Below are positions 1 to 64,000 of a stretch of DNA of 64,000 nt, one piece after another. The stretch's first letter is position 1, and each line of letters opens with the position of its first letter. Made by a program: the position numbers and the translations under genes. The DNA is taken from positions 310,001 through 374,000 of the forward strand of contig CASFDW010000002.1 of the NCBI GenBank assembly GCA_949293595.1, given 5' to 3'. Source of the stretch: an uncultured Spirochaetales bacterium. GTDB lineage: Bacteria; Spirochaetota; Spirochaetia; Sphaerochaetales; Sphaerochaetaceae. Below the pieces are notes generated by a model. The model was not told the DNA's origin, ran no database searches, and was given only the letters and a program-made list of their open reading frames with translations.

Positions 1-2321
1 GTCGTGACCGTCGTTTTCTCATCTCCCTTCTTGCGGAGCTTTGGAACCGACTGCTTGATGTTGCCCCATATCCTTTCATACTGGTTGTTGAACAGCACGA
101 GGGTCCTTTCGTTCCCTTGCCCGTTTACGAATGCGAAAACGCTTTCGAGCACTGATCCGTTGTTGTAGCAGTCGTAGAGATTGAAATGTTCAACATTGCT
201 GAACAGATATCTCCGTCTGAAAAGCGGGAATATCTTCCGGTAGTGCTCTGCGATCAGTCCCTCGTTCGGAATTTCGTTCCAATACGCCCTCTTGTATTCC
301 ATTCCGTATTTCTCATGGAAGCCTTCGATCTGTCCGTGGCCTATCATCGGGAGTCCGGGAAGGGTTGCAAGGAGTGTGCAGATGCCGAAATATCTTCCTC
401 CATCGCCGAACTGGGCTATCGCGGTCTCCTCGTCGGGGTTGTTCATGAAATTGACATACCTCTTGAGGATTTCGGGTTCGAACACGAGCGTGTTCTTTAT
501 TCCCAGCCTGTATTTTTCGTTCTCCTGATTCTTGAGCATGTTCATGAACGCCGAGTTGTACACGCGGTGCATGCCCAATGTCCTTACGAAGTAACCCTCC
601 ATCATCCAGAAGGCCTCGGCAAGCAGGAGCGTGTCCGGAACCTCGGTTGCGATCCTGTCGACGACCTCCCTCCAGAATTCCTGCGGTATGCGGGCGTTGA
701 ATTCGCTCTCGCTCAGTGCGTGTCCGGCCCGTCCTGCTATGTCTCCGGCCTGTCCGGGCTTGGGATACCATAGCCTCTGTATATGACGTTTTGCCAACGT
801 CATCGCTGCATCGAAACGGATTATCGGGAAATTCTTTGCCACATGGATGATTTTCTGTATGACGGCTTCCCTTGTGGTCGGATTGAGATAATCAAGCTGG
901 GCAGTATCGTTCCAGGGCATCGTTGTTCCATCATTTCCATGGAAGATGTATCTGACCTGTCCGTTTCTCCTGTCTACGAGCCGGAATGTCACGGCGGCAT
1001 CCGTCCTGTCGTAATAATGATCTTCGATCTTGACCTCGAAATCAGGATTTGTGGACAGATCCGGTCCGTTGTAGGTATATGACGGGAACGGAGGCCAGTC
1101 CTGGCTTATGTAGTAGTCCGGATGTTCGTACACCCAGTTGCCGTCTATTCCGGTATGGTTCGGAACCATGTCCGATGCCAGGCGGATCCCTCTTTTCTGG
1201 CATCGTATGCGCAGGTTTTCAAGAGCTTCCCATCCTCCGATCTGATATGAGATGTCATAGTCTTTCAGCGAATATGCGGAAGCTTCGGCATCCGGGTTGC
1301 CGCATAGGTTCTTTATCGTTTTGGATGCCGTGCTCCTTTCCCACAATCCGATGAGCCATAGGGCGGTGAACCCTCTTTCCTGCAGCAGGTCGAGCTCCTT
1401 GTCGGGAATCTGGTCGAGTCTTGTTATCTCCTTCTTGTACTGCTTGGATAGCTGGTCGAGCCAGACCAAGGTGCATTTTGCGATCATCACTACGCGCGGC
1501 ATCCAGTTCGAATCATCGCTGAACGCCTCATACTCGTAGGCTTCGCTCGAGAAATCCGTAACCGGCATCGGTCCCGGAGGACCTGGCATACCCCTGTCCT
1601 TTTCCTCTTCCCTGATATAATCAAGGGACTGCTGCAGGAGCTTGAGCAGCTCGGATGGGAGAAGGTAGGCCCATTCCTTGAGGATGTATCTTATCTGATC
1701 GGTAAGGGAATCCGGATATATTCTCGCCGGCTTTGTAAGAAGGGTGAATATGTCCTCGTCCTCCAGGCTCTTCCCGTTCCGCGACTCATCCTTTATGTAT
1801 GCGCTCAGAAGCGAGGCCAGAGCGGAGAAGCCCTGAGGATATACCAGTCCGTCCGGATGCACGAACGGTTTTGATGCGGAAACGAGAGCAGGGTTGTTTA
1901 TCATCACCTGATGGACGAAGAACGACCTTGCGTTCTCCTCCTCCCTTGGTTCGCCGCTTTTCTTCTCCTCGTCCATGAGCGGGGAAGGGAAATGCTGGTT
2001 GTAGAATCCAAGCGATTCCTTGAGTTCTCCGTTGTTCCTGATCGCCTGAAGCTTTCTGGAGAAGAAATCGGTATGTCCTGCCTTCATGCAGGAGGTGAGG
2101 ACCACCTGGTAGAGCATGTGAAGCACGGCCGTGGCATGCAGTTTCGCAGCAGAGACAAAATCCGATTTTCCCTTGTTCTTTGCTTCCGTATTGTATCTGT
2201 ATGAAATTACAAGAGCTTCCTTGTAAAGAGCTGAAATACCATCGTCGGTTTTGAAAACAGGTTCTTTGAGTTGAAGTTCATTCCTGACCATGTCAGAAAT
2301 TCGGAAATCCCGTTTGTCCAT
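1..2321 (-). CDS. GH13 alpha-amylase family glycoside hydrolase (C-terminus beyond window)
   Basis: About 773 codons lie in the window; the 3' end runs off the left edge. The start is the ATG at 2321, preceded by an AGGAGGG site six bases up. The first roughly 260 residues are mostly helical with no family I can name; the GH13 barrel follows. Visible motifs are region I (SDMVPNHTG, near residue 383), region II (IIRFDAAM, near 502, nucleophile Asp), region III (LLLAEAFW, near 565, acid/base Glu) and a region IV equivalent FMNNPDEETA (near 625), where the Asp is kept but the usual preceding His is Pro. There is no signal peptide, so it probably acts in the cytoplasm on glycogen or maltodextrin. 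Family assignment is firm; the exact substrate (amylase, glucanotransferase or branching-type) is not. Confidence 0.85.
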   Translation of the reverse strand, partial: MDKRDFRISDMVRNELQLKEPVFKTDDGISALYKEALVISYRYNTEAKNKGKSDFVSAAKLHATAVLHMLYQVVLTSCMKAGHTDFFSRKLQAIRNNGELKESLGFYNQHFPSPLMDEEKKSGEPREEENARSFFVHQVMINNPALVSASKPFVHPDGLVYPQGFSALASLLSAYIKDESRNGKSLEDEDIFTLLTKPARIYPDSLTDQIRYILKEWAYLLPSELLKLLQQSLDYIREEEKDRGMPGPPGPMPVTDFSSEAYEYEAFSDDSNWMPRVVMIAKCTLVWLDQLSKQYKKEITRLDQIPDKELDLLQERGFTALWLIGLWERSTASKTIKNLCGNPDAEASAYSLKDYDISYQIGGWEALENLRIRCQKRGIRLASDMVPNHTGIDGNWVYEHPDYYISQDWPPFPSYTYNGPDLSTNPDFEVKIEDHYYDRTDAAVTFRLVDRRNGQVRYIFHGNDGTTMPWNDTAQLDYLNPTTREAVIQKIIHVAKNFPIIRFDAAMTLAKRHIQRLWYPKPGQAGDIAGRAGHALSESEFNARIPQEFWREVVDRIATEVPDTLLLAEAFWMMEGYFVRTLGMHRVYNSAFMNMLKNQENEKYRLGIKNTLVFEPEILKRYVNFMNNPDEETAIAQFGDGGRYFGICTLLATLPGLPMIGHGQIEGFHEKYGMEYKRAYWNEIPNEGLIAEHYRKIFPLFRRRYLFSNVEHFNLYDCYNNGSVLESVFAFVNGQGNERTLVLFNNQYERIWGNIKQSVPKLRKKGDEKTTVT

Positions 2322-2390
2322 CAATACCCTCCTAATGCTTATATAAGTCTAACATGAAAAATTTGCTTTTAGATAGATAAAAATGAACTG

Positions 2391-2888
2391 TCAAACATGT
2401 TTTAGAAGACCTTCGGCCTTTAAAAAGGCGGTTTCCAGCAGTATGCGCTCATCTTTTGTGAAAGCGGTTGTCACATACAGCCTTACATCTCCGTGCGCCG
2501 GTCTTCCGATTCCTATCCTCAATCTGTGGAATTCCTTGCTGCCAAGCCGTTCCGCTATGCTCTTGAGTCCCTTGTGCCCCTGCAAGCCGCCTCCCTGCTG
2601 GAGAACAACCTCCCCGGGCTGGAGCTCCATGTCGTCGTGGCATACCAGTATCTCCCCGGGATCCAGCTTGAAAAAGCTGGAGGCCTCGCTTACGGCAGTT
2701 CCCGACAGGTTCATGTAGGTAAGAGGCTTGATGAGCTTTTTCCCGTCCTTCTGCAGAAATAGGGAATGAAACTTGCTCTGCAGCATCTCCCCATGGTACA
2801 GATGCTCGAAGAGCATGTATCCAGCATTGTGTCTCGTGTTTTTATATTCCTGCCCCGGATTTCCCAGAAAAGCTATAAGTTTTATCAT
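2391..2888 (-). CDS. pth: Peptidyl-tRNA hydrolase
   Basis: A 165-residue protein, somewhat shorter than the roughly 190 residues usual for the family. It cleaves the ester bond of peptidyl-tRNA released from stalled ribosomes, in the cytoplasm. Family signatures are FLGNPGQEY, the RHNAG motif with the catalytic His, LTYMNLSG, and CHDDMELQPG with the conserved Asp. I chose the ATG at 2888 because the fold begins directly with MIKLIAFLGNPG; the reading frame extends further upstream but without family similarity and through the neighbouring promoter. No Shine-Dalgarno is present. A TATAAT box ends 6 nt before the ATG, so the mRNA is probably leaderless. Confidence 0.95.
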   Translation of the reverse strand: MIKLIAFLGNPGQEYKNTRHNAGYMLFEHLYHGEMLQSKFHSLFLQKDGKKLIKPLTYMNLSGTAVSEASSFFKLDPGEILVCHDDMELQPGEVVLQQGGGLQGHKGLKSIAERLGSKEFHRLRIGIGRPAHGDVRLYVTTAFTKDERILLETAFLKAEGLLKHV

Positions 2889-2924
2889 AAAAGTATTATA
2901 ATGGAGGGCAGGAACAACATACAA
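2889..2924 (-). promoter_or_regulatory. Leaderless promoter of pth
   Basis: Read on the minus strand: -35 TTGTAT (2919-2924), 18-nt spacer, -10 TATAAT (2895-2900), then 6 nt to the ATG at 2888. Transcription should begin at or next to the start codon. The -10 lies in the palindrome ATTATAAT, which also reads TATAAT on the plus strand toward the membrane-protein gene at 2941. Confidence 0.6.
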
Positions 2925-2940
2925 GTTCGGAGGTTTTTTT

Positions 2941-3372
2941 ATGGCTACAAAAGCTTCAACGGCTGCAAAAGCCAAGATTGTGGGGGATTTCGGTCTCCGC
3001 CTTCTCGTAGGGCTTCTCTTCATCTGCATAGGCATCCAGGGGATCGCCACGACGAATTCGAACGACCTTTACAGGGCGATCGACAATGATACGGTCAACA
3101 TCCTGCTTGGCATACTGCTTCTTGTCTGCGGCCTGTTGATTGCGGTCCCGCTTTTCATCAAGGGTATCAAGCCCGTGTTCACAAAGTATTCGCTGATCAT
3201 CGTTTCCGTTGTCTGGATCCTCGTCATAATCTTTTCCGATTTCGTTTATGGATTCAGGAACATCGACGGACTCGGAATCTTTGAATGGCTTGAGGCCTTC
3301 ATCTACCATCTGCTCATCCTATTCTCCATCCTCAAAGCTTCCAAGGGTGCATTGAAGGGAGTTGTGAAATAA
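2941..3372 (+). CDS. Small four-helix membrane protein, unknown function
   Basis: A 143-residue protein I do not recognise. After a short polar N-terminus with several Lys it has four hydrophobic segments, near residues 17-37, 51-74, 82-103 and 116-134, so it is an inner-membrane protein. A CGGAGG site lies eight bases before the ATG. It is divergent from pth and followed by its own terminator, so it is a single-gene unit. Nothing in the sequence points to a substrate or partner. Confidence 0.75.
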   Translation: MATKASTAAKAKIVGDFGLRLLVGLLFICIGIQGIATTNSNDLYRAIDNDTVNILLGILLLVCGLLIAVPLFIKGIKPVFTKYSLIIVSVVWILVIIFSDFVYGFRNIDGLGIFEWLEAFIYHLLILFSILKASKGALKGVVK

Positions 3373-3416
3373 GCTTGATGATAGCTTGATAAATAAGGAA
3401 TGTATTGTTTATTTAG

Positions 3417-3445
3417 CGGTATGATTGTTTTCATACCGTTTTTTT
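3417..3445 (+). terminator. Rho-independent terminator of the 2941 gene
   Basis: An 8-bp stem, CGGTATGA/TCATACCG, with loop TTGTTT is followed by seven T. The T-run reaches the stop codon of nth, which converges from the other strand. Confidence 0.8.
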
Positions 3446-4106
3446 ATCTGCTTCTGGTCACTCCCTTTTTGGGACATCTGGTAGTTTCAGAGCATTTTGA
3501 ACAGAAAGGTGAGACCGGCGTGCAGACAGCCTGCCCATATCTGACGAGGACCTCGTTGAGCGGAATCCAGAACCTGCGAGGAAGGATGTTCCTCAGTTCA
3601 TTCTCCGTTTCCTCCGCATTTTTCGTATCCACTATCCCCAATCTGTTGAGTATCTGATGGACATGGCAGTCGACACAGATCGCATCGATCCCGAATCCAA
3701 GATTGAGCGTCAGCGAGGCCGTTTTCAGGCCGACACCGGGTAGAGACATCAGAGCCTCCATCTCGGATGGAACCTTACCACCGTATGCGGTGTTTATCAC
3801 ATGGGCGATCTTTTTCAGGTCCGCGGCCTTTCTTGTGTAGAAAGCCACTGGTTTTATAATATCAGCTATCTCGCTTTCATCCATGCCTTCAAGCTCTGTG
3901 AAATTCTCCGCCCTCCCGAACAATGCCTTGCTTCGTTCAAGCGTCACCTTGTCCCTGGTACGCAGGGAAAGCAGCGTGGATACGAGCACCCTGTACGGGT
4001 CGCTGTTTTCGGCTGCAACCGTGGATACGGATGGAAGCGGGTGTCCTACCTGCTCCAGCGTCTTTGAAAAAGAGTCGAATAATTGTTGGAAAAACTTCTC
4101 GTCCAT
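3444..4106 (-). CDS. nth: Endonuclease III-type DNA glycosylase
   Basis: A 220-residue base-excision-repair enzyme that removes oxidised pyrimidines and nicks the resulting abasic site. It carries the helix-hairpin-helix motif LPGVGLKTAS with the catalytic Lys, the conserved Asp in CVDCHVHQILNRL, and a C-terminal [4Fe-4S] loop with Cys spacing 6-2-5 (CTPVSPFCSKCSETTRC). The start at 4106 follows an AAAGGA site; an in-frame Met ten codons further up lacks one. Its final bases overlap the U-tract of the converging terminator. It is divergent from the aromatic biosynthesis gene at 4156, with no sign that they share a function. Confidence 0.93.
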   Translation of the reverse strand: MDEKFFQQLFDSFSKTLEQVGHPLPSVSTVAAENSDPYRVLVSTLLSLRTRDKVTLERSKALFGRAENFTELEGMDESEIADIIKPVAFYTRKAADLKKIAHVINTAYGGKVPSEMEALMSLPGVGLKTASLTLNLGFGIDAICVDCHVHQILNRLGIVDTKNAEETENELRNILPRRFWIPLNEVLVRYGQAVCTPVSPFCSKCSETTRCPKKGVTRSR

Positions 4107-4119
4107 AGCATATCCTTTG

Positions 4120-4155
4120 TTGACCAAACCAACCAAAAAGCTTAGTTAGTTAATC
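4120..4155 (+). promoter_or_regulatory. Probable near-leaderless promoter of the DAHP synthase fusion
   Basis: TTGACC (4120-4125), 17-nt spacer, TAGTTA (4143-4148), then 7 nt to the ATG. No Shine-Dalgarno is present. The -10 box is weak, so this is less certain than the other leaderless cases. Confidence 0.4.
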
Positions 4156-6069
4156 ATGATAATAATCCTCAAACAGGGCATAACGCCTGAAGAAAAGAAC
4201 AACGTCAAGTCTGTTTTAAAGGAAAACGGTTTCATTGTAAAGGAAATCAAGGGCGAACAGGACACCGTGCTTGGTGCGGTGGGTGTCGCCCGCATGGATC
4301 CCAGGATGATCGAGATCATGCCCGGAGTATCCTCAGTTGTTCCAATCTCAAAGCCTTACAAGCTGGCTTCCCGCGAATTAAAGAAGGAAGATACGATAGT
4401 GTCCGTGGGGCGGGTGAAGATCGGCGGCAACCGCATTGCCGTCATTGCCGGTCCGTGCGCGGTTGAATCCTGCGATCAGATAATGCGCATAGCCGAGAAG
4501 GTGCGCGAGGCCGGTGCTGTGGTGCTTCGCGGAGGGGCATACAAGCCGCGTACCAGTCCGTATTCGTTCCAAGGTCTCGGAGAAGAAGGGTTGAAGCTTC
4601 TCCGAAAAGCTGGCGATACGTTCGACATGCCGGTCACAACCGAAGTCGTATCCCCCAGGGATGTGGAGATAATGAAGGATTATATCGACATGTTCCAGAT
4701 AGGGGCCAGGAACATGCAGAATTTCGAGCTGTTGAAAGAGGTCGGAAAGACAGGAATGCCTGTCCTTTTGAAAAGAGGCCTCTCTGCGACCATAGAGGAA
4801 TGGCTCATGGCTGCGGAATATCTCATGGCCTCGGGTACTGACCAGGTCGTGCTGTGCGAGAGGGGGATCAGGACTTACGAGAAGGCCACCAGGAACACTT
4901 TGGACTGCTCGGCCATACCTGTTGTCCAGAAGCTCACGCATCTTCCGGTCATAGGAGACCCGTCGCATGCGACGGGAATCCGCGACATGGTTTCCCCGAT
5001 GGCTCTCGCCCTTGTTGCCGGAGGTGCCTCCGGAATCATGGTCGAGGTCCACGATCATCCGGAGCTGGCCCTCTCCGACGGCCCTCAGTCACTTTATCCG
5101 GAACAGTTCGAACGCCTGATGAGGGATATTGAGGCCCTGGCCCCGGTCGTTGGCAAGGCCGTGGAAAGGATGCCAAGGCTGGTTCCATCGACGATCATGG
5201 ATGCCAGTGCGGAAGAAAACGATGAGGATGCCTCCCGCACCATCGCTTTCCAGGGGGAAAGGGGTGCGTTCAGCGAGCTTGCGGTCCGCAGGGTGTTCAG
5301 CGAGGAGGAGAAGGTGCTCCCGTGCAAGGAGTTCAAGGATGTTTTCGATGCCGTTGCCTCGGGTAAGGCCGTTTACGGGGTTGTTCCAATCGAGAACACC
5401 CTCGGTGGCACCGTTTTCGATAATTACGATCTTTTGAAGATGGAGGAGAACATCACGGTTGTGGGAGAGGTTCAGGTAAGGATCATCCATAACCTCATTG
5501 TCAATCCGGGTGTTGCGCTTGCGGATGTGCGCAAGGTGTATTCTCATCCACAGGGACTCGCCCAGTGCAGGGAGTTTTTGGACAAGGAGCTTCCGGATGC
5601 GGAGAGGATTCCTTTCTTCGATACCGCCGGAGCCGTCTCATATCTCAAAGAGACAGGGGCCAGGGATGCGGCCGCAATAGCTGGAAGCCCTGCAGCCATG
5701 TACAATGGAATGGAGATAATAAGACAGGGAATCGAGACAAATGCCAGGAATTACACGAGGTTCTTCGTGATTTCCAGGGAGGAGAATGCGGCGACATTCA
5801 AAAGCAGGGCCCATGTCAACAGGGCGGCTGTCACGTTCAACGTGGCAGACAGGCCGGGCTCGCTCTTCCAGGTCCTGGACATCCTGCAGAAGCATGGAAT
5901 GAACATGAAGAAGCTTGAATCCCGTCCAATACTCGGAAAGCCCTGGGAGTATTCCTTCTTTGTCGAGACCGAGCTTGCGGATGAGGATGAGCTTGAGTGC
6001 CTGATACCGATGCTTAAGGAAAGCACCACTTCATTCCGTGTGCTTGGAACGTATACGGCGGCCCATTGA
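4156..6069 (+). CDS. DAHP synthase - prephenate dehydratase fusion with two regulatory domains
   Basis: A 637-residue fusion of the first enzyme of the shikimate pathway and a late enzyme of phenylalanine synthesis. Residues 1-70 are the ferredoxin-like regulatory domain of type I-beta DAHP synthases. Residues 85-340 are the catalytic barrel (GPCAVES, GAYKPRTSPYSFQG, QIGARNMQ, DPSHATG, VEVHDHPELALSDGPQSL). Residues 365-545 are prephenate dehydratase (AFQGERGAFSELA, VPIENTLGG). Residues 560-634 are an ACT domain with the ESRP element that binds phenylalanine. I see no chorismate mutase domain, so chorismate must be converted to prephenate by another protein. The ACT and N-terminal domains suggest phenylalanine feedback on both activities. 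The next gene overlaps the stop by one base. Confidence 0.9.
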   Translation: MIIILKQGITPEEKNNVKSVLKENGFIVKEIKGEQDTVLGAVGVARMDPRMIEIMPGVSSVVPISKPYKLASRELKKEDTIVSVGRVKIGGNRIAVIAGPCAVESCDQIMRIAEKVREAGAVVLRGGAYKPRTSPYSFQGLGEEGLKLLRKAGDTFDMPVTTEVVSPRDVEIMKDYIDMFQIGARNMQNFELLKEVGKTGMPVLLKRGLSATIEEWLMAAEYLMASGTDQVVLCERGIRTYEKATRNTLDCSAIPVVQKLTHLPVIGDPSHATGIRDMVSPMALALVAGGASGIMVEVHDHPELALSDGPQSLYPEQFERLMRDIEALAPVVGKAVERMPRLVPSTIMDASAEENDEDASRTIAFQGERGAFSELAVRRVFSEEEKVLPCKEFKDVFDAVASGKAVYGVVPIENTLGGTVFDNYDLLKMEENITVVGEVQVRIIHNLIVNPGVALADVRKVYSHPQGLAQCREFLDKELPDAERIPFFDTAGAVSYLKETGARDAAAIAGSPAAMYNGMEIIRQGIETNARNYTRFFVISREENAATFKSRAHVNRAAVTFNVADRPGSLFQVLDILQKHGMNMKKLESRPILGKPWEYSFFVETELADEDELECLIPMLKESTTSFRVLGTYTAAH

Positions 6070-6602
6070 TGACAAGCAGGGAATATGAGAAGGTGCTCCT
6101 TTTCACAGGGGTTCTTTCCTCCATTGGTTTTCCGGAAACCCTGAGAAATTCGCTCGAGGAAAGATTCGGGCGGATTGTCTACACATCCAAATCGATCCCG
6201 TTTGATTTCACATCCTATTACGATGAGGAGATGGGAGGAGGGATCGAGAGGTTTTTCCTCGCATTTTCCCCTCTGGTGTCTCCTGACGGACTGCGTGAAG
6301 CCAAGCTCTTCACAAACAGGCTGGAGTCCGTGTATGCCGAAGGGGGATCGAGGAGGGTGAATCTCGATCCGGGAACCCTGAGTGTCTCCAACATCGTTCT
6401 TGCCACTACGAAGAACCGGGCGCACAGGATTGCCATCGGTGATGATCTTTATGCGGAAGTAACCCTGATATACCATCATAAGGGGTTTGAAAGCTTTTCC
6501 TGGACCTACGCAGATTATCGTAGCAAGGAAGTTCAGGAAATACTTTTTGACATGAGAAGAATGTACCTCGGGCTTTTGAAGGAGGAAAGGGTTGTCCGTT
6601 AA
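6069..6602 (+). CDS. DUF4416 family protein
   Basis: A 177-residue protein matching the uncharacterised DUF4416 family by its opening (VLLFTGVLSS), the PFDFTSYYDEEMG block and the central LDPGTLSVSNIVLATTKN segment. Its function is unknown. The start ATG overlaps the stop of the upstream fusion gene (TGATG), so translation is coupled and both are on one mRNA. It has no signal peptide or membrane segment and is probably cytoplasmic. The link to aromatic biosynthesis is positional only. Confidence 0.85.
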   Translation: MTSREYEKVLLFTGVLSSIGFPETLRNSLEERFGRIVYTSKSIPFDFTSYYDEEMGGGIERFFLAFSPLVSPDGLREAKLFTNRLESVYAEGGSRRVNLDPGTLSVSNIVLATTKNRAHRIAIGDDLYAEVTLIYHHKGFESFSWTYADYRSKEVQEILFDMRRMYLGLLKEERVVR

Positions 6603-6626
6603 GCCGGCCTGACGCATTTCATATGC

Positions 6627-7349
6627 ATGTGCAAGGTCTTTTTGCTTCTCTTTCTTGTTTTCCTCTGTTCCTGCAGCGTCCTTACTGAGGACGAGATCGT
6701 CCTGGTCCTTCCTTCGGAAACCCCATTGGAGGGGATAACAGGGGAGAGCTCGTACGCAATACTCCATTATTACGACGGGCGGCGGACAGGCTCGCTTTAT
6801 GTCCCGTTGGGACGACGCGACGTACGTATGCGCGTCAGAAAGGCGTCGCTTTCCGTTTTCGCGTTGCAGCCGGCGGGATACTTCAGCCCGTTCGGCGCAT
6901 ATCATGAACCGGGAGGTCCTGCAACCGTTGCATTCAGCCAGGAGGATGGAGGGGTATGCCGCCTCCTCGTGGATGTTGCGGGATACAACGGCGCGGTGGT
7001 TTCCAATCTGAGCCTTTCAGCATTGAAGGCTGCACGCGGAAACCTTCTTTCCATTGATCAAGAAAAATTCCTGACGCTCCTCGAGACAGGCCGCCTTTCC
7101 GGAAGCTCCGATATCCAGGCAATACGGCACGAGGTGCTGTTGGAGAATCTTCCGTCAGGAACATGGATGAGCGACAAGGCCTGGATATCCGACCTCGGCG
7201 TGGCTTCCTCCGGTGATCCTTGCCGTCTCTTTCTTGAGGAAGGAACGTATTTTTTCCTGAATGTGGAGAAAAACATGCTCCTCATACTTCTTGTGATGAA
7301 GGACGGTACCCATACAGTGAAGATGGACAGGATTCCCGCATGGTATTAG
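6627..7349 (+). CDS. Putative lipoprotein, unknown function
   Basis: A 240-residue protein that begins with a hydrophobic signal and a lipobox-like LCSC ending at Cys16, so it is probably acylated and exported. The rest contains mixed beta-rich stretches and one AILHYYDG block but no family I recognise. The start is uncertain: no Shine-Dalgarno precedes the ATG at 6627, and an out-of-frame ATG lies at 6623. It follows the DUF4416 gene by 24 bases and may be cotranscribed with it. Its stop overlaps that of the converging asnB. Confidence 0.65.
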   Translation: MCKVFLLLFLVFLCSCSVLTEDEIVLVLPSETPLEGITGESSYAILHYYDGRRTGSLYVPLGRRDVRMRVRKASLSVFALQPAGYFSPFGAYHEPGGPATVAFSQEDGGVCRLLVDVAGYNGAVVSNLSLSALKAARGNLLSIDQEKFLTLLETGRLSGSSDIQAIRHEVLLENLPSGTWMSDKAWISDLGVASSGDPCRLFLEEGTYFFLNVEKNMLLILLVMKDGTHTVKMDRIPAWY

Positions 7350-8932
7350 ATTCCGCTTCCGCCGTAGTTGGAAAGAACCCTTGCGGACGGGTCGTCCACC
7401 TTGCAGCCCTCCCATCCGGGGTTCGGCATCCAGAACCCAGGTATCATACCACCCTGGCCCGGATAGTATCTTTCAAATATGGTTCTGTAGAGTAGGGATT
7501 CCGGTGTGAAGGGCCTCCCTTTTTCAGGGTATCTCAGGCATTCCTTTCTCCAGTCGGTGCCATCATACAGGTCCATCGCGTATTTCTTCAGGTCCTCAAC
7601 AAGACTGTGCCCGACTGCATCGCTGAATGCCGCCTTGTCCCTCCAGAGTATTTTTTGAGGAAGCCAATCCCCGTCCTCGAACGCCTTTCTCAAAAGGTAT
7701 TTGCCGTGACCTGTATGGTTCATCTTCATCTCCGGGTCTATCGAAAGCACGTATGAGACGAATCCGAGGTCTCCGAACGGAACTCTCGCCTCCATGCTGT
7801 TGTCGGCTATGCATCTGTCCGCCCTGAGCACGTCGTAGGCATGAAGTTCACGTACTCTTTTCTGGCTTTCCTTCTCGAATTCCTTTGCATCCGGGGCGAA
7901 GTCCGTGTACTTGTATCCGAACAGCTCGTCGGAGACCTCCCCGGTGAGGAGGACCCGTACGTCGGTGTTCTCGTGGATGTGTCTGCAGAGCAGGTACATT
8001 CCTATGCTGGCCCGTATTGTCGTGATGTCGTAAGTTGCCAGATTATATATGACCTCATCAAGACAGCTGGTCACATCTTCTGGGGTTATCAGCACTTCCG
8101 TATGCTCCGCACCGAGGTGGTCCGCCACAAGGCGGGCATACTTGGCATCTATGGCATCTTTTTCCATTCCTATGGAGAATGTCCGGATTCTTCCTTCAGT
8201 CTTTCTTGCAGCAATCGAGCAGACCAAGGAGCTGTCGAGGCCTCCTGAGAGAAGGAACGCAAGAGGGGCATCGGAGTCGAGACGCTTTTCGACAGCTGCA
8301 ATCAGTTTCTCCCTGATATTTTTTGTGACCGTTTCAATATCGTCGGTCACGAATTTTCCAACATGTCCTATATCCCTGTATTCATGGAAAACACCACCCT
8401 CGTAGTAGAAGCCCGGAGGGAAGGGCAGTATTTCTCCATCCAGGAAGGACAGAAGTCTTGCCTCGCTGGCGAAGGCTATCCTTCCCTCCCTGTCGTATCC
8501 GTAGAAAAGCGGACGGATGCCGATGGGGTCCCTGGCTGCAATTAGTCCCTTTTCCGGATCATACATGACCGTCGCATATTCGGCATCAAGACGATTGAAC
8601 ATGCCGCACGAATATTTCTTATAAAGTGGTATGATTGTCTCGCAGTCCGATCCGGAGCAGAAAGACACACCCTCTTCCTCCAGTTCCCTTCTTATTTTTC
8701 TGAATCCGTAGATCTCCCCGTTTGTGCAGCTTGTTATCCCGTCCTTTTCAAAGGGTTGCATGCCTTTCTCGTCCAGTCCCATTATTGAAAGGCGTTGGAA
8801 AGCCATGAGCCCGCATCCCCCGAAACGGACGATTCTTTGGCTGTCCGGCCCCCTCCTCCTTGTTTTCTCAAGAAGCTTTTCAAGATCCTCGATTGTCAGA
8901 AGCCTTCCCTCATATGCAAAGACAGTACACAT
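7346..8932 (-). CDS. asnB: Asparagine synthetase B, glutamine-hydrolysing
   Basis: A 528-residue enzyme that makes asparagine from aspartate, ATP and glutamine. The start ATG (8932, after a GGGAGGG site) places Cys2 as the N-terminal nucleophile of the class II amidotransferase domain (residues 2-190). The synthetase domain follows with the PP-loop LLSGGLDSSLV and GEVSDELFGY. The length is close to the usual 550. It is divergent from pyrG, another glutamine-consuming enzyme. Between its promoter and start lies a long hairpin like those of pyrG, gltB1 and glnA, so expression is probably attenuated with them. It ends tail to tail with the lipoprotein gene, overlapping by four bases. Confidence 0.95.
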   Translation of the reverse strand: MCTVFAYEGRLLTIEDLEKLLEKTRRRGPDSQRIVRFGGCGLMAFQRLSIMGLDEKGMQPFEKDGITSCTNGEIYGFRKIRRELEEEGVSFCSGSDCETIIPLYKKYSCGMFNRLDAEYATVMYDPEKGLIAARDPIGIRPLFYGYDREGRIAFASEARLLSFLDGEILPFPPGFYYEGGVFHEYRDIGHVGKFVTDDIETVTKNIREKLIAAVEKRLDSDAPLAFLLSGGLDSSLVCSIAARKTEGRIRTFSIGMEKDAIDAKYARLVADHLGAEHTEVLITPEDVTSCLDEVIYNLATYDITTIRASIGMYLLCRHIHENTDVRVLLTGEVSDELFGYKYTDFAPDAKEFEKESQKRVRELHAYDVLRADRCIADNSMEARVPFGDLGFVSYVLSIDPEMKMNHTGHGKYLLRKAFEDGDWLPQKILWRDKAAFSDAVGHSLVEDLKKYAMDLYDGTDWRKECLRYPEKGRPFTPESLLYRTIFERYYPGQGGMIPGFWMPNPGWEGCKVDDPSARVLSNYGGSGI

Positions 8933-8954
8933 AAACACCCTCCCGGAAAAAGAG

Positions 8955-9005
8955 AAAGGCGTCCTGCTTCCCCGTCGGTTTCCAACGGAAAGGCAGGACG
9001 CCTTT
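8955..9005 (-). promoter_or_regulatory. Leader hairpin (attenuator candidate) of asnB
   Basis: Read on the minus strand, the leader folds as AAAGGCGTCCTGC paired perfectly with GCAGGACGCCTTT (13 bp). The enclosed bases can form a second inner stem around CCGTTGG/CCGACGG. CTCTTTTT follows. The hairpin is in the 5' leader, 23 bases from the asnB ATG, and no gene ends upstream of it. A possible -10 (TATCCT on the minus strand) lies 16 nt before the stem; I see no convincing -35. Confidence 0.75.
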
Positions 9006-9078
9006 GTCCTTAATTGGTGCAAGGATACAACAAAACATGTGGACTAGGAAAGGGGGTTTTCGTTTTTTCTTTTTCTGA

Positions 9079-9107
9079 TTGACAGGAGGATGTTTTAAGA
9101 TTATAAA
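9079..9107 (+). promoter_or_regulatory. Sigma-70 type promoter of pyrG
   Basis: TTGACA (9079-9084), an exact 17-nt spacer, and TATAAA (9102-9107). The predicted start near 9114 leaves only about 10 nt before the leader hairpin. Confidence 0.8.
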
Positions 9108-9123
9108 TTTCAAAAGTTGGGAC

Positions 9124-9163
9124 AAGGACGTCTTCCGTTTGGAAGGCGTCCTTTTCTTTTTTC
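9124..9163 (+). promoter_or_regulatory. Leader terminator/attenuator of pyrG
   Basis: A 13-bp stem, AAGGACGTCTTCC against GGAAGGCGTCCTT, with one G-T wobble and loop GTTT, is followed by TTCTTTTTT. It sits between the promoter and the pyrG ribosome site at about 9169. It has the form of an intrinsic terminator but lies in a divergent region where no gene ends. Confidence 0.8.
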
Positions 9164-9179
9164 GCAAGGGAGGAAAGCA

Positions 9180-10784
9180 ATGGGAGCCAAACATGTCTTC
9201 GTCACGGGAGGGGTTGTCTCTGGTCTTGGAAAGGGTGTTGCGGCGGCCAGCCTCGGCCGTCTGTTGAAGCAGCGTGGGCTGAAGGTTGCGGCACAGAAGC
9301 TGGATCCGTATGTGAATGTGGATCCGGGAACGATGAGTCCCTACCAGCACGGCGAGGTGTTCGTAACCGAGGACGGGGCCGAGACGGATCTGGATCTGGG
9401 GCATTACGAAAGGTTCATGGACGAGGACCTCAACCGTCTTTCGAACCTTACAAGCGGCAGGGTCTATTGGAACGTGCTCCATCGTGAACGTTCCGGAGGC
9501 TATCTGGGCGGAACTGTACAGATCATCCCCCATGTCACGGACGAGATAAAGAGGGCTGTCTACGATGTGGCGGACCTGACCGGTGCAGATGTCGTCATAA
9601 CCGAGATAGGCGGTACGATAGGTGATATCGAGAGCCTTCCGTTTTTGGAGGCCGCAAGGCAGATGAGGGCAGAACTGGACAGAAATGACTGCATGTTCAT
9701 CCATGTGGTTCTCGTCCCGTATCTTGCCTGTTCGGGGGAATACAAGACCAAGCCCGCACAGCACTCGGTGCATGAGCTGCAGGGAATGGGGATAATGCCG
9801 GACTGCATAATCGCAAGGTCCGATGAAAAGCTCGAGCCGAAGATTTTGGACAAACTTGCCCTTTTCTGCAACACGGAGAGAAGGGCTGTGATAGGCAATG
9901 AGAACATCAGCCCGATATACAGGATTCCTCTTGTATTGCATGAAAGGGGGTTCGACGACTACGTGGCATCGAGGCTGGAGCTTGGTGGTTCCGGCCCGGA
10001 TTTGTCCGACTGGAGCAGTTGTGTGAAGAGGATGATGTCCTCCCGCAAATGTGTGAGGATCGCAATCTGCGGAAAGTATGTGCGGCTCCATGATGCATAC
10101 CTGTCCATAAACGAGGCGCTTATGCACGCCGGGTTCGCGAATTCACTCAAGGTCGAGCTTGTATTCATCGACAGCGGTGATCTCGAAAAGGACGATCCGT
10201 CCGCACTGCTTGCGTCCGTCGACGGGATACTTGTTCCCGGAGGGTTCGGGGAACGCGGGGTGGAGGGCATGGTAGCCGCCGCTTGCCATGCAAGGAAGAA
10301 CGACATACCGTATCTCGGAATCTGCCTGGGGATGCAGGTTGCGGTCATTGAGGCGGCCAGGAACATGGCCGGATTGAAGGACGCATGCTCCAGGGAGTTC
10401 TGTCCCACAGGCGATGAGTGTGTGATAGATCTCATGGACGATCAGAAAAACATTTCGGCCAAGGGTGGGACGATGCGTCTCGGCTCCTACCCGTGTCTCA
10501 TAAAGGAGGACAGCCTGATGGGGAAGATATACGATGAACGGCTGATCCATGAGAGACACAGGCACAGATACGAGGTGTCCAACGTTTTCCGAGGCCGCAT
10601 TGAGGAGGCAGGAATAGTTTTTTCCGGCACAAGCCCCGACGGCAAACTGGTTGAGGCGATGGAGAATCCATCATGCGGCTTCTTTGTTGCCGTGCAGTTC
10701 CATCCCGAGTTCAAAAGCAGGCCGAACCGAGCCCATCCGTTGTTCTCACATTTTGTAAGGGCTGCTGCCGAACATCATCGCTGA
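9180..10784 (+). CDS. pyrG: CTP synthase
   Basis: A 534-residue enzyme that aminates UTP to CTP using ATP and glutamine. The N-terminal synthetase domain shows GGVVSGLGKGVAAASLGRLL and the LDPYVNVDPGTMSPYQHGEV block. The C-terminal class I amidotransferase has the nucleophile Cys in GICLGMQ and the His/Glu pair in FHPEFKSRP. The length is typical. The ATG at 9180 follows GGGAGGAAAG. The leader carries a strong promoter and an attenuator hairpin shared in style with asnB, gltB1 and glnA, which points to control by glutamine status as well as, or instead of, pyrimidines. Confidence 0.97.
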   Translation: MGAKHVFVTGGVVSGLGKGVAAASLGRLLKQRGLKVAAQKLDPYVNVDPGTMSPYQHGEVFVTEDGAETDLDLGHYERFMDEDLNRLSNLTSGRVYWNVLHRERSGGYLGGTVQIIPHVTDEIKRAVYDVADLTGADVVITEIGGTIGDIESLPFLEAARQMRAELDRNDCMFIHVVLVPYLACSGEYKTKPAQHSVHELQGMGIMPDCIIARSDEKLEPKILDKLALFCNTERRAVIGNENISPIYRIPLVLHERGFDDYVASRLELGGSGPDLSDWSSCVKRMMSSRKCVRIAICGKYVRLHDAYLSINEALMHAGFANSLKVELVFIDSGDLEKDDPSALLASVDGILVPGGFGERGVEGMVAAACHARKNDIPYLGICLGMQVAVIEAARNMAGLKDACSREFCPTGDECVIDLMDDQKNISAKGGTMRLGSYPCLIKEDSLMGKIYDERLIHERHRHRYEVSNVFRGRIEEAGIVFSGTSPDGKLVEAMENPSCGFFVAVQFHPEFKSRPNRAHPLFSHFVRAAAEHHR

Positions 10785-10814
10785 AAAAGCTGGCCGTTCC
10801 AGACGGGGACGGCC
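10785..10814 (-). terminator. Possible terminator of the glutamate synthase operon
   Basis: On the minus strand a 6-bp GGCCGT/ACGGCC stem is followed by AGCTTTTT. It fills the 29-base gap between the converging pyrG and gltB3 genes. It is weak, with a large loop. Confidence 0.4.
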
Positions 10815-11542
10815 TAGACTGCGGCATACAGCTGTCTGTATGCCTTCTCCGGATTTGCCTCGATTGCTATGAACTCCCCCTTGAGGCAGTCATCCGGATC
10901 CAGGGAGAATGTCTCCGCGAACGAGCGGATGACAGGTTGGAGTTTTTCACTTTTCTCCTTTTCTCCGACATTTCTCGCAACCAGGTGGGATGAAAGACCT
11001 GCAGGGACCTCGTCCGTTCTGAGGTATATGCAGCCGGCATACATTCCGTTGCCACAGAAGTATCCTGTTATCGGGATTTCTCTCTTTTTCCCCATTCCAA
11101 GGACAATGATGGTTCCTCCTGCAAGATATTCTCCCAAAAACGAGCCTGTGACGCCTCCTACGACCATCATGCTGGATTTGTTCTTGTAAGCCTTCATGTG
11201 TACTCCGGCCCTGTATCCGGCATTTCCAAGCACATAGATCCTTCCTCCGCGCATGGCATATCCGAGGACGTCGCCGGCCGATCCTCCGATGGCGACGAAA
11301 CCATTGTTCATGGTGTCCGCCACCGCATCCTGGGCATTTCCATGGACGATGATTGAACCTCCGTCCAGATAGGCGGCCAAGGCGTTGCCCGGGGTTCCTT
11401 CTATCGTGAGGCATGTCTTTTTCATGCCGCATCCGAGATACCTCTGTCCCAGACAGTTGATTATCCTCGTGTCCTCCGTTTCCTTCCTGATTTCCTCCAT
11501 GAGGGTTTTTTCCGTTTCCTTTTCTGCGTCAAGTATTCTCAT
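10814..11542 (-). CDS. Glutamate synthase GXGXG domain subunit
   Basis: A 242-residue stand-alone copy of the C-terminal beta-helix (GXGXG) domain of glutamate synthase alpha. Repeats of the GXXXG type run through residues 50-170 (AAYLDGGSIIVHGNAQDAV, GGRIYVLGNAGYRAG, YLAGGTIIVLG). In the fused enzyme this domain is structural and helps hold the two catalytic domains together. Two starts are possible. The ATG at 11548 overlaps the upstream stop (ATGA); the ATG at 11542 has a better distance (7 nt) from the AGGAG site, so I use it. It is the third gene of the split gltB operon. Confidence 0.88.
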   Translation of the reverse strand: MRILDAEKETEKTLMEEIRKETEDTRIINCLGQRYLGCGMKKTCLTIEGTPGNALAAYLDGGSIIVHGNAQDAVADTMNNGFVAIGGSAGDVLGYAMRGGRIYVLGNAGYRAGVHMKAYKNKSSMMVVGGVTGSFLGEYLAGGTIIVLGMGKKREIPITGYFCGNGMYAGCIYLRTDEVPAGLSSHLVARNVGEKEKSEKLQPVIRSFAETFSLDPDDCLKGEFIAIEANPEKAYRQLYAAV

Positions 11543-11544
11543 AG

Positions 11545-13050
11545 TCATTCTCCTGCATGCCTGATTCCAAGTATCTCCAATTCCTTTGCGTTCAATCCGA
11601 CGCCGCGCAATGCGAGCCTGTTGCCCCTGAGTGCCTCTATGCTGTTGATCCCCATGCCTCCCATCATCTCCTTGATTTCCCTGGTCCAGGCGGAGACGAG
11701 GTTGTACAGGGCTTCCGCTCCCTTCTCGACATCAAGACGTCTTACAAGGTCCGGGTCCTGGGTGGCGATGCCCCATGCGCATTTCCCGCTGTGGCAGGCT
11801 GCGCATATGTGGCAACCGAGTGCGCAAAGGGCTGCTGTCCCGATGGAGACCGCATCGGCTCCGAGCGCGATCAGCTTCGCCACATCGGCGGAATTCCTTA
11901 TGCCTCCGCTTGCAATGATTCCGACCTCGTTCCTTATCCGCTCCTCCCTTAATCTCTGGTCGACGGCTGCGACTGCAAGCTCTATCGGGATTCCAACGTT
12001 GTCCCTGATCCTTTTGGGTGCGGCTCCCGTTCCTCCCCTGAAACCGTCGATCGATATGATGTCGGCGCCGCTTCTGGCGATGCCCGATGCGATCGGCGCG
12101 ATGTTGTGTACTGCCGCAACCTTCACGATCACGGGTTTCGTGTATGAGGTGGCTTCTTTTATCGAGGATACCAGCTGCCTCAGGTCTTCTATGGAGTAGA
12201 TGTCGTGATGGGGTGCGGGACTGATCGCATCAAGCCCTTCGGGCACCATCCTTGTTCTCGAAACATCGCCGACGATCTTGCTGCCCGTCAGATGACCTCC
12301 TATGCCTGGCTTGGCTCCCTGTCCGATCTTGATTTCAACCGCGGCGCCAGAATTCAGGTATGTCTCATGGACACCGAAGCGTCCGGAAGCCACCTGGACG
12401 ATGGTGTTTTTCCCAAAACGGCAGAGATCCTCGTGCATGCCTCCTTCTCCTGTATTCCAATACGTTCCGAGTCTTTCGGCTGCCATCGCAAGGGCTTTCT
12501 GCACATTCAGGCTTACTGCTCCGTAGCTCATGGCGGAGAACATGATCGGAGTCTCCATCTCGAGGTGTGGAGGCAGGTTGTCCACAATCCTTCCCTGTCC
12601 GTCCCTCCTGATCCCCTTCGGCCTGCCTCCCATGTATGTCATGGTCTCCATCGGTTCCCTGAGCGGATCTATGGACGGGTTTGTCACCTGGCTTGCATTG
12701 AGCAGAAGACGGTCGAAGTATACCGGTATGCGGGATTCCCCGCTTCCCATGCTGGATAGAAGTACCCCTCCCGTTCCGGCCTGGATGCCTATTTCCCTTA
12801 TGCACTCCATTGTGAACACCCTGTTCCTTTTGAACCTGTTCACGTTTTCCGTTATGACGAGGGCCCCGGCAGGGCAGGTCTCAACGCATCTCTGGCAGTC
12901 GGTGCAGAGCGCATGGTTGAAGACGAGGAGCTTTCTTTCTCTGTCGTAGTCTATTGCATTGAACGAGCATTCCCTCGTGCACCTGAGGCAGAGGATGCAG
13001 CCGTCCTCCTTCCTTATCCTGAATTCAGGAGTGGCTTTGGTATGGGTCAT
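11545..13050 (-). CDS. Ferredoxin-fused glutamate synthase FMN domain
   Basis: A 501-residue catalytic core of glutamate synthase, which reduces the 2-oxoglutarate imine to glutamate on FMN. Residues 15-70 hold two [4Fe-4S] motifs (CILCLRCTREC and CTDCQRCVETCP), a ferredoxin-like electron entry. Residues 90-490 are the FMN/synthase barrel with IGQGAKPGIGGHLTG, SPAPHHDIYSIEDL and the 3Fe-4S type CHICAACHSGKCAWG segment. The start at 13050 follows AGGAGG and overlaps the end of the amidotransferase gene by 26 bases. This split, ferredoxin-bearing form is known from archaea and anaerobic bacteria. No separate NADPH-dependent small subunit is in the window, so reduced ferredoxin may be the donor (inference). 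Confidence 0.92.
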   Translation of the reverse strand: MTHTKATPEFRIRKEDGCILCLRCTRECSFNAIDYDRERKLLVFNHALCTDCQRCVETCPAGALVITENVNRFKRNRVFTMECIREIGIQAGTGGVLLSSMGSGESRIPVYFDRLLLNASQVTNPSIDPLREPMETMTYMGGRPKGIRRDGQGRIVDNLPPHLEMETPIMFSAMSYGAVSLNVQKALAMAAERLGTYWNTGEGGMHEDLCRFGKNTIVQVASGRFGVHETYLNSGAAVEIKIGQGAKPGIGGHLTGSKIVGDVSRTRMVPEGLDAISPAPHHDIYSIEDLRQLVSSIKEATSYTKPVIVKVAAVHNIAPIASGIARSGADIISIDGFRGGTGAAPKRIRDNVGIPIELAVAAVDQRLREERIRNEVGIIASGGIRNSADVAKLIALGADAVSIGTAALCALGCHICAACHSGKCAWGIATQDPDLVRRLDVEKGAEALYNLVSAWTREIKEMMGGMGINSIEALRGNRLALRGVGLNAKELEILGIRHAGE

Positions 13051-14140
13051 GGCCTGCCTCCTTTCCGAGTCTGACGATCACGGGTTCCCCTCCCTTCGGG
13101 GACCAGATGCGGTCCGGTTCGGGTTCGACCGCTCGTATCGCGGCCTCTTCGGAACTGAAATATACGGTGGTACCTTTTTCCGCCGCCACAAGGCTTCTGA
13201 GCTTCAGACGGTCGTTAAGGGCCATCATGCCTCCTTTGAAGCCGACAAGGATCGAGAATGGACCCGTGATGAGGAATGAGGAATACATCTTCCTCAGATA
13301 GGCCAGTTTCTCCGCTTCTTTTTTGTCCTTCATGCCTATTGTCGACCAGAATGGGGCGGCAATCACGGATGCGCATTCCTCAAGTGTGAGATGTTCCTTC
13401 CTCAACAGGAAATCCAGTATGTAGGTGATGACCTCCGTATCTGTCAGCAGGTTGCATGAATAGCCATACATCTCAACCGACCTCCGGTTGGCATCGTACG
13501 ATGAAATCTCACCGTTGTGGACCACTGAAAGGTCCAGAAGTGCGAACGGATGCGCGCCTCCCCACCATCCGGGGGTGTTTGTCGGGTAACGGCCGTGTGC
13601 GGTCCATGCATAGCCTGAATACTCGTCGAGTCTGTAGAACGCGGCCACATCCTCGGGATAACCCACTGCCTTGAACACGCCCATGTCCTTGCCGCATGAG
13701 AAGACATAGGCTCCTTTTATCGTGTTGTTCATCCTGATCATGCATCTGGCCGTATACTCGTCCTCGTCAAGCATGCTGTCCTGCAGGCGGTGGGGAAGGG
13801 GTGAGACGAAATAGCGCCAGATGAGCGGGACGTCCATGATTCCGGAGGTCTGCCTGACCGGGATCTTGGAGAGGTTTATGATGTCGAAATGACGGTCCAG
13901 AAACCTTTCTGCCTCCTCCCTTTGGTTTTGGCTGTCATAGAAGACATGTATTGCGTAATGGTCCTTGTACTGTGGATATATGCCGTAGCCTGCAAAACCT
14001 CCTCCGAGGCCGTTGGACCTGTTGTGCATCACCTTTATGCTTTCCGCGATTCTTCTTCCCGGAACCGGCGATGCGTCTTTTGAGAATATCCCGCATATCG
14101 CGCACCCTGACGGTATCCTGATTTCTCCTTCCTTTCTCAT
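13025..14140 (-). CDS. Glutamate synthase amidotransferase subunit (class II)
   Basis: A 371-residue stand-alone glutaminase domain that releases ammonia from glutamine for the FMN subunit. The start at 14140 follows GGGGGGAA. The nucleophile is expected at the Cys of SGCAICGIF, so about a dozen leading residues would have to be removed, as in homologous stand-alone subunits. Other class II elements are HGRYPTNTPGWWGGAHPF and VVHNGEISSYDANRR. It is the first gene of gltB1-B2-B3 and is divergent from glnA. Its leader carries a promoter and an attenuator hairpin. Confidence 0.9.
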   Translation of the reverse strand: MRKEGEIRIPSGCAICGIFSKDASPVPGRRIAESIKVMHNRSNGLGGGFAGYGIYPQYKDHYAIHVFYDSQNQREEAERFLDRHFDIINLSKIPVRQTSGIMDVPLIWRYFVSPLPHRLQDSMLDEDEYTARCMIRMNNTIKGAYVFSCGKDMGVFKAVGYPEDVAAFYRLDEYSGYAWTAHGRYPTNTPGWWGGAHPFALLDLSVVHNGEISSYDANRRSVEMYGYSCNLLTDTEVITYILDFLLRKEHLTLEECASVIAAPFWSTIGMKDKKEAEKLAYLRKMYSSFLITGPFSILVGFKGGMMALNDRLKLRSLVAAEKGTTVYFSSEEAAIRAVEPEPDRIWSPKGGEPVIVRLGKEAGHDPYQSHS

Positions 14141-14162
14141 GGTTCCCCCCTGTGGAAACAAA

Positions 14163-14198
14163 AAAGGCGTCCAGGGAGAATTCTCCTTGAACGCCTTT
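14163..14198 (-). promoter_or_regulatory. Leader terminator/attenuator of the glutamate synthase operon
   Basis: On the minus strand AAAGGCGTTCAAGGAGAA pairs with TTCTCCCTGGACGCCTTT over about 17 bp with one mismatch and one wobble. Six T follow (14165-14160). It lies 20 bases before the start codon and about 12 nt after the -10 box, in a divergent region with no gene ending there. Confidence 0.82.
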
Positions 14199-14210
14199 GT
14201 TCCTGTTTTT

Positions 14211-14239
14211 GATTATTGGGAATCATGGATTTTTGTCAA
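14211..14239 (-). promoter_or_regulatory. Promoter of the glutamate synthase operon
   Basis: On the minus strand, TTGACA (14234-14239) is followed by 16-17 nt and AATAAT/ATAATC (14211-14217). The predicted transcript starts about 5 nt before the hairpin. Confidence 0.7.
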
Positions 14240-14272
14240 GAAGGATTTTTTACCGATTCCTGTTTTGGGGTA

Positions 14273-14302
14273 TTGACCAAGAAAAAAATACGGTTTTATA
14301 AT
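14273..14302 (+). promoter_or_regulatory. Promoter of glnA-ANTAR-glnN
   Basis: TTGACC (14273-14278), 18-nt spacer, perfect TATAAT (14297-14302). The predicted start near 14309 is about 12 nt before the leader hairpin. Only 33 bp separate this -35 from that of the divergent glutamate synthase promoter, so one regulator could see both. Confidence 0.8.
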
Positions 14303-14320
14303 CCGGGACAAGAAAACAGC

Positions 14321-14367
14321 AAAGGCGCTGCAGATGATACGGCTATCTGCGGCGCTTTTCTTTTTTT
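14321..14367 (+). promoter_or_regulatory. Leader terminator/attenuator of glnA
   Basis: AAAGGCGCTGCAGAT pairs with ATCTGCGGCGCTTTT, 15 bp with two G-T wobbles, around a 9-nt loop. TTTTCTTTTTTT follows and the glnA Shine-Dalgarno begins immediately after it (GGAGG, about 14368). The ribosome site therefore sits just after the U-tract. Confidence 0.82.
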
Positions 14368-14377
14368 GGAGGTTTCC

Positions 14378-15688
14378 ATGTCGAAGGTTTTGTCGGATAT
14401 AAAAGGGCTTCTGGAGGATTACGAGATAAAATTCATCCGTCTCGCTTTCTGTGATATCTTCGGGAGGCAGAAGAACATAGCCATAATGGCGGACCAGTTG
14501 GAGCATGCGGTCAGCTACGGTGTTTCTTTCGATGCATCAGCCATAGACGGATTCATGAACGTGAGTGAATCGGATCTGTTCCTTTTTCCCGATCTCGACA
14601 CCTTCTCGATCCTTCCTTGGAGACCGTCGCAGTCCGGTGTCGCCAGATTCTACTGCTATATCAACTATCCGGATGGAAGACCTTTCGAAGGTGACGGGCG
14701 GCGCTTGCTGGCCGATATCGAGAAAAAGTCGAGGGAGGCCGGGTATTCCTTCCTTGTCGGACCCGAGTGCGAATTCTATCTCTTCGAGACGGACGAGAAG
14801 GGCTTTCCTTCCCAGATTCCGTTCGACCGAGCCGGCTATTTCGACATGGCGCCCCTCGACAGGGGGGAGAACGTCAGGAGGGAGATATGTTTCGCCCTTG
14901 AAAACATGGGCATCAAACCCGAGAGGAGCCATCACGAGCACGGTCCGGGCCAGAATGAGATCGACTTCAGATGCTCCTCCCCGCTCAAGGCCGCCGATGA
15001 CCTGATGACGTTCAAGACAGCAGTCAAGGCGATTGCGCAGTCCAACGGACTCTACGCCTCTTTTCTTCCCAAGCCGATGAAAGGGGAGAGCGGAAACGGC
15101 CTTCATATCAATCTGTCGGTCTTTGAGGGGGAAAGGAATCTTTTCAACAACTTTTCTTCCTTTCCGGACAGGAAGGCCTCGTCGTTTTTGGCCGGAATCC
15201 TCAGAAGGATCGGGGAAATCTCCGTATTCGCGAATCCTCTCGCCAATTCCTATGAGAGGCTTGGAAAGAGCGAGGCACCGTCTTCTGTCTGCTGGAGCTG
15301 CCAGAACCGCTCCACTCTTGTCAGGGTGCCTGCCGCCAAGGATATGGACAGCAGGATGGAGGTCAGAAGTCCCGATCCGTCCGCAAACCCGTATCTGCTC
15401 ATATCCCTTCTTCTGGCCTCGGGCTTCGAGGGCATGTCGGATGGTCTGGAGCCATGTCCTCCATTCGAGGGAAACGCCTACGAACCGTGCGAAAAGAAGA
15501 TGGAGATGCTTCCCGGATCGCTTCTGGATGCCGTCAATGCGGCCGGAACCAGCCGCTTCGTGAGTTCCATCCTGCCTGGCCGCATCCTGGACTCCTACCT
15601 GTCGGCAAAGAAGGAGGAGGCGGAGGAATATGGGAATGCAAAGGATGCCCATCAATATGCGATGGACGGGTTTTTCGCTTATGTCTGA
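14378..15688 (+). CDS. glnA: Glutamine synthetase, type I
   Basis: A 436-residue GSI-alpha sized enzyme that joins ammonia to glutamate with ATP. The N-terminal beta-grasp domain (LAFCDIFGRQKNIAI) is followed by the catalytic domain with PECEFYLFE, HEHGPGQNEIDF, GNGLHINLS and NRSTLVRVPAA. I see no Tyr adenylylation loop typical of GSI-beta. The ATG at 14378 follows TTTGGAGG. It is the first gene of a three-gene unit with an ANTAR regulator and a second, unrelated-size glutamine synthetase. The leader hairpin suggests control by premature termination. Confidence 0.93.
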   Translation: MSKVLSDIKGLLEDYEIKFIRLAFCDIFGRQKNIAIMADQLEHAVSYGVSFDASAIDGFMNVSESDLFLFPDLDTFSILPWRPSQSGVARFYCYINYPDGRPFEGDGRRLLADIEKKSREAGYSFLVGPECEFYLFETDEKGFPSQIPFDRAGYFDMAPLDRGENVRREICFALENMGIKPERSHHEHGPGQNEIDFRCSSPLKAADDLMTFKTAVKAIAQSNGLYASFLPKPMKGESGNGLHINLSVFEGERNLFNNFSSFPDRKASSFLAGILRRIGEISVFANPLANSYERLGKSEAPSSVCWSCQNRSTLVRVPAAKDMDSRMEVRSPDPSANPYLLISLLLASGFEGMSDGLEPCPPFEGNAYEPCEKKMEMLPGSLLDAVNAAGTSRFVSSILPGRILDSYLSAKKEEAEEYGNAKDAHQYAMDGFFAYV

Positions 15689-15711
15689 GTTCCGTATGCG
15701 GGAGGGAATGT

Positions 15712-16269
15712 ATGGAGAATGTCTTGTTGGTATGCCCGGAAGGGAGGGTGTGCGAGCTTGAGCGGCTCTTTGTCCCCGCGGGCGTCCCTGTTTTCATTTC
15801 CCATGATGTGTGCGAGGCCAGGAAGCTCTTGTGCGACATGTCCTTTTCCCTTGTGGTGGTGGAACCCCCTGTTTCAGGAGGCTCCGCCAGGGAGCTTGCG
15901 TTGCAGGCCTCGTCCGATTCGGGGTCGGATGTCGTGTTCCTGGCCTTGCCCGCGCAGGCCGCACATCTCGCACCGGGTCTTGAGAAATATGGAATATATG
16001 CAATTCCCCAAAATGCCGGGGCAGGGGAGATCGGCCTGCTGATGAGGATTATAAGGACCGGACGGAGCAGGATCGAGGCCCTTGAGAAGAAAAACATGAA
16101 GCTGATGGGCCGCCTTGCCGACGAGAGGTTGCTCTCCCGGGCGAAATGCATCCTTGCCAAGGAAAAGGGCCTGGACGAGGAGCAGGCCCACCGCATGATA
16201 GAGAAAAAGGCCATGGATGAGAGGATAAGCCTTTCTGATGCGGCGAGGTTCTTCATAAACGGAGTCTAA
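15712..16269 (+). CDS. ANTAR-domain RNA-binding regulator with pseudo-receiver
   Basis: A 185-residue protein. Residues 1-115 have the fold pattern of a response-regulator receiver, but the phospho-acceptor position in SLVVVEPPV carries Glu/Pro in place of Asp, so phosphorylation is unlikely. Residues 120-185 form a coiled-coil lead-in and an ANTAR three-helix domain (RLADERLLSRAKCILAKE, GLDEEQAHRMIEKKAM, SDAARFFING). ANTAR proteins bind RNA hairpins and prevent transcription termination. It lies between glnA and glnN, after a GGGAGGG site at a short distance. The attenuator-like leaders of glnA, gltB1, asnB and pyrG are plausible targets (inference). Confidence 0.9.
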   Translation: MENVLLVCPEGRVCELERLFVPAGVPVFISHDVCEARKLLCDMSFSLVVVEPPVSGGSARELALQASSDSGSDVVFLALPAQAAHLAPGLEKYGIYAIPQNAGAGEIGLLMRIIRTGRSRIEALEKKNMKLMGRLADERLLSRAKCILAKEKGLDEEQAHRMIEKKAMDERISLSDAARFFINGV

Positions 16270-16293
16270 TCTATTCCATCTGGAGGAATGATC

Positions 16294-18372
16294 ATGGAAA
16301 ATGTACCTGGATTGTTTGCAAGCATGGTCTTCGACGACCATGTGATGAGGCAGATGTTGCCCAAAGGTGTCTATCTTTCACTAAAGAGGACAATGTCCGA
16401 GGCCAGCGCACTCGACGAGGATGTCGCGGATGTCGTCGCTGCCGCAATGAAGGATTGGGCTGTGTCCAAGGGGGCCACCCATTTCACCCATTGGTTCCAG
16501 CCTATGACGGGTGTCACGGCAGAGAAGCACGACAGCTTCCTTTCGATAGACAGGAACGGATCCGTGATAATGGATTTTTCCGGAAAGGAGCTGATAAAGG
16601 GAGAGCCGGATGCGTCATCTTTCCCCTCCGGTGGGCTACGGGCCACCTTCGAGGCCCGCGGATACACGGCGTGGGATCCCACCAGCTACGCATTCATAAA
16701 GGATGACACATTGTGCATTCCTACGGCCTTCTGCTCATATAACGGACAGATATTGGATAAGAAGACGCCTCTTTTGCGAAGCATGGACGCCATAAGCCGC
16801 CAGGCAGTGAGGGCGCTTGCCCTTTTCGGGAAGGAGGTGAAGAGGGTCAGCGCCACGATAGGGGCCGAGCAGGAATACTTCCTCGTGGACAAGAAGGATT
16901 ATTCCGGAAGACTCGATCTCAGACTCGCAGGAAGGACCGTGATCGGGGCCCCCGCCGCGAAGGGGCAGGAAAAGGAGGACCATTACTTCGGTTCGATAAG
17001 GCCGAGGGTCAAGGCCTTCATGGAGGATCTGGACCGCGAGCTTTGGCAGCTGGGAATACCTGCGAAGACAGAACACAACGAGGTTGCTCCCTGCCAGCAC
17101 GAGATGGCTCCGATCTTCGATACTGCGAACAAGGCGACCGATGCAAACCAGCTGACGATGGAGGTCATGAGGAAGGTTGCGGACAGGCATGGTTTCGCAT
17201 GTCTGCTCCATGAGAAGCCGTTTGCAGGGATAAACGGTTCGGGAAAGCACAACAACTGGGCGCTTTCAAGCGATACTGGGGAAAATCTTCTCGATCCGGG
17301 GAGCACCCCCGGGGAGAACGCACAGTTCCTTCTCTTCCTGACTGCCGTGATCGCTGCGGTGGATGAGTATCAGGATCTTCTCCGCATCAGTGTCGCAAGC
17401 GCAGGAAACGACCACCGTCTTGGTGCGAACGAAGCTCCTCCGGCTATCGTGTCGATTTTCGTGGGGGAGGAGCTGGACGGCGTAATCTCCTCCATCGTTG
17501 ACGACAAGGTCGTGAGGGGCGGAAGCACCTCGGGCCATATTGATATCGGAACAAGCGTGCTGCCGAAGCTGTCAAAGGATAATTCTGACAGGAACAGGAC
17601 AAGCCCATTCGCCTTCACCGGCAACAAGTTCGAGTTCCGCATGCCCGGATCCTCTTTCAACATCGCATGCACCAATGTGATGCTGAACACTGCTGTCGCC
17701 GATTTTCTGGAACGTTTCTGCTGCGAGCTGGAGGCGGCCGCGGATTTCAACTCCGCACTGAACATCCTGATCAAGCGGGAGCTCGGGGCACACCGCCGCA
17801 TCCTGTTCAACGGCAACGGGTACAGCCGTGAATGGGAGACCGAGGCAATGAGAAGGGGTTTGTCCAACTACAAGAGGACCCCTGATGCACTGATCCACTA
17901 TTGTGACGAGAAGAATGTCAGCCTTTTCATCAGGCACGGCATATACACCAGGCAGGAGATGGAATCGCGCATGGAGATAGGACTTGAGGAATACCGCAAG
18001 GCCGTGCAGATCGAAGCTTCCGTGATGCTGGAGATGCTTGGGAGGCAGGTCGTTCCCGCAGCGGTGGCCTTTTCCAAGGATGTCGCGCTCTCCATCGGTG
18101 CAAAGACAACGGTTGGCATCCCTGCCGAGGGTGAGAGAAAGCTGTGTGCCGGAATAACATCCCGGATCGATGTGCTTTCAGAATGTATTGAAAGGCTCGA
18201 GGAATCACTTTCTTCCGTTCCTTCCGGAATATATGAAGCGGCAAAATGGTGTGCGGATGTTGTTCTTCCCAGGATGGATGATTGCAGGAAATGTTCCGAC
18301 AAGCTTGAGACCTTGGTCGGTAAGAAGTATTGGCCAATGCCAACTTATTCCGACATCCTGTTCTACGTGTGA
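16294..18372 (+). CDS. glnN: Glutamine synthetase, type III
   Basis: A 692-residue GSIII, the large dodecameric form found in Bacteroidetes, spirochaetes and some clostridia. Family-specific blocks are THFTHWFQPMTG near residue 55, a catalytic GAEQEYFLVD near 190, EHNEVAPCQHEMAP, GINGSGKHNNWALS and NDHRLGANEAPPA. The ATG at 16294 is 7 nt from GGAGG; an ATG two codons earlier is too close to that site. It is the third gene after glnA and the ANTAR gene. Having both GSI and GSIII in one operon implies they serve different ammonia regimes or subunit roles, which the sequence cannot decide. Confidence 0.95.
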   Translation: MENVPGLFASMVFDDHVMRQMLPKGVYLSLKRTMSEASALDEDVADVVAAAMKDWAVSKGATHFTHWFQPMTGVTAEKHDSFLSIDRNGSVIMDFSGKELIKGEPDASSFPSGGLRATFEARGYTAWDPTSYAFIKDDTLCIPTAFCSYNGQILDKKTPLLRSMDAISRQAVRALALFGKEVKRVSATIGAEQEYFLVDKKDYSGRLDLRLAGRTVIGAPAAKGQEKEDHYFGSIRPRVKAFMEDLDRELWQLGIPAKTEHNEVAPCQHEMAPIFDTANKATDANQLTMEVMRKVADRHGFACLLHEKPFAGINGSGKHNNWALSSDTGENLLDPGSTPGENAQFLLFLTAVIAAVDEYQDLLRISVASAGNDHRLGANEAPPAIVSIFVGEELDGVISSIVDDKVVRGGSTSGHIDIGTSVLPKLSKDNSDRNRTSPFAFTGNKFEFRMPGSSFNIACTNVMLNTAVADFLERFCCELEAAADFNSALNILIKRELGAHRRILFNGNGYSREWETEAMRRGLSNYKRTPDALIHYCDEKNVSLFIRHGIYTRQEMESRMEIGLEEYRKAVQIEASVMLEMLGRQVVPAAVAFSKDVALSIGAKTTVGIPAEGERKLCAGITSRIDVLSECIERLEESLSSVPSGIYEAAKWCADVVLPRMDDCRKCSDKLETLVGKKYWPMPTYSDILFYV

Positions 18373-18379
18373 CTGCGCC

Positions 18380-18418
18380 ACGGGGGATTTCCCTCCCCCG
18401 TAGTTTTTGTTTTTTTCC
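18380..18418 (+). terminator. Terminator of the glnA operon
   Basis: An 8-bp stem ACGGGGGA/TCCCCCGT with loop TTTCCC is followed by AGTTTTTGTTTTTTT. Confidence 0.85.
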
Positions 18419-18446
18419 CGTGTTATCCTCTGGGTGGGAGGATATC

Positions 18447-18923
18447 ATGGAGATCGTGCCGGCATACGATATGGATGACGAGGTTGCGAGGCTGTTTTCC
18501 GAGTATACAGCCATGCTCGTTGATCGCAATCCTTTGTTTTCCTCATACCTCGACATGCAGTCATACGGGGAAGAGCTTGCTTCGCCCGGAAGATGGTACT
18601 CTCCTCCGGACGGCAGGCTTTATGTCGCAATTGATGACGGCGTGTCCGCCGGATGCATAGGGCTCAAGAGGCTTGATGGAAAAGGGTGCGAGATGAAGCG
18701 GCTTTATATCCGTCCTCGTTTCAGGGGGCGCGGCCATGCGCGCAGGCTTTGCGAAAGGATCATCGCGGATGCCGTTGGAATGGGGTTCAGGTTCATGTAT
18801 CTCGATACCCTGCCTTTCCTTACGGAGGCGGTCGCTTTGTATGAAAGACTTGGCTTTGAACTGACGGAGCCCTACAACAACAGCCCCATGGGCGATTCCA
18901 TATTCATGAGAAAGGAATTATGA
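18447..18923 (+). CDS. GNAT family N-acetyltransferase
   Basis: A 158-residue acetyl-CoA dependent acetyltransferase. Motif A is IRPRFRGRGHARRLCERII (near residue 93), with the R-x-x-G-x-G/A pyrophosphate loop; motif B is LYERLGFELTEPYNNSP. The substrate is unknown. The ATG at 18447 follows GGGAGG. It is a single gene after the glnA terminator, and its end overlaps the converging permease gene by six bases. Confidence 0.88.
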   Translation: MEIVPAYDMDDEVARLFSEYTAMLVDRNPLFSSYLDMQSYGEELASPGRWYSPPDGRLYVAIDDGVSAGCIGLKRLDGKGCEMKRLYIRPRFRGRGHARRLCERIIADAVGMGFRFMYLDTLPFLTEAVALYERLGFELTEPYNNSPMGDSIFMRKEL

Positions 18924-20075
18924 GACCTCCCGTCCGTCCGGGCCATCCGGTGCTGTGATGTTTTTCCCGGCGGTTTTCCTTGAATGCTTTTCCCGTAGCA
19001 GTCTGTAGGCGACCGTGCATACAGGGACTGCGAAAAGCATTCCAACCAGCCCGAATACGGAGCCGGAAGCCGTGACGGCGATGAAGACATACACCGACGG
19101 CAGCCCCAGCGATGAACCGACGACCCTGGGATATATCAGATTGCCTTCGACCTGTTGCAGTATCAATATGAATATAAGGAAGAAAAGGCCGCTCAAGGGT
19201 GAGGTGACACCTATGATGAAGGCACCGATGACCGCACTGACCAGCGCTCCATAGATGGGTATCAGAGCGGAGAGACAGGTCAGCGCGCTTATCATCGGGG
19301 CGTAGGGGAAGCGGAACAGGAGCATTCCTGCAAGGCATAGTCCGCCAAGTATCACCGCCTCCAGACATTGCGCCGAGATGTATTTTGAGAACACCTCGTC
19401 GGCGACATGCCCGACATGCAGTATTCTTTCAGCCGTGTCCTTCCTCAGAAAAGTTTCCATCAGTTTGTTGAGGTGTCCGAGAATCCTTTCCTTTCCCGCG
19501 GTGAAATATATTCCGAACACGAGTGATACGAAGAATGTCACGACGGATTTGATCGTGAGTACCATGGCGGAAAATGTATCCGACAGCAGTGATGCGTATT
19601 GTTCGCGCGTCCAATCGGACATGTCCTGCAAAAAGAACGCGATGTTTTCCCGTATCACGGTTGCTGTGGGCCTCAGTGCGGGGTGTGCCACCAGGTATTC
19701 CTCGACCCGTACGTCGTACTCCCCGACGAACTTTTTCAGCGAAGATGCCAGCACGGAGATCGCCTTGATGAATTCCGGGACGACCACCGCGACGACTATG
19801 GCGAGTATGGCTGCGATTGACAACAGTCCGAGCGCTATCGCAAGAGGTCTCACAAATCTTTGTGCCAGCCCCGCTTTTCTCAGCAGGTGGTCGAATTTTG
19901 TCGACACAAGGTTGATGACGAATGCTATGCATATTCCTGTCGCAATCGGAATCACGACACCGTTTTTGATCGTGTTCAGATATGGCTGGAACGAGGAGAA
20001 GTCGGATATGAGCCGGTAGAAGGATATCAGCAGGATGCCGAGGGCGAGCAGCGACAGGAATTTCTTTTTCGTCAT
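18918..20075 (-). CDS. AI-2E family transporter (PerM-like)
   Basis: A 385-residue inner-membrane protein with about eight hydrophobic segments. The order is an N-terminal pair (residues 5-25 and 35-55), a long segment near 65-90, a soluble central loop, and a clustered C-terminal set (MLLFRFPYAPMISALTCLSALIP, VTSPLSGLFFLIFILILQQVEG). The C-terminal NLIYPRVVGSSLGLP is typical of the family. Members export small molecules or ions; the substrate here is unknown. No Shine-Dalgarno precedes the ATG at 20075. A TATACA box 9 nt up suggests a very short leader. A Met 16 codons upstream is possible but not supported. Confidence 0.85.
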   Translation of the reverse strand: MTKKKFLSLLALGILLISFYRLISDFSSFQPYLNTIKNGVVIPIATGICIAFVINLVSTKFDHLLRKAGLAQRFVRPLAIALGLLSIAAILAIVVAVVVPEFIKAISVLASSLKKFVGEYDVRVEEYLVAHPALRPTATVIRENIAFFLQDMSDWTREQYASLLSDTFSAMVLTIKSVVTFFVSLVFGIYFTAGKERILGHLNKLMETFLRKDTAERILHVGHVADEVFSKYISAQCLEAVILGGLCLAGMLLFRFPYAPMISALTCLSALIPIYGALVSAVIGAFIIGVTSPLSGLFFLIFILILQQVEGNLIYPRVVGSSLGLPSVYVFIAVTASGSVFGLVGMLFAVPVCTVAYRLLREKHSRKTAGKNITAPDGPDGREVS

Positions 20076-20168
20076 ATTAGGAAATGTATAAAAAACTTTG
20101 GGTGAAAGCAATCCGGCTTGCATTTTTGGCTAAAACCTTTTTTGCCGATGGATTTTTGTATTGTGATA

Positions 20169-20204
20169 TTGTGGTTTGGCCGTTTTCGTTTCTATAATGG
20201 TAAT
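20169..20204 (+). promoter_or_regulatory. Leaderless promoter of the serine dehydratase gene
   Basis: TTGTGG (20169-20174), 18-nt spacer, perfect TATAAT (20193-20198), then 6 nt (GGTAAT) to the ATG at 20205. There is no Shine-Dalgarno. Confidence 0.65.
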
Positions 20205-21407
20205 ATGGAATCTTTGAGAGAGCTTTATAGGATAGGGTATGGGCCGTCGTCCAGCCATACGATGGGGCCGCGCAAGGCGGCGGAGGATTTCATTTCCAGA
20301 TATCCGGAGATCAAATCGGTCAAGGCCGAATTGTTCGGTTCCCTTGCCGCCACGGGCAAAGGCCACCTTACCGACAAGGCGATACGCGAGGCTTTTCAGC
20401 AGAAGGGTGTCGAGACGGAGATTTTCTGGTATCCGGATGTTTTCAAGAGTTTTCACCCTAACTGCCTCGGTCTCTCATCAGCCGATGGAAGCGTTTATGA
20501 GACATATTATTCCGTCGGAGGCGGAAAGATCGTCCGTGAGAACGAGGCGAAGAAAGAGGATGCGGACGTATATCCGGACGACAAGCTTGGCAGCATGAAG
20601 AAGCTTCTTGCGTATTGTGATACCGAAGGGCTCCAGCTATGGGAGGTCGTCCTTGATTTCGAAGGTTCCGGCATCGTGGATTACATAGGGGAGGTATGGT
20701 CGGTGATGCAGGATGCGATCAAGCGCGGGCTTGATAACGAAGGCGTCCTGCCCGGAGGGTTGAAGCTCGCCAGGAAGGCTTGTCTTGTGCATGAGCAGGC
20801 AATGTCCATGACAGGAGCCCTCGGAAACACCCTTGTCGCCCATTCCTATGCCTTGGCCGTGAGCGAGGAGAATGCCGGTGGAGGCAGGATCGTAACGGCG
20901 CCCACCTGTGGCTCCTGCGGCGTCCTTCCTGGTGCGCTGTATTACATCATGCAGGAATACAACATTCCGGAAAAAAGGGTTCTGCGCGCACTGATGACCG
21001 CAGGGCTTGTCGGAAACATAGTCAAGACCAACGGATCGATAAGCGGCGCCGAGGTAGGATGCCAGGGTGAGGTTGGTGTTGCCTGTGCAATGGCCGGTGC
21101 TGCCGTCGCACAGCTTCTCGGTGGTACCATCCACCAGATAGAGTATGCTGCGGAAATGGGTCTCGAACACCATCTGGGGCTCACATGCGACCCGTTGAAG
21201 GGGCTTGTCCAGATCCCGTGCATCGAGCGCAACGGTTTTGCATGCATGAGGGCCGTCGACCATGCCTCGTACGCCCTTGTCGGGGATGGAAGGCACAAGA
21301 TCAGTTTCGACGATGTTGTAGAGGTTATGATGGAGACCGGGCATGCGCTACCGTCGCTGTACAGGGAAACCAGCATGGGCGGCTTGGCAAGGGTGTACGG
21401 AATCTAG
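20205..21407 (+). CDS. L-serine dehydratase, iron-sulfur dependent, single chain
   Basis: A 400-residue enzyme that converts serine to pyruvate and ammonia using an oxygen-labile [4Fe-4S] cluster. The N-terminal beta-type domain begins GYGPSSSHTMGPRKAA. The alpha-type domain carries the cluster Cys in APTCGSCGVLPG, GCQGEVGVACAMAG and GLTCDPLKGLVQIPC. The two domains are fused in the beta-alpha order. It supplies pyruvate for PFOR and ammonia for the nitrogen genes. Transcription appears leaderless. The stop is shared on the CTAG tetramer with the converging TOPRIM-like gene. Confidence 0.94.
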   Translation: MESLRELYRIGYGPSSSHTMGPRKAAEDFISRYPEIKSVKAELFGSLAATGKGHLTDKAIREAFQQKGVETEIFWYPDVFKSFHPNCLGLSSADGSVYETYYSVGGGKIVRENEAKKEDADVYPDDKLGSMKKLLAYCDTEGLQLWEVVLDFEGSGIVDYIGEVWSVMQDAIKRGLDNEGVLPGGLKLARKACLVHEQAMSMTGALGNTLVAHSYALAVSEENAGGGRIVTAPTCGSCGVLPGALYYIMQEYNIPEKRVLRALMTAGLVGNIVKTNGSISGAEVGCQGEVGVACAMAGAAVAQLLGGTIHQIEYAAEMGLEHHLGLTCDPLKGLVQIPCIERNGFACMRAVDHASYALVGDGRHKISFDDVVEVMMETGHALPSLYRETSMGGLARVYGI

Positions 21408-22123
21408 TCCCCTGGAACGGAAAGGTATGAGAACTCCTTGAAAAGAAGATTGATGTTCGTGTGCCTTTCAAGGCTTTTCGTATCCTTTCTTATCTCATCC
21501 CATGATTGCTGGAAATTGCTCCCGAGAGGGGAGCATTCTTTTTCAATGTATGCAAGAAACGACTGCCAGTCCTTTTTGAAACGGGATGAGAAGGTGTCTG
21601 CGAGGCCGGTCTTTCTGCTGTCGTTCATGTTTCCAGCCTCGCCATATAGCGCATGCTCGAGATTATGCGACATGTAGTACAGCCGGTACGGCGTCTCGTC
21701 ATTGATCATTCTTTCGTCCGATAGTATGTTCATGTTCTTTCTTTTCTTGCGGTTTCTTGCCTTGATCGATGAGACATACGCCGTCTCGATGTGGTCCTCG
21801 AGGTATTCGATCCTCTGCGCATCCCTGTTTTCCAATATGAGGCCGTCGTCGATGAAGACCCCATCGGTATCCGTTATTTGGAATACCGCAAGCATGTCGC
21901 CCTTTTTGAGCGCATAGCGTTTCATCTCCATTCTCACTATGTCGCGGACATCGTCCATGACGGATCCCTTCTCCCTGTCATGGGTGAGGATCGGATCCCC
22001 GTGCGCTATGTGGAACTTGATCTCGTTGTGGTTGAAAAAAGCCTTCATGATGTAATAGAGGGCGTTCTCGTCGGTCTGTCCCTCGCATATCAGCAGTACC
22101 AGCTTCCTAGTCTTCCTCATCAT
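21404..22123 (-). CDS. TOPRIM/RloB-like protein, partner of the AAA ATPase
   Basis: A 239-residue protein. It opens with KLVLLICEGQTDENALYYIM, which fits the first TOPRIM motif (conserved Glu). Near residue 90 VFQITDTDGVFIDDG supplies an Asp-x-Asp, as in TOPRIM and RloB/OLD-type nucleases. A basic patch KARNRKKRKNM follows. It starts inside the end of the ATPase gene (17-base overlap; ATG 22123 or 22120), so the two are translationally coupled. Such ATPase/TOPRIM pairs are often anti-phage effectors (OLD-like, AbiL, PARIS type). Here the defence role is inference, as no other defence gene is nearby. Confidence 0.6.
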   Translation of the reverse strand: MMRKTRKLVLLICEGQTDENALYYIMKAFFNHNEIKFHIAHGDPILTHDREKGSVMDDVRDIVRMEMKRYALKKGDMLAVFQITDTDGVFIDDGLILENRDAQRIEYLEDHIETAYVSSIKARNRKKRKNMNILSDERMINDETPYRLYYMSHNLEHALYGEAGNMNDSRKTGLADTFSSRFKKDWQSFLAYIEKECSPLGSNFQQSWDEIRKDTKSLERHTNINLLFKEFSYLSVPGD

Positions 22124-23495
22124 CCCTCCATGCCTTTCTCAAAGCCATTCCTATCTCGTGGCTGTCCGTCTCCTCGTAGATGTTCTCCTTCGTGCCTCCC
22201 AGAAGGATGCTCCTTATATAGACATCCCTGAGGTTGTTGGTATTTTTGATGTTCGTCATCCTGATATATCTGTTTTCAGGATTTGACGTGCTGAAAACCA
22301 CCGAGTCCTTGTCGATCATCTCCAGGATCCTGAGGTTGTGGCTGGTGAATATCATCTGCCCCTTAGCTCCGTGGCTGAATACGGAGACGAGCTCTCCCAG
22401 AAGATATTCGAATATGCTTGCATCGAATTCGTCTATCACAAGGCAGACGGACGGGTTGTTGTATACGCACAGCAGTATGTTGAGGATCGAGATTATCTTG
22501 ATTATCCCCTCGGATTCGAACCTCAGGGGGATCGCCTTTCCGTTCTTCAACGAGACGATCTCGACCCTGACACCCTTCTTTCCGCTGTCCGTGAGCTCCT
22601 CTCCCGCGGTGTATAGTCCGAGCTCCAGATGCGGGACTATGGCCGAGAGTACGGTGTTCATCTCCCTTATCATGCGCCTGAGCTGCCTCTCCTCGTCCAT
22701 GCCGAGCACCTGGCTGTGCTTCAGGTCGATTATTATCTGGCCCAGCGATATCCCGCCTTCAACCGTCTTCTTCTGGAAGGACAGCTTCAGCTTGTCATCC
22801 TTCACGATTCCCGCCTCCCTGGTGCTTATGACAACAAGGGATGTCCCTGCATAATTCCTTATGGCCGCGACCGGTATGGCGTATTCATCCCGGAATTCAC
22901 CTGCAAGCTTTGAGAACACCTCGTATCCGCCGTCTTTTCCGAATATGTAGGAGCTTCCTGTCCTTTCTGCCATGCGGGATGCCACCATAAGGTCCAGCGA
23001 GGTGTTCTTGTCCGATCTTGTGATTTTTTTGAATGTCGATTCCGGTTTGAATCCAAGACTTCCAGCATCATGGCGGACCAGGAGCTTCTCCCTTCCGTAG
23101 CCTCCGTCCTGCTTCTTCCTGACGCTCAGGCTTTCAGAACCGATTGACGCCCTCCCTTCCTTGTTGAGTATGGACAGGCTGTATGTGTAAAGGCCAAGGC
23201 TTTCCATCTCCTGGTCCATCAGGCGGAGCGTCAGCCTTATCGTGGATTCCGAGCTGTCGACGTTTATGTACGAGGCCGCATCATCTCCCAGACTTTCTCC
23301 GCTCATGATGGTCCTCAGCATGTGGAATGCGTCTATCACGGCTGTCTTCCCGCTGCCGTTTTGTCCGTATATGCCCAGTATGTCCGCCGTGTGCGTTTCC
23401 TTCTTCAGTGCCGAAGGCATCTGGAATCCGCCTCGTTTCACGTTTTTGAAATCCTCCAATTCGATTTCTTCCAGCCTGACAATCAGATTATCCAT
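22107..23495 (-). CDS. AAA/ABC-type ATPase (SMC-like), partner of TOPRIM-like protein
   Basis: A 462-residue ATPase of the AAA15/AAA21 kind. Walker A is GIYGQNGSGKTAV (near residue 40), preceded by LEDFKNVKRGGF as in RecF-like proteins. A signature-like FESEGIIKIISILNILL comes before Walker B (VCLVIDEFDAS) and a switch His in QMIFTSHN. I use the second of two adjacent ATGs (23495), 6 nt after GGGAGG; 23498 is also possible. It is the first gene of a two-gene unit with the TOPRIM-like protein. Its likely role is ATP-dependent control of that protein on DNA or tRNA; the specific system is not identified. Confidence 0.8.
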   Translation of the reverse strand: MDNLIVRLEEIELEDFKNVKRGGFQMPSALKKETHTADILGIYGQNGSGKTAVIDAFHMLRTIMSGESLGDDAASYINVDSSESTIRLTLRLMDQEMESLGLYTYSLSILNKEGRASIGSESLSVRKKQDGGYGREKLLVRHDAGSLGFKPESTFKKITRSDKNTSLDLMVASRMAERTGSSYIFGKDGGYEVFSKLAGEFRDEYAIPVAAIRNYAGTSLVVISTREAGIVKDDKLKLSFQKKTVEGGISLGQIIIDLKHSQVLGMDEERQLRRMIREMNTVLSAIVPHLELGLYTAGEELTDSGKKGVRVEIVSLKNGKAIPLRFESEGIIKIISILNILLCVYNNPSVCLVIDEFDASIFEYLLGELVSVFSHGAKGQMIFTSHNLRILEMIDKDSVVFSTSNPENRYIRMTNIKNTNNLRDVYIRSILLGGTKENIYEETDSHEIGMALRKAWRDDEED

Positions 23496-23498
23496 CAT

Positions 23499-23785
23499 TG
23501 GCCTCCCCTTATAAGTATAACTTAATCTTATTAAAAAAGGGTGGGCCAATCATTGAAACGGTATAAAAAATCCTGTTTTCTGGATTTGATTGTTTGTTTT
23601 TGTGTTCGGAAAAGCATGTTTTAATCCATGCTTGTTTCCCTGCCGGGGGAATGGGGGGAAAAACAAAGGTGATTCTTTCCTCTTCGACAGTTTGTACCTT
23701 TTGCATGTCTTTCCATGCTGGAGACGGTAGGAAAACATGTCATGAACAAATGTCCGGCACGATTATGTCGGTTTTCATGGATGAC
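23499..23785. other. Intergenic region without recognised gene
   Basis: Roughly 290 bases between the ATPase start and the leuS terminator. It contains the probable ATPase promoter (TATACT near the ATPase end on the minus strand, -35 unclear). I see no convincing reading frame, tRNA or structured RNA. Confidence 0.6.
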
Positions 23786-23816
23786 GAAAAAACCCCGGAT
23801 GTGTTCCAATCCGGGG
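23786..23816 (-). terminator. Terminator of leuS
   Basis: On the minus strand the stem CCCCGGAT/ATCCGGGG with an 8-nt loop is followed by TTTTTT. It lies about 19 bases after the leuS stop codon. Confidence 0.85.
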
Positions 23817-23834
23817 CGTCTTTAATGAATCTGG

Positions 23835-26351
<2,517 letters not shown>

Positions 26352-26387
26352 ACGGCTAATGATAATGTCTTACTCTTTTTTGTTCAA
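26352..26387 (-). promoter_or_regulatory. Leaderless promoter of leuS
   Basis: On the minus strand TTGAAC (26382-26387), exact 17-nt spacer, TATCAT (26359-26364), then 7 nt to the ATG. Confidence 0.7.
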
Positions 26388-26409
26388 TAAACGCCGCCTT
26401 GAGGCTGGT

Positions 26410-27372
26410 TCATTTCTTCCTTGCGGCTCCGATGTGCCGCTTGATCCTGGAGGCGTTGAATCCGGAGAACGGGTAGAAGGGCAGGAGTGCGTCCATCACG
26501 AGCAGCGGGAGTGTCATCCGAGGACAGCCGGTTGTCAGGGCCAGGATGGTTTCAAAGGCAATGCACAGCACCGCCGCAAGGGCGAGGCGGGAACGTTTTT
26601 CAGCGATCCTCCAGTCCCCTCCTTTCACATACACACCCGCAATCGGTGGGATGAAAAAAGGCATGGCAAGTGCGGATAACAGGCTGTATGCCAGGCTTGT
26701 GTCCCAGCCGAGCAGGATGGAATGCCTCCAGCCCAGGACAAGCTTCATCATGATGCACCTGCCAAGAGACAGGGCGAGCATAAGGCAAAGGCTTTCCATC
26801 ACCGGGGCATTGAGTCTCAAAGCGAAGATCATGGAGGTCAAAATGGAGAAAACGGCCAGACAGGCCCATCCATACATGCTTTCATGTCGGATGTCCCTGC
26901 CTTGTCCACGGTGCCATAAGAAGTATCCGAAGTCGAAAAAATGGCTCATGCGCATCCAAACCTTGAAAAGGCCGATGCCGAATGTCCTTATCTGTGCAAA
27001 AAGATCCATTATCCGCATGTCCTGGTAGAACAGCTTGAAAGAGGAGGGGTTGTCCCCCTCGATTAGCAGCAGGATCTCGTTGCAGCCCTCCTTCTCAAGA
27101 TGGGCGTACATCGCATCCCTGAGGGCGGATGCAATCCCTCGGCCCCGTGCCTCGTCTCCCGTATACAGCCAGCCTATGTAGCCGATTCTTTTTCCTCCAG
27201 GTATCGTGAAAACATCCGCGTTGCAGCCTCCCGTGATCCTTCCGTCCTCCCTGGCCACTATGGTATGTTCCTTATGCAGGAAGAAGATGCTGTGGTACGA
27301 CGGGCTGAAACAGGAGGCCATCAGGTTCCTGGTCTCTTCTGTCTCCCCGTCCTTGATGAGGGAAATGTCCAT
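26410..27372 (-). CDS. GNAT acetyltransferase fused to a multi-span membrane domain
   Basis: A 320-residue protein. Residues 1-130 are a GNAT domain with motif A in IGWLYTGDEARGRGIASALRDAMY and motif B around NPSSFKLFYQDM. Residues 150-310 contain several hydrophobic spans (YGWACLAVFSILTSMIF, SLAYSLLSALAMPFFIPPIAG, LALAAVLCIAFETILALTT, MTLPLLVMDALLPFYPFS). The C-terminus is basic. The combination suggests acetylation of a membrane or envelope substrate, but no substrate can be named. A start at 27372 fits both the domain boundary and a leaderless promoter. The long open frame further upstream on this strand is only the antisense of parE. Confidence 0.75.
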   Translation of the reverse strand: MDISLIKDGETEETRNLMASCFSPSYHSIFFLHKEHTIVAREDGRITGGCNADVFTIPGGKRIGYIGWLYTGDEARGRGIASALRDAMYAHLEKEGCNEILLLIEGDNPSSFKLFYQDMRIMDLFAQIRTFGIGLFKVWMRMSHFFDFGYFLWHRGQGRDIRHESMYGWACLAVFSILTSMIFALRLNAPVMESLCLMLALSLGRCIMMKLVLGWRHSILLGWDTSLAYSLLSALAMPFFIPPIAGVYVKGGDWRIAEKRSRLALAAVLCIAFETILALTTGCPRMTLPLLVMDALLPFYPFSGFNASRIKRHIGAARKK

Positions 27373-27407
27373 ACCGATATTCTGCCTTCTTCCGCAGTTT
27401 GAGGCAA
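27373..27407 (-). promoter_or_regulatory. Leaderless promoter of the GNAT-membrane gene
   Basis: On the minus strand TTGCCT (27402-27407), 17-nt spacer, CAGAAT (27379-27384), then 6 nt to the ATG at 27372. No Shine-Dalgarno is present. Confidence 0.55.
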
Positions 27408-27478
27408 CAGCTGGGAATTTAATGGACAACCGGTAACTTGCCGCATGTGTGCAGGTATATAAAATATATAAGCGTTGT

Positions 27479-27516
27479 TTGCATTTATGTTGAAAATTAG
27501 GGTATAGTTGATGAAT
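27479..27516 (+). promoter_or_regulatory. Leaderless promoter of parE
   Basis: TTGCAT (27479-27484), 18-nt spacer, TATAGT (27503-27508), then 8 nt to the ATG at 27517. An ATG at 27511 is only 2 nt from the -10 and should precede the transcript start. Confidence 0.6.
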
Positions 27517-29319
27517 ATGGGCACAGCAAAATATACAGAGGCGGACGTATTGTCCCTGTCGCCGCTCGAGCATATCAGGCGGCGGCCGGGAATGTACATC
27601 GGACGTTTGGGCAACGGATCCCATATCGACGATGGCATCTACATACTTTTGAAGGAAGTCATAGACAACTCGATAGATGAATTCGTGATGGGCTATGGCA
27701 ACAAGATCATCATCACCGTTTTGGACAACAAGGTCACTGTCCGCGACTACGGCAGGGGCATCCCCCTCGGCTCCGTTGTCGACTGTGTGAGCAAGATCAA
27801 CACCGGTGCCAAATACACCGGGGACGCATTCCAGTATTCGGTAGGGCTGAACGGTGTCGGAACCAAGGCCGTGAATGCGCTGAGCTCCTATTTCCTCGTC
27901 ACCTCCTACCGAGACGGCAAATCGATGACCGCGTCCTTCGAGCGCGGTGTCCTGAAAAGCAAGAAGGAGGCAAGGACGGAGGAGCCGAACGGCACATATT
28001 TCGAGTTTGTCCCGGACAAGGAGATATTCGGGGATTACCAGTTCAACGACGATTACATCAGAAGCAGGCTGAACAACTATGCCTATCTCAATACGGGCCT
28101 GGTCCTTTCCTTCAACAGGGAGATCATAAAAAGCCAGAACGGATTGATGGACCTCCTTGCAAAGGAGCTCGGGGATGTGGCGCTCTATGATGTCATCCAC
28201 TACAAGAGCCAGAGGCTGGAGATCGCATTCACACATACCTCCAGCTACGGGGAGAATTATTTCTCGTATGTGAACGGCCAGCATACGTCTGATGGCGGAA
28301 CACATCTTGCAGCCTTCAAGGAAGGATTTCTGAAAGGTATAAACGAATATTTCAAGAAGAACTGGGCCGCACCCGAGATACGGGACGGCATCGTGGGGGC
28401 CATAGCCATAAAGCTCAAGGACCCGATTTTTGAAAGCCAGACCAAGAACAAGCTCGGCAATACCGATGTAAAGAGCTGGATCGTGCCCGAGGTCAAGGAG
28501 GCCGTCGTCGATGCGCTGATGAAGAACACGAAGACGGCACAGGCGATGCAGGCCAAGATCGTTTCCAACGAGCAGGTCCACAAGGAGGAGCAGACAGTAA
28601 GGAACGGAGCAAGGGAGAAGGCGAAGAAGACAAGCATCAACATACAGAAGCTGAAAGACTGCAAATACCATCTCTCCGACCGTTCGAACGCCCATAGGGA
28701 GGAGGCTGAGAAATCGATGATCTTCCTGACAGAGGGTGACTCCGCCTCCGGAACGATCACGAAGACCAGGAAGCCGGAGTATCAGGCTGTATTCTCCCTC
28801 CGCGGAAAGCTCTACAATGTCGAGGGCCAGAAAAGGAGCATCATCTACAAGCATGACGAGCTTTACAACATAATGGCAGCCCTCGGCATCGAGGAGGACC
28901 TGGAAAACCTCAGATATGCGAAGGTCGTAATCGCAACCGATGCCGACAACGACGGATACCATATCAGGAATCTGATAATGACCTATTTCCTCACTTATTT
29001 CGAGGAGCTTGTGACACAGGGACACCTCTATATACTCGAGACACCGCTTTTCCGGGTGCGGAACAAGCAGAAGGTCATCTACTGTTACAACGAGAAGGAG
29101 AGGGATGAGGCCGTGAGCAAGATGAAAGGGGCCGAGATCACCAGGTTCAAAGGCCTCGGGGAAATAGACCCGAAGGAATTCGGGCAGTTCATCGGCGAGG
29201 ATATAAAACTCATCCCCGTATCCATCTCCTCCATCAAGGAAACCAGGGAGGTCATGGATTTCTGCATGGGTGACAACACACCCAAGAGAAGGGAATACAT
29301 AATGGAGAATCTTATCTGA
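27517..29319 (+). CDS. parE: DNA topoisomerase IV subunit B / GyrB family
   Basis: A 600-residue ATPase subunit of a type IIA topoisomerase. The GHKL ATP site shows EVIDNSIDEFVMG, RDYGRGIPLG and GLNGVGTKAVNALS. The transducer domain has QTKNKLGNTDV. The TOPRIM domain has LTEGDSASGTI and the metal site DADNDGYHI. The length and the GDSASG context fit the ParE/short-GyrB type without the long insertion of enterobacterial GyrB. It is coupled to parC by a TGATG overlap. Topoisomerase IV is the better call than gyrase, because the partner lacks a clear GyrA box, but a gyrase role cannot be excluded. Confidence 0.88.
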   Translation: MGTAKYTEADVLSLSPLEHIRRRPGMYIGRLGNGSHIDDGIYILLKEVIDNSIDEFVMGYGNKIIITVLDNKVTVRDYGRGIPLGSVVDCVSKINTGAKYTGDAFQYSVGLNGVGTKAVNALSSYFLVTSYRDGKSMTASFERGVLKSKKEARTEEPNGTYFEFVPDKEIFGDYQFNDDYIRSRLNNYAYLNTGLVLSFNREIIKSQNGLMDLLAKELGDVALYDVIHYKSQRLEIAFTHTSSYGENYFSYVNGQHTSDGGTHLAAFKEGFLKGINEYFKKNWAAPEIRDGIVGAIAIKLKDPIFESQTKNKLGNTDVKSWIVPEVKEAVVDALMKNTKTAQAMQAKIVSNEQVHKEEQTVRNGAREKAKKTSINIQKLKDCKYHLSDRSNAHREEAEKSMIFLTEGDSASGTITKTRKPEYQAVFSLRGKLYNVEGQKRSIIYKHDELYNIMAALGIEEDLENLRYAKVVIATDADNDGYHIRNLIMTYFLTYFEELVTQGHLYILETPLFRVRNKQKVIYCYNEKERDEAVSKMKGAEITRFKGLGEIDPKEFGQFIGEDIKLIPVSISSIKETREVMDFCMGDNTPKRREYIMENLI

Positions 29320-31313
29320 TGGCACATGCGGACGAACTGTATAAGATAAATTTTTTGGAATATGCGAGCTATGTTATCAGGGAGAGGGCGATTCCTGATA
29401 TCGAGGATGGTCTGAAGCCTGTCCAGAGAAGGATACTCCATACCCTTTTCGAGATGGATGACGGCCGGTTCATGAAGGTCGCCAACGTCGTGGGTGCGAC
29501 GATGAAGTATCATCCGCATGGCGATAGCTCCATATACGAGGCGCTCGTCAATCTCGCAAACTGCGACCTGTTCATCGACCGTCAGGGCAACTACGGCAAC
29601 TTCCTTACTGGCGATGGTGCGGCCGCGGCCAGATATATCGAATGCCGTCTTCTTCCGTTTGCCCGCAAGGTGCTCTATTCTCCGGAGATAACCGAATACA
29701 TAGACTCGTACGACGGAAGGAACAAGGAGACCGTGGTTTTTCCGGCAAAAATCCCCGTCGTCGTGGTCCAGGGCACGCAGGGCATCGCCGTCGGCATGTC
29801 CACACAGATCCTCCCGCATAATCTCGTCGAGGTCCTCGAGGCCCAGAAAGCGGCCCTGCGGGGTGAGGATTTCGAGATTTATCCCGATTTCCCCGGCGGA
29901 GGAATACTGGATGTATCGGATTATGCGGATGGCACAGGAAAGGTCGTGATAAGGGCGAAGCTCAACGCCAGCGATCCGAAGAAGCTCATCATAGAGGAAC
30001 TTCCCTATGGTGTCACATCCGAACGGATGATCGCAAGCATCGAGGAGGCCAACAAGAACGGGCAGCTCAAGATAGACAAGATCGAGGATTATACTGCGGA
30101 AAAGGCCTGCATTGAGATCAAGTGGCAGAGGAACACCTATTCAAAAGACATGGTCGACGTGCTTTATGCAACCACCGACTGCCAGGTGAAGATAAGCCTC
30201 AATCCGCTTGTGATAAAGGATGGCCTGCCTCATGTCGTTCCGATCTCCGACCAGATAAGATACCATGCCGACCATCTCGTGAAGGTCCTCACCGCCGAGC
30301 TGAACATCGAGCGGGGGCATCTCGAGGACAAGCTGAGGATGCGTACCCTCGAACGTATTTTCATTGAGGAACGCGTATACAAGAAAATAGAGAACAAGAC
30401 GACGCAGGAAGCCGTCGAAAAGGCCGTGATAGCCGGGATGCAGCCGTTCATGCACGAAGTAGGGGATGTCCCGCTCGATGCAGAGGACATCGAGAGGCTG
30501 CTTAAGATTCCCATCCGCAGGATCTCCCTTTTCGATATCGACAAGAACCGCGAGGAGATCAACGAGATCAACGCACGCATAAGCGCAGTCGACGACCATC
30601 TTGCACATATCGTCGATTATGCCGTCTCTTATGTGGACGAACTGCTCGACATGGTCGACAAGGAAGCCCATGAAAGGAAGACCACCGTCTCGTCTTTCGA
30701 ATCCCTGTCTGCAAAGCAGGTCGCTGTCAGGAACATGGACCTCAGATACGACAAGGAGACCGGATACATGGGAACGAATCTCAAGACTGGAGAGGTCCTG
30801 ATGAAGGTCAGTCCTTTCGACAAGGTGTTCTATATGAAGAACAACGGTGAGTACAGGGTGGCCAACGTATGTGACAGGGAGTTCATCGGAACGGACGGGC
30901 TTGCCTATTTCAATTATGGAGAGAAGGACATCATAGCAAAGGAGGTCTTCACCATAATCTATACGGAGAAGTCGAAGCTCGATCAGAAGAAGATCTGTTA
31001 TATCAAGAGGTTCCAGATTCCGTCGTTCACGACAGGAAAGCTTTATTCGGTGCTCAAGAACCCGAATGCCAAGATAAAGAAGTTCTCCCTGTATCCGTCT
31101 GCTGTCATATTCCTGCAGTACAAGAAGGGCAAGGGGTATAAGATGCTCGAGGAGAAGATGCGCTTTGCGGATTTCCGCGTGCAGAAGAGTCCTACCGGAG
31201 GCGGTGTGCGCCTGACGGCCAAGGAGATCGAGAAGATAGCGATCAGGCAGACAAAGGATACTTCCACCACGGAGGAGGCCTCCCCCGATCTTTTCGAGGA
31301 GGAAGAGGATTGA
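29319..31313 (+). CDS. parC: DNA topoisomerase IV subunit A / GyrA family
   Basis: A 664-residue cleavage-religation subunit. The active-site Tyr lies in AAAARYIECRL, and the quinolone-determining region reads KYHPHGDSSIYEALVNL, with Ser in place of the usual pair S-A. The winged-helix and tower domains follow, with a coiled coil near 400-480. The C-terminal region (about 500-640) is a short beta-pinwheel-like stretch, and the tail is acidic (LFEEEED). The length is short for GyrA, which supports ParC. It is translationally coupled to parE and to the pseudouridine synthase gene downstream. Confidence 0.88.
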   Translation: MAHADELYKINFLEYASYVIRERAIPDIEDGLKPVQRRILHTLFEMDDGRFMKVANVVGATMKYHPHGDSSIYEALVNLANCDLFIDRQGNYGNFLTGDGAAAARYIECRLLPFARKVLYSPEITEYIDSYDGRNKETVVFPAKIPVVVVQGTQGIAVGMSTQILPHNLVEVLEAQKAALRGEDFEIYPDFPGGGILDVSDYADGTGKVVIRAKLNASDPKKLIIEELPYGVTSERMIASIEEANKNGQLKIDKIEDYTAEKACIEIKWQRNTYSKDMVDVLYATTDCQVKISLNPLVIKDGLPHVVPISDQIRYHADHLVKVLTAELNIERGHLEDKLRMRTLERIFIEERVYKKIENKTTQEAVEKAVIAGMQPFMHEVGDVPLDAEDIERLLKIPIRRISLFDIDKNREEINEINARISAVDDHLAHIVDYAVSYVDELLDMVDKEAHERKTTVSSFESLSAKQVAVRNMDLRYDKETGYMGTNLKTGEVLMKVSPFDKVFYMKNNGEYRVANVCDREFIGTDGLAYFNYGEKDIIAKEVFTIIYTEKSKLDQKKICYIKRFQIPSFTTGKLYSVLKNPNAKIKKFSLYPSAVIFLQYKKGKGYKMLEEKMRFADFRVQKSPTGGGVRLTAKEIEKIAIRQTKDTSTTEEASPDLFEEEED

Positions 31314-31999
31314 TGATGCTCTCCAAGGAAAGGATCCTTTATGAGGACAATCATCTGATTGTCATCAACAAGAGGGTGGGCGAGCTCTGCCAGGGGGATG
31401 AGACCGGAGACAGGACGCTGCAGGATGATGTCAAGGAGTATCTTAAGGTGACGTACGGGAAACCGGGGAACGTTTTCCTGGGGTCCCCGCACCGTCTTGA
31501 CCGACCCACCTCCGGAATCGTCGTCTACACAAAGACGGAGAAAGCACTGAAGCGCATGAACGAGGCTTTCAGGACCGAGGACGGCGTGCAAAAGACCTAT
31601 TGGGCCATTGTCGACGGGCATCCGGATCCCGAGGAAGGGACGCTGGTGCATTACATACTCCGCAACAGCAGCCAGAACAAAAGCTATGCATACAAGGATG
31701 AGAGGAAGGGTGCCAAATCCGCATGTCTCGATTACCGGCTTATAGGAAAGAGCGATAGGTACTATCTTCTTGAAATCGACCTCCATACCGGACGTCACCA
31801 CCAGATACGGAGCCAGCTGGCCGCAATCGGCCTTCACATAAAGGGTGATCTGAAATACGGAGCGGAGAGAAGCAATCCCGACGGCGGGATATGTCTGCAT
31901 TCCCGTAAGGTGGTTTTTCTCCATCCTGTCAGGAAGGAGTTGCTGGAGATTGTCGCTCCTGTGCCCGCGGATCCTTTGTGGCAATATTTTTCCCATTGA
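31313..31999 (+). CDS. RluA-family RNA pseudouridine synthase
   Basis: A 228-residue synthase converting uridine to pseudouridine in rRNA or tRNA. The catalytic Asp is in SPHRLDRPTSGIVVYTK. Further family blocks are KTYWAIVDG, EIDLHTGRHHQIRSQLA and GDLKYGA. There is no S4 domain, so it is the short RluA/TruC-like form; the target nucleotide is unknown. The ATG at 31313 overlaps the parC stop (TGATG), with a second ATG directly after. It is the last gene of the parE operon. Confidence 0.9.
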   Translation: MMLSKERILYEDNHLIVINKRVGELCQGDETGDRTLQDDVKEYLKVTYGKPGNVFLGSPHRLDRPTSGIVVYTKTEKALKRMNEAFRTEDGVQKTYWAIVDGHPDPEEGTLVHYILRNSSQNKSYAYKDERKGAKSACLDYRLIGKSDRYYLLEIDLHTGRHHQIRSQLAAIGLHIKGDLKYGAERSNPDGGICLHSRKVVFLHPVRKELLEIVAPVPADPLWQYFSH

Positions 32000-32063
32000 A
32001 AAACATTCTTTCTTTTCATATGCGCACGTAGTTGTTATAATTTTCCTAACGGAGGTGAGGGTT

Positions 32064-32405
32064 ATGAAGATGATAATCGCGATCATAGGACAGCTTGACG
32101 AGGATAACACCGTCCACAGCCTGAACGAAGAGGGTTATTATGTTACCAAACTCGCCACAATGGGTGGATTTCTGAGAAAGACCAATTCGACTATCCTCAT
32201 CGGATGCGAGGATGAAAAGGTCAATCATGCGCTCGAGATCATAAGGAAGCAGGCGGGCAAGAGGACCGAGAATGTCCCGTACATGCCGCCTTCGGCTGTT
32301 GAGAGCGGTACCCATGTGACAGGAATTCCGTTTGTTTCCGTTCCTTCGGAGGTAGGAGGCTGCACGGTTTTTGTCGTTGACGTGGCACAGTTCAACAAAT
32401 TCTGA
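32064..32405 (+). CDS. PII-like cyclic-di-AMP receptor (DarA/PstA family)
   Basis: A 113-residue PII-like protein. The opening MKMIIAIIGQLDEDNTVHSL and the glycine/threonine segment LATMGGFLRKTNSTILIG are the family's nucleotide-binding features; FVSVPSEVGGCTVFVVDV forms the C-terminal strand. Related proteins bind cyclic-di-AMP and relay it to an unknown partner in the cytoplasm. The strong site CGGAGGTGAGG precedes the ATG and a TATAAT-like box lies near 32035-32040. It has its own terminator and stands between the parE operon and the S41 lipoprotein. Its presence implies that the cell makes cyclic-di-AMP. Confidence 0.88.
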   Translation: MKMIIAIIGQLDEDNTVHSLNEEGYYVTKLATMGGFLRKTNSTILIGCEDEKVNHALEIIRKQAGKRTENVPYMPPSAVESGTHVTGIPFVSVPSEVGGCTVFVVDVAQFNKF

Positions 32406-32420
32406 GATATGTCATACGGA

Positions 32421-32451
32421 ACCATCATGGAGGAGTTCATGATGGTTTTTT
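32421..32451 (+). terminator. Terminator of the c-di-AMP receptor gene
   Basis: A 9-bp perfect stem ACCATCATG/CATGATGGT, loop GAGGAGTT, then TTTTTT. Confidence 0.88.
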
Positions 32452-32509
32452 GTTTTGTTTCCACTGGCTGCCTTCCTGTCCGTTGCAGACATGATGCCAC
32501 CTTGTGCCA

Positions 32510-33730
32510 TCATTGAACCAGACCGAGAGCTTTCAAATCCGTGTCGATTCCGTTTGCATAGTCATGAGTGTTCCTTTTAACCGGGATATCCGGAAGGAGC
32601 GGTCCTTCTGCCGAACCTTGGAAAAACTTTGTCGAGTATTGGAACATGACTCCTGTTTCAGGAAGGGTTCCGATTCCGATTTCCCCGTAATGTGTCGAGC
32701 TTCCTCCCGTGGGTCTGCCGACAAACGTCGCATCCAGTTCCCTTTTCAGTTCTTCCGCATTCATGACCGCGGAGGAGAATGTGTCCTCTCCGATGAGTAC
32801 GTAGATTTTAATCTCCTTCCTGGTTTCAAGTTCTTTCAGTCCTTTGACAAGGGGTTTTATTATTTCGCTGTTTCCTCCGCCGTTATATCTTAAATCGATC
32901 ACGAGGGTTTTGTATGGACCGGCGGAAAGCATGGAAACAACTTGTTCTGCAAAGTATTGGAAAGGAAAACCTTCCATCTCCATGCATGCGTGGTAGTTGA
33001 CAAGCAGTGCGGACGGGTCGTCCAGAAGCATGGCGCTGTAGGCGGAGTTTGGGTTCAGTGTTGGTGGAACCGCTTTCTGCATGTACTCATATTTCATTCC
33101 CGAGGCCTGGCTGTAAGGCAGGGAACGCACTTCTGTCTCCTTCCCGTCTTCGGTCATGACCGTTATCGTTTTTCCTTCTGCAATCCCCAGGTTGATATAG
33201 AATTGGAGTATCCTGAGATGGTTGTCACAAAGGCTCTTTGCAAGATATACGTCGTTGTCGTTCGGTATTGTGTCACGTGCCATATCCATTATCCGGGCAA
33301 ATGAACATCCGTTTATGGAAACAACTTTTTCCCCTAAAAGATTTTCATATCCGTCTGCGGCCATGATCACATAAAGATCCTCTCCGAACAGGTCGAATCC
33401 TACGGGCAGTATGTCGATGGCGGAGAGGATCGATGCATCCATGCCAACCAGGGTGTGGCTGTCATGTGCGATGGCTGCTATGCTTGCAAGGGAGTAGTAA
33501 AAGGTTCCCGGATCCTCCTCTTTTCTTTCAAGGTTTTCCATCAATATGCCTTCCGCTTCTTCATTGTTGAGGTGGTTCAGGAAGTCCGGATGGTTATTCT
33601 CGAGAAAGGAGTACAGGTATGCGACATCCTTTTTGTACGGGGTGTCAGGATATATCCGGTCATTTTCCTTGACCGTGGTGCATGATGTCATGACGAGCAG
33701 GACAATCAGAGGCAGAAGAAACTTTTTCAT
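32510..33730 (-). CDS. S41 family peptidase-like lipoprotein
   Basis: A 406-residue protein with a lipoprotein signal (KKFLLPLIVLLVMTSC, acylated Cys about 17). The C-terminal half resembles the tail-specific/tricorn-type S41 core: TLVIDLRYNGGGNSEIIKPL, then a nucleophile-type Ser in IGEDTFSSAVMNAEEL and FVGRPTGGSSTHYGE. A central IMAADGYENLLGEKVVSING resembles a PDZ-like segment. It is probably anchored on the outer face of the inner membrane or under the outer membrane. The target is unknown. The ATG at 33730 fits a leaderless promoter. Confidence 0.82.
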   Translation of the reverse strand: MKKFLLPLIVLLVMTSCTTVKENDRIYPDTPYKKDVAYLYSFLENNHPDFLNHLNNEEAEGILMENLERKEEDPGTFYYSLASIAAIAHDSHTLVGMDASILSAIDILPVGFDLFGEDLYVIMAADGYENLLGEKVVSINGCSFARIMDMARDTIPNDNDVYLAKSLCDNHLRILQFYINLGIAEGKTITVMTEDGKETEVRSLPYSQASGMKYEYMQKAVPPTLNPNSAYSAMLLDDPSALLVNYHACMEMEGFPFQYFAEQVVSMLSAGPYKTLVIDLRYNGGGNSEIIKPLVKGLKELETRKEIKIYVLIGEDTFSSAVMNAEELKRELDATFVGRPTGGSSTHYGEIGIGTLPETGVMFQYSTKFFQGSAEGPLLPDIPVKRNTHDYANGIDTDLKALGLVQ

Positions 33731-33766
33731 ATCAGAATCATAGCATATGGGATAGCGGGATATCAA
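33731..33766 (-). promoter_or_regulatory. Leaderless promoter of the S41 lipoprotein gene
   Basis: On the minus strand TTGATA (33761-33766), 18-nt spacer, TATGAT (33737-33742), then 6 nt to the ATG at 33730. Confidence 0.6.
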
Positions 33767-33964
33767 AGGCGTGATTCTTAGGTGGCTTCATCTTCCTAAA
33801 AATTCATTGGGAGGACCCGGGAAATGTGAGGTGATGGATATGACCGTGAGGATTCCGTTTTAGCTTTTCCAATCCCGGAAGCTCTCTCATGCAATACGGT
33901 TTTATTTGTCTTCATTGATTAAGGCCGTGGTAGCGATGTGAATCTGTCCGGGCTTGCAAGGACA

Positions 33965-33983
33965 AGGCCTCCCGGGGAGGCCT
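33965..33983 (-). terminator. Stem-loop after the alcohol dehydrogenase gene
   Basis: An 8-bp stem AGGCCTCC/GGAGGCCT with a 3-nt loop lies just past the stop codon. The U-tract is poor on both strands (TTGTCC on the minus strand), so termination may be inefficient. Confidence 0.5.
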
Positions 33984-33990
33984 GTTTGTT

Positions 33991-35166
33991 TCATTTCGCC
34001 AGCTCGTAGATAGCTCTCATGTCCTCCCTTTGCAGAACCTTGAATGCTCCGAGCGTACGTTTCCCGTAGAAGGTGGCTTTGTCGAGCAGCTCTTCCATCT
34101 GTGCGTCTGAAAGGATGATGTCCGCCTCGGCAAGGCTTGTGGGCATGTCGAGCTCCTTGAAGAACGATATGAATTCCATTATCGTCTTTTCTGCTCCCTT
34201 TTCTCCGCTTTCCCTGATGCCGAACACCAGGCGTCCAAGCTTTGCAAACCTCTCCGGATCTGTCTTATAGACGTATTTCGACCAAGCCGGGAAGATTATG
34301 GCAAGACCTGCTCCGTGGGCGATGTCGAACATTCCTGAGAGCTCGTGTTCCAGCTGGTGGCAGGCCCAGTCTCCCCTCTGGTCGTTGCCAAGAGCCATAA
34401 GCCCGTTGTGGGAGAGGGATGAGGCCCACATGAGGCTTGCATGAGCCTCGTAGTCCTGTTTGTCCCTGAGACAGGCCGGACCCTTTTCCTTTACATTCCT
34501 TATCAGCGCTGCGGCAAGCTCGTCCGTGATGTCTATTCCTTTGCCAGCATGGAACCAGCGTTCTATCGTGTGCATCATTATGTCGACTGTTCCGACTTCT
34601 ATCTGATAATCGGGGAGGGTATAGGTGAGGCATGGGTTGAGAAGGGCGAATGCAGGTCGGCAGACATTGCTGTTGCAACCTCTTTTCAGCCAACCCTGCT
34701 CATCGTTTGTAATGACCGAGCTGTCGCTCATCTCGCTGCCTGTTGCGCTCAATGTGAGGACCACTCCGACCTTGATTGTTCCTTCGGGTGTTCTCCTGCC
34801 GCAGTAGAAGTCCCAGACGTCGCCCTCATGATAAAGTCCGTATCCGATTGCTTTTGCGCTGTCTATGACCGATCCGCCTCCTACTGCGAGGATGTGGTCG
34901 ACTTTTTCCTTCCTTCCGAGTTCTATGGCCTTTCTGATCAGCGACAGCCTGGGATTGGGTTTGACACCTCCCAGCTCGACATATGCGATCGACGCATCGT
35001 CCAGCTGTTTTCTTATCCTTGACAGCAGACCTGATTTTTCAGCGCTTGCTCCGCCATAGTGGATCAGGACCTTTGTGGCGCCGTCCGCGGCAAGCTCCTC
35101 GGCGGTCTTCATCTCCGCGTCTTGTCCGAATGTGACCCTTGTGGGCGTGTAGTACCGGCTTGTCAT
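33991..35166 (-). CDS. Iron-containing alcohol dehydrogenase (butanol dehydrogenase-like)
   Basis: A 391-residue NAD(P)H-dependent, metal-dependent dehydrogenase of the YqhD/BdhA branch. The nucleotide loop is ILAVGGGSVIDSAKAIGYG, and the following LSATGSEMSDSSVITN is typical. Metal ligands are the Asp near VEVGTVDIMMHTIERW (residue about 190) and the His residues in CHQLEHELSGMFDIAHGAGLA. It probably reduces aldehydes during fermentation. Translation begins within the last four bases of the two-receiver gene (ATGA overlap) after AAGGAGG, so it is the second gene of that operon. Confidence 0.92.
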   Translation of the reverse strand: MTSRYYTPTRVTFGQDAEMKTAEELAADGATKVLIHYGGASAEKSGLLSRIRKQLDDASIAYVELGGVKPNPRLSLIRKAIELGRKEKVDHILAVGGGSVIDSAKAIGYGLYHEGDVWDFYCGRRTPEGTIKVGVVLTLSATGSEMSDSSVITNDEQGWLKRGCNSNVCRPAFALLNPCLTYTLPDYQIEVGTVDIMMHTIERWFHAGKGIDITDELAAALIRNVKEKGPACLRDKQDYEAHASLMWASSLSHNGLMALGNDQRGDWACHQLEHELSGMFDIAHGAGLAIIFPAWSKYVYKTDPERFAKLGRLVFGIRESGEKGAEKTIMEFISFFKELDMPTSLAEADIILSDAQMEELLDKATFYGKRTLGAFKVLQREDMRAIYELAK

Positions 35167-38084
35167 TCTTCATCCTCCTTGATCACGGCCCTGCTGATCC
35201 TGCCGTTGACCTTTATTATCAGGTTTTTCCTGCTCCTTACATGCAGGAAGTGCTTTGTTTCCTTGACTCTGTCCATTTGCTCCATATGGCGGAAATCGAC
35301 AATCCCGTCCCCGTGGAGCGGGTTGACGGTGAGATATATGCAACCGAGGCTGGTCATGTTCTGGAAGAAATGTGTGCCCTGGCTCGGCTCGACGTCCAGT
35401 TCCCTGAGTCCGGTCTCGACGATGACGTGCGCCTTCGATATGTCCGACCATGTGCAGGGGATTCCCAACCATCGGTCGGAGGAGCCGAGACGTCCGCAGG
35501 CAATGAGTACGTATCCTCCGTCCATCCCGCTGTTCAGCTCGCTCAGCTCGGATGCCATCTCGACCATTTCGGAAGCCTTGAATGCCTCCTCCTTGATGGT
35601 GACGATGTCCCGGATGTCGTCAACAATCCCGTTGCCCATTACCTTCTCCGCATAGATCAGCGCATCCGTCTTGTCTTTTTCCTCCACCACGATGTCGGAT
35701 TCGGTGACCTGGTTGCTTATCGGTCTGATCTGGAGTATCGAGAAATCCGGCTTCTCCCGTTCGGTGTTGACAGCAAACTCTATCTCGACCGGTTCTGCCA
35801 TGCTCCGTGTGCCCATCTTGAGTATCTGATCGACGATTTTCGCCACAGGAAGCGTGTCGTATTTCAAGATTCCGTTGAATGTGAGAAGGTTCACACCGTT
35901 TTTATCGATCCTCTCGCTCACCATACCTGTCTTCATGTCGAGGCTGGAAAAGATGCTTTTCATGCTTTTGGGCCATGACGAGGCCTTTGAAATTGGCAGC
36001 TTTTCAAGGTTGTCGCTGTCCTCTAGCGGGCGGAAGGGTTTGTTGAGGTCGAGGGCGTAGAACGTATCCTGGTTGCTCGATTCGCTTCCGGTCAGGGCCT
36101 GGTTTGGTCTTTTCGGTTTGGCGGGGCAGAACCGGAAGCTTGTCCCTTCGTCGACGACCGTCTTCCCAAAGCCGAACGACAGCATGCCTATCCCGTCCTC
36201 CTGGCTCTGCCCGGGGGCAGGGTAGTAGTTCAGGCTCCTGGCGACACCGGATATGTTCGGATACCAGTAGTTGTCGTGTGCGCTTCCCGTGATCTGTTGT
36301 ATGATCACGGCCATCTTCTCATCCTCGAGTGTGTGGTCGGTGTTCTTCAGGTATTCCTTTGCACAGTGGAAGTAGGTGCTGGCCCATACCGTGCGCACTG
36401 CATCCTTGAGTTCCTCGTATCGGTGGAAGTCATCCCCCTGGTTAGGGATCATGCATGTCTGGTAGACGCCAGCAAATGGCTGGAAATGCGAATCCTCGAG
36501 CAGTGATGACGAGCGTACGGAGATTGGCACCCGGATGACCTGGATGATCTGTGCAAGTGAATCCTCCAGACATTTCGGAATCGGTTTCGACAGGAACAGC
36601 TTGAGGATGTCCTCGTCGCTTTGATCCACGAAATAAAGGTTCTGAAGCTTGTTCTCGGACATGAACATGTCGAATATCTCGGTGGTGATGACGACGGTCC
36701 TGGGTGTGGAGAGGTATAGGTCCGGATATTCCTTCCTGATGCCCATCGCATGCATCTCCATCGCGAGAAACGCCAGTCCGCGTCCTTTGCCTCCCATGCT
36801 GCCTTTCCCGATTCTTGAAAAATGAAGGGTCTCGTCGTAATGTGCGGAGGAAAATTCCGCGATGACGCCCCTCGTGCGGTCCGAACGGTATTCCTTTATC
36901 GTCTCATACAGGAGCTTCCTGACATCCTCCGCATCGTTGTGTTCGGATAGATTGATAGGTTTTATCATCGATGCCAGCTGATAGAGGGACTGTGCCCTCA
37001 GCCATCTCGAGAAATCATTCTTCCTGGAATGGTAGACAAAGGATTCGATCGGTATGGTCTTTATCATGCTCTGAAGGTCCTTCATCGTCTCCGCCTTCCC
37101 GATCTCCTTTCCCGTTGCCGGATTGATGAAAATGAACGGACCGAAATTGTAGTGCTTCAAAAAGTGCTCTTCAAGATCCTGAAGGAGTGTGGGGGACAGC
37201 TTCCAGATGAAATCCGCACCCAGCCTTACCGCGTCCTCCCTGTTCTTCTCCTCCCTCGACTGTATCAGGACCGGTATCTCAGGATCGATTTCCTTTATGT
37301 TCCGGCACAGCTCCAGGCCTGCTGTCTCCCTCCTGCCGTCATGCATCGGAAAAGAGACGTCGGAAATCACGCCGAGGACGTTCTGCCTGTATTTTGTGAA
37401 AAGGTTCCAGGCCTCGTCATAGTTTCTGGCGAGAACAATCTTTGGCCTTCCCCTCATCCTCAGCGTCTTGCCCCATTCGTTCAACGCCTCCAGGATGCTT
37501 ATCCTGTTCTGGTGTATCAGGCAGGTATACATCTGCGGCAGGTATGAGGAGATGAATCTTACGGAGTCCTCGACGAGGATTATCACCTGCACATCCGCCT
37601 CGTCGGTGTCATGGTCTATGTTTATCCTGTCCTCTATCAGCTTGATCATCGCCAAAAAAAGCGATGCGTTTCCCTGCCAATAGAATAGATAGTCTATGTA
37701 AGGGCAGTTCTCGCCCTTCAGCACCTTCGCCTTCCTGTGGTCGGGAGAGGGGGAGAGGGCTATGACCGGCATTCCCGGACGGATCTTCTTGATGTTCTCG
37801 GCAAGCAGCTCGACACGCCCGGTCTGCAGATCCAGCATCGTGATCACCAGGTCGAAATTCAATGTGGAAAGGAGCTTGAGCGCCTCATCCTCGTCATTGG
37901 TGTGGGTGATCTTTGGAGGATTGGAAAGCCCCAGCGCGGTGTATTCCTGATAGAGTTCCTCCTCGACCCTTCCGTCCTCCTCGAGCATGAAACGGTCGTA
38001 ATCCGAGCATATGAGCAGTACGTTGTAGATGTGTTTCAGCATGAGGTTGCTGAAAGGCAGCCAGGTTTGATCAAGTAGATACAT
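35163..38084 (-). CDS. Tandem receiver domains fused to a PEP-synthase/PPDK-type nucleotide-binding domain
   Basis: A 973-residue cytoplasmic protein. Residues 10-140 and 170-320 look like response-regulator receivers: LLICSDYDRF, FDLVITMLDLQTGR and VIALSPSP in the first; VIILVEDSVRF, LGVISDVSFPMHDGRRE and VLIQSREEKN in the second, with Asp kept at the acceptor position. Residues 450-790 are the ATP-grasp PEP/pyruvate-binding domain (GKGSMGGKGRGLAFL, PISVRSSSLLEDSHFQPFAGVYQT, EIEFAVNTE, SILQIRPIS). I see neither the phospho-His swivelling domain nor the PEP barrel, so it is not a complete PEP synthase. A role as a phospho-signalling or dikinase-like regulator is inference. It is cotranscribed with the alcohol dehydrogenase and has a leaderless promoter. 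Confidence 0.82.
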   Translation of the reverse strand: MYLLDQTWLPFSNLMLKHIYNVLLICSDYDRFMLEEDGRVEEELYQEYTALGLSNPPKITHTNDEDEALKLLSTLNFDLVITMLDLQTGRVELLAENIKKIRPGMPVIALSPSPDHRKAKVLKGENCPYIDYLFYWQGNASLFLAMIKLIEDRINIDHDTDEADVQVIILVEDSVRFISSYLPQMYTCLIHQNRISILEALNEWGKTLRMRGRPKIVLARNYDEAWNLFTKYRQNVLGVISDVSFPMHDGRRETAGLELCRNIKEIDPEIPVLIQSREEKNREDAVRLGADFIWKLSPTLLQDLEEHFLKHYNFGPFIFINPATGKEIGKAETMKDLQSMIKTIPIESFVYHSRKNDFSRWLRAQSLYQLASMIKPINLSEHNDAEDVRKLLYETIKEYRSDRTRGVIAEFSSAHYDETLHFSRIGKGSMGGKGRGLAFLAMEMHAMGIRKEYPDLYLSTPRTVVITTEIFDMFMSENKLQNLYFVDQSDEDILKLFLSKPIPKCLEDSLAQIIQVIRVPISVRSSSLLEDSHFQPFAGVYQTCMIPNQGDDFHRYEELKDAVRTVWASTYFHCAKEYLKNTDHTLEDEKMAVIIQQITGSAHDNYWYPNISGVARSLNYYPAPGQSQEDGIGMLSFGFGKTVVDEGTSFRFCPAKPKRPNQALTGSESSNQDTFYALDLNKPFRPLEDSDNLEKLPISKASSWPKSMKSIFSSLDMKTGMVSERIDKNGVNLLTFNGILKYDTLPVAKIVDQILKMGTRSMAEPVEIEFAVNTEREKPDFSILQIRPISNQVTESDIVVEEKDKTDALIYAEKVMGNGIVDDIRDIVTIKEEAFKASEMVEMASELSELNSGMDGGYVLIACGRLGSSDRWLGIPCTWSDISKAHVIVETGLRELDVEPSQGTHFFQNMTSLGCIYLTVNPLHGDGIVDFRHMEQMDRVKETKHFLHVRSRKNLIIKVNGRISRAVIKEDEE

Positions 38085-38120
38085 AGCTTTGATTCTAACA
38101 GGAAGACGTGAGGTTGACAA
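38085..38120 (-). promoter_or_regulatory. Leaderless promoter of the two-receiver gene
   Basis: On the minus strand TTGTCA (38115-38120), exact 17-nt spacer, TAGAAT (38092-38097), then 7 nt to the ATG at 38084. Confidence 0.68.
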
Positions 38121-38236
38121 ATGAATGGAATGGAACATCCTGTATTTGATAAATTAAAGATATCGCTAATTTTAAGTAAATAAAAATTACATATAGCCAA
38201 AAAAGATAGGTAAAGATTGAGTTATCAAATATTTTC

Positions 38237-38265
38237 TTGACGGTTTCGATATTCGGACTTAATCT
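38237..38265 (+). promoter_or_regulatory. Promoter of gdhA
   Basis: TTGACG (38237-38242), 17-nt spacer, TAATCT (38260-38265), followed by AGGAGG and the ATG at 38285. The short leader has a normal ribosome site, unlike the leaderless genes. Confidence 0.65.
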
Positions 38266-38284
38266 GAATCTGCTAGGAGGACTT

Positions 38285-39622
38285 ATGTATAATCTCGATA
38301 GTTTCATGAAGGACCTTGAAAGAAGGAATCCTTGTGAACCGGAATTCCTGCAGGCGGTGCGGGAAGTTGTCGAATCGGTCCTGGATGTCGTCAATGAGAA
38401 TCCACTGTATCTCAAGAACAAGATCCTTGAAAGGATAACCGAACCCGACAGGGTCTTCTCCTTCAAGGTCGAATGGGAGGACGACGAGGGGAATATACAG
38501 GTCAACCGCGGTTACCGTGTGCAGTTCAACAACGCTCTCGGCCCATACAAGGGCGGACTGCGCTTCCATTCCTCCGTAACGCTCGGGTCCCTGAAGTTCC
38601 TAGGTTTCGAGCAGACTTTCAAAAACAGCCTTACAACGCTTCCGATGGGCGGCGGAAAGGGTGGTTCCGATTTTTCCCCGAAAGGTAAGAGCGATGCCGA
38701 GATTCTGCGCTTCTGCAGGTCGTTCATGACCGAGTTGCAGAAATACATCGGTCCGGACACCGATGTCCCTGCCGGCGACATAGGTGTGGGAGCAAGGGAG
38801 ATCGGTTTCCTTTATGGACAATATAAGAGGCTCAGAAGCGAGAATACCGGAGTGCTCACAGGCAAGGGTCTGGACTACGGTGGTTCATTGATAAGGCCGG
38901 AGGCGACAGGCTACGGAACAATGTATTTCGCTTCCGAGATGCTCAAGGCGCATAATGACACCATGGAGGGCAAGAGGATTGCAATCTCCGGGTTCGGCAA
39001 TGTGGCCTGGGGCGCGGTGATGAAGGCAAGCCAGCTTGGGGCAAAGGTCGTGACGATAAGCGGTCCGGATGGATACGTTATCGACGAGGATGGAATCTCC
39101 ACTCCTGAAAAGTGGGCATACATGCTCCAGCTCAGGGCGAGCAACAACGATGTCGTGGAGCCTTATGCAAAGCGGTTCGGAGCCAGGTTCGTTCCAGGGC
39201 GCAAACCCTGGGAGGTGCCGGTCGATATGGCGTTCCCGTGCGCAATCCAGAACGAGCTTGGCCTGGAGGATGCGGTGAAGCTCCATGAGAACGGCGTGAA
39301 GTATGTCGTGGAAACCTCGAACATGGGTGCCAGAAGGGAGGCCATGGAGTATTTCATCGAGCACCGGATCCCGTTCGTACCGGGCAAGGCTGCAAATGCG
39401 GGAGGCGTCGCGGTCTCCGGATTGGAGATGAGCCAGAACGCGATGCATCTCAGGTGGACCGAGGCCGAGGTCGATGACAAGCTCAAGCATATAATGCACT
39501 CCATACATGCCGCCTGCATCGCAGAGGGCGTGGAGGATGACGGATATGTGAATTATGTCAAGGGCGCCAATATCGCAGGATTCAAGAAAGTCGCGGACGC
39601 GATGTGCCAGCTGGGATATTGA
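38285..39622 (+). CDS. gdhA: Glutamate dehydrogenase, hexameric (NADP type)
   Basis: A 445-residue enzyme interconverting 2-oxoglutarate plus ammonia and glutamate. The catalytic region has NNALGPYKGGLRFHSSV, LPMGGGKGGSDFSPKGKS (active Lys) and DVPAGDIGVGAREIGFLYG. The dinucleotide-binding fold is IAISGFGNVAWGAVM, with Gly-Asn in place of an acidic residue, in line with NADP. The length fits the small GdhA type. A CTAGGAGGACTT site precedes the ATG. It is a single-gene unit with its own promoter and terminator, and it lacks the hairpin leader seen on the glutamine genes. Confidence 0.96.
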   Translation: MYNLDSFMKDLERRNPCEPEFLQAVREVVESVLDVVNENPLYLKNKILERITEPDRVFSFKVEWEDDEGNIQVNRGYRVQFNNALGPYKGGLRFHSSVTLGSLKFLGFEQTFKNSLTTLPMGGGKGGSDFSPKGKSDAEILRFCRSFMTELQKYIGPDTDVPAGDIGVGAREIGFLYGQYKRLRSENTGVLTGKGLDYGGSLIRPEATGYGTMYFASEMLKAHNDTMEGKRIAISGFGNVAWGAVMKASQLGAKVVTISGPDGYVIDEDGISTPEKWAYMLQLRASNNDVVEPYAKRFGARFVPGRKPWEVPVDMAFPCAIQNELGLEDAVKLHENGVKYVVETSNMGARREAMEYFIEHRIPFVPGKAANAGGVAVSGLEMSQNAMHLRWTEAEVDDKLKHIMHSIHAACIAEGVEDDGYVNYVKGANIAGFKKVADAMCQLGY

Positions 39623-39636
39623 ACAACCGCAGGCGA

Positions 39637-39667
39637 GGACCGGAAAAGGATTTCCGGTCTTTTTTTT
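39637..39667 (+). terminator. Terminator of gdhA
   Basis: An 8-bp stem GACCGGAA/TTCCGGTC, loop AAGGAT, then nine T. Confidence 0.9.
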
Positions 39668-40053
39668 GTCCCGGATCCGGCATCCGGGTGGGTTCCGGGA
39701 TGGTTTTTTTGAAGTAAGATAAAAAAAATTTGGGAAACGTATATTTGCATATTTAATGAAAACGATGTGTCTGAAGATGAATTCGGATGTGTTTTTTTCA
39801 AGATCCACCTGTTTGTTTTCAACCAGATATGTCATATGTTACAGTAATTATTTAAATTTAACGCTTTTTTGTTTGTGTTGAAAAAAATAGCATTTCGGCA
39901 TCCTCTCTTTTGCCTTTCAAGGTTTAAATATTTCAAACAATGGTTATGACTACTGCTTTGAACAGGTTGCAAGCCATGGACGACATGTGTCGGCCCAGCT
40001 TCTCATTTTTGTTGTAATTCCTTGCTTTTTAAGAGTTAGGATTGATTTAAAAG
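39668..40053. other. AT-rich intergenic region, no gene recognised
   Basis: About 385 bases, strikingly richer in A and T than the surrounding coding DNA, with long A and T runs. I find no supported reading frame on either strand, no tRNA and no clear intrinsic terminator inside it. It could hold upstream promoter elements or an unrecognised RNA for the small DNA-binding gene that follows. Confidence 0.6.
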
Positions 40054-40082
40054 TTGAATTACTGTCAAAGTTAGGTTAATAT
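40054..40082 (+). promoter_or_regulatory. Promoter of the small helix-turn-helix gene
   Basis: TTGAAT (40054-40059), 17-nt spacer, TAATAT (40077-40082). It leaves a leader of about 40 nt. Confidence 0.55.
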
Positions 40083-40129
40083 TCAAAAAAGAAATAAGGC
40101 TTTGAAGAAAAGCTCAGGGGAGGGCATTG

Positions 40130-40324
40130 ATGTATCGAACGGTCAGAGAAGTCGCCGAAGAATTCAATGTATCGGTTGCTTCGATTTCTGCAAAGTTGAA
40201 GAAAAAGGGGTTGAAGAAAACCGCGGGACTTTACAGGATCGATGATGAGACATATGAATGGCTCAAGGCACGGAAGGGCAAGGTCGGCAGACCTTGGAAC
40301 AAGGATATCTATAATTCCAAATAG
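40130..40324 (+). CDS. Small winged-helix/HTH DNA-binding protein
   Basis: A 64-residue protein. TVREVAEEFNVSVASISAKL is a clear helix-turn-helix, followed by a wing-like turn and a basic C-terminus (ARKGKVGRPW). It resembles the DNA-binding part of MerR/excisionase-type proteins without an effector domain. The ATG at 40130 has GGGAGGG at a good distance. It is an isolated gene after the AT-rich stretch. Its targets are unknown; autoregulation or a nucleoid-associated role is only a guess. Confidence 0.65.
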   Translation: MYRTVREVAEEFNVSVASISAKLKKKGLKKTAGLYRIDDETYEWLKARKGKVGRPWNKDIYNSK

Positions 40325-40393
40325 GCATATGCGTTTTTTCCACATTGATTGGATTTGAGAATCACGGTTCCGACTTCATTTTTCCAACCGGAC

Positions 40394-40421
40394 AAACAAA
40401 AAGGGGATGCTTGGCATCCCC
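40394..40421 (-). terminator. Terminator of the S9 peptidase gene
   Basis: On the minus strand the stem GGGGATGC/GCATCCCC with loop CAA is followed by TTTTTGTTTG. Confidence 0.85.
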
Positions 40422-40431
40422 GATTCTTTTT

Positions 40432-42330
40432 CTAGTTCCCCAGATATCTGTCCATCCACGAGGTTATCTCCTCGAGCCGCTTGATCCTGTTCCGGGGCTT
40501 GCCCGACCTGCTGAGCTCGTGGTTCTCCCCATGGAAGACGACAAGCTTGGACGGAACACGTTTTTCCTTGAGCACTGCAAACAGCTGGTATGCCTGTTCG
40601 ACCGGGCATCTGTAGTCTTCGTCGGAGTGGAGTATGAGGGTGGGGGTCCTTCCTGCCGCTATCACGCCGGGCAAAGGGCTCTGCTCAAGAAGAGGTCCGA
40701 ACCTTCCCTGAAGCAGACCTGCGCCGCATTCGTCGTCCACGAAGAACGATCCGATGTCGCTTGTCCCCCACATGCTCATCCAGTTCGATATGCTTCTCTG
40801 CGTCGCGATGGCCTTGAATCTGTCCGTATGGCCCAGTATCCAGTTGCTCATGAAGCCTCCGTACGAACCTCCCGTGGCCCCGAGCCTCCCGGGGTCTATC
40901 TCCGGATACCTTCCAAGCACGTGGTCCACAAAAGCCATTATGTCGGAGAAGTCCACGGTCCCGTACCTGCCGCGGATGTCGGCGAAATCGTCACCGCGTC
41001 CGTCCGAACCCCTTGGATTCATGAACATGACGAAATAGCCGTGTGCGGCCCAGTACTGCATCTCGTGGAAATATGTCTCGCCGTATACTGTCTTCGGTCC
41101 CCCGTGTATGTCGAGGATGGCGGGGTAGGTCCTTCCGTTTTCAAATCCCACCGGCCTGAGCACCCAGCCGTAAAGTGACGTCCCTTCGTTTTCGAACCTG
41201 ATGCGTTCGAACGGTGCAATCCTTCTCGTCTCCAGAAACGGGGTGTTGATCCTCGATGTCCTCCTGCCGTCCAGATATATTTCCTGGAGCAGCCCGTCCC
41301 GCATCTCTACCGAGGCGATATGCCCGTCCTGCATTGCGAACGAGTCGACGGAACCTTCCCTCTGTTCCGGTATGAATATCTTCCCGTTCCTGTCAAGCGA
41401 GCAGATCGCACTGTGGTTCAGAAGGGTTGTCGTGAAGAAATACGTTCCGTCATGGACGCAGTCGGTCCCGCCTCCTCCGAGCCTGCAGTCCGAACCGACG
41501 GAGGATCTCAGGGCCTCACCCCATTTCCTGAACAGGACCATCTCACCGTTCTCTATCTTATGGAAATCCGGATTCTGGTTGAGTCCGTGGGCTTTCATGT
41601 CCGTTGCCGCGGCAAGTATCGATGTGCCGAAATATACCGCCCTTTCTATCTGCCAGCCCCTTTTTTTGAAAACCGGAACCGCCTTTTTGTTTTCCAGATC
41701 TATTTCATAGACCATGTCGGAGAACACCACATGGTCCCTCCATTTTGAACCTGTGGCCAGTATCCTCTTTCCGTCATCGGATACGAAGAAGGAGGCAACC
41801 TTGAAGCCCTTCGGTGAAACCGGTGTGAATGTCGCCGCTGCGATGTCGTATACGGCGAGACGGGGTACTTCCTTGCTTATGAATCCTCCTCCGTTCTCGC
41901 AGAACGGGTATGCTTCGAGCTCGTGCCAGCCTGTGTTTTCCTCCGGGACGTTGTCGACATAGTGCACAAGCACCCTGTTGTCGTCGATCAGACGGAAGCT
42001 TTTAACCTTTTCCTCCAGGGAAAAGGCTTTTTCAGCCTCTCCCGCACCTATGTCCAGTCGGAAGAAGTCCACGTGCCGCCCGTCTCCGTCCTTCTTTTCC
42101 CTGGAGGAGGAGAAAAGGATCCTGATGCCCCGTACAGTGAATGCGGAAACCTTTGTGCAGGTTGTCAGCCTGGTTGTCGTTCCGTCCTTGTCCATCAGCA
42201 TGATGTCGCTTTTGTAGCGGTTGCTTTCCTCGTCCGCGGTTTTGCATATGAAAGCTACGCGGTCCCCGACGAAGGCGGGGGAGGATAGGAATCTGTAATT
42301 CAGAAAGTCCTTCAGCCTTACTTTGTCCAT
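40432..42330 (-). CDS. S9 family prolyl oligopeptidase / acylaminoacyl-peptidase
   Basis: A 632-residue serine peptidase. The N-terminal two thirds is a beta-propeller with repeated short blades (VAFICKTADEESNRYKSDI, ILFSSSREKK, RILATGSKW). The C-terminal alpha/beta hydrolase has the nucleophile in GATGGSYGGFMSNWILG, the Asp in LHSDEDYRCPVEQ and the His in FHGENHELSRSG, the order of family S9C. There is no signal peptide, so it degrades peptides in the cytoplasm. The ATG at 42330 follows AGGAGG. It sits downstream of the epimerase gene but has its own site and terminator. Confidence 0.92.
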   Translation of the reverse strand: MDKVRLKDFLNYRFLSSPAFVGDRVAFICKTADEESNRYKSDIMLMDKDGTTTRLTTCTKVSAFTVRGIRILFSSSREKKDGDGRHVDFFRLDIGAGEAEKAFSLEEKVKSFRLIDDNRVLVHYVDNVPEENTGWHELEAYPFCENGGGFISKEVPRLAVYDIAAATFTPVSPKGFKVASFFVSDDGKRILATGSKWRDHVVFSDMVYEIDLENKKAVPVFKKRGWQIERAVYFGTSILAAATDMKAHGLNQNPDFHKIENGEMVLFRKWGEALRSSVGSDCRLGGGGTDCVHDGTYFFTTTLLNHSAICSLDRNGKIFIPEQREGSVDSFAMQDGHIASVEMRDGLLQEIYLDGRRTSRINTPFLETRRIAPFERIRFENEGTSLYGWVLRPVGFENGRTYPAILDIHGGPKTVYGETYFHEMQYWAAHGYFVMFMNPRGSDGRGDDFADIRGRYGTVDFSDIMAFVDHVLGRYPEIDPGRLGATGGSYGGFMSNWILGHTDRFKAIATQRSISNWMSMWGTSDIGSFFVDDECGAGLLQGRFGPLLEQSPLPGVIAAGRTPTLILHSDEDYRCPVEQAYQLFAVLKEKRVPSKLVVFHGENHELSRSGKPRNRIKRLEEITSWMDRYLGN

Positions 42331-42385
42331 GATGTGCCTCCTGATTTCAAAGGTTATTATCCGTAAGGCTGGAAAACAAGGAAAA

Positions 42386-43423
42386 TCAGACGAAGGCCTG
42401 TATTTTCCTCCTGCCGGTCTTCTTTTCTTTTCCACTGCACGCCCTTTTCACAAGGTATCCGTACATGTCCCCGACGGTGTTCCTGATGTCCCTGGGCGTG
42501 TATCCAAGCTCCCTGGTGGCCTTGTCATGCGAGAACAGTACGGTCCCTCCGATGGTGGAAAGACTGTATCTCGTGTAAAGTGGACGGCGTTTTGTCACCT
42601 TCGAATGGAGCAACAGCAAAGGGTAAAGGATCCTGGCGATCCGGACAGGAAGGCACGGCCTGCTGTGCCTCCCCGATGCCTGGGCAAGATATGACAGGTA
42701 TTCGCGTATCGTGACATACCTGTTGGAAAGTATGTAGCATTCGCCGGACCTTCCCTTTTCCAGTGCGAGGAGGCATCCGTTTGCGACATCCCTTACATCC
42801 ACCATGTCATAGCCTCCCTTGAGCCAGAGCGGGAGCCTTCCTTGGAGGAACAGCTTCGCAACCTGCACCAGATGGTTTCTTCCGTCGTCCCCCGGCCCCA
42901 TGATACCGGATGGATGCACGCAAAGAGCATCCAGGCCGTTTCGTCCCGCCTCGAGCACCAGTGCCGTGGCCTCAGCCTTCGTCTTGGCGTATTCGCCGCG
43001 TACGTCGTCCGGTGAGAATTCTTCCGTCTCGACCTGCACCGAGATGTCCTTCCTTTCCTTGATCGCATGCACGCTGCTGATGTAAAGCAGTCTCCGGACC
43101 TTGTGCCTGATGCACATGGTGATGATGTTTTTGGTGCCGCCGACGTTGACCTTGCGTACCGTCCCGTCTCCCTTGTCCTGTATGCTGATCAGCCCGGCCG
43201 CATGGATGCAGTATGTCTCGAATCTCTCCGATTCCTCGAAAAAGGGCTCCAGGCTTTCGATCCTGGTCACATCTCCTGTGAAGTATTCGATGTTTTTGGA
43301 CGGGCTTCCGTCTTCCTCCCTTTCCACAAGCCCTCTTGTACGGCATCCGGTTTTCATCAGCTCTGCCGTTATCGCCGATCCCAGATGTCCGGCCGCTCCT
43401 GTGATAAGAAAAAGCTTTTCCAT
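42386..43423 (-). CDS. NAD(P)-dependent epimerase/dehydratase (extended SDR)
   Basis: A 345-residue extended short-chain dehydrogenase. The Rossmann motif is FLITGAAGHLGSAI (residues 4-17), and the catalytic YxxxK pair is in VRGEYAKTKAEA with a preceding Ser-rich strand (LLYISSVHAIKE). Similar proteins are dihydroflavonol reductase-like or 3-beta-hydroxysteroid-type; the substrate is unknown. The start follows AAGGAG. It is divergent from the TetR gene, whose product may control it. Confidence 0.88.
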   Translation of the reverse strand: MEKLFLITGAAGHLGSAITAELMKTGCRTRGLVEREEDGSPSKNIEYFTGDVTRIESLEPFFEESERFETYCIHAAGLISIQDKGDGTVRKVNVGGTKNIITMCIRHKVRRLLYISSVHAIKERKDISVQVETEEFSPDDVRGEYAKTKAEATALVLEAGRNGLDALCVHPSGIMGPGDDGRNHLVQVAKLFLQGRLPLWLKGGYDMVDVRDVANGCLLALEKGRSGECYILSNRYVTIREYLSYLAQASGRHSRPCLPVRIARILYPLLLLHSKVTKRRPLYTRYSLSTIGGTVLFSHDKATRELGYTPRDIRNTVGDMYGYLVKRACSGKEKKTGRRKIQAFV

Positions 43424-43587
43424 CGTTTTCTCCTTGCCCCATGACCATTTCCGATCTTATGATATCAACATGGTGTTGGATTATAAACAATCAGTTTTTA
43501 ATCAAACGTCGTGTATCATACAATGGATTCGGATCGTGTCGGATTCAAAACATCCATATTGTGTTTTTTTCTTGAAGGAGGTTTTCA

Positions 43588-44139
43588 ATGGATGAGAACA
43601 GAAGGGTGAGACTGACAAAGAAGATGATCAAGGAAGCCCTCACCGCACTCATGTGCGAGAAGGAGTATCCGAAGATAACGGTGAAGGAGCTGTGTGCCCG
43701 GGCGGATGTGAACAGATCCACGTTCTACGCCTATTACAGGGATACGGCGTCGGTCATAAGGGAGATCGAGGACGACATCCTAAGGCAGCTGCCCGATCTC
43801 GAATCGGCGGATATAGACGAGTTCAATTCGAAGATATACTCGCTTTTCGAGTATATAAGGATGAACAGCCGGATTTTCTATGTTGTGATGTTCAACAGCA
43901 ACGGGTCTGCGTTCTGCAAGACATTGATGGATGTGATATTGGAGAAATACGAGGGACTTTCAACGATAAAGGATGAAAGCGTATCCCGAATGAGCTATAT
44001 TTTCTGCGCCAACGGGATAGTGGGGCTTGTAAAGGACTGGATAGAAAGCGGATTTTCAGTCGACACCAGGAAATTCACCGGCATAGCGATGGCTCTGGCC
44101 TTGCGTTCCACAAGCCCTGAAACAGAGTTTCATTTTTAA
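43588..44139 (+). CDS. TetR family transcriptional regulator
   Basis: A 183-residue repressor-type protein. The N-terminal HTH is ITVKELCARADVNRSTFYAYYRDTASV, preceded by the usual LTKKMIKEALTALM helix. The C-terminal part (residues 70-180) is the divergent ligand-binding helix bundle. The ATG follows GAAGGAGG. It is divergent from the epimerase gene by 164 bases, the usual place for its operator, and followed by PFOR in the same direction; either could be a target. Confidence 0.88.
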   Translation: MDENRRVRLTKKMIKEALTALMCEKEYPKITVKELCARADVNRSTFYAYYRDTASVIREIEDDILRQLPDLESADIDEFNSKIYSLFEYIRMNSRIFYVVMFNSNGSAFCKTLMDVILEKYEGLSTIKDESVSRMSYIFCANGIVGLVKDWIESGFSVDTRKFTGIAMALALRSTSPETEFHF

Positions 44140-44251
44140 GCTTTCGGGCAAAAACTTGTTGTAAAGAGTTGGAACTTGTTTTATGCTGAATAATGACATC
44201 AGCGTGGCTTTTTGTGCCATGACAAATCATATTATTGGAGCGTAACTAAAA

Positions 44252-47200
44252 ATGGCAGACAAGAAAATGGTTACAATCGACGGGAACACCGCTGCGGCGC
44301 ATATAGCATATGCTTTCAGCGACGTTGCCGCCATCTACCCGATCACTCCGTCTTCCCCGATGGGAGAGTATGCGGAGCAGTGGTCCTCGACCGGACGTGA
44401 GAACCTCTGGGGAAAGAAGGTGGACATCATGGAGATGCAGTCCGAGGCAGGTGCGGCAGGTGCGGTGCACGGAGCTCTTGCGGCCGGTGCACTCACAACC
44501 ACGTTCACAGCTTCCCAGGGCCTTTTGCTCATGATTCCGAACATGTACAAGATTGCCGGAGAGATGATTCCCACGGTCTTCCATGTTTCCGCAAGAAGCC
44601 TCGCGGCCCAGTCCCTTTCAATTTTCGGAGACCACTCCGACGTCATGGCATGTAGGAACACCGGTTTCGCCATGACATGTGCCTCCAGCATCCAGGAAAC
44701 GATGGACATCGCTCTTGTTGCACATCTTGCAACACTCGAGTCCCAGGTTCCTTTCCTCAATTTCTTCGACGGTTTCAGAACATCGCATGAGATCCAGAAG
44801 GTGGAGGAGATTTCCTACGACGACATAAAGACCCTCGTCGACGAGAAGTATATCGAGCGCTTCAGGAACAGGGCCCAGCGCCCCGAGCATCCGAAGACAA
44901 AGGTTGCCGCCCAGAACGAGGACGTTTACTTCCAGGGCAGGGAGACCGTCAACAAGTATTATGATGCGGTTCCCGCGATTGTCCAGAAGTACATGGACAA
45001 GGTTGCCGCCCTCACCGGAAGGCAGTATCATCTCTTCGACTATGTCGGAGCTCCCGATGCGACTGACGTCGTGGTGGTCATGGGGTCTGCGGCCGACACA
45101 TTCGAATGGGTTGTCGACTATATCAACGCCAAGGGCGGAAAGGTCGGTCTTGTCAAGGTAAGGCTTTACAGGCCGTTCAGCGCAAAGGATCTCGTCGCAG
45201 CCCTCCCGAAGACCGTTGAGAAGATTGCGGTCCTCGACAGGACCAAGGAGCCCGGAGCCATCGGAGATCCGCTCTATCTCGATGTCGTTGCAGCCCTCGA
45301 TCTCGAAGGAAGGAGGGGAATCAAGGTCATTGGCGGACGCTATGGTCTTTCCTCGAAGGATTTCACACCGACACATGCCAAGGCCGTTTACGACTTCCTC
45401 GCATCCAAGGATGCGTTCCACAACTTCACTGTCGGCATCAACGACGATGTGACGCACAGGAGCATTCCTGTCGGGGCACCGATCGACGTTACTCCGAAGG
45501 GGGTTGTTTCCTGCATGTTCTGGGGACTCGGTTCCGACGGAACGGTAGGCGCGAACAAGAACTCCATCAAGATCATCGGAGACAACACGGACCAGAACGC
45601 ACAGGCATATTTCGCATACGACTCCAAGAAGAGCGGCGGAATCACGATCAGCCACCTCAGGTTTGGAAAGGGCAAGCTCGACATGCCTTGGCTCATCGAC
45701 CATGCCGACTTTGTCGCATGCCATAACCCGGCATACATCGGAAGATACGACATGCTCTCGGCCCTCAAGCCGAACGGTGTGTTCCTTCTCAACTCCCAGA
45801 TTCCTTCCGACCAGGTTTTCGAGCACCTTACCAAGAAGGAACAGGAGCAGATCATCAACAAGCATATCCGCTTCTACAACATCAACGCACTCGAGATCGC
45901 ACAGAAGGCAGGACTCGGCAACAGGATCAACACCGTCATGCAGGCCGCTTTCTTCAAGATCAGTGCCATCCTGCCCGAGGATGAGGCCATCGCCTTGATC
46001 AAGAAGTACATCAAGAAGACATTCCTCAAGAAGGGCGAGGATGTCGTCAACAAGAACTGGGCGGCCGTCGACGGCGCTTCTGCGGCTCTCGTCGAGGTCA
46101 AGGTTCCCGAAAAGATCACCAAGAGCTACGAACCGAAGAGGCTCATTCCCGAGGATGCCGACGATTTCACAAAGAACATCATCGAGCCGATCATGCATCA
46201 GCAGGGCAACGGAATCCCCGTATCCCACATGTCCTTCGACGGAACCCTCCCGACCGGAACGGCAAAGCTCGAGAAGAGGGGTGTTGCCGCATTCGTTCCA
46301 CATTGGGACAGCTCCAAGTGCATCCAGTGCAACCAGTGCGTACAGTCCTGTCCTCATGCCGCCATCAGGGCAAAGCAGATCCTTCCTGCCGACCTCAAGG
46401 ATGCTCCGAGCACATTCCACGTGATCAAGAGCAACACCAAGAACGACAGGGATCTCCAGTTCAAGATCCAGGTCTATCCCGAGGACTGCCAGGGATGCGG
46501 AGTATGTATTGAAGCTTGTCCTGCAAAGGAAAAGGCGCTTTCTCTGAGCCCGATCCAGACGGAAAGGGATCTTGGGGAGACGGTGAACTCCGAATTCTTC
46601 GAAGCACTCACATACGACAATCTCGACGGGCTCAACATGTCCACCGTCAAGGGCCTCCAGTTCAAGCAGCCTCTGTTCGAATTCAGCGGCGCATGCGCCG
46701 GCTGTGGTGAGACACCGTATGTCAAGATGCTCAGCCAGATCTGTGGAGAAAGGGCGGTCATCGCGAACGCAACCGGATGTTCCTCCATATACAGCGGAAC
46801 CTTCCCGACGATCCCGTACACGAAGAGGGCCGACGGAAGAGGTCCGGCATGGGGCAACTCGCTCTTCGAGGATAACGCCGAGTATGGTCTTGGAATGAGG
46901 CTTGCAGTCGATTCCAACAGGAACCTTCTCAAGATCAAGGCCGACGATCTCATCGCCAAGGGATGCTCTGCAGAGCTCAAGGCTGCCATAGAGAAGTGCT
47001 ACGGTCTCTGGGACAGCGATGGCGAGGATGCAATACAGGCCCAGAAGGAAGTCCAGGCCGTTCTTGCGAAGGAAAAGGAAACAGCTGAGAACGCCGCTTC
47101 CCTCGCAAAGGTCAAGGAGCTCCAGGATTACTTCACCGACAAGGCGGTCATCATCATCGGTGGTGACGGATGGGCATATGATATCGGATACGGCGGTGTC

Positions 47201-47791
47201 GACCATGTTGTTGCCTCCGGCAAGAATGTGACGATCCTCGTACTTGATACCGAGGTCTACTCCAACACCGGTGGACAGGCTTCCAAGTCGACCCCGATTG
47301 CGGCGGTCGCCAAATTCGCCAATGCCGGAAAGCAGGTTGGAAAGAAGAACATGGGCTTCATGTGCATGAGCTACGGTCATGTTTATGTCGCATCCTGTGC
47401 CCTCGGTTACAACAGGCAGCAGGCTCAGAAGTGCCTCCAGGAAGCTGTTGCATACAAGGGACCGTCGATCGTGTTCTGCTATGCACCGTGTATCAACCAT
47501 GGTATCAATATGAGATACTCGCAGGTTGAGGCCAAGAAGGCTGTCGAAGCGGGCTACTGGCCGCTCTACCGCTTCAATCCGAACGGAGAGGAAGGCAAGA
47601 AGTTCACTTGGGAGACCAAGCCGGCCACAGCCGATTACGAGACGTTCATCAAGGGAGAAGTCAGGTACTCATCCCTTTACAAGACCAACCCCGAGCATGC
47701 GGACGAGCTCTTTGCGAAGGCTGCGGAAGATGCGAAGGAGCGCCTTGCATTCTACGAGAGATGTGGACAGGTCATGGGAGAGATTCTCTGA
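44252..47791 (+). CDS. nifJ: Pyruvate:ferredoxin (flavodoxin) oxidoreductase
   Basis: A 1179-residue single-chain PFOR that converts pyruvate and CoA to acetyl-CoA, CO2 and reduced ferredoxin. The N-terminal domain opens with IDGNTAAAHIAYAFSDVAAIYPITPSSPMG written here only in part (ITPSSPMGEYAEQW). Two [4Fe-4S] ferredoxin motifs are CIQCNQCVQSCP and CQGCGVCIEACP (residues 690-755). A third set of Cys lies in CAGCGETPYVKML, and the TPP site is IGGDGWAYDIGYGG with DTEVYSNTGGQASKSTP. The codon choice is strongly biased, as in highly expressed genes. It is the main pyruvate outlet and links to ferredoxin-type glutamate synthase. Confidence 0.97.
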   Translation: MADKKMVTIDGNTAAAHIAYAFSDVAAIYPITPSSPMGEYAEQWSSTGRENLWGKKVDIMEMQSEAGAAGAVHGALAAGALTTTFTASQGLLLMIPNMYKIAGEMIPTVFHVSARSLAAQSLSIFGDHSDVMACRNTGFAMTCASSIQETMDIALVAHLATLESQVPFLNFFDGFRTSHEIQKVEEISYDDIKTLVDEKYIERFRNRAQRPEHPKTKVAAQNEDVYFQGRETVNKYYDAVPAIVQKYMDKVAALTGRQYHLFDYVGAPDATDVVVVMGSAADTFEWVVDYINAKGGKVGLVKVRLYRPFSAKDLVAALPKTVEKIAVLDRTKEPGAIGDPLYLDVVAALDLEGRRGIKVIGGRYGLSSKDFTPTHAKAVYDFLASKDAFHNFTVGINDDVTHRSIPVGAPIDVTPKGVVSCMFWGLGSDGTVGANKNSIKIIGDNTDQNAQAYFAYDSKKSGGITISHLRFGKGKLDMPWLIDHADFVACHNPAYIGRYDMLSALKPNGVFLLNSQIPSDQVFEHLTKKEQEQIINKHIRFYNINALEIAQKAGLGNRINTVMQAAFFKISAILPEDEAIALIKKYIKKTFLKKGEDVVNKNWAAVDGASAALVEVKVPEKITKSYEPKRLIPEDADDFTKNIIEPIMHQQGNGIPVSHMSFDGTLPTGTAKLEKRGVAAFVPHWDSSKCIQCNQCVQSCPHAAIRAKQILPADLKDAPSTFHVIKSNTKNDRDLQFKIQVYPEDCQGCGVCIEACPAKEKALSLSPIQTERDLGETVNSEFFEALTYDNLDGLNMSTVKGLQFKQPLFEFSGACAGCGETPYVKMLSQICGERAVIANATGCSSIYSGTFPTIPYTKRADGRGPAWGNSLFEDNAEYGLGMRLAVDSNRNLLKIKADDLIAKGCSAELKAAIEKCYGLWDSDGEDAIQAQKEVQAVLAKEKETAENAASLAKVKELQDYFTDKAVIIIGGDGWAYDIGYGGVDHVVASGKNVTILVLDTEVYSNTGGQASKSTPIAAVAKFANAGKQVGKKNMGFMCMSYGHVYVASCALGYNRQQAQKCLQEAVAYKGPSIVFCYAPCINHGINMRYSQVEAKKAVEAGYWPLYRFNPNGEEGKKFTWETKPATADYETFIKGEVRYSSLYKTNPEHADELFAKAAEDAKERLAFYERCGQVMGEIL

Positions 47792-47810
47792 CCGGCACAT
47801 CCGGAAAACG

Positions 47811-47841
47811 ATGGGGGACGGAAACGTCCTCCATTTTTTTT
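47811..47841 (+). terminator. Terminator of the PFOR gene
   Basis: A 10-bp stem ATGGGGGACG/CGTCCTCCAT with one wobble and a GAAA tetraloop, followed by eight T. Confidence 0.9.
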
Positions 47842-47910
47842 GTGATTGGACAGGGGCATGCCTCATGCCGGAAAAGCATTATTCTGCTAACATGTGGGTA
47901 AGGAGACAAT

Positions 47911-48753
47911 ATGGGGACATGCGTTATCGACGTCGGAGGAGGGATGCGTTCATGCTACGGTGCAGGTATCTTCGACCGTTTTCTGGAGGATGGAATCTCC
48001 TTTGACCATGGTCTTGGTGTTTCAGCCGGTGCCTCCAACATCGCCACGTTTCTTGCCGGACAGAAGAGGAGGATGCTGCGTTTTTATTCAGTGTATCCCA
48101 ACAGGAAGGAATACATGGGCCTGATGCAGTATTTGAGAAAAGGAAGTTTCATGAACATGGAATACATCTTCAGAACGCTTCCTTCCGCAGACGGTGAGGA
48201 TCCTTTCGATCTGGCGGCGTTCGAGGCCAGCCGGTGTGGATTCTCTTGTGTCGCTACCGACGCCATGACCGGATGTCCGGTTTATTTCGACAAGCACGAT
48301 CTCCTCTCACTCCCTTTCGGATCCGTGCTCGCGGCATCTTCCAGCCTTCCTGTCATAAACCGTCCGACATTCATCGGAGGCACCGCATATTATGATGGAG
48401 GGTTTTCGGATCCCATTCCTTATGAGAAGGCGTTTGCAATGGGGTTCGACAAGGTTTTGGTGATCCTCACCCGTCCAAAGGATTATCTCCGCAAGCCGGA
48501 GAAGGACAGAAGATTCTCGAAGATGCTTTCAAGAAAGTACCCCATGGCCGGCAAGGCCCTTGGAATGAGGGCTGCCACATACAACAGCCAGCTTGAAGGA
48601 ATGAAGAAGTACGAGAAGGAGGGAGCCCTGTTCGTCCTTGCTCCGGACGACACCTGCGGCGTGACGACGTTGAAGCATGGAGCAAGGGATGTGGACAGGC
48701 TGTACTGGAAAGGCTATCACGATGCGGAGGCATGCTACGGTTTTCTGAGGTGA
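47911..48753 (+). CDS. Patatin-like phospholipase (YjjU-type)
   Basis: A 280-residue lipid acyl hydrolase. The oxyanion loop is DVGGGMRSCYGAGIFD (residues 7-22), the nucleophile Ser is in LGVSAGASN, and the dyad Asp is in AYYDGGFSDPIPY. There is no signal peptide. It probably acts on membrane phospholipids from the cytoplasmic side. The ATG follows AAGGAGACAAT. Its stop lies inside the U-tract of a terminator-like hairpin that reads on the opposite strand. Confidence 0.92.
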   Translation: MGTCVIDVGGGMRSCYGAGIFDRFLEDGISFDHGLGVSAGASNIATFLAGQKRRMLRFYSVYPNRKEYMGLMQYLRKGSFMNMEYIFRTLPSADGEDPFDLAAFEASRCGFSCVATDAMTGCPVYFDKHDLLSLPFGSVLAASSSLPVINRPTFIGGTAYYDGGFSDPIPYEKAFAMGFDKVLVILTRPKDYLRKPEKDRRFSKMLSRKYPMAGKALGMRAATYNSQLEGMKKYEKEGALFVLAPDDTCGVTTLKHGARDVDRLYWKGYHDAEACYGFLR

Positions 48754-48784
48754 AAAAAAGAGCTACCTGTTTTAGGGGTAGCTC
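48753..48784 (-). terminator. Minus-strand intrinsic terminator without an assigned gene
   Basis: On the minus strand an 8-bp stem GAGCTACC/GGTAGCTC is followed by seven T; on the plus strand there is no U-tract. The nearest minus gene (49022-49984) already has its own terminator at 48953-48987, so this may end a separate small transcript from about 48790-48850. Confidence 0.6.
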
Positions 48785-48952
48785 AGCAAAGGGGGTGTGA
48801 TTGGAACTTCAACCACAACTACAGGATATCAGTAAATATAGAATAATACAAATAAATTTTTTCAAATTGTTAAAAAAAATCTTTTCAGTGTAATCAAATA
48901 GCATGGCAAAACAGTCTATTTGAAAAAAATTATTACTAGTTTATTTGATATG

Positions 48953-48987
48953 AAAAACCCCGAAACAGAACGTGATTCGGGGTTTTT
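48953..48987. terminator. Bidirectional terminator between patatin and WYL genes
   Basis: Stem CCCCGAA/TTCGGGG (48958-48964 with 48976-48982), flanked by five A on the left and five T on the right, so it works on both strands. It is 34 bases past the stop of the WYL regulator. Confidence 0.8.
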
Positions 48988-49021
48988 CCCAAAGAACATA
49001 ATTTTCTGGCAATATATATCA

Positions 49022-49984
49022 TCATCTGTACATCGATATTATTGATTCCAGGTATTTCAGCATTTTCTTCTTATAACTTTCCGGGCTGATGATCTGCACG
49101 CTTGTCCCGGATTGGATTATCCTGAGCATGAGCTCTATGGAGTTCTCAGCCTCAAAAGAGCATATCAGCTCTCCGTTGCCGTTCTTCTTGAGCTCGGGCT
49201 TGCCGTGTATGATCGTGGAGAAGCTGTTGAGTGCCGACTTCTCCTTCAGCTTGAGCGTGAGCGGTATCATGTCTATCGCATCATAGCTGTCTTTCTCCGG
49301 ACTTTTCCGGAATGGTTTCAGGTTGTCAGGTATGGTGTAGGTCTCGTCGAGCATCATTGCGTCGGTGATCGTGGAGATGTCTATGGTCACTATGTCCATC
49401 GTGTGCCTCAGCCTTCCAGTCACCGTGATGGGCTTCCTTTCCGTCGCATCATCCTTGAATCCGATGAAGTAGGGGGCTATCTCGATTTCCTCGACGCCCT
49501 GTCCCGTAGTGGTTATCCTTGCTATGTGTCCGCTGACCCAGCAGTCTATCAGCACCTCCAGGATCTTGTTGTATTTGCTGCTCATGCCACGGTTCTTCTG
49601 AAGCCTTTCGTCGATCTTGTCTGCAAGCTCGAATATGTTTTCGCTCACCTTGGGAGCATAGGAGCGCATGTTCATTGCCAGCTTCCTGAGGCCGGAAGCC
49701 AGATGGGGATTCTGTATGTCCATTGACGAGGCAAGCATCTCCGCACTCATGTTGAACGCAAGGGATTCGTAGACGCTCAGCGCCTCGGCCTCCTCGTCCT
49801 CCTTCACCTTGATCTTTATGAGATTGTTGTCCTCGTAGAGATCGATCTTTTTCGACAGGTCTTCCACATATCTTGAGATGGTGGATCTGTGGACTCCCAG
49901 CCTCCGGGCGATTTCAGCCCTTCTTAAGCCTTCCGGGTGGCTTCTAAGAAGCAGTTCCAGCTGTGCGACCCTTTCTCCTTTCAT
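49022..49984 (-). CDS. HTH-WYL domain transcriptional regulator
   Basis: A 320-residue regulator. The first 50 residues form an HTH_11-type winged helix (EGLRRAEIARRLGVHRSTIS). Residues 130-310 form the WYL-type effector region (IARITTTGQGVEEIEIAPYF, then a WCX-like tail). WYL proteins sense small ligands or nucleic acid and often control repair or defence genes. The ATG at 49984 has an AGGAG site 7 nt up. It is divergent from slyX, and no target site is evident. Confidence 0.82.
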   Translation of the reverse strand: MKGERVAQLELLLRSHPEGLRRAEIARRLGVHRSTISRYVEDLSKKIDLYEDNNLIKIKVKEDEEAEALSVYESLAFNMSAEMLASSMDIQNPHLASGLRKLAMNMRSYAPKVSENIFELADKIDERLQKNRGMSSKYNKILEVLIDCWVSGHIARITTTGQGVEEIEIAPYFIGFKDDATERKPITVTGRLRHTMDIVTIDISTITDAMMLDETYTIPDNLKPFRKSPEKDSYDAIDMIPLTLKLKEKSALNSFSTIIHGKPELKKNGNGELICSFEAENSIELMLRIIQSGTSVQIISPESYKKKMLKYLESIISMYR

Positions 49985-50123
49985 TGCTATACTCCTGTTA
50001 AAAGAATAACAGATAAAATTGCAACCGTATAGAAAATTTGTTGCATTTTGTTTCATGAACCGGTTGAAAAATCGTTTTTGCAACAATCATGAGATTCTCC
50101 GCACAACTCTTTCGATATTGAGG

Positions 50124-50159
50124 TTGATAAACGCCGGACATTGGCGGATAATCCAAACC
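50124..50159 (+). promoter_or_regulatory. Leaderless promoter of slyX
   Basis: TTGATA (50124-50129), exact 17-nt spacer, GATAAT (50147-50152), then 7 nt to the ATG at 50160. No Shine-Dalgarno is present. Confidence 0.65.
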
Positions 50160-50360
50160 ATGAATGAAGAATTGGACAGGCTGGAGATCAAGATCAGCTA
50201 TCTGGAGGCGCAGAATGCGGAATTGAACGAAGTAGTCGTTTCCCAGGCCAGGGATATGGCCCTGCTTGAAAAGAAAATCGAGCTGCTTGAAAAGAAGCTC
50301 GAGGATCTGATAGAGGAAAGCGGGAGCGACAGGCCGAGCCGGAAGCCCCCGCACTATTGA
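50160..50360 (+). CDS. slyX: SlyX family protein
   Basis: A 66-residue, almost entirely coiled-coil protein (LEIKISYLEAQNAELNEVV, then LEKKIELLEKKLEDLIEE) ending in the family's characteristic PPHY. Its function is not established. I use the ATG at 50160, which fits a leaderless promoter and the family's length. Its stop abuts that of the converging thioesterase gene. Confidence 0.8.
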   Translation: MNEELDRLEIKISYLEAQNAELNEVVVSQARDMALLEKKIELLEKKLEDLIEESGSDRPSRKPPHY

Positions 50361-51158
50361 TCATTTCCTTATCCAGGACGAGCATGCCTCGAAAATGGGC
50401 GTGTCCTCCTTTCCTTCCTCCCTGCGCATGATCCTGTGAGCCAGAGAGGCCCTGCTGCCGGTCTTTTCCGTGAACGCCGTCTCCACATAGATGCTGTCAT
50501 GGGCGAATGTCTGACTGAGCCACGCCACATCCACCATCTCGGGTCTGAAGGAATTCAGAAAATCCTCCGGCATTCCGGAAATCATCCAGCGTATGTATAC
50601 GACGTTGTTGATATGTCTGTTGTAGTCTATGTCGTAGTATTCGGGCCTGGGATATGAGTCCGGAAGTTTTTCGATGATGTCCGTGCTTCCGAACCGCGCA
50701 ATCTTGCCGATGTCCGGATCGACGAAGAATTTATCCTTGTCGGGTAGTCCTATCCTCTTGTCGATCTCGCCGGGACGCACAGGACGTTTTCTTTCCAGAT
50801 CCATCACCACCCAGTGTGTCATCGCCTCGAAAACCTTCCTTCCGTCCCTTGTCCGTGCCTCCACGACCCTGGGACAGTAGAGGTGGAAGCCGGCCTGAGG
50901 CCAGGTTGTGACCTCGATTTCGTCCCCCCATCCCGGAATGTCTCCAAATGTGATCCTGTTACGTACGATCACCCATGTCTTCTTTTCGTTGTTCATGAGG
51001 TCCACTATTGATACACCACGCTGTGCGGCGTGCAGTCCTCCGACCTCCTGGCATACCGAAAAGAAAAAAGGCACCGCGGCCCTGTAGAACCTGTCCGTAT
51101 CGCTTGCACGCACCTCTATGACGTCGTGCGCCGTATTGTCTTCCTCAATCCTCAGCAT
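50361..51158 (-). CDS. Acyl-ACP thioesterase (FatA/FatB-type)
   Basis: A 265-residue double hot-dog enzyme releasing fatty acids from acyl carrier protein. The second hot-dog has the catalytic block YDIDYNRHINNVVYIRWM (Asn/His), and the first carries RITFGDIPGWGDEIEVTTWP. There is no plant transit peptide. The role may be supply of free fatty acids for envelope lipids (inference). It is the last gene of the dnaE operon, overlapping rsmD by 14 bases. Confidence 0.9.
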   Translation of the reverse strand: MLRIEEDNTAHDVIEVRASDTDRFYRAAVPFFFSVCQEVGGLHAAQRGVSIVDLMNNEKKTWVIVRNRITFGDIPGWGDEIEVTTWPQAGFHLYCPRVVEARTRDGRKVFEAMTHWVVMDLERKRPVRPGEIDKRIGLPDKDKFFVDPDIGKIARFGSTDIIEKLPDSYPRPEYYDIDYNRHINNVVYIRWMISGMPEDFLNSFRPEMVDVAWLSQTFAHDSIYVETAFTEKTGSRASLAHRIMRREEGKEDTPIFEACSSWIRK

Positions 51159-51702
51159 CTTCTTCCTCCGTGCACCTGTAGAACCTGAGCATGCTGCGCC
51201 CGTATTTCCTCTCGTCCTTGAAAAGAAGTGATCCGATCCTTTCCGGCCAGAGCTTCCTTTCCTCCTCTGGATAATGGATGATGAAAAGGCCTCCCGGCTC
51301 CACCAGGTGTCTGTCTTCTATCTTCCGTGCGAGCCCCACCTTGTCCTCCATGTTGAACGGAGGGTCCGCATATACGATGGAGTAGGAGAGGGCCGAGGTG
51401 AGGATGAATCTTCCGACATCCATCATGAACAGCTTCTTGTCCTCGCTCACGAACGAGAGGTTCTTCTCGATCACCGGTTTTTTCTGCCGGTCCATCTCGA
51501 CCAGATGTATTGGCTCCGCACCCCTGCTGGCAGCCTCTATCGCGACACATCCGCTTCCTGAGAAAAGATCCAGGAAGGAACAGCCTTCGAGATCCCCCAG
51601 GATCGAAAAGAGGGATTCCCTCATCCTGTCCATCGCCGGGCGGATCTCACCCGGGGGACATGCGACGTTCCGTCTTACGTATTTGCCACCTGTTATCCTC
51701 AT
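51145..51702 (-). CDS. rsmD: 16S rRNA (guanine966-N2)-methyltransferase
   Basis: A 185-residue SAM-dependent methyltransferase. It shows the RsmD opening MRITGGKYVRRNV, the SAM loop FLDLFSGSGCVAIEAASRG and the catalytic VYADPPFN (DPPF). The start at 51702 overlaps the recG stop (ATGA) after AAGGAAGG. A long open frame continues upstream on this strand but is only the shadow of recG. Confidence 0.92.
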   Translation of the reverse strand: MRITGGKYVRRNVACPPGEIRPAMDRMRESLFSILGDLEGCSFLDLFSGSGCVAIEAASRGAEPIHLVEMDRQKKPVIEKNLSFVSEDKKLFMMDVGRFILTSALSYSIVYADPPFNMEDKVGLARKIEDRHLVEPGGLFIIHYPEEERKLWPERIGSLLFKDERKYGRSMLRFYRCTEEEDAED

Positions 51703-53708
51703 TTTCCTTCCTTCTCCGGTTTCCTCAATACGGCGTTCTCCGCCTTCAGAAGCCCTCTGTCCTCGGAGGCGATCCTGTCGGCTTCCGCCTTTGCAAGCCC
51801 GATGAGCTCCTGGTCTGTCACAAGCGAGGCATGCTTCAGCTTCATGAACCCAGACTGCCGTATTCCCGTGATGTCCCCCGGCCCCCTGATGGCAAGATCC
51901 TTTTCCGCTATCAAAAAGCCGTCCGTCGTCATCCTCATCACTCCCAGCCTTTCCTTTCCCTCTTCCGTGAGGTTGTCGGAGAACACCAGGAAGCAGTAGG
52001 ATGGAAGCGTCGATCTTCCGACCCTCCCCCTGAGCTGGTGGAGGGCTGCAAGTCCGAACCGCTCCGAATGCTCTATCACCATGCATGTGGCCTGCGGGAC
52101 GTCTATGCCGACCTCGACCACGCTTGTGGATACAAGGTATTTTATCCTTCCATGCTTGAAATCGTCCAGTATCCTTGTCTTTTCGTCCTCATCCAGCCTT
52201 GAGTGGATCATGGCCGACGGCACGCCAGGGTATATGGTCTTCAGCTCCTCGAACATCTTTGTCACGGGCCTAAGGTCGCTGTCACCGTCCTCCTCGATCC
52301 TGGGATACACGAAGTACGCCTGGTGTGAGCGCTTGAATTCCACATCTATCGCACGGAACATATCCCCGCGCTTTTTCTCGGAGACCAGATAGGTCCTGAC
52401 CGGAATCCTGCCTGCGGGCATTGTCCGTATCGTGGATATCTCCTGATCCGCATAATATGTCAGGGCCAGCGTGCGCGGGATCGGGGTGGCGCTCATCATG
52501 AGTATGTGCGGGTTTCTGCCCTTCTGCTTGAGCGCATCCCTCTGTCCGACCCCGAAACGGTGCTGCTCGTCGATTATCACATACCTCAGGTTCTTGAATC
52601 TGATCTTCCCGGAAAACAGGGCATGCGTTCCGATTGCAAGGTCGGCGTCTCCGTTCTCCAGAGCCTGTTCCAAAAGCGTCCGGTGCCTGTTCTTCACCTC
52701 TCCGGTGAGGAAGCATATCCTTATTCCCATCCTCCCCATCAGCTCGGCAGCCCCGTCCGCATGCTGTCTGGCCAGCAGCTCGGTGGGTGCCATGAAGGCC
52801 ACCTGTCCTCCTTTTGATATCTCGTGCAGGGCGCTTATCCATGCTACGAGGGTCTTCCCGGAGCCGACATCACCCTGCAGGAGACGGGTCATCGGTCTGG
52901 AGGAATCGAGGTCGGCCCTGATTTCATCCAGCACCTTCAGCTGGTCCGCAGTCAGATTGAAGGGAAGGCTTGCCACCAGGGCCTTCTCCTTTTCCGTCAT
53001 CATGGATCGTGTTTCCTTCTGTGGGGTCTTTTTTCTCGATATTCCGAGCTCGAGCATGAAAAGCTCAGTGAAAGCCAATGTCCTTCGTGCGTTCTCCACA
53101 TCCTCCGTTTCCTTTGGAAAATGGAGCAGGTGGTAGGCCCTGTCGTGGTGAAGGAGTCCGTTCCTGTCATACATGTCGGCAGGCAGTTCGTCCGGAATCG
53201 GTGAGAAACCGTCCAGTACCGCCCTGACGATATGCCTCATCTGGTTCTGTTTGAGATTCCCGCACAACGGATATATGGGGATTATCGCACCGAGAAGGAG
53301 CTCCGCCGGGTTCCTCTTGATCTCGAAGGATGCGGTGCTGTAGACCCCTTTGAACCTCTGCACCTTGGCCGTGATGTACCAAAGGCTGCCGATCGGAAGC
53401 ATCTTGTCGAGATAATCTCTGGAAAAACACAGAAGGGACAGGCGGTCGCCGTTCTCATCGGTACATTCGACACGCAGCGTACGTCCGTTTCTGGAGGGAA
53501 AGAACGATTTCCCCGTTACCTCGATCCTGCAGTATATGACCGGATTTTCTGCGTCCGCGTCCGAAAGTCGCCTTTCCGTCCTGCGGTCCTCGTAGGCCCT
53601 GGGTGCAATGTCGAGGATGTCTTTGGCGGAGGTCGCCCCCAACGCCCTCAGATCCTTTTCGACGGCTTTTCCGACCGAGGGAATGTCCGTAAGACGGTTC
53701 ATCGGCAT
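51699..53708 (-). CDS. recG: ATP-dependent DNA helicase RecG
   Basis: A 669-residue helicase that drives fork reversal and branch migration. The N-terminal wedge/OB domain (residues 1-170) is followed by motor motifs LLQGDVGSGKTLVAW (Walker A), MAPTELLARQHA, IIDEQHRFGVGQR (DEQH), MMSATPIPRTLALT, and HSRLDEDEKTR with QLRGRVGRS. The length is close to the usual 690. It overlaps yggT by one base (TGATG) and rsmD by four. Confidence 0.96.
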   Translation of the reverse strand: MPMNRLTDIPSVGKAVEKDLRALGATSAKDILDIAPRAYEDRRTERRLSDADAENPVIYCRIEVTGKSFFPSRNGRTLRVECTDENGDRLSLLCFSRDYLDKMLPIGSLWYITAKVQRFKGVYSTASFEIKRNPAELLLGAIIPIYPLCGNLKQNQMRHIVRAVLDGFSPIPDELPADMYDRNGLLHHDRAYHLLHFPKETEDVENARRTLAFTELFMLELGISRKKTPQKETRSMMTEKEKALVASLPFNLTADQLKVLDEIRADLDSSRPMTRLLQGDVGSGKTLVAWISALHEISKGGQVAFMAPTELLARQHADGAAELMGRMGIRICFLTGEVKNRHRTLLEQALENGDADLAIGTHALFSGKIRFKNLRYVIIDEQHRFGVGQRDALKQKGRNPHILMMSATPIPRTLALTYYADQEISTIRTMPAGRIPVRTYLVSEKKRGDMFRAIDVEFKRSHQAYFVYPRIEEDGDSDLRPVTKMFEELKTIYPGVPSAMIHSRLDEDEKTRILDDFKHGRIKYLVSTSVVEVGIDVPQATCMVIEHSERFGLAALHQLRGRVGRSTLPSYCFLVFSDNLTEEGKERLGVMRMTTDGFLIAEKDLAIRGPGDITGIRQSGFMKLKHASLVTDQELIGLAKAEADRIASEDRGLLKAENAVLRKPEKEGK

Positions 53709-54298
53709 CAGAACGGTATCCTGGATGCCGCCACCATCAGATAGGAGAAGGCGGTTTTCAGAATGAAGTACAATGCCGCCGTCATGACGAGCATGATGAT
53801 GTTCATCGTAGTCTGTTTTGGTATGCTTCTTTTGAAGAATGTTCTTCTTATGCTGTTCTCAAGGGGGGTGAAGAATCCCTGCAGCCTGTTCATCGCATAG
53901 CTGAACTGGGATCCGCTCATGAAGGATGCGATCGTCTTCAGTATCAGGATGATGAAGCCTATGGTGAAGAATATCTGTATCCCGTAGCTCCAGAATGCGT
54001 TCAGGAAAAGCATCACAATGAGGCTGAGCGTCATCATCCCGTAGGTTCCGTAGATTTGGAAGACCGATTGGACCACGGTCAGCAGCCCGATTCCGATAAG
54101 AGGTGAGAAATCCAGCATTCCAGCCCTGAACCGGCTGCTTCTGAACATGTTCAGATACGGATCCACGATGGACGCGAGATAATACGTGAAGCTTCCCACA
54201 GCGGGGAAGGGGTTTATCCAGCTCAGCATTATCCTTATCCAGATTATGAAGGAATATATTTCCAGCAGTCTTGCTATGAACAGTGCGATCGTCGCCAT
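53708..54298 (-). CDS. YggT family membrane protein (two YggT domains)
   Basis: A 196-residue inner-membrane protein. Two YggT-type halves each contain a pair of hydrophobic spans: residues 3-30 with WIRIMLSWINPFPAV, and residues 100-190 with GFIILILKTIASF and the partner NIIMLVMTAALYFILKTAF. A conserved DPYLNMFR loop lies between spans of the first half. Family function is unclear, with links to osmotic shock and cell division. It is located between dnaE and recG in the operon. Confidence 0.85.
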   Translation of the reverse strand: MATIALFIARLLEIYSFIIWIRIMLSWINPFPAVGSFTYYLASIVDPYLNMFRSSRFRAGMLDFSPLIGIGLLTVVQSVFQIYGTYGMMTLSLIVMLFLNAFWSYGIQIFFTIGFIILILKTIASFMSGSQFSYAMNRLQGFFTPLENSIRRTFFKRSIPKQTTMNIIMLVMTAALYFILKTAFSYLMVAASRIPF

Positions 54299-54322
54299 TG
54301 TGATTCGTCTCCAGAAATAAAA

Positions 54323-57300
54323 CTAATAAATTCTCACGCTTTCGACAATCCCGAGCTCCTTGAGCTCCTTTATGTTGTCCGTGGAGTAGCCCATCCTCAT
54401 GTCGAAGCCGAGCTTTATGTCCTTTTTCTGCTCCTCGAGTATCAGATGCACCGGTATCTCCCCGCTTTGGTTCTCCAAGGTGTTCCTTAGTTCCGCAAGA
54501 TATCCGTCCTCCAGGATCTTGGATTCCTTCAGGACGATGGAGATGCTGTTGATGTTCTCCGGGACGAGGGATGCCGGATCCACCACGTCCTCGATGATGA
54601 AGCCCAGCATGTCGTTCCTGTATTTGAAGCTTCCCTTGAAGGCGTATATGCCGTCGACCTCCACGCGTGATGAAATCTGTTCGTAGACCTTTTGGAATGC
54701 GGTGGCCTCTATCTCTCCGTCCTTTGTCTGCAGGTTGTACACACCCATCCTCTTGTTGTCCCCGAACTTTATCATGCGGACCGATGTGACAAGCGCGATC
54801 AGCGGTGTCGATTTGAACAGCGGGATATCCTCGAGGTGGTCCAGACGGACCCGCACGCATTCCCTTATCTTGTCCTCATATGCGTCGAGGGGATGACCTG
54901 ATATGTAGAATCCCAGCATTTCCTTTTCGTTCTTGAGCTTCTCCTCCTTTGACCAGTCCTCGACCGGGCGCATTGTGAAACTGTTCATGACCGGCTCCTC
55001 GTCGCCGAACAGCGACATCTGTCCCCCGGCAGTGATCTCCCTTGTGGCCTTGTCGTAATTCAGAGCCTCGTCGAGATTCGCAATCAGCGTCGCCCTGTTT
55101 TCCCCCAGCTCGTCGAAGGTCCCGGCCTTTATGAGGGATTCGAGAAGCCTGGTGTTCGGGGCCTCCGGCATTCTCGAAATGAAATCCATGAACGATGTGA
55201 ACGGTCCGTTCTCCTCCCTTTCCCTGACTATCGTCTCCACTACGCTTGCCCCGACGTTCTTTATTCCGGCCAGTCCGTATACGATGTTACCGTCCGACAC
55301 GCCGAAATAGGTAAGCGATTTGTTGATCGACGGAGGAAGTATCTTTATGTTGATCTGCGGGGCGAGGTTGAGATATTCCTTGAACTTGTCGGGGTTGTTC
55401 ATTTCGTTCGTAAGGTTCGCCGCGAGGAATTCCGTCGGATAGTTCGCCTTGAGATATGCCGTCTGGTATGCGACGATGGAGTAGGCCACGGCATGGCTTT
55501 TGTTGAAGCCGTATCCCGCAAAGGGCTCGAGTATGTGGAATATCTCCTCCGCATGGTCCGCGGTATAACCGCGCTTGACGGCGCCTTCCCTGAATTTCAC
55601 AAGCTCCTCGGCAAGTTTGTCAGCCTGTTTCTTGCCCATGATCCTTCTCAGGATGTCAGCCTGTCCGAGAGAGTATCCCGCGATGATCTGCGCCACCTGC
55701 ATGACCTGTTCCTGATAGACGATGACCCCGTAGGTCGTCTTGAGGATTCCCTCGAGCGACGGGTCAGGATACTTTATCGGTATTATCCCGTGTTTCGAGT
55801 CGATGAACTGGTCGATGAACTGCATCGGTCCCGGACGGTATAGGGCGTTGAGGGCGACGAGGTCCTCTATGTTAGAAGGCTGCGCCCTCTTGAGTATCCT
55901 CCTCATTCCCTGGCTTTCAAACTGGAACACGCAGGCTGAGTCACCCTCGCCGAGCATTTTGAACGTCTTCTCATCCTGTTCATCTATCTTGTTGATGTCG
56001 AAATCCGGTTCGCTCATCTTTATCAGGTCGACGGTATGCTTGATCAGCGTGAGGGTCTTGAGCCCGAGGAAGTCCATCTTGACCAGGCCGCAGTCCTCTA
56101 TCTGCTTCATCGTGTACTGCGTTGCGATACCGCCTGTCTTTGCATCGCAGCAGAGCGGCACGTAATGTTCGAGCGTGTCCCTGCCTATGACGACGCCTGC
56201 CGCATGCAGCGAGGTATGACGGTGAAGCCCCTCGAGCTTCATGGCGGTCTCGAAGAGTTCGGCATAGACCCCGCCCCTCTGCTGGTATTCCCGCAGCTTC
56301 TCCTCCTCGGCCAGGGCCCGTTCGATCTTCATCTTGGGGTCGTCCGGTATGTACGAGCAGATCTTCGTCGCCTCGTCGAATGGTATGTCGAGAACCCTTG
56401 CCACATCCTTCACGACAGCCTTTGCCTTGAGCGTGCCGAATGTGACTATCTGTCCGACACGGTCTTTCCCGTAGTGTTCCGTCACATAGTCTATGACCTC
56501 CCCGCGGCGTTCGAAGCAGAAGTCTATGTCGAAATCCGGCATGCTGACCCTTTCGATGTTCAGGAACCTTTCGAACAGCAGGTTGTATTTCATCGGTTCG
56601 ACATCCGTGATCGTGATCGAGTAGGCCACCAGCGATCCTGCGCCGGAACCTCTGCCAGGTCCTACCGGGATGTCGTGGGCCTTTGCCCATGCGATATAGT
56701 CGCGCACGATCAGGAAGTAGCCGGGGAAATCCATCTTGATGATGACTCCGAGTTCGTAGTCAAGCCTTTCCTGCAGCTCCTCGGTGATCACGTCGTAGCG
56801 TTTCCTGAGTCCCTCGTTGGCAAGGTATACGAGGTACTCCGCCTCTGTTGTGAACGGTGCGGGGATGTCGCATTTCGGCAGGATGGGGCCGGGGAATCTT
56901 ATATTGATGTCGCAGCGTTCGGAAAGCCTTGCCGTGTTCTCGACGGCCTCTGGACACCAGGAGAACAGGCTCTCCATTTCCTCGGGTGTCTTGAAATAGA
57001 ACTCCTCGTTCGGGAACCTCATCCGGTTCTCTTCCATCTTCTTTGCGTTCGTGCCTATGCAGAGCAGGGTGTCCTGGGCGTTCGCATCGCTTTTGTCTAT
57101 GTAATGGATGTCGTTCGTGCATATGACAGGGACATCCGCTTCCTTCGCAAGGCGGACAAGTATGGGGTTCGTGTATTTCTGCTCCGCAAGCCCGTGGTCC
57201 TGGAGCTCTATGTAGTATCTGTCACCGAAAAGTTCCTTGAACCAAAGGATCCTTTCAAGCGCCTTCTGGTAGTTCTTCTTCTCCTGGTCCTCGGACGGTC

Positions 57301-57772
57301 TGATGAATTCCTTCGAGCCTCGGGCCTGTGGCTGCATCAGTATCTGCAATATCTCTCCCGCGAGACAGGCCGATGTGCAGATGAGGTCTTCGCTGTGGCT
57401 CCGGAGCACCTCGTCGTCGATCCTCGGCTTGTAATAAAAGCCTTCCTTGAACGCGATCGCGTTAAGTTCCATGAGATTGTGATAGCCCTTGTCGCTCATC
57501 GCCAGGAGAATGAGATGGTAGTATTTGTTGTTCGGATCCTTCGACCTTCTGTCGGGGGGATTGACATAGAATTCACATCCGATTATCGGATTTATGCCTG
57601 CGGCCTTGCATTCCTTGTAGAAATACAGGGCACCATACATGTTTCCATGATCGGTGATGGCAAGGCTTGTCATGCCGCATGCCTTTGCCTTCTCCACATA
57701 TTTCGAAATGGTCGCGGCTCCATCCAAAAGTGAAAAATCGGTATGGTTGTGCAGGTGTACGAATCTACTCAT
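54323..57772 (-). CDS. dnaE: DNA polymerase III alpha subunit
   Basis: An 1149-residue replicative polymerase subunit. The PHP domain opens with HLHNHTDFSLLDG; the palm carries the catalytic pair in MPDFDIDFCFERRG. The finger and thumb follow (GRGSGAGSLVAYSI, FGTLKAKAVVKDVARV), with a helix-hairpin-helix AGIKNVGASVV and an OB-fold (VDGIYAFKGSFKYR). It is a DnaE1-type enzyme, not PolC, since it has no internal proofreading domain. The start overlaps the FAD-domain gene's stop (TAATG) with no Shine-Dalgarno, implying translational coupling. Confidence 0.97.
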   Translation of the reverse strand: MSRFVHLHNHTDFSLLDGAATISKYVEKAKACGMTSLAITDHGNMYGALYFYKECKAAGINPIIGCEFYVNPPDRRSKDPNNKYYHLILLAMSDKGYHNLMELNAIAFKEGFYYKPRIDDEVLRSHSEDLICTSACLAGEILQILMQPQARGSKEFIRPSEDQEKKNYQKALERILWFKELFGDRYYIELQDHGLAEQKYTNPILVRLAKEADVPVICTNDIHYIDKSDANAQDTLLCIGTNAKKMEENRMRFPNEEFYFKTPEEMESLFSWCPEAVENTARLSERCDINIRFPGPILPKCDIPAPFTTEAEYLVYLANEGLRKRYDVITEELQERLDYELGVIIKMDFPGYFLIVRDYIAWAKAHDIPVGPGRGSGAGSLVAYSITITDVEPMKYNLLFERFLNIERVSMPDFDIDFCFERRGEVIDYVTEHYGKDRVGQIVTFGTLKAKAVVKDVARVLDIPFDEATKICSYIPDDPKMKIERALAEEEKLREYQQRGGVYAELFETAMKLEGLHRHTSLHAAGVVIGRDTLEHYVPLCCDAKTGGIATQYTMKQIEDCGLVKMDFLGLKTLTLIKHTVDLIKMSEPDFDINKIDEQDEKTFKMLGEGDSACVFQFESQGMRRILKRAQPSNIEDLVALNALYRPGPMQFIDQFIDSKHGIIPIKYPDPSLEGILKTTYGVIVYQEQVMQVAQIIAGYSLGQADILRRIMGKKQADKLAEELVKFREGAVKRGYTADHAEEIFHILEPFAGYGFNKSHAVAYSIVAYQTAYLKANYPTEFLAANLTNEMNNPDKFKEYLNLAPQINIKILPPSINKSLTYFGVSDGNIVYGLAGIKNVGASVVETIVREREENGPFTSFMDFISRMPEAPNTRLLESLIKAGTFDELGENRATLIANLDEALNYDKATREITAGGQMSLFGDEEPVMNSFTMRPVEDWSKEEKLKNEKEMLGFYISGHPLDAYEDKIRECVRVRLDHLEDIPLFKSTPLIALVTSVRMIKFGDNKRMGVYNLQTKDGEIEATAFQKVYEQISSRVEVDGIYAFKGSFKYRNDMLGFIIEDVVDPASLVPENINSISIVLKESKILEDGYLAELRNTLENQSGEIPVHLILEEQKKDIKLGFDMRMGYSTDNIKELKELGIVESVRIY

Positions 57773-58701
57773 TAAAGCCAGTCCAGATAATCCTTCTTCT
57801 TGTCGTTCGTCAACGGGCTTGTCAGCGCGTTGATGTTCAGGTCGTTGATGATGTCGTGGATCATCCCCTTGGTCCTTATCCTCTGCAGGGGGGATATCCC
57901 GGAGATCAGGTTCTCCGTCATTTCCAAAATCGCATTCTCCAGGCTTGCGCTTTCCGCCCGGTCAAGTGGGAACCGTACACTGGAGACAAGGTTGTCCAGA
58001 TCCCTGGAGCATGCGAAGCCGAGGTTCGGATAGGTTATCGCAATCCTGGCATCGTTGACAATATCCTGTTCGGGGTTTCCCACAAAGGCGACGGAGACCA
58101 TTTCGTCCATGTTCTTCATGAACGGACCTGAGCTTATGAATCTCTGATATGTCTTCGTGCTGAACAATATCCTTACCCTTGAAATAAGGAAAAGACCGTC
58201 GATGTCTATGTTTCCGCTCTTGTCGAAAATGCTGTAGAGTGGGAACCATTTCGCCCTCATTCTTTTCTTCTTCATGTACCTTATCTCGCATGACGAGTCC
58301 AGGATCGTGAGCGTGCCGGCAAGGGATGACCTGAACCCTTTTGTCGCCAAGGCGCCTCCGACCGTGATCCTGTCCGTGATCATCACTCCTCCCAGACTCC
58401 TGATGTTGTCCACAAGCACCTTCGGCAGAATCGTCCTTCCTGTCTGGAGGATCTCGTTCATGGTGACCATGGATCCGAATTCTGCAATCCTGTCGTTCCT
58501 CTGGAACCTGTGGAGCTCGTCTATGCCGGCAAGGGAGATTATCTCCTCGTTGGTTGCGTGGCTCGGGTAGGAGTCTGGACGTGACATCAGGTAGGAGCCC
58601 ATCGCCCACAGCGTGGATGATGGGTAGTGCTGGACTATCGCGGCATATTCGCCGAGATTGGACGGTGTGTGTATGTTTGGTGACCTAAGACCTTCGTGCA
58701 C
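57772..58701 (-). CDS. XDH-like FAD-binding subunit, divergent
   Basis: A 309-residue protein resembling the flavin subunit of xanthine dehydrogenase/CO dehydrogenase. DNIRSLGGVMITDRITVGGALAT matches the second FAD block; the first block is altered (LWAMGSYLMSRPDSYP in place of a Gly-rich loop). It is the third of three overlapping molybdo-flavoprotein-like genes and is directly coupled to dnaE. Whether it binds FAD is uncertain. Confidence 0.75.
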   Translation of the reverse strand: MHEGLRSPNIHTPSNLGEYAAIVQHYPSSTLWAMGSYLMSRPDSYPSHATNEEIISLAGIDELHRFQRNDRIAEFGSMVTMNEILQTGRTILPKVLVDNIRSLGGVMITDRITVGGALATKGFRSSLAGTLTILDSSCEIRYMKKKRMRAKWFPLYSIFDKSGNIDIDGLFLISRVRILFSTKTYQRFISSGPFMKNMDEMVSVAFVGNPEQDIVNDARIAITYPNLGFACSRDLDNLVSSVRFPLDRAESASLENAILEMTENLISGISPLQRIRTKGMIHDIINDLNINALTSPLTNDKKKDYLDWL

Positions 58702-59164
58702 GTCTGCGCCTCCTGATTTCTATGGCCACCTGGACCACCTTCACTATGTCTTCCTCATCCATGCAGCCGCATTCCATGATCTCCATTTCCTTCTTGATGT
58801 CCCCCTCGTCGTTTTCGTTCATTGCAATCAGGGACTGGATGAGGAGTGTTCGTGCCGCAAAGCAGGAAGAGCAGGGCTTCGCCTTGACGATGGAATACGC
58901 TTTTTCTATGTCCTGATAGTCCTTCGTCGTCTGGAAACTTTCGAATGTCGTGATGCTTTTCCCCCTTATCTCAAAAGCAGGGACCAGACAGGACAGAACG
59001 GCCTTTCCTTCGAGAAGTACCACGCATTTGCCGCAGAAGCGTCCGTTGCAGGCGCTTCTTATGGACTCATTGTGTATGTTCTCCATGAGTATGAGGGAAA
59101 GGGGTTTGTTGGAATTCAGGGAAAGCGACAGCGTTTTCCCGTCGATTATGCAATCAACCTTCAT
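58685..59164 (-). CDS. XDH-like [2Fe-2S] subunit
   Basis: A 159-residue protein. The plant-type [2Fe-2S] motif is SACNGRFCGKCVVLLEGKAVLSC (quoted only in part as CNGRFCGKC; final Cys about 60). A second, all-helical [2Fe-2S] domain has PCSSCFAARTLL and ECGCMDEEDI. This is the small electron-transfer subunit of molybdenum hydroxylases. It overlaps both neighbouring subunit genes. Confidence 0.85.
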   Translation of the reverse strand: MKVDCIIDGKTLSLSLNSNKPLSLILMENIHNESIRSACNGRFCGKCVVLLEGKAVLSCLVPAFEIRGKSITTFESFQTTKDYQDIEKAYSIVKAKPCSSCFAARTLLIQSLIAMNENDEGDIKKEMEIMECGCMDEEDIVKVVQVAIEIRRRRRARRS

Positions 59165-61136
59165 CCTTCGTCCTCCTTGCCGCCAGTATTTCCGCAGAAT
59201 TGGTGGGCAGATGCATGTTGCGGTTGCCCATCGCCTGCTTGAATGCGCTTGTGATGCCGCTCAAAAGCATCGCCTTTGTCACCGATTCGATTGCAGCGAT
59301 GCTGTCGGTGTCCCTTTTCCTGAGGGATATGTGCATCCTGAATTTGTCGCCGATGGTTATCCCGTTGAAATTCAGAAGCTTGAGTATGTTCTGCTTTATC
59401 GAGTTCACCAGGGAGCTTTCATCGATGATCATGCCGACGCTGTATTCCGCCCAGATCTCCTCCACTGTGGGATGGTAGTCGTATTCGGAGATGCTGACCT
59501 CGATAGCCATCGCAGCAAACGAACCTTCGTCGAACTCGCATGGGAAATAACGGTTCTCGACGTCGACCACGAGGGAGAACGGCGGCTTCTCCGTCTCCTT
59601 CAGCTGTTTGAGCTTCTTCGCCGCAAGCACCAGCTGCTTGGAGAAGTTGCAGATCAACCGGGCAAGTATCTTGGGACCCGAGTCCATGGTGTCAGGGCTT
59701 GCAGGGGCGAAAACGACGTCGTCCTCCCTCACCAGACCCATTGCCTCCTTCACCAGCTTCTTCCAGAATTTCGCAAGAGGTCCGGCAGGAGGGGCCGAGG
59801 TGTTGATCACCACTGTGTTCTTCTGCGTATATGTCAGCTTTGCCTGGAATTCGTTCTCGCTTATGAACGAGGTGGAGAATCCCGCTATGCCTATTCCCGA
59901 GGAGATCGCGATTCCTCTGGAATATCCGATGAGCGACGGGTCCCCCTTCTGCAGCGAGTAGGAACTCCATTTCCTGTCGAAGGATGATTTGCCCCCGACC
60001 GAAAGCAGGAGCTTCTTTATCTCTCCCATTTCCACTGCAGGCAGGTAATCGGTGAACTTCTTCTTGTCCTTGTATGCCATCATCCTGAATTGCAGCGGGG
60101 TGATGTCAAGTATTCTTGCGATTTCGTTCTCGTGATACTCCGTGGAGGCCAGCGCCTCGCTGTATCCGAGGGATGAGAAGAGAAATGACGGGTAATGTCC
60201 TGTGCGCCGGATCCTGACCTTTGCCCTGAAGGCCTGCAAGGGATAGGATGGGACGAGTCCCGTTATCGCCTGCCGCTGGTACTCTTTGAAAAGTATGGGG
60301 TAGGAACCCATGTCCACCGTATGCTCGACCTCCTCTGCGATCGGCTTGGCTTCCTGGTTCAGCCAGGTGGTACGCTTTGTATGTATCGCACCTCTGCGGT
60401 TGCGGGCCCTGTCCCTTATCTCTATCGGGCCTTTCGTCTCTATGCAGGCTATCGCCGCGAGGGCGGAGAGTCTGGCAGGCTCGATGAGGTACTCGTCGTT
60501 CGTCGGTCCTCCCTCGAGTGCATGGATCATGATTTTCCTCTCGTCGAGGGCTGTGGCCCGCGCCACGGTCTTCCTGACGAATACGGGATACTGCGTTGGA
60601 ACCTTGATGTGCATGAGACCGCCTTCGAGCCATGCGGAGGCGGTGAAGAGTTCGAATGGGGAACTGATTATCGGATCGAGATAGAAATCCGTCTCTATCT
60701 TCCTGTATTCTTCCTTTGCCGCTGGTGCCTGACCTTCTGATTCCTTTTCCTCGTCTCCGATGATGTCCTCCTGGAAGTCCTGCAGTCTTCCCCATCCGTA
60801 TTCGTCAACGGGAAGATCCTCCTTTTCGAATTCCTCCTTCTCCTTGCTTTCCACCCCGATCATCCTGCCGGCGAGGGTTGCAGATTCATAATCCGGCGCG
60901 AACACCGCGCATAGCGGATTGCCATCGTAGGATTTTTCATCGGAAAAGAGCAAAGGCAGCGTCGTTCCCAGGAAATCCATCTCGTTTTCTCCCGGAACCC
61001 CTTCCTTCGTGAGTATGTAGAATTTCGAATCAAGCTCAGGTAGCCTGATGTCTGAAAGCGTCACTTCCCTCTGGGGGGCATGGTAAACGATACCATACCT
61101 CATGTTCAATCTTGGAACGGCTGTCTTGTCTGCCAT
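59154..61136 (-). CDS. Degenerate molybdenum-hydroxylase-like large subunit
   Basis: A 660-residue protein aligned by eye with the molybdopterin subunit of xanthine dehydrogenase: SEAFIN-like SFISENEFQAKLTYTQ and VKVPTQYP blocks. Where active enzymes have a GGGFGGK motif it reads ALEGGPTNDEYLIEPARLSA, and I cannot find the usual C-terminal catalytic Glu. An acidic insert follows residue 110 (EKEEFEKEDLP). It may have lost or changed its cofactor. It is the first gene of the long dnaE operon and is divergent from ligA. The start at 61136 fits a leaderless promoter. Confidence 0.7.
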   Translation of the reverse strand: MADKTAVPRLNMRYGIVYHAPQREVTLSDIRLPELDSKFYILTKEGVPGENEMDFLGTTLPLLFSDEKSYDGNPLCAVFAPDYESATLAGRMIGVESKEKEEFEKEDLPVDEYGWGRLQDFQEDIIGDEEKESEGQAPAAKEEYRKIETDFYLDPIISSPFELFTASAWLEGGLMHIKVPTQYPVFVRKTVARATALDERKIMIHALEGGPTNDEYLIEPARLSALAAIACIETKGPIEIRDRARNRRGAIHTKRTTWLNQEAKPIAEEVEHTVDMGSYPILFKEYQRQAITGLVPSYPLQAFRAKVRIRRTGHYPSFLFSSLGYSEALASTEYHENEIARILDITPLQFRMMAYKDKKKFTDYLPAVEMGEIKKLLLSVGGKSSFDRKWSSYSLQKGDPSLIGYSRGIAISSGIGIAGFSTSFISENEFQAKLTYTQKNTVVINTSAPPAGPLAKFWKKLVKEAMGLVREDDVVFAPASPDTMDSGPKILARLICNFSKQLVLAAKKLKQLKETEKPPFSLVVDVENRYFPCEFDEGSFAAMAIEVSISEYDYHPTVEEIWAEYSVGMIIDESSLVNSIKQNILKLLNFNGITIGDKFRMHISLRKRDTDSIAAIESVTKAMLLSGITSAFKQAMGNRNMHLPTNSAEILAARRTKDEG

Positions 61137-61171
61137 ATCTTGAAGATACCACAAATGCCTCCGGTTCTCAA
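61137..61171 (-). promoter_or_regulatory. Leaderless promoter of the XDH-dnaE operon
   Basis: On the minus strand TTGAGA (61166-61171), exact 17-nt spacer, TATCTT (61143-61148), then 6 nt to the ATG at 61136. Confidence 0.68.
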
Positions 61172-61246
61172 TAAAACAGAGTTTTATCCGATGCAGGTGT
61201 GTGGGGCCTCTTGAAACAATGTCACAGACATACGGAGGATGCGATG

Positions 61247-61282
61247 TTCCAAAAAAAGCTGGAAAAATGCTATATTCTGGTC
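61247..61282 (+). promoter_or_regulatory. Leaderless promoter of ligA
   Basis: TTCCAA (61247-61252), 18-nt spacer, TATATT (61271-61276), then 6 nt to the ATG at 61283. No Shine-Dalgarno is present. Confidence 0.58.
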
Positions 61283-63367
61283 ATGGACATCAAAGAAAAA
61301 ATCGACGGCCTTACTGAAAAGCTGATCAATTATCAGAAAGCTTATTACGTCGACGGCAGACCGCTTGTCAGCGATTTGGAGTACGACAGGCTTTTCGACG
61401 AGCTTGCAAGACTCGAGAAGGCCAATCCTTCCCTTGTCCGCCCTGACAGCCCGACCCTCAGGGTGGGGTCGGATCTGAGCAACGATTTCCCGGAAATTGA
61501 ACATACCATTCCCGTGCTCAGTCTTGACAAGGCGTATTCCCGCGACGAGGTCCTGTCTTTCATTGACAAATGCATAAGAAAGGAATCCTCGTCTCTCACT
61601 TTCGTCGCGGAGGAGAAGATAGATGGCATATCAATGGTGCTGTATTATGAGGAAGGCATCCTTTCGCGCGCCGTCACAAGGGGCAACGGCTTGGTCGGCA
61701 ACGATGTGACGGCAAACATCAGGACAATAAAGAGCATCCCCCTTTCCCTCCCGGAGAAAATCGACCTTGCGGTCAGGGGGGAGGTCTTCCTGAGGAAAAA
61801 GGATTTCGAGATAATCAACAGCAGGGAGGAGGACGAGGATAAAAAGGCTGCAAACCCGCGCAATCTCGCCGCGGGCACCGTGCGCAGGCAGAAAAGCGAG
61901 GAGGCTGCGCGGGTCCCCCTGGACATGTTCATCTACGAAGGCTTCTGGAGAGACAGGGGGCAGACCCCGAAGGATCATCTGCACATATTGAGGAAGCTCA
62001 AGGACCTGGGGTTCAAGATAAACAGCCACATGTCGTTTTTCGCCCATGACAGGAAGGATGCGGAGGCTGCGCTTGCGGAAGCCGGATTGGAAGGAAAGGC
62101 CTACGCATTCGCAGAAATGGAGGATTACATAGCCTTCAAGACAAATGAACGGAAGAATCTGGAGTGGGAGATAGACGGTCTTGTCTTCAAGATCAACGAG
62201 CTTGAGACAAGGGAGAGGTTCGGCTATACCGAGCATCATCCGCGCTGGGCGGTTGCCTACAAGTTCGAATCCCCGCAGGCCGTGTCGAGACTGCTCGGAA
62301 TAACGGTGCAGGTCGGGAGGACCGGAAGGATCACTCCCGTGGCTGAGCTCATGCCGGTGTCTCTCGGAGGGTCTGTGATAAGGAGGGCCACTCTCCACAA
62401 CCAGGAATACATAGATTCTCTGGAGCTTGCGGTGGGTGATACGGTGTCGATTGTGAAGAGGGGGGATGTGATTCCGGCCGTTGAGGATGTGATCGAGAAG
62501 AACGGGGAAGGCAACACCACCTATGAGATTCCTTTGTCGTGTCCTTCATGCGGAAGTCCGCTGGAGAAGGATGGTGCCCACATGTATTGTCCCAACCGCG
62601 GGTGTCCCGAACAGGTCAAGGGACTTCTGTCGTTCTTCGCCTCGCGCAATCAGATGGACATAGAGACCCTGGGGCCGAAGACGATCGAGCTGTTTTATGA
62701 GAAGGGTGTCCTGCGCCGGATAGAGGACATATACGGGGCCGATTATTCCAGCCTTGTAGGAATGCCAGGGATAGGGGAAAAGACCATCCGGCAGATTGTG
62801 AAATCGGTTGAGGAATCCAAGAGCAGGCCGTTCAAGGTGGTTCTTTCCTCGTTGGGGATAAGTGAAATAGGGAAGAAGAGCGCAGAGATCCTGGTATCCG
62901 GAGGTTTTGATTCCATTGACAAGCTGAAGGCGGCGGACGAGGATGACCTCGTGAGGATACCCGGCATAGGTGAAAGGACGGCGCATATCATCGTCGAGGC
63001 CTTTGCGGATGCCGATCTTCTCCGTACGTTGGACAGCCTGGCCTCGCACGGACTGCACATGTCCCAGGCGGACGATGGCGAGGATGAGGTCCTCGAACAG
63101 ACCCTGCAGGGTACGGTGTGGTGCGTGACCGGCAGCTTTGAGAATTTCAATCCGCGTTCCAAAGCGCTCGAGGAGATCGAGAGACGCGGGGGACGGACCG
63201 TTTCCAGTGTCACGGGAAAGACCACGCACCTGCTGGCAGGTTCCGGCGGCGGATCCAAAAGGGCGGATGCCGAGAGGCTCGGTGTCAGGATCGTCGACGA
63301 AAGGGAATTTCTCGTCCTTATCGGAAAGGCGGAGGAAGAAAAAGGCGGCCAACTTGAGCTTTTTTAA
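61283..63367 (+). CDS. ligA: NAD-dependent DNA ligase
   Basis: A 694-residue ligase. The adenylation Lys is in AEEKIDGISMVL (about residue 116), with the NAD-binding Ia domain before it. The OB-fold follows (VQVGRTGRITPVAEL), then the zinc finger CPSCGSPLEKDGAHMYCP, the helix-hairpin-helix cluster (MPGIGEKTIRQI, IPGIGERTAHII) and a C-terminal BRCT domain (VTGSFENFNPRSKALEEIE). The start at 61283 matches the family's MDIKEKIDGLTEKL beginning and a leaderless promoter. It is divergent from the XDH-dnaE operon. Confidence 0.97.
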   Translation: MDIKEKIDGLTEKLINYQKAYYVDGRPLVSDLEYDRLFDELARLEKANPSLVRPDSPTLRVGSDLSNDFPEIEHTIPVLSLDKAYSRDEVLSFIDKCIRKESSSLTFVAEEKIDGISMVLYYEEGILSRAVTRGNGLVGNDVTANIRTIKSIPLSLPEKIDLAVRGEVFLRKKDFEIINSREEDEDKKAANPRNLAAGTVRRQKSEEAARVPLDMFIYEGFWRDRGQTPKDHLHILRKLKDLGFKINSHMSFFAHDRKDAEAALAEAGLEGKAYAFAEMEDYIAFKTNERKNLEWEIDGLVFKINELETRERFGYTEHHPRWAVAYKFESPQAVSRLLGITVQVGRTGRITPVAELMPVSLGGSVIRRATLHNQEYIDSLELAVGDTVSIVKRGDVIPAVEDVIEKNGEGNTTYEIPLSCPSCGSPLEKDGAHMYCPNRGCPEQVKGLLSFFASRNQMDIETLGPKTIELFYEKGVLRRIEDIYGADYSSLVGMPGIGEKTIRQIVKSVEESKSRPFKVVLSSLGISEIGKKSAEILVSGGFDSIDKLKAADEDDLVRIPGIGERTAHIIVEAFADADLLRTLDSLASHGLHMSQADDGEDEVLEQTLQGTVWCVTGSFENFNPRSKALEEIERRGGRTVSSVTGKTTHLLAGSGGGSKRADAERLGVRIVDEREFLVLIGKAEEEKGGQLELF

Positions 63368-63429
63368 TCCTTGGTGTATCTTTCGGGAAAAATAATGGTT
63401 ATCAACGCTATATTACGGAGGTTCCTGAT

Positions 63430-64000
63430 ATGAATGTTTTGGCGGAAGAACTTAACAGCGTGTTGGATAAGACGGTTGTGTCCCGGTTCCTTTCTTCCAC
63501 AGGAAGAAGGATGTATTTTCCAAAAGGGATAGTCGCACAGTCTGCAGAGGCGGGAGAGAAGGCCAAGAAGTACAATGCCACGGTCGGACTTGCCACGAAG
63601 GACGGCGAGCCCATGCATATGAGCGACATTTTCGACAAGTTCGTCCCCGGCACCTTCAGACCCAGGGATATCTTCAATTACGCTCCCGGCGGCGGGGACA
63701 AGGAACTCCGCGCACTTTGGAAGGATTTCATGCTCAGGAAGAATCCGACGCTTGCCGGCAAAAAGTTCTCCGAGCCGCTGGTCTGCTCCGGGCTTACCCA
63801 TGTTATCAGCCTCGTAGCCACACTCTTCGTCGATCCCGGCGACGAGATCGTATGTCCGAACCTTTTCTGGGACAATTACGAGCTCATCTTCTCCGATCTT
63901 GCCGGAGGGGTCCTGGTTCCATTCGATTTCTTCACCGAGGATGGTCGTTTCAATATCGAAGGGATGAAGAAGGCCCTTCTTTCCTGCAAGGGGGACTCCG
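63430..64000 (+). CDS. PLP-dependent aminotransferase class I/II (3' end beyond window)
   Basis: The first 190 codons are visible, after an ACGGAGG site. The sequence FNYAPGGGDKELRALWKDF is the class I/II substrate-side motif, LVCSGLTHVISLVATLFVDPGD is the strand-helix before the PLP pocket, and NLFWDNYELIF gives the ring-stacking aromatic. The Schiff-base Lys has not been reached. It probably transaminates an aromatic or branched amino acid; the specificity cannot be read from this part. Confidence 0.85.
   Translation, partial: MNVLAEELNSVLDKTVVSRFLSSTGRRMYFPKGIVAQSAEAGEKAKKYNATVGLATKDGEPMHMSDIFDKFVPGTFRPRDIFNYAPGGGDKELRALWKDFMLRKNPTLAGKKFSEPLVCSGLTHVISLVATLFVDPGDEIVCPNLFWDNYELIFSDLAGGVLVPFDFFTEDGRFNIEGMKKALLSCKGDS

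Follow-up and report, generated by a model that had tools for sequence, protein, structure and literature searches.

What is the output of a protein that joins receiver domains to the ATP-grasp domain of a PEP synthase? We addressed this question for a gene in a 64,000-nucleotide stretch of DNA from an uncultured Spirochaetales bacterium (hereafter, the window), using Pfam, fold prediction, and the gene neighborhoods of its relatives. Database records label homologues of this REC-PPDK protein "PEP/pyruvate-binding domain-containing protein." They belong to a little-studied family that, in gut spirochaetes and relatives of Bacteroides, is encoded beside glutamate dehydrogenase (GDH) and probably senses signals and controls ammonia assimilation. 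GDH-based ammonium assimilation is central in gut Bacteroidota, where the control of GDH activity is poorly explained. A conserved protein that is annotated by its PEP-synthase-like domain only, and that accompanies GDH genes in various orders and with exchangeable sensors, is a direct, testable candidate for a GDH regulator.

REC-PPDK fusions of Bacteroides have been noted in a census of two-component systems (PMC5847659), in keeping with the full-length homologues that we found in Parabacteroides, Phocaeicola, and Prevotella; the census passages that mention these fusions are silent on GDH linkage, the C-terminal domain, and function. Our searches of the open-access literature found no description of the function, C-terminal domain, or GDH link of REC-PPDK, and nothing usable on histidine phosphorylation of GDH. 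Baggio and Morrison (1996), as cited in PMC4539542, described one or more trans-acting genes downstream of gdhA in Bacteroides thetaiotaomicron, which are similar in lying near gdhA and affecting GDH activity in a Bacteroides. In Phocaeicola and Parabacteroides, the REC-PPDK gene has two GDH genes in its vicinity: it lies divergently upstream of one and a few kilobases from the other, on its downstream side; because this position differs, it may not be the gene to which that citation refers.

Domains of the REC-PPDK Protein

The minus-strand gene was confirmed as a real open reading frame, and its features are collected in Table 1. In the 973-aa product, Pfam detected a response-regulator domain (Response_reg, 2.1e-9), the PPDK_N domain (1.3e-42), and a weak DUF5752 match, a family on which we found nothing in the open-access literature. 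An AlphaFold model (built with 29 sequences; mean pLDDT 71) retrieved rifampin phosphotransferase, PPDK, PEP synthase, and receiver proteins in Foldseek, the last in line with the receiver folds that had been proposed from the DNA letters and open reading frames alone (the sequence-only reading).

Table 1. Features of the REC-PPDK locus (window coordinates unless a locus is named)
Feature	Position	Strand	Basis or remark
REC-REC-PPDK_N-"SxGTHF" protein, 973 aa	35163..38084	-	Open reading frame, Pfam, and starts of relatives
Receiver 1 (pseudo-receiver), residues 18-160	37605..38033	-	M83 in place of the phospho-Asp; no acidic pair or Lys
Receiver 2, residues 165-320	37125..37592	-	E172, D173, D242, S276, K295 kept
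Linker, weak DUF5752 match, residues 330-403	36876..37097	-	Pfam
PPDK_N ATP-grasp, residues 429-803	35676..36800	-	Catalytic-type K433, R524, E769, Q785, R787
C-terminal "SxGTHF" domain, residues 810-973	35166..35657	-	No Pfam or PDB sequence match
Invariant His905 codon	35370..35372	-	N-terminus of predicted helix
Sigma-70-like promoter TTGTCA-17-TAGAAT	38092..38120	-	-10 end to ATG, 7 bases; leaderless
Iron-containing alcohol dehydrogenase gene	33991..35166	-	ATGA overlap with REC-PPDK stop codon
GDH gene, divergent	38282..39622	+	AGGAGG ribosome-binding site; ~200 bp from REC-PPDK gene
Relatives with tandem sensor-like repeats	L126:8883-13448, L135:9163-13725, L128:7660-11505		

The hallmark of PEP synthase and PPDK—a PF01326 ATP-grasp domain with its catalytic residues—is present. 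K433, which sits in the retained glycine loop, R524, E530, D531, E769, and Q785 are invariant among 124 aligned relatives, R787 is found in most, and an hhalign comparison with PPDK agrees (Prob 95, E 1.7e-8). As in PEP synthase and PPDK, the ATP-grasp domain is followed by a domain with a key histidine. Unlike those enzymes, the protein has no match to PF00391, the swivelling phospho-His domain with its TSH motif (which matches three other genes in the same genome), and no Pfam match to the PEP/pyruvate TIM barrel; only ~165 residues follow the ATP-grasp domain. It also falls far below the cut-off of the NCBIfam model (29.9 vs. 739.75 bits). Rifampin phosphotransferase is the best PDB fold match to the full model (5hv3; E 1.4e-7); that enzyme (Rph), however, lacks receivers, and it combines a canonical His domain with one that binds the antibiotic. 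The sequence-only reading, which credited the protein with only the ATP-grasp part of PEP synthase, was thus right that the canonical His domain and the barrel are absent but overlooked a folded domain at residues 810-973.

Are the receivers functional? We assigned their sites by setting the sequence against the predicted strands. Receiver 2 has the full response-regulator residue set (acidic pair, phospho-Asp, Ser/Thr, and Lys), with E172 and D173 after strand 1 and D242 closing strand 3. Receiver 1 fails the same comparison and is a pseudo-receiver, its acceptor position being occupied by Met83 here and by Thr in G039 and G074, so that the earlier statement that both receivers keep their Asp applies to receiver 2 only. 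No histidine kinase gene adjoins the REC-PPDK gene; the genome has 18 HATPase_c matches, 17 of them above the cut-off and with candidate kinases among the 17.

A C-Terminal Domain with an Invariant Histidine

The protein had been described as lacking the swivelling His, and PF00391 is indeed absent; however, the domain right after the ATP-grasp carries an invariant histidine, H905, within residues 800-973, the very region in which the sequence-only reading had said that a divergent His domain would count against it. Pfam gave no credible match to this C-terminal domain in any of 30 members, nor did a profile search of PDB sequences, and predicted alone it has a confident fold (pLDDT 87.6, pTM 0.87). 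The motif SxG[TS]HF occurs in 125 of the 128 relatives collected, the other three being cut or broken reading frames. H905 is the sole His conserved throughout the 124 aligned members; because these were selected by the motif itself, the meaningful claim is that every complete member has H905 and that conservation of any other His falls well short of this. "Lacking the His" is therefore probably wrong in spirit, and we treat H905 as the likely phospho-acceptor. If confirmed, the domain would be a new phosphocarrier.

Could this be a diverged form of the canonical domain? In the predicted structure, H905 opens a helix between two strands (beta-loop-His-helix-beta), an order that resembles the surroundings of the PPDK phospho-His, and the domain's final segment, which reads DGxxG.V in several relatives, looks to us similar to that of the PEP-utilizer domain. 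In contrast, profile-profile comparison by hhalign did not relate the C-terminal domain to the His domain of PEP utilizers (Prob 0.9%), and no PPDK-type chain was among the top 50 fold matches. Those matches were weak (E 0.009 or worse) and included LD-carboxypeptidase, the CPSase small subunit, and PA domains. Some of them contain the swivelling beta/beta/alpha fold; as two of the three share another fold too, the likeness is only a hint. A canonical His domain was sought in residues 800-973 by Pfam, PDB profile search, and hhalign and was rejected.

Relatives and Architectures

How widespread is this architecture? Full-length homologues occur in Parabacteroides, Phocaeicola, and Prevotella (40 to 42% identical over 98 to 99% of the length; the Bacteroidota sample consists of three records). 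The names of the nearest relatives, uncultured Spirochaetales and Candidatus Ornithospirochaeta, point to a gut spirochaete as the host. The unit shared by all is the ATP-grasp domain plus the SxGTHF domain (the module), which occurs in three architectures: the receiver type; a second with an unassigned N-terminal region; and a third in which a sensor-like N-terminal region precedes the module and a nucleotidyltransferase follows it. Receivers were not detected in the latter two. In relatives of 1281 to 1522 aa, tandem copies of a sensor-like repeat without a family assignment (ERLKELRGINKTS...) precede the receivers (Table 1).

A 430-aa stand-alone paralogue of the second architecture's N-terminal region (TG..LD..L..GDNVVWQV) adjoins the full-length gene, just upstream, at L167:7665-8957 and looks by eye like a KaiC-type domain without its P-loop. 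We rejected a KaiC-like assignment for the N-terminal region itself; the pattern TG..LD..L..GDN was seen by eye only, and Pfam and the PDB profile search were unsupportive. A role in a defense system was likewise dismissed (no PADLOC match), and viral contigs contained no relatives. An apparent frameshift, either real or an assembly error, splits the REC-PPDK gene in two genomes, at L109:8938-11879 and G310:C57:3607-4835.

Linkage to Glutamate Dehydrogenase

The strongest clue, missed by the sequence-only reading, is the linkage of the module to GDH. A divergent GDH gene is found in the window and in the majority of near relatives; Parabacteroides distasonis and Phocaeicola massiliensis, with proteins only ~40% identical, have one as well. 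When further loci were taken from other spirochaete families, 54 of 69 receiver-type loci had GDH nearby: 28 divergent at <1 kb, 10 divergent at 1 to 8 kb, and, on the same strand throughout, 7 with GDH directly downstream and 9 with GDH upstream. Several of the remaining 15 stop at a contig edge. Module relatives without receivers were meant as a negative control, and they too proved to be linked (16 of 20 loci in the two other architectures, with the GDH of four belonging to a different class). In the nucleotidyltransferase type, a GDH of this other class (33% identity) is immediately upstream on the same strand. We therefore widened the conclusion from the receiver proteins to the module.

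Among 198 evenly drawn genomes, 32 of 44 module loci had a GDH match no farther than 10 kb away, about a quarter of the loci being unlinked; by our own estimate, fewer than one linked locus would be expected by chance. GDH was present in 38 of 40 module genomes (two had none detected) vs. 81 of 158 others, a difference with a Fisher p of 5e-8, uncorrected for relatedness. Relatedness inflates the linkage counts. Still, the linkage recurs in three architectures and two phyla, with two classes of GDH and in more than one gene order, which a single inherited neighborhood could hardly explain. The genomic association of the module with GDH is well supported. Linkage alone is no proof that the module acts on GDH, since common physiology would suffice.

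Other arrangements were seen along the way. Another copy of GDH is present in the genome (G000:C2:406683-407066), ~58 kb away from that in the window. At L128:7660-13630, three genes are consecutive on one strand: REC-PPDK, a 219-aa response regulator of the LuxR type, and GDH. At L167:15641-18003 and L170:5392-7630, GDH is followed by a pair that by eye resembles ferredoxin-NADP reductase and the glutamate synthase small subunit, suggesting an NADPH-GDH cluster.

Proposed Function and Alternatives

How might the module act? We give about an even chance to a sensor-gated phosphotransferase of the PPDK/PEP-synthase type acting on GDH or, more broadly, on control of the glutamate/ammonium node. 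D242 of receiver 2 would be phosphorylated by a histidine kinase whose gene lies elsewhere, which would release the ATP-grasp domain to phosphorylate H905 from ATP. The phosphoryl group would then pass to a partner, because there is no PEP barrel to receive it; this partner would most likely be GDH itself or else a protein or metabolite that regulates GDH. The sensory parts vary while the module and GDH stay constant, which fits a regulator with its output directed at GDH, and the invariant ATP-grasp residues together with H905 suggest that this output is phosphotransfer. A signalling dikinase or a glucan/phosphate-transfer regulator had been proposed before; the intact receiver 2 and the relatives with sensor-like repeats or a nucleotidyltransferase speak for signalling, but the glucan role found no support. 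A bolder version is tentative and, in our judgment, rather doubtful: that in Bacteroidota and Spirochaetota of the gut, the module represents a protein phosphotransferase of a new class, with a phospho-His intermediate on a new type of carrier domain, and reversibly controls GDH under swappable sensors. If true, the class would be neither HisKA/HATPase nor Ser/Thr kinase.

Alternatively, the protein could be a metabolic enzyme, with glutamate, 2-oxoglutarate, or a related metabolite that GDH makes or uses as the substrate of its dikinase or ligase activity and with receivers that merely regulate it. The catalytic residues are intact, PPDK_N relatives use small molecules such as pyruvate and rifampin, prodigiosin-ligase models also match the ATP-grasp domain, and the L167 and L170 clusters hold NADPH/ferredoxin-reductase-like genes. 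However, a third, substrate-binding domain is missing, the sensory N-terminal domains turn over strongly, and the module is linked to two different GDH classes; we consider such an enzyme unlikely. The invariance of H905 and the catalytic-type ATP-grasp residues in 124 members also makes improbable a noncatalytic regulator that binds ATP and GDH and acts allosterically, without phosphotransfer, even though the lack of a canonical His domain and a PEP barrel, and a C-terminal domain unlike any known structure in the fold search, would suit it.

An intact receiver 2 and an invariant His in one chain, with no histidine kinase gene adjoining, could also be read as a self-contained phosphorelay, in which the ATP-grasp domain phosphorylates H905 and H905 the protein's own D242, so that an ordinary histidine kinase would not be needed. 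However, H905 is also present in the two other architectures, where no receiver was detected, and candidate kinases are available among the above-threshold HATPase_c matches, which leaves this the explanation in which we place very little credence.

Gene Neighbor, Start, and Promoter

The alcohol dehydrogenase gene, earlier proposed to be cotranscribed with the REC-PPDK gene, overlaps its stop codon and is close to it in 25 of 30 near relatives, but the link is lineage-specific, being absent at more distant loci. We therefore rejected the alcohol dehydrogenase as the main functional clue.

The Met at 38084 is the first residue in nearly all of 29 relatives, and we thus prefer this start to that of the 991-aa open reading frame at 38138. 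The proposed leaderless promoter is conserved. Nine relatives (L005-L009, L024, L025, L028, and L030) have a -10 placed 6 to 7 bases 5' of the start codon, and no ribosome-binding site is visible before the REC-PPDK ATG, in contrast to the divergent GDH gene; the leaderless start is therefore well supported. In most other relatives, the ATG is reached by a small upstream gene rather than by a -10. A small gene of ~78 aa, absent from the window, lies between GDH and REC-PPDK at L010:2369-2629, its end touching the ATG, and the arrangement is similar in 18 near relatives.
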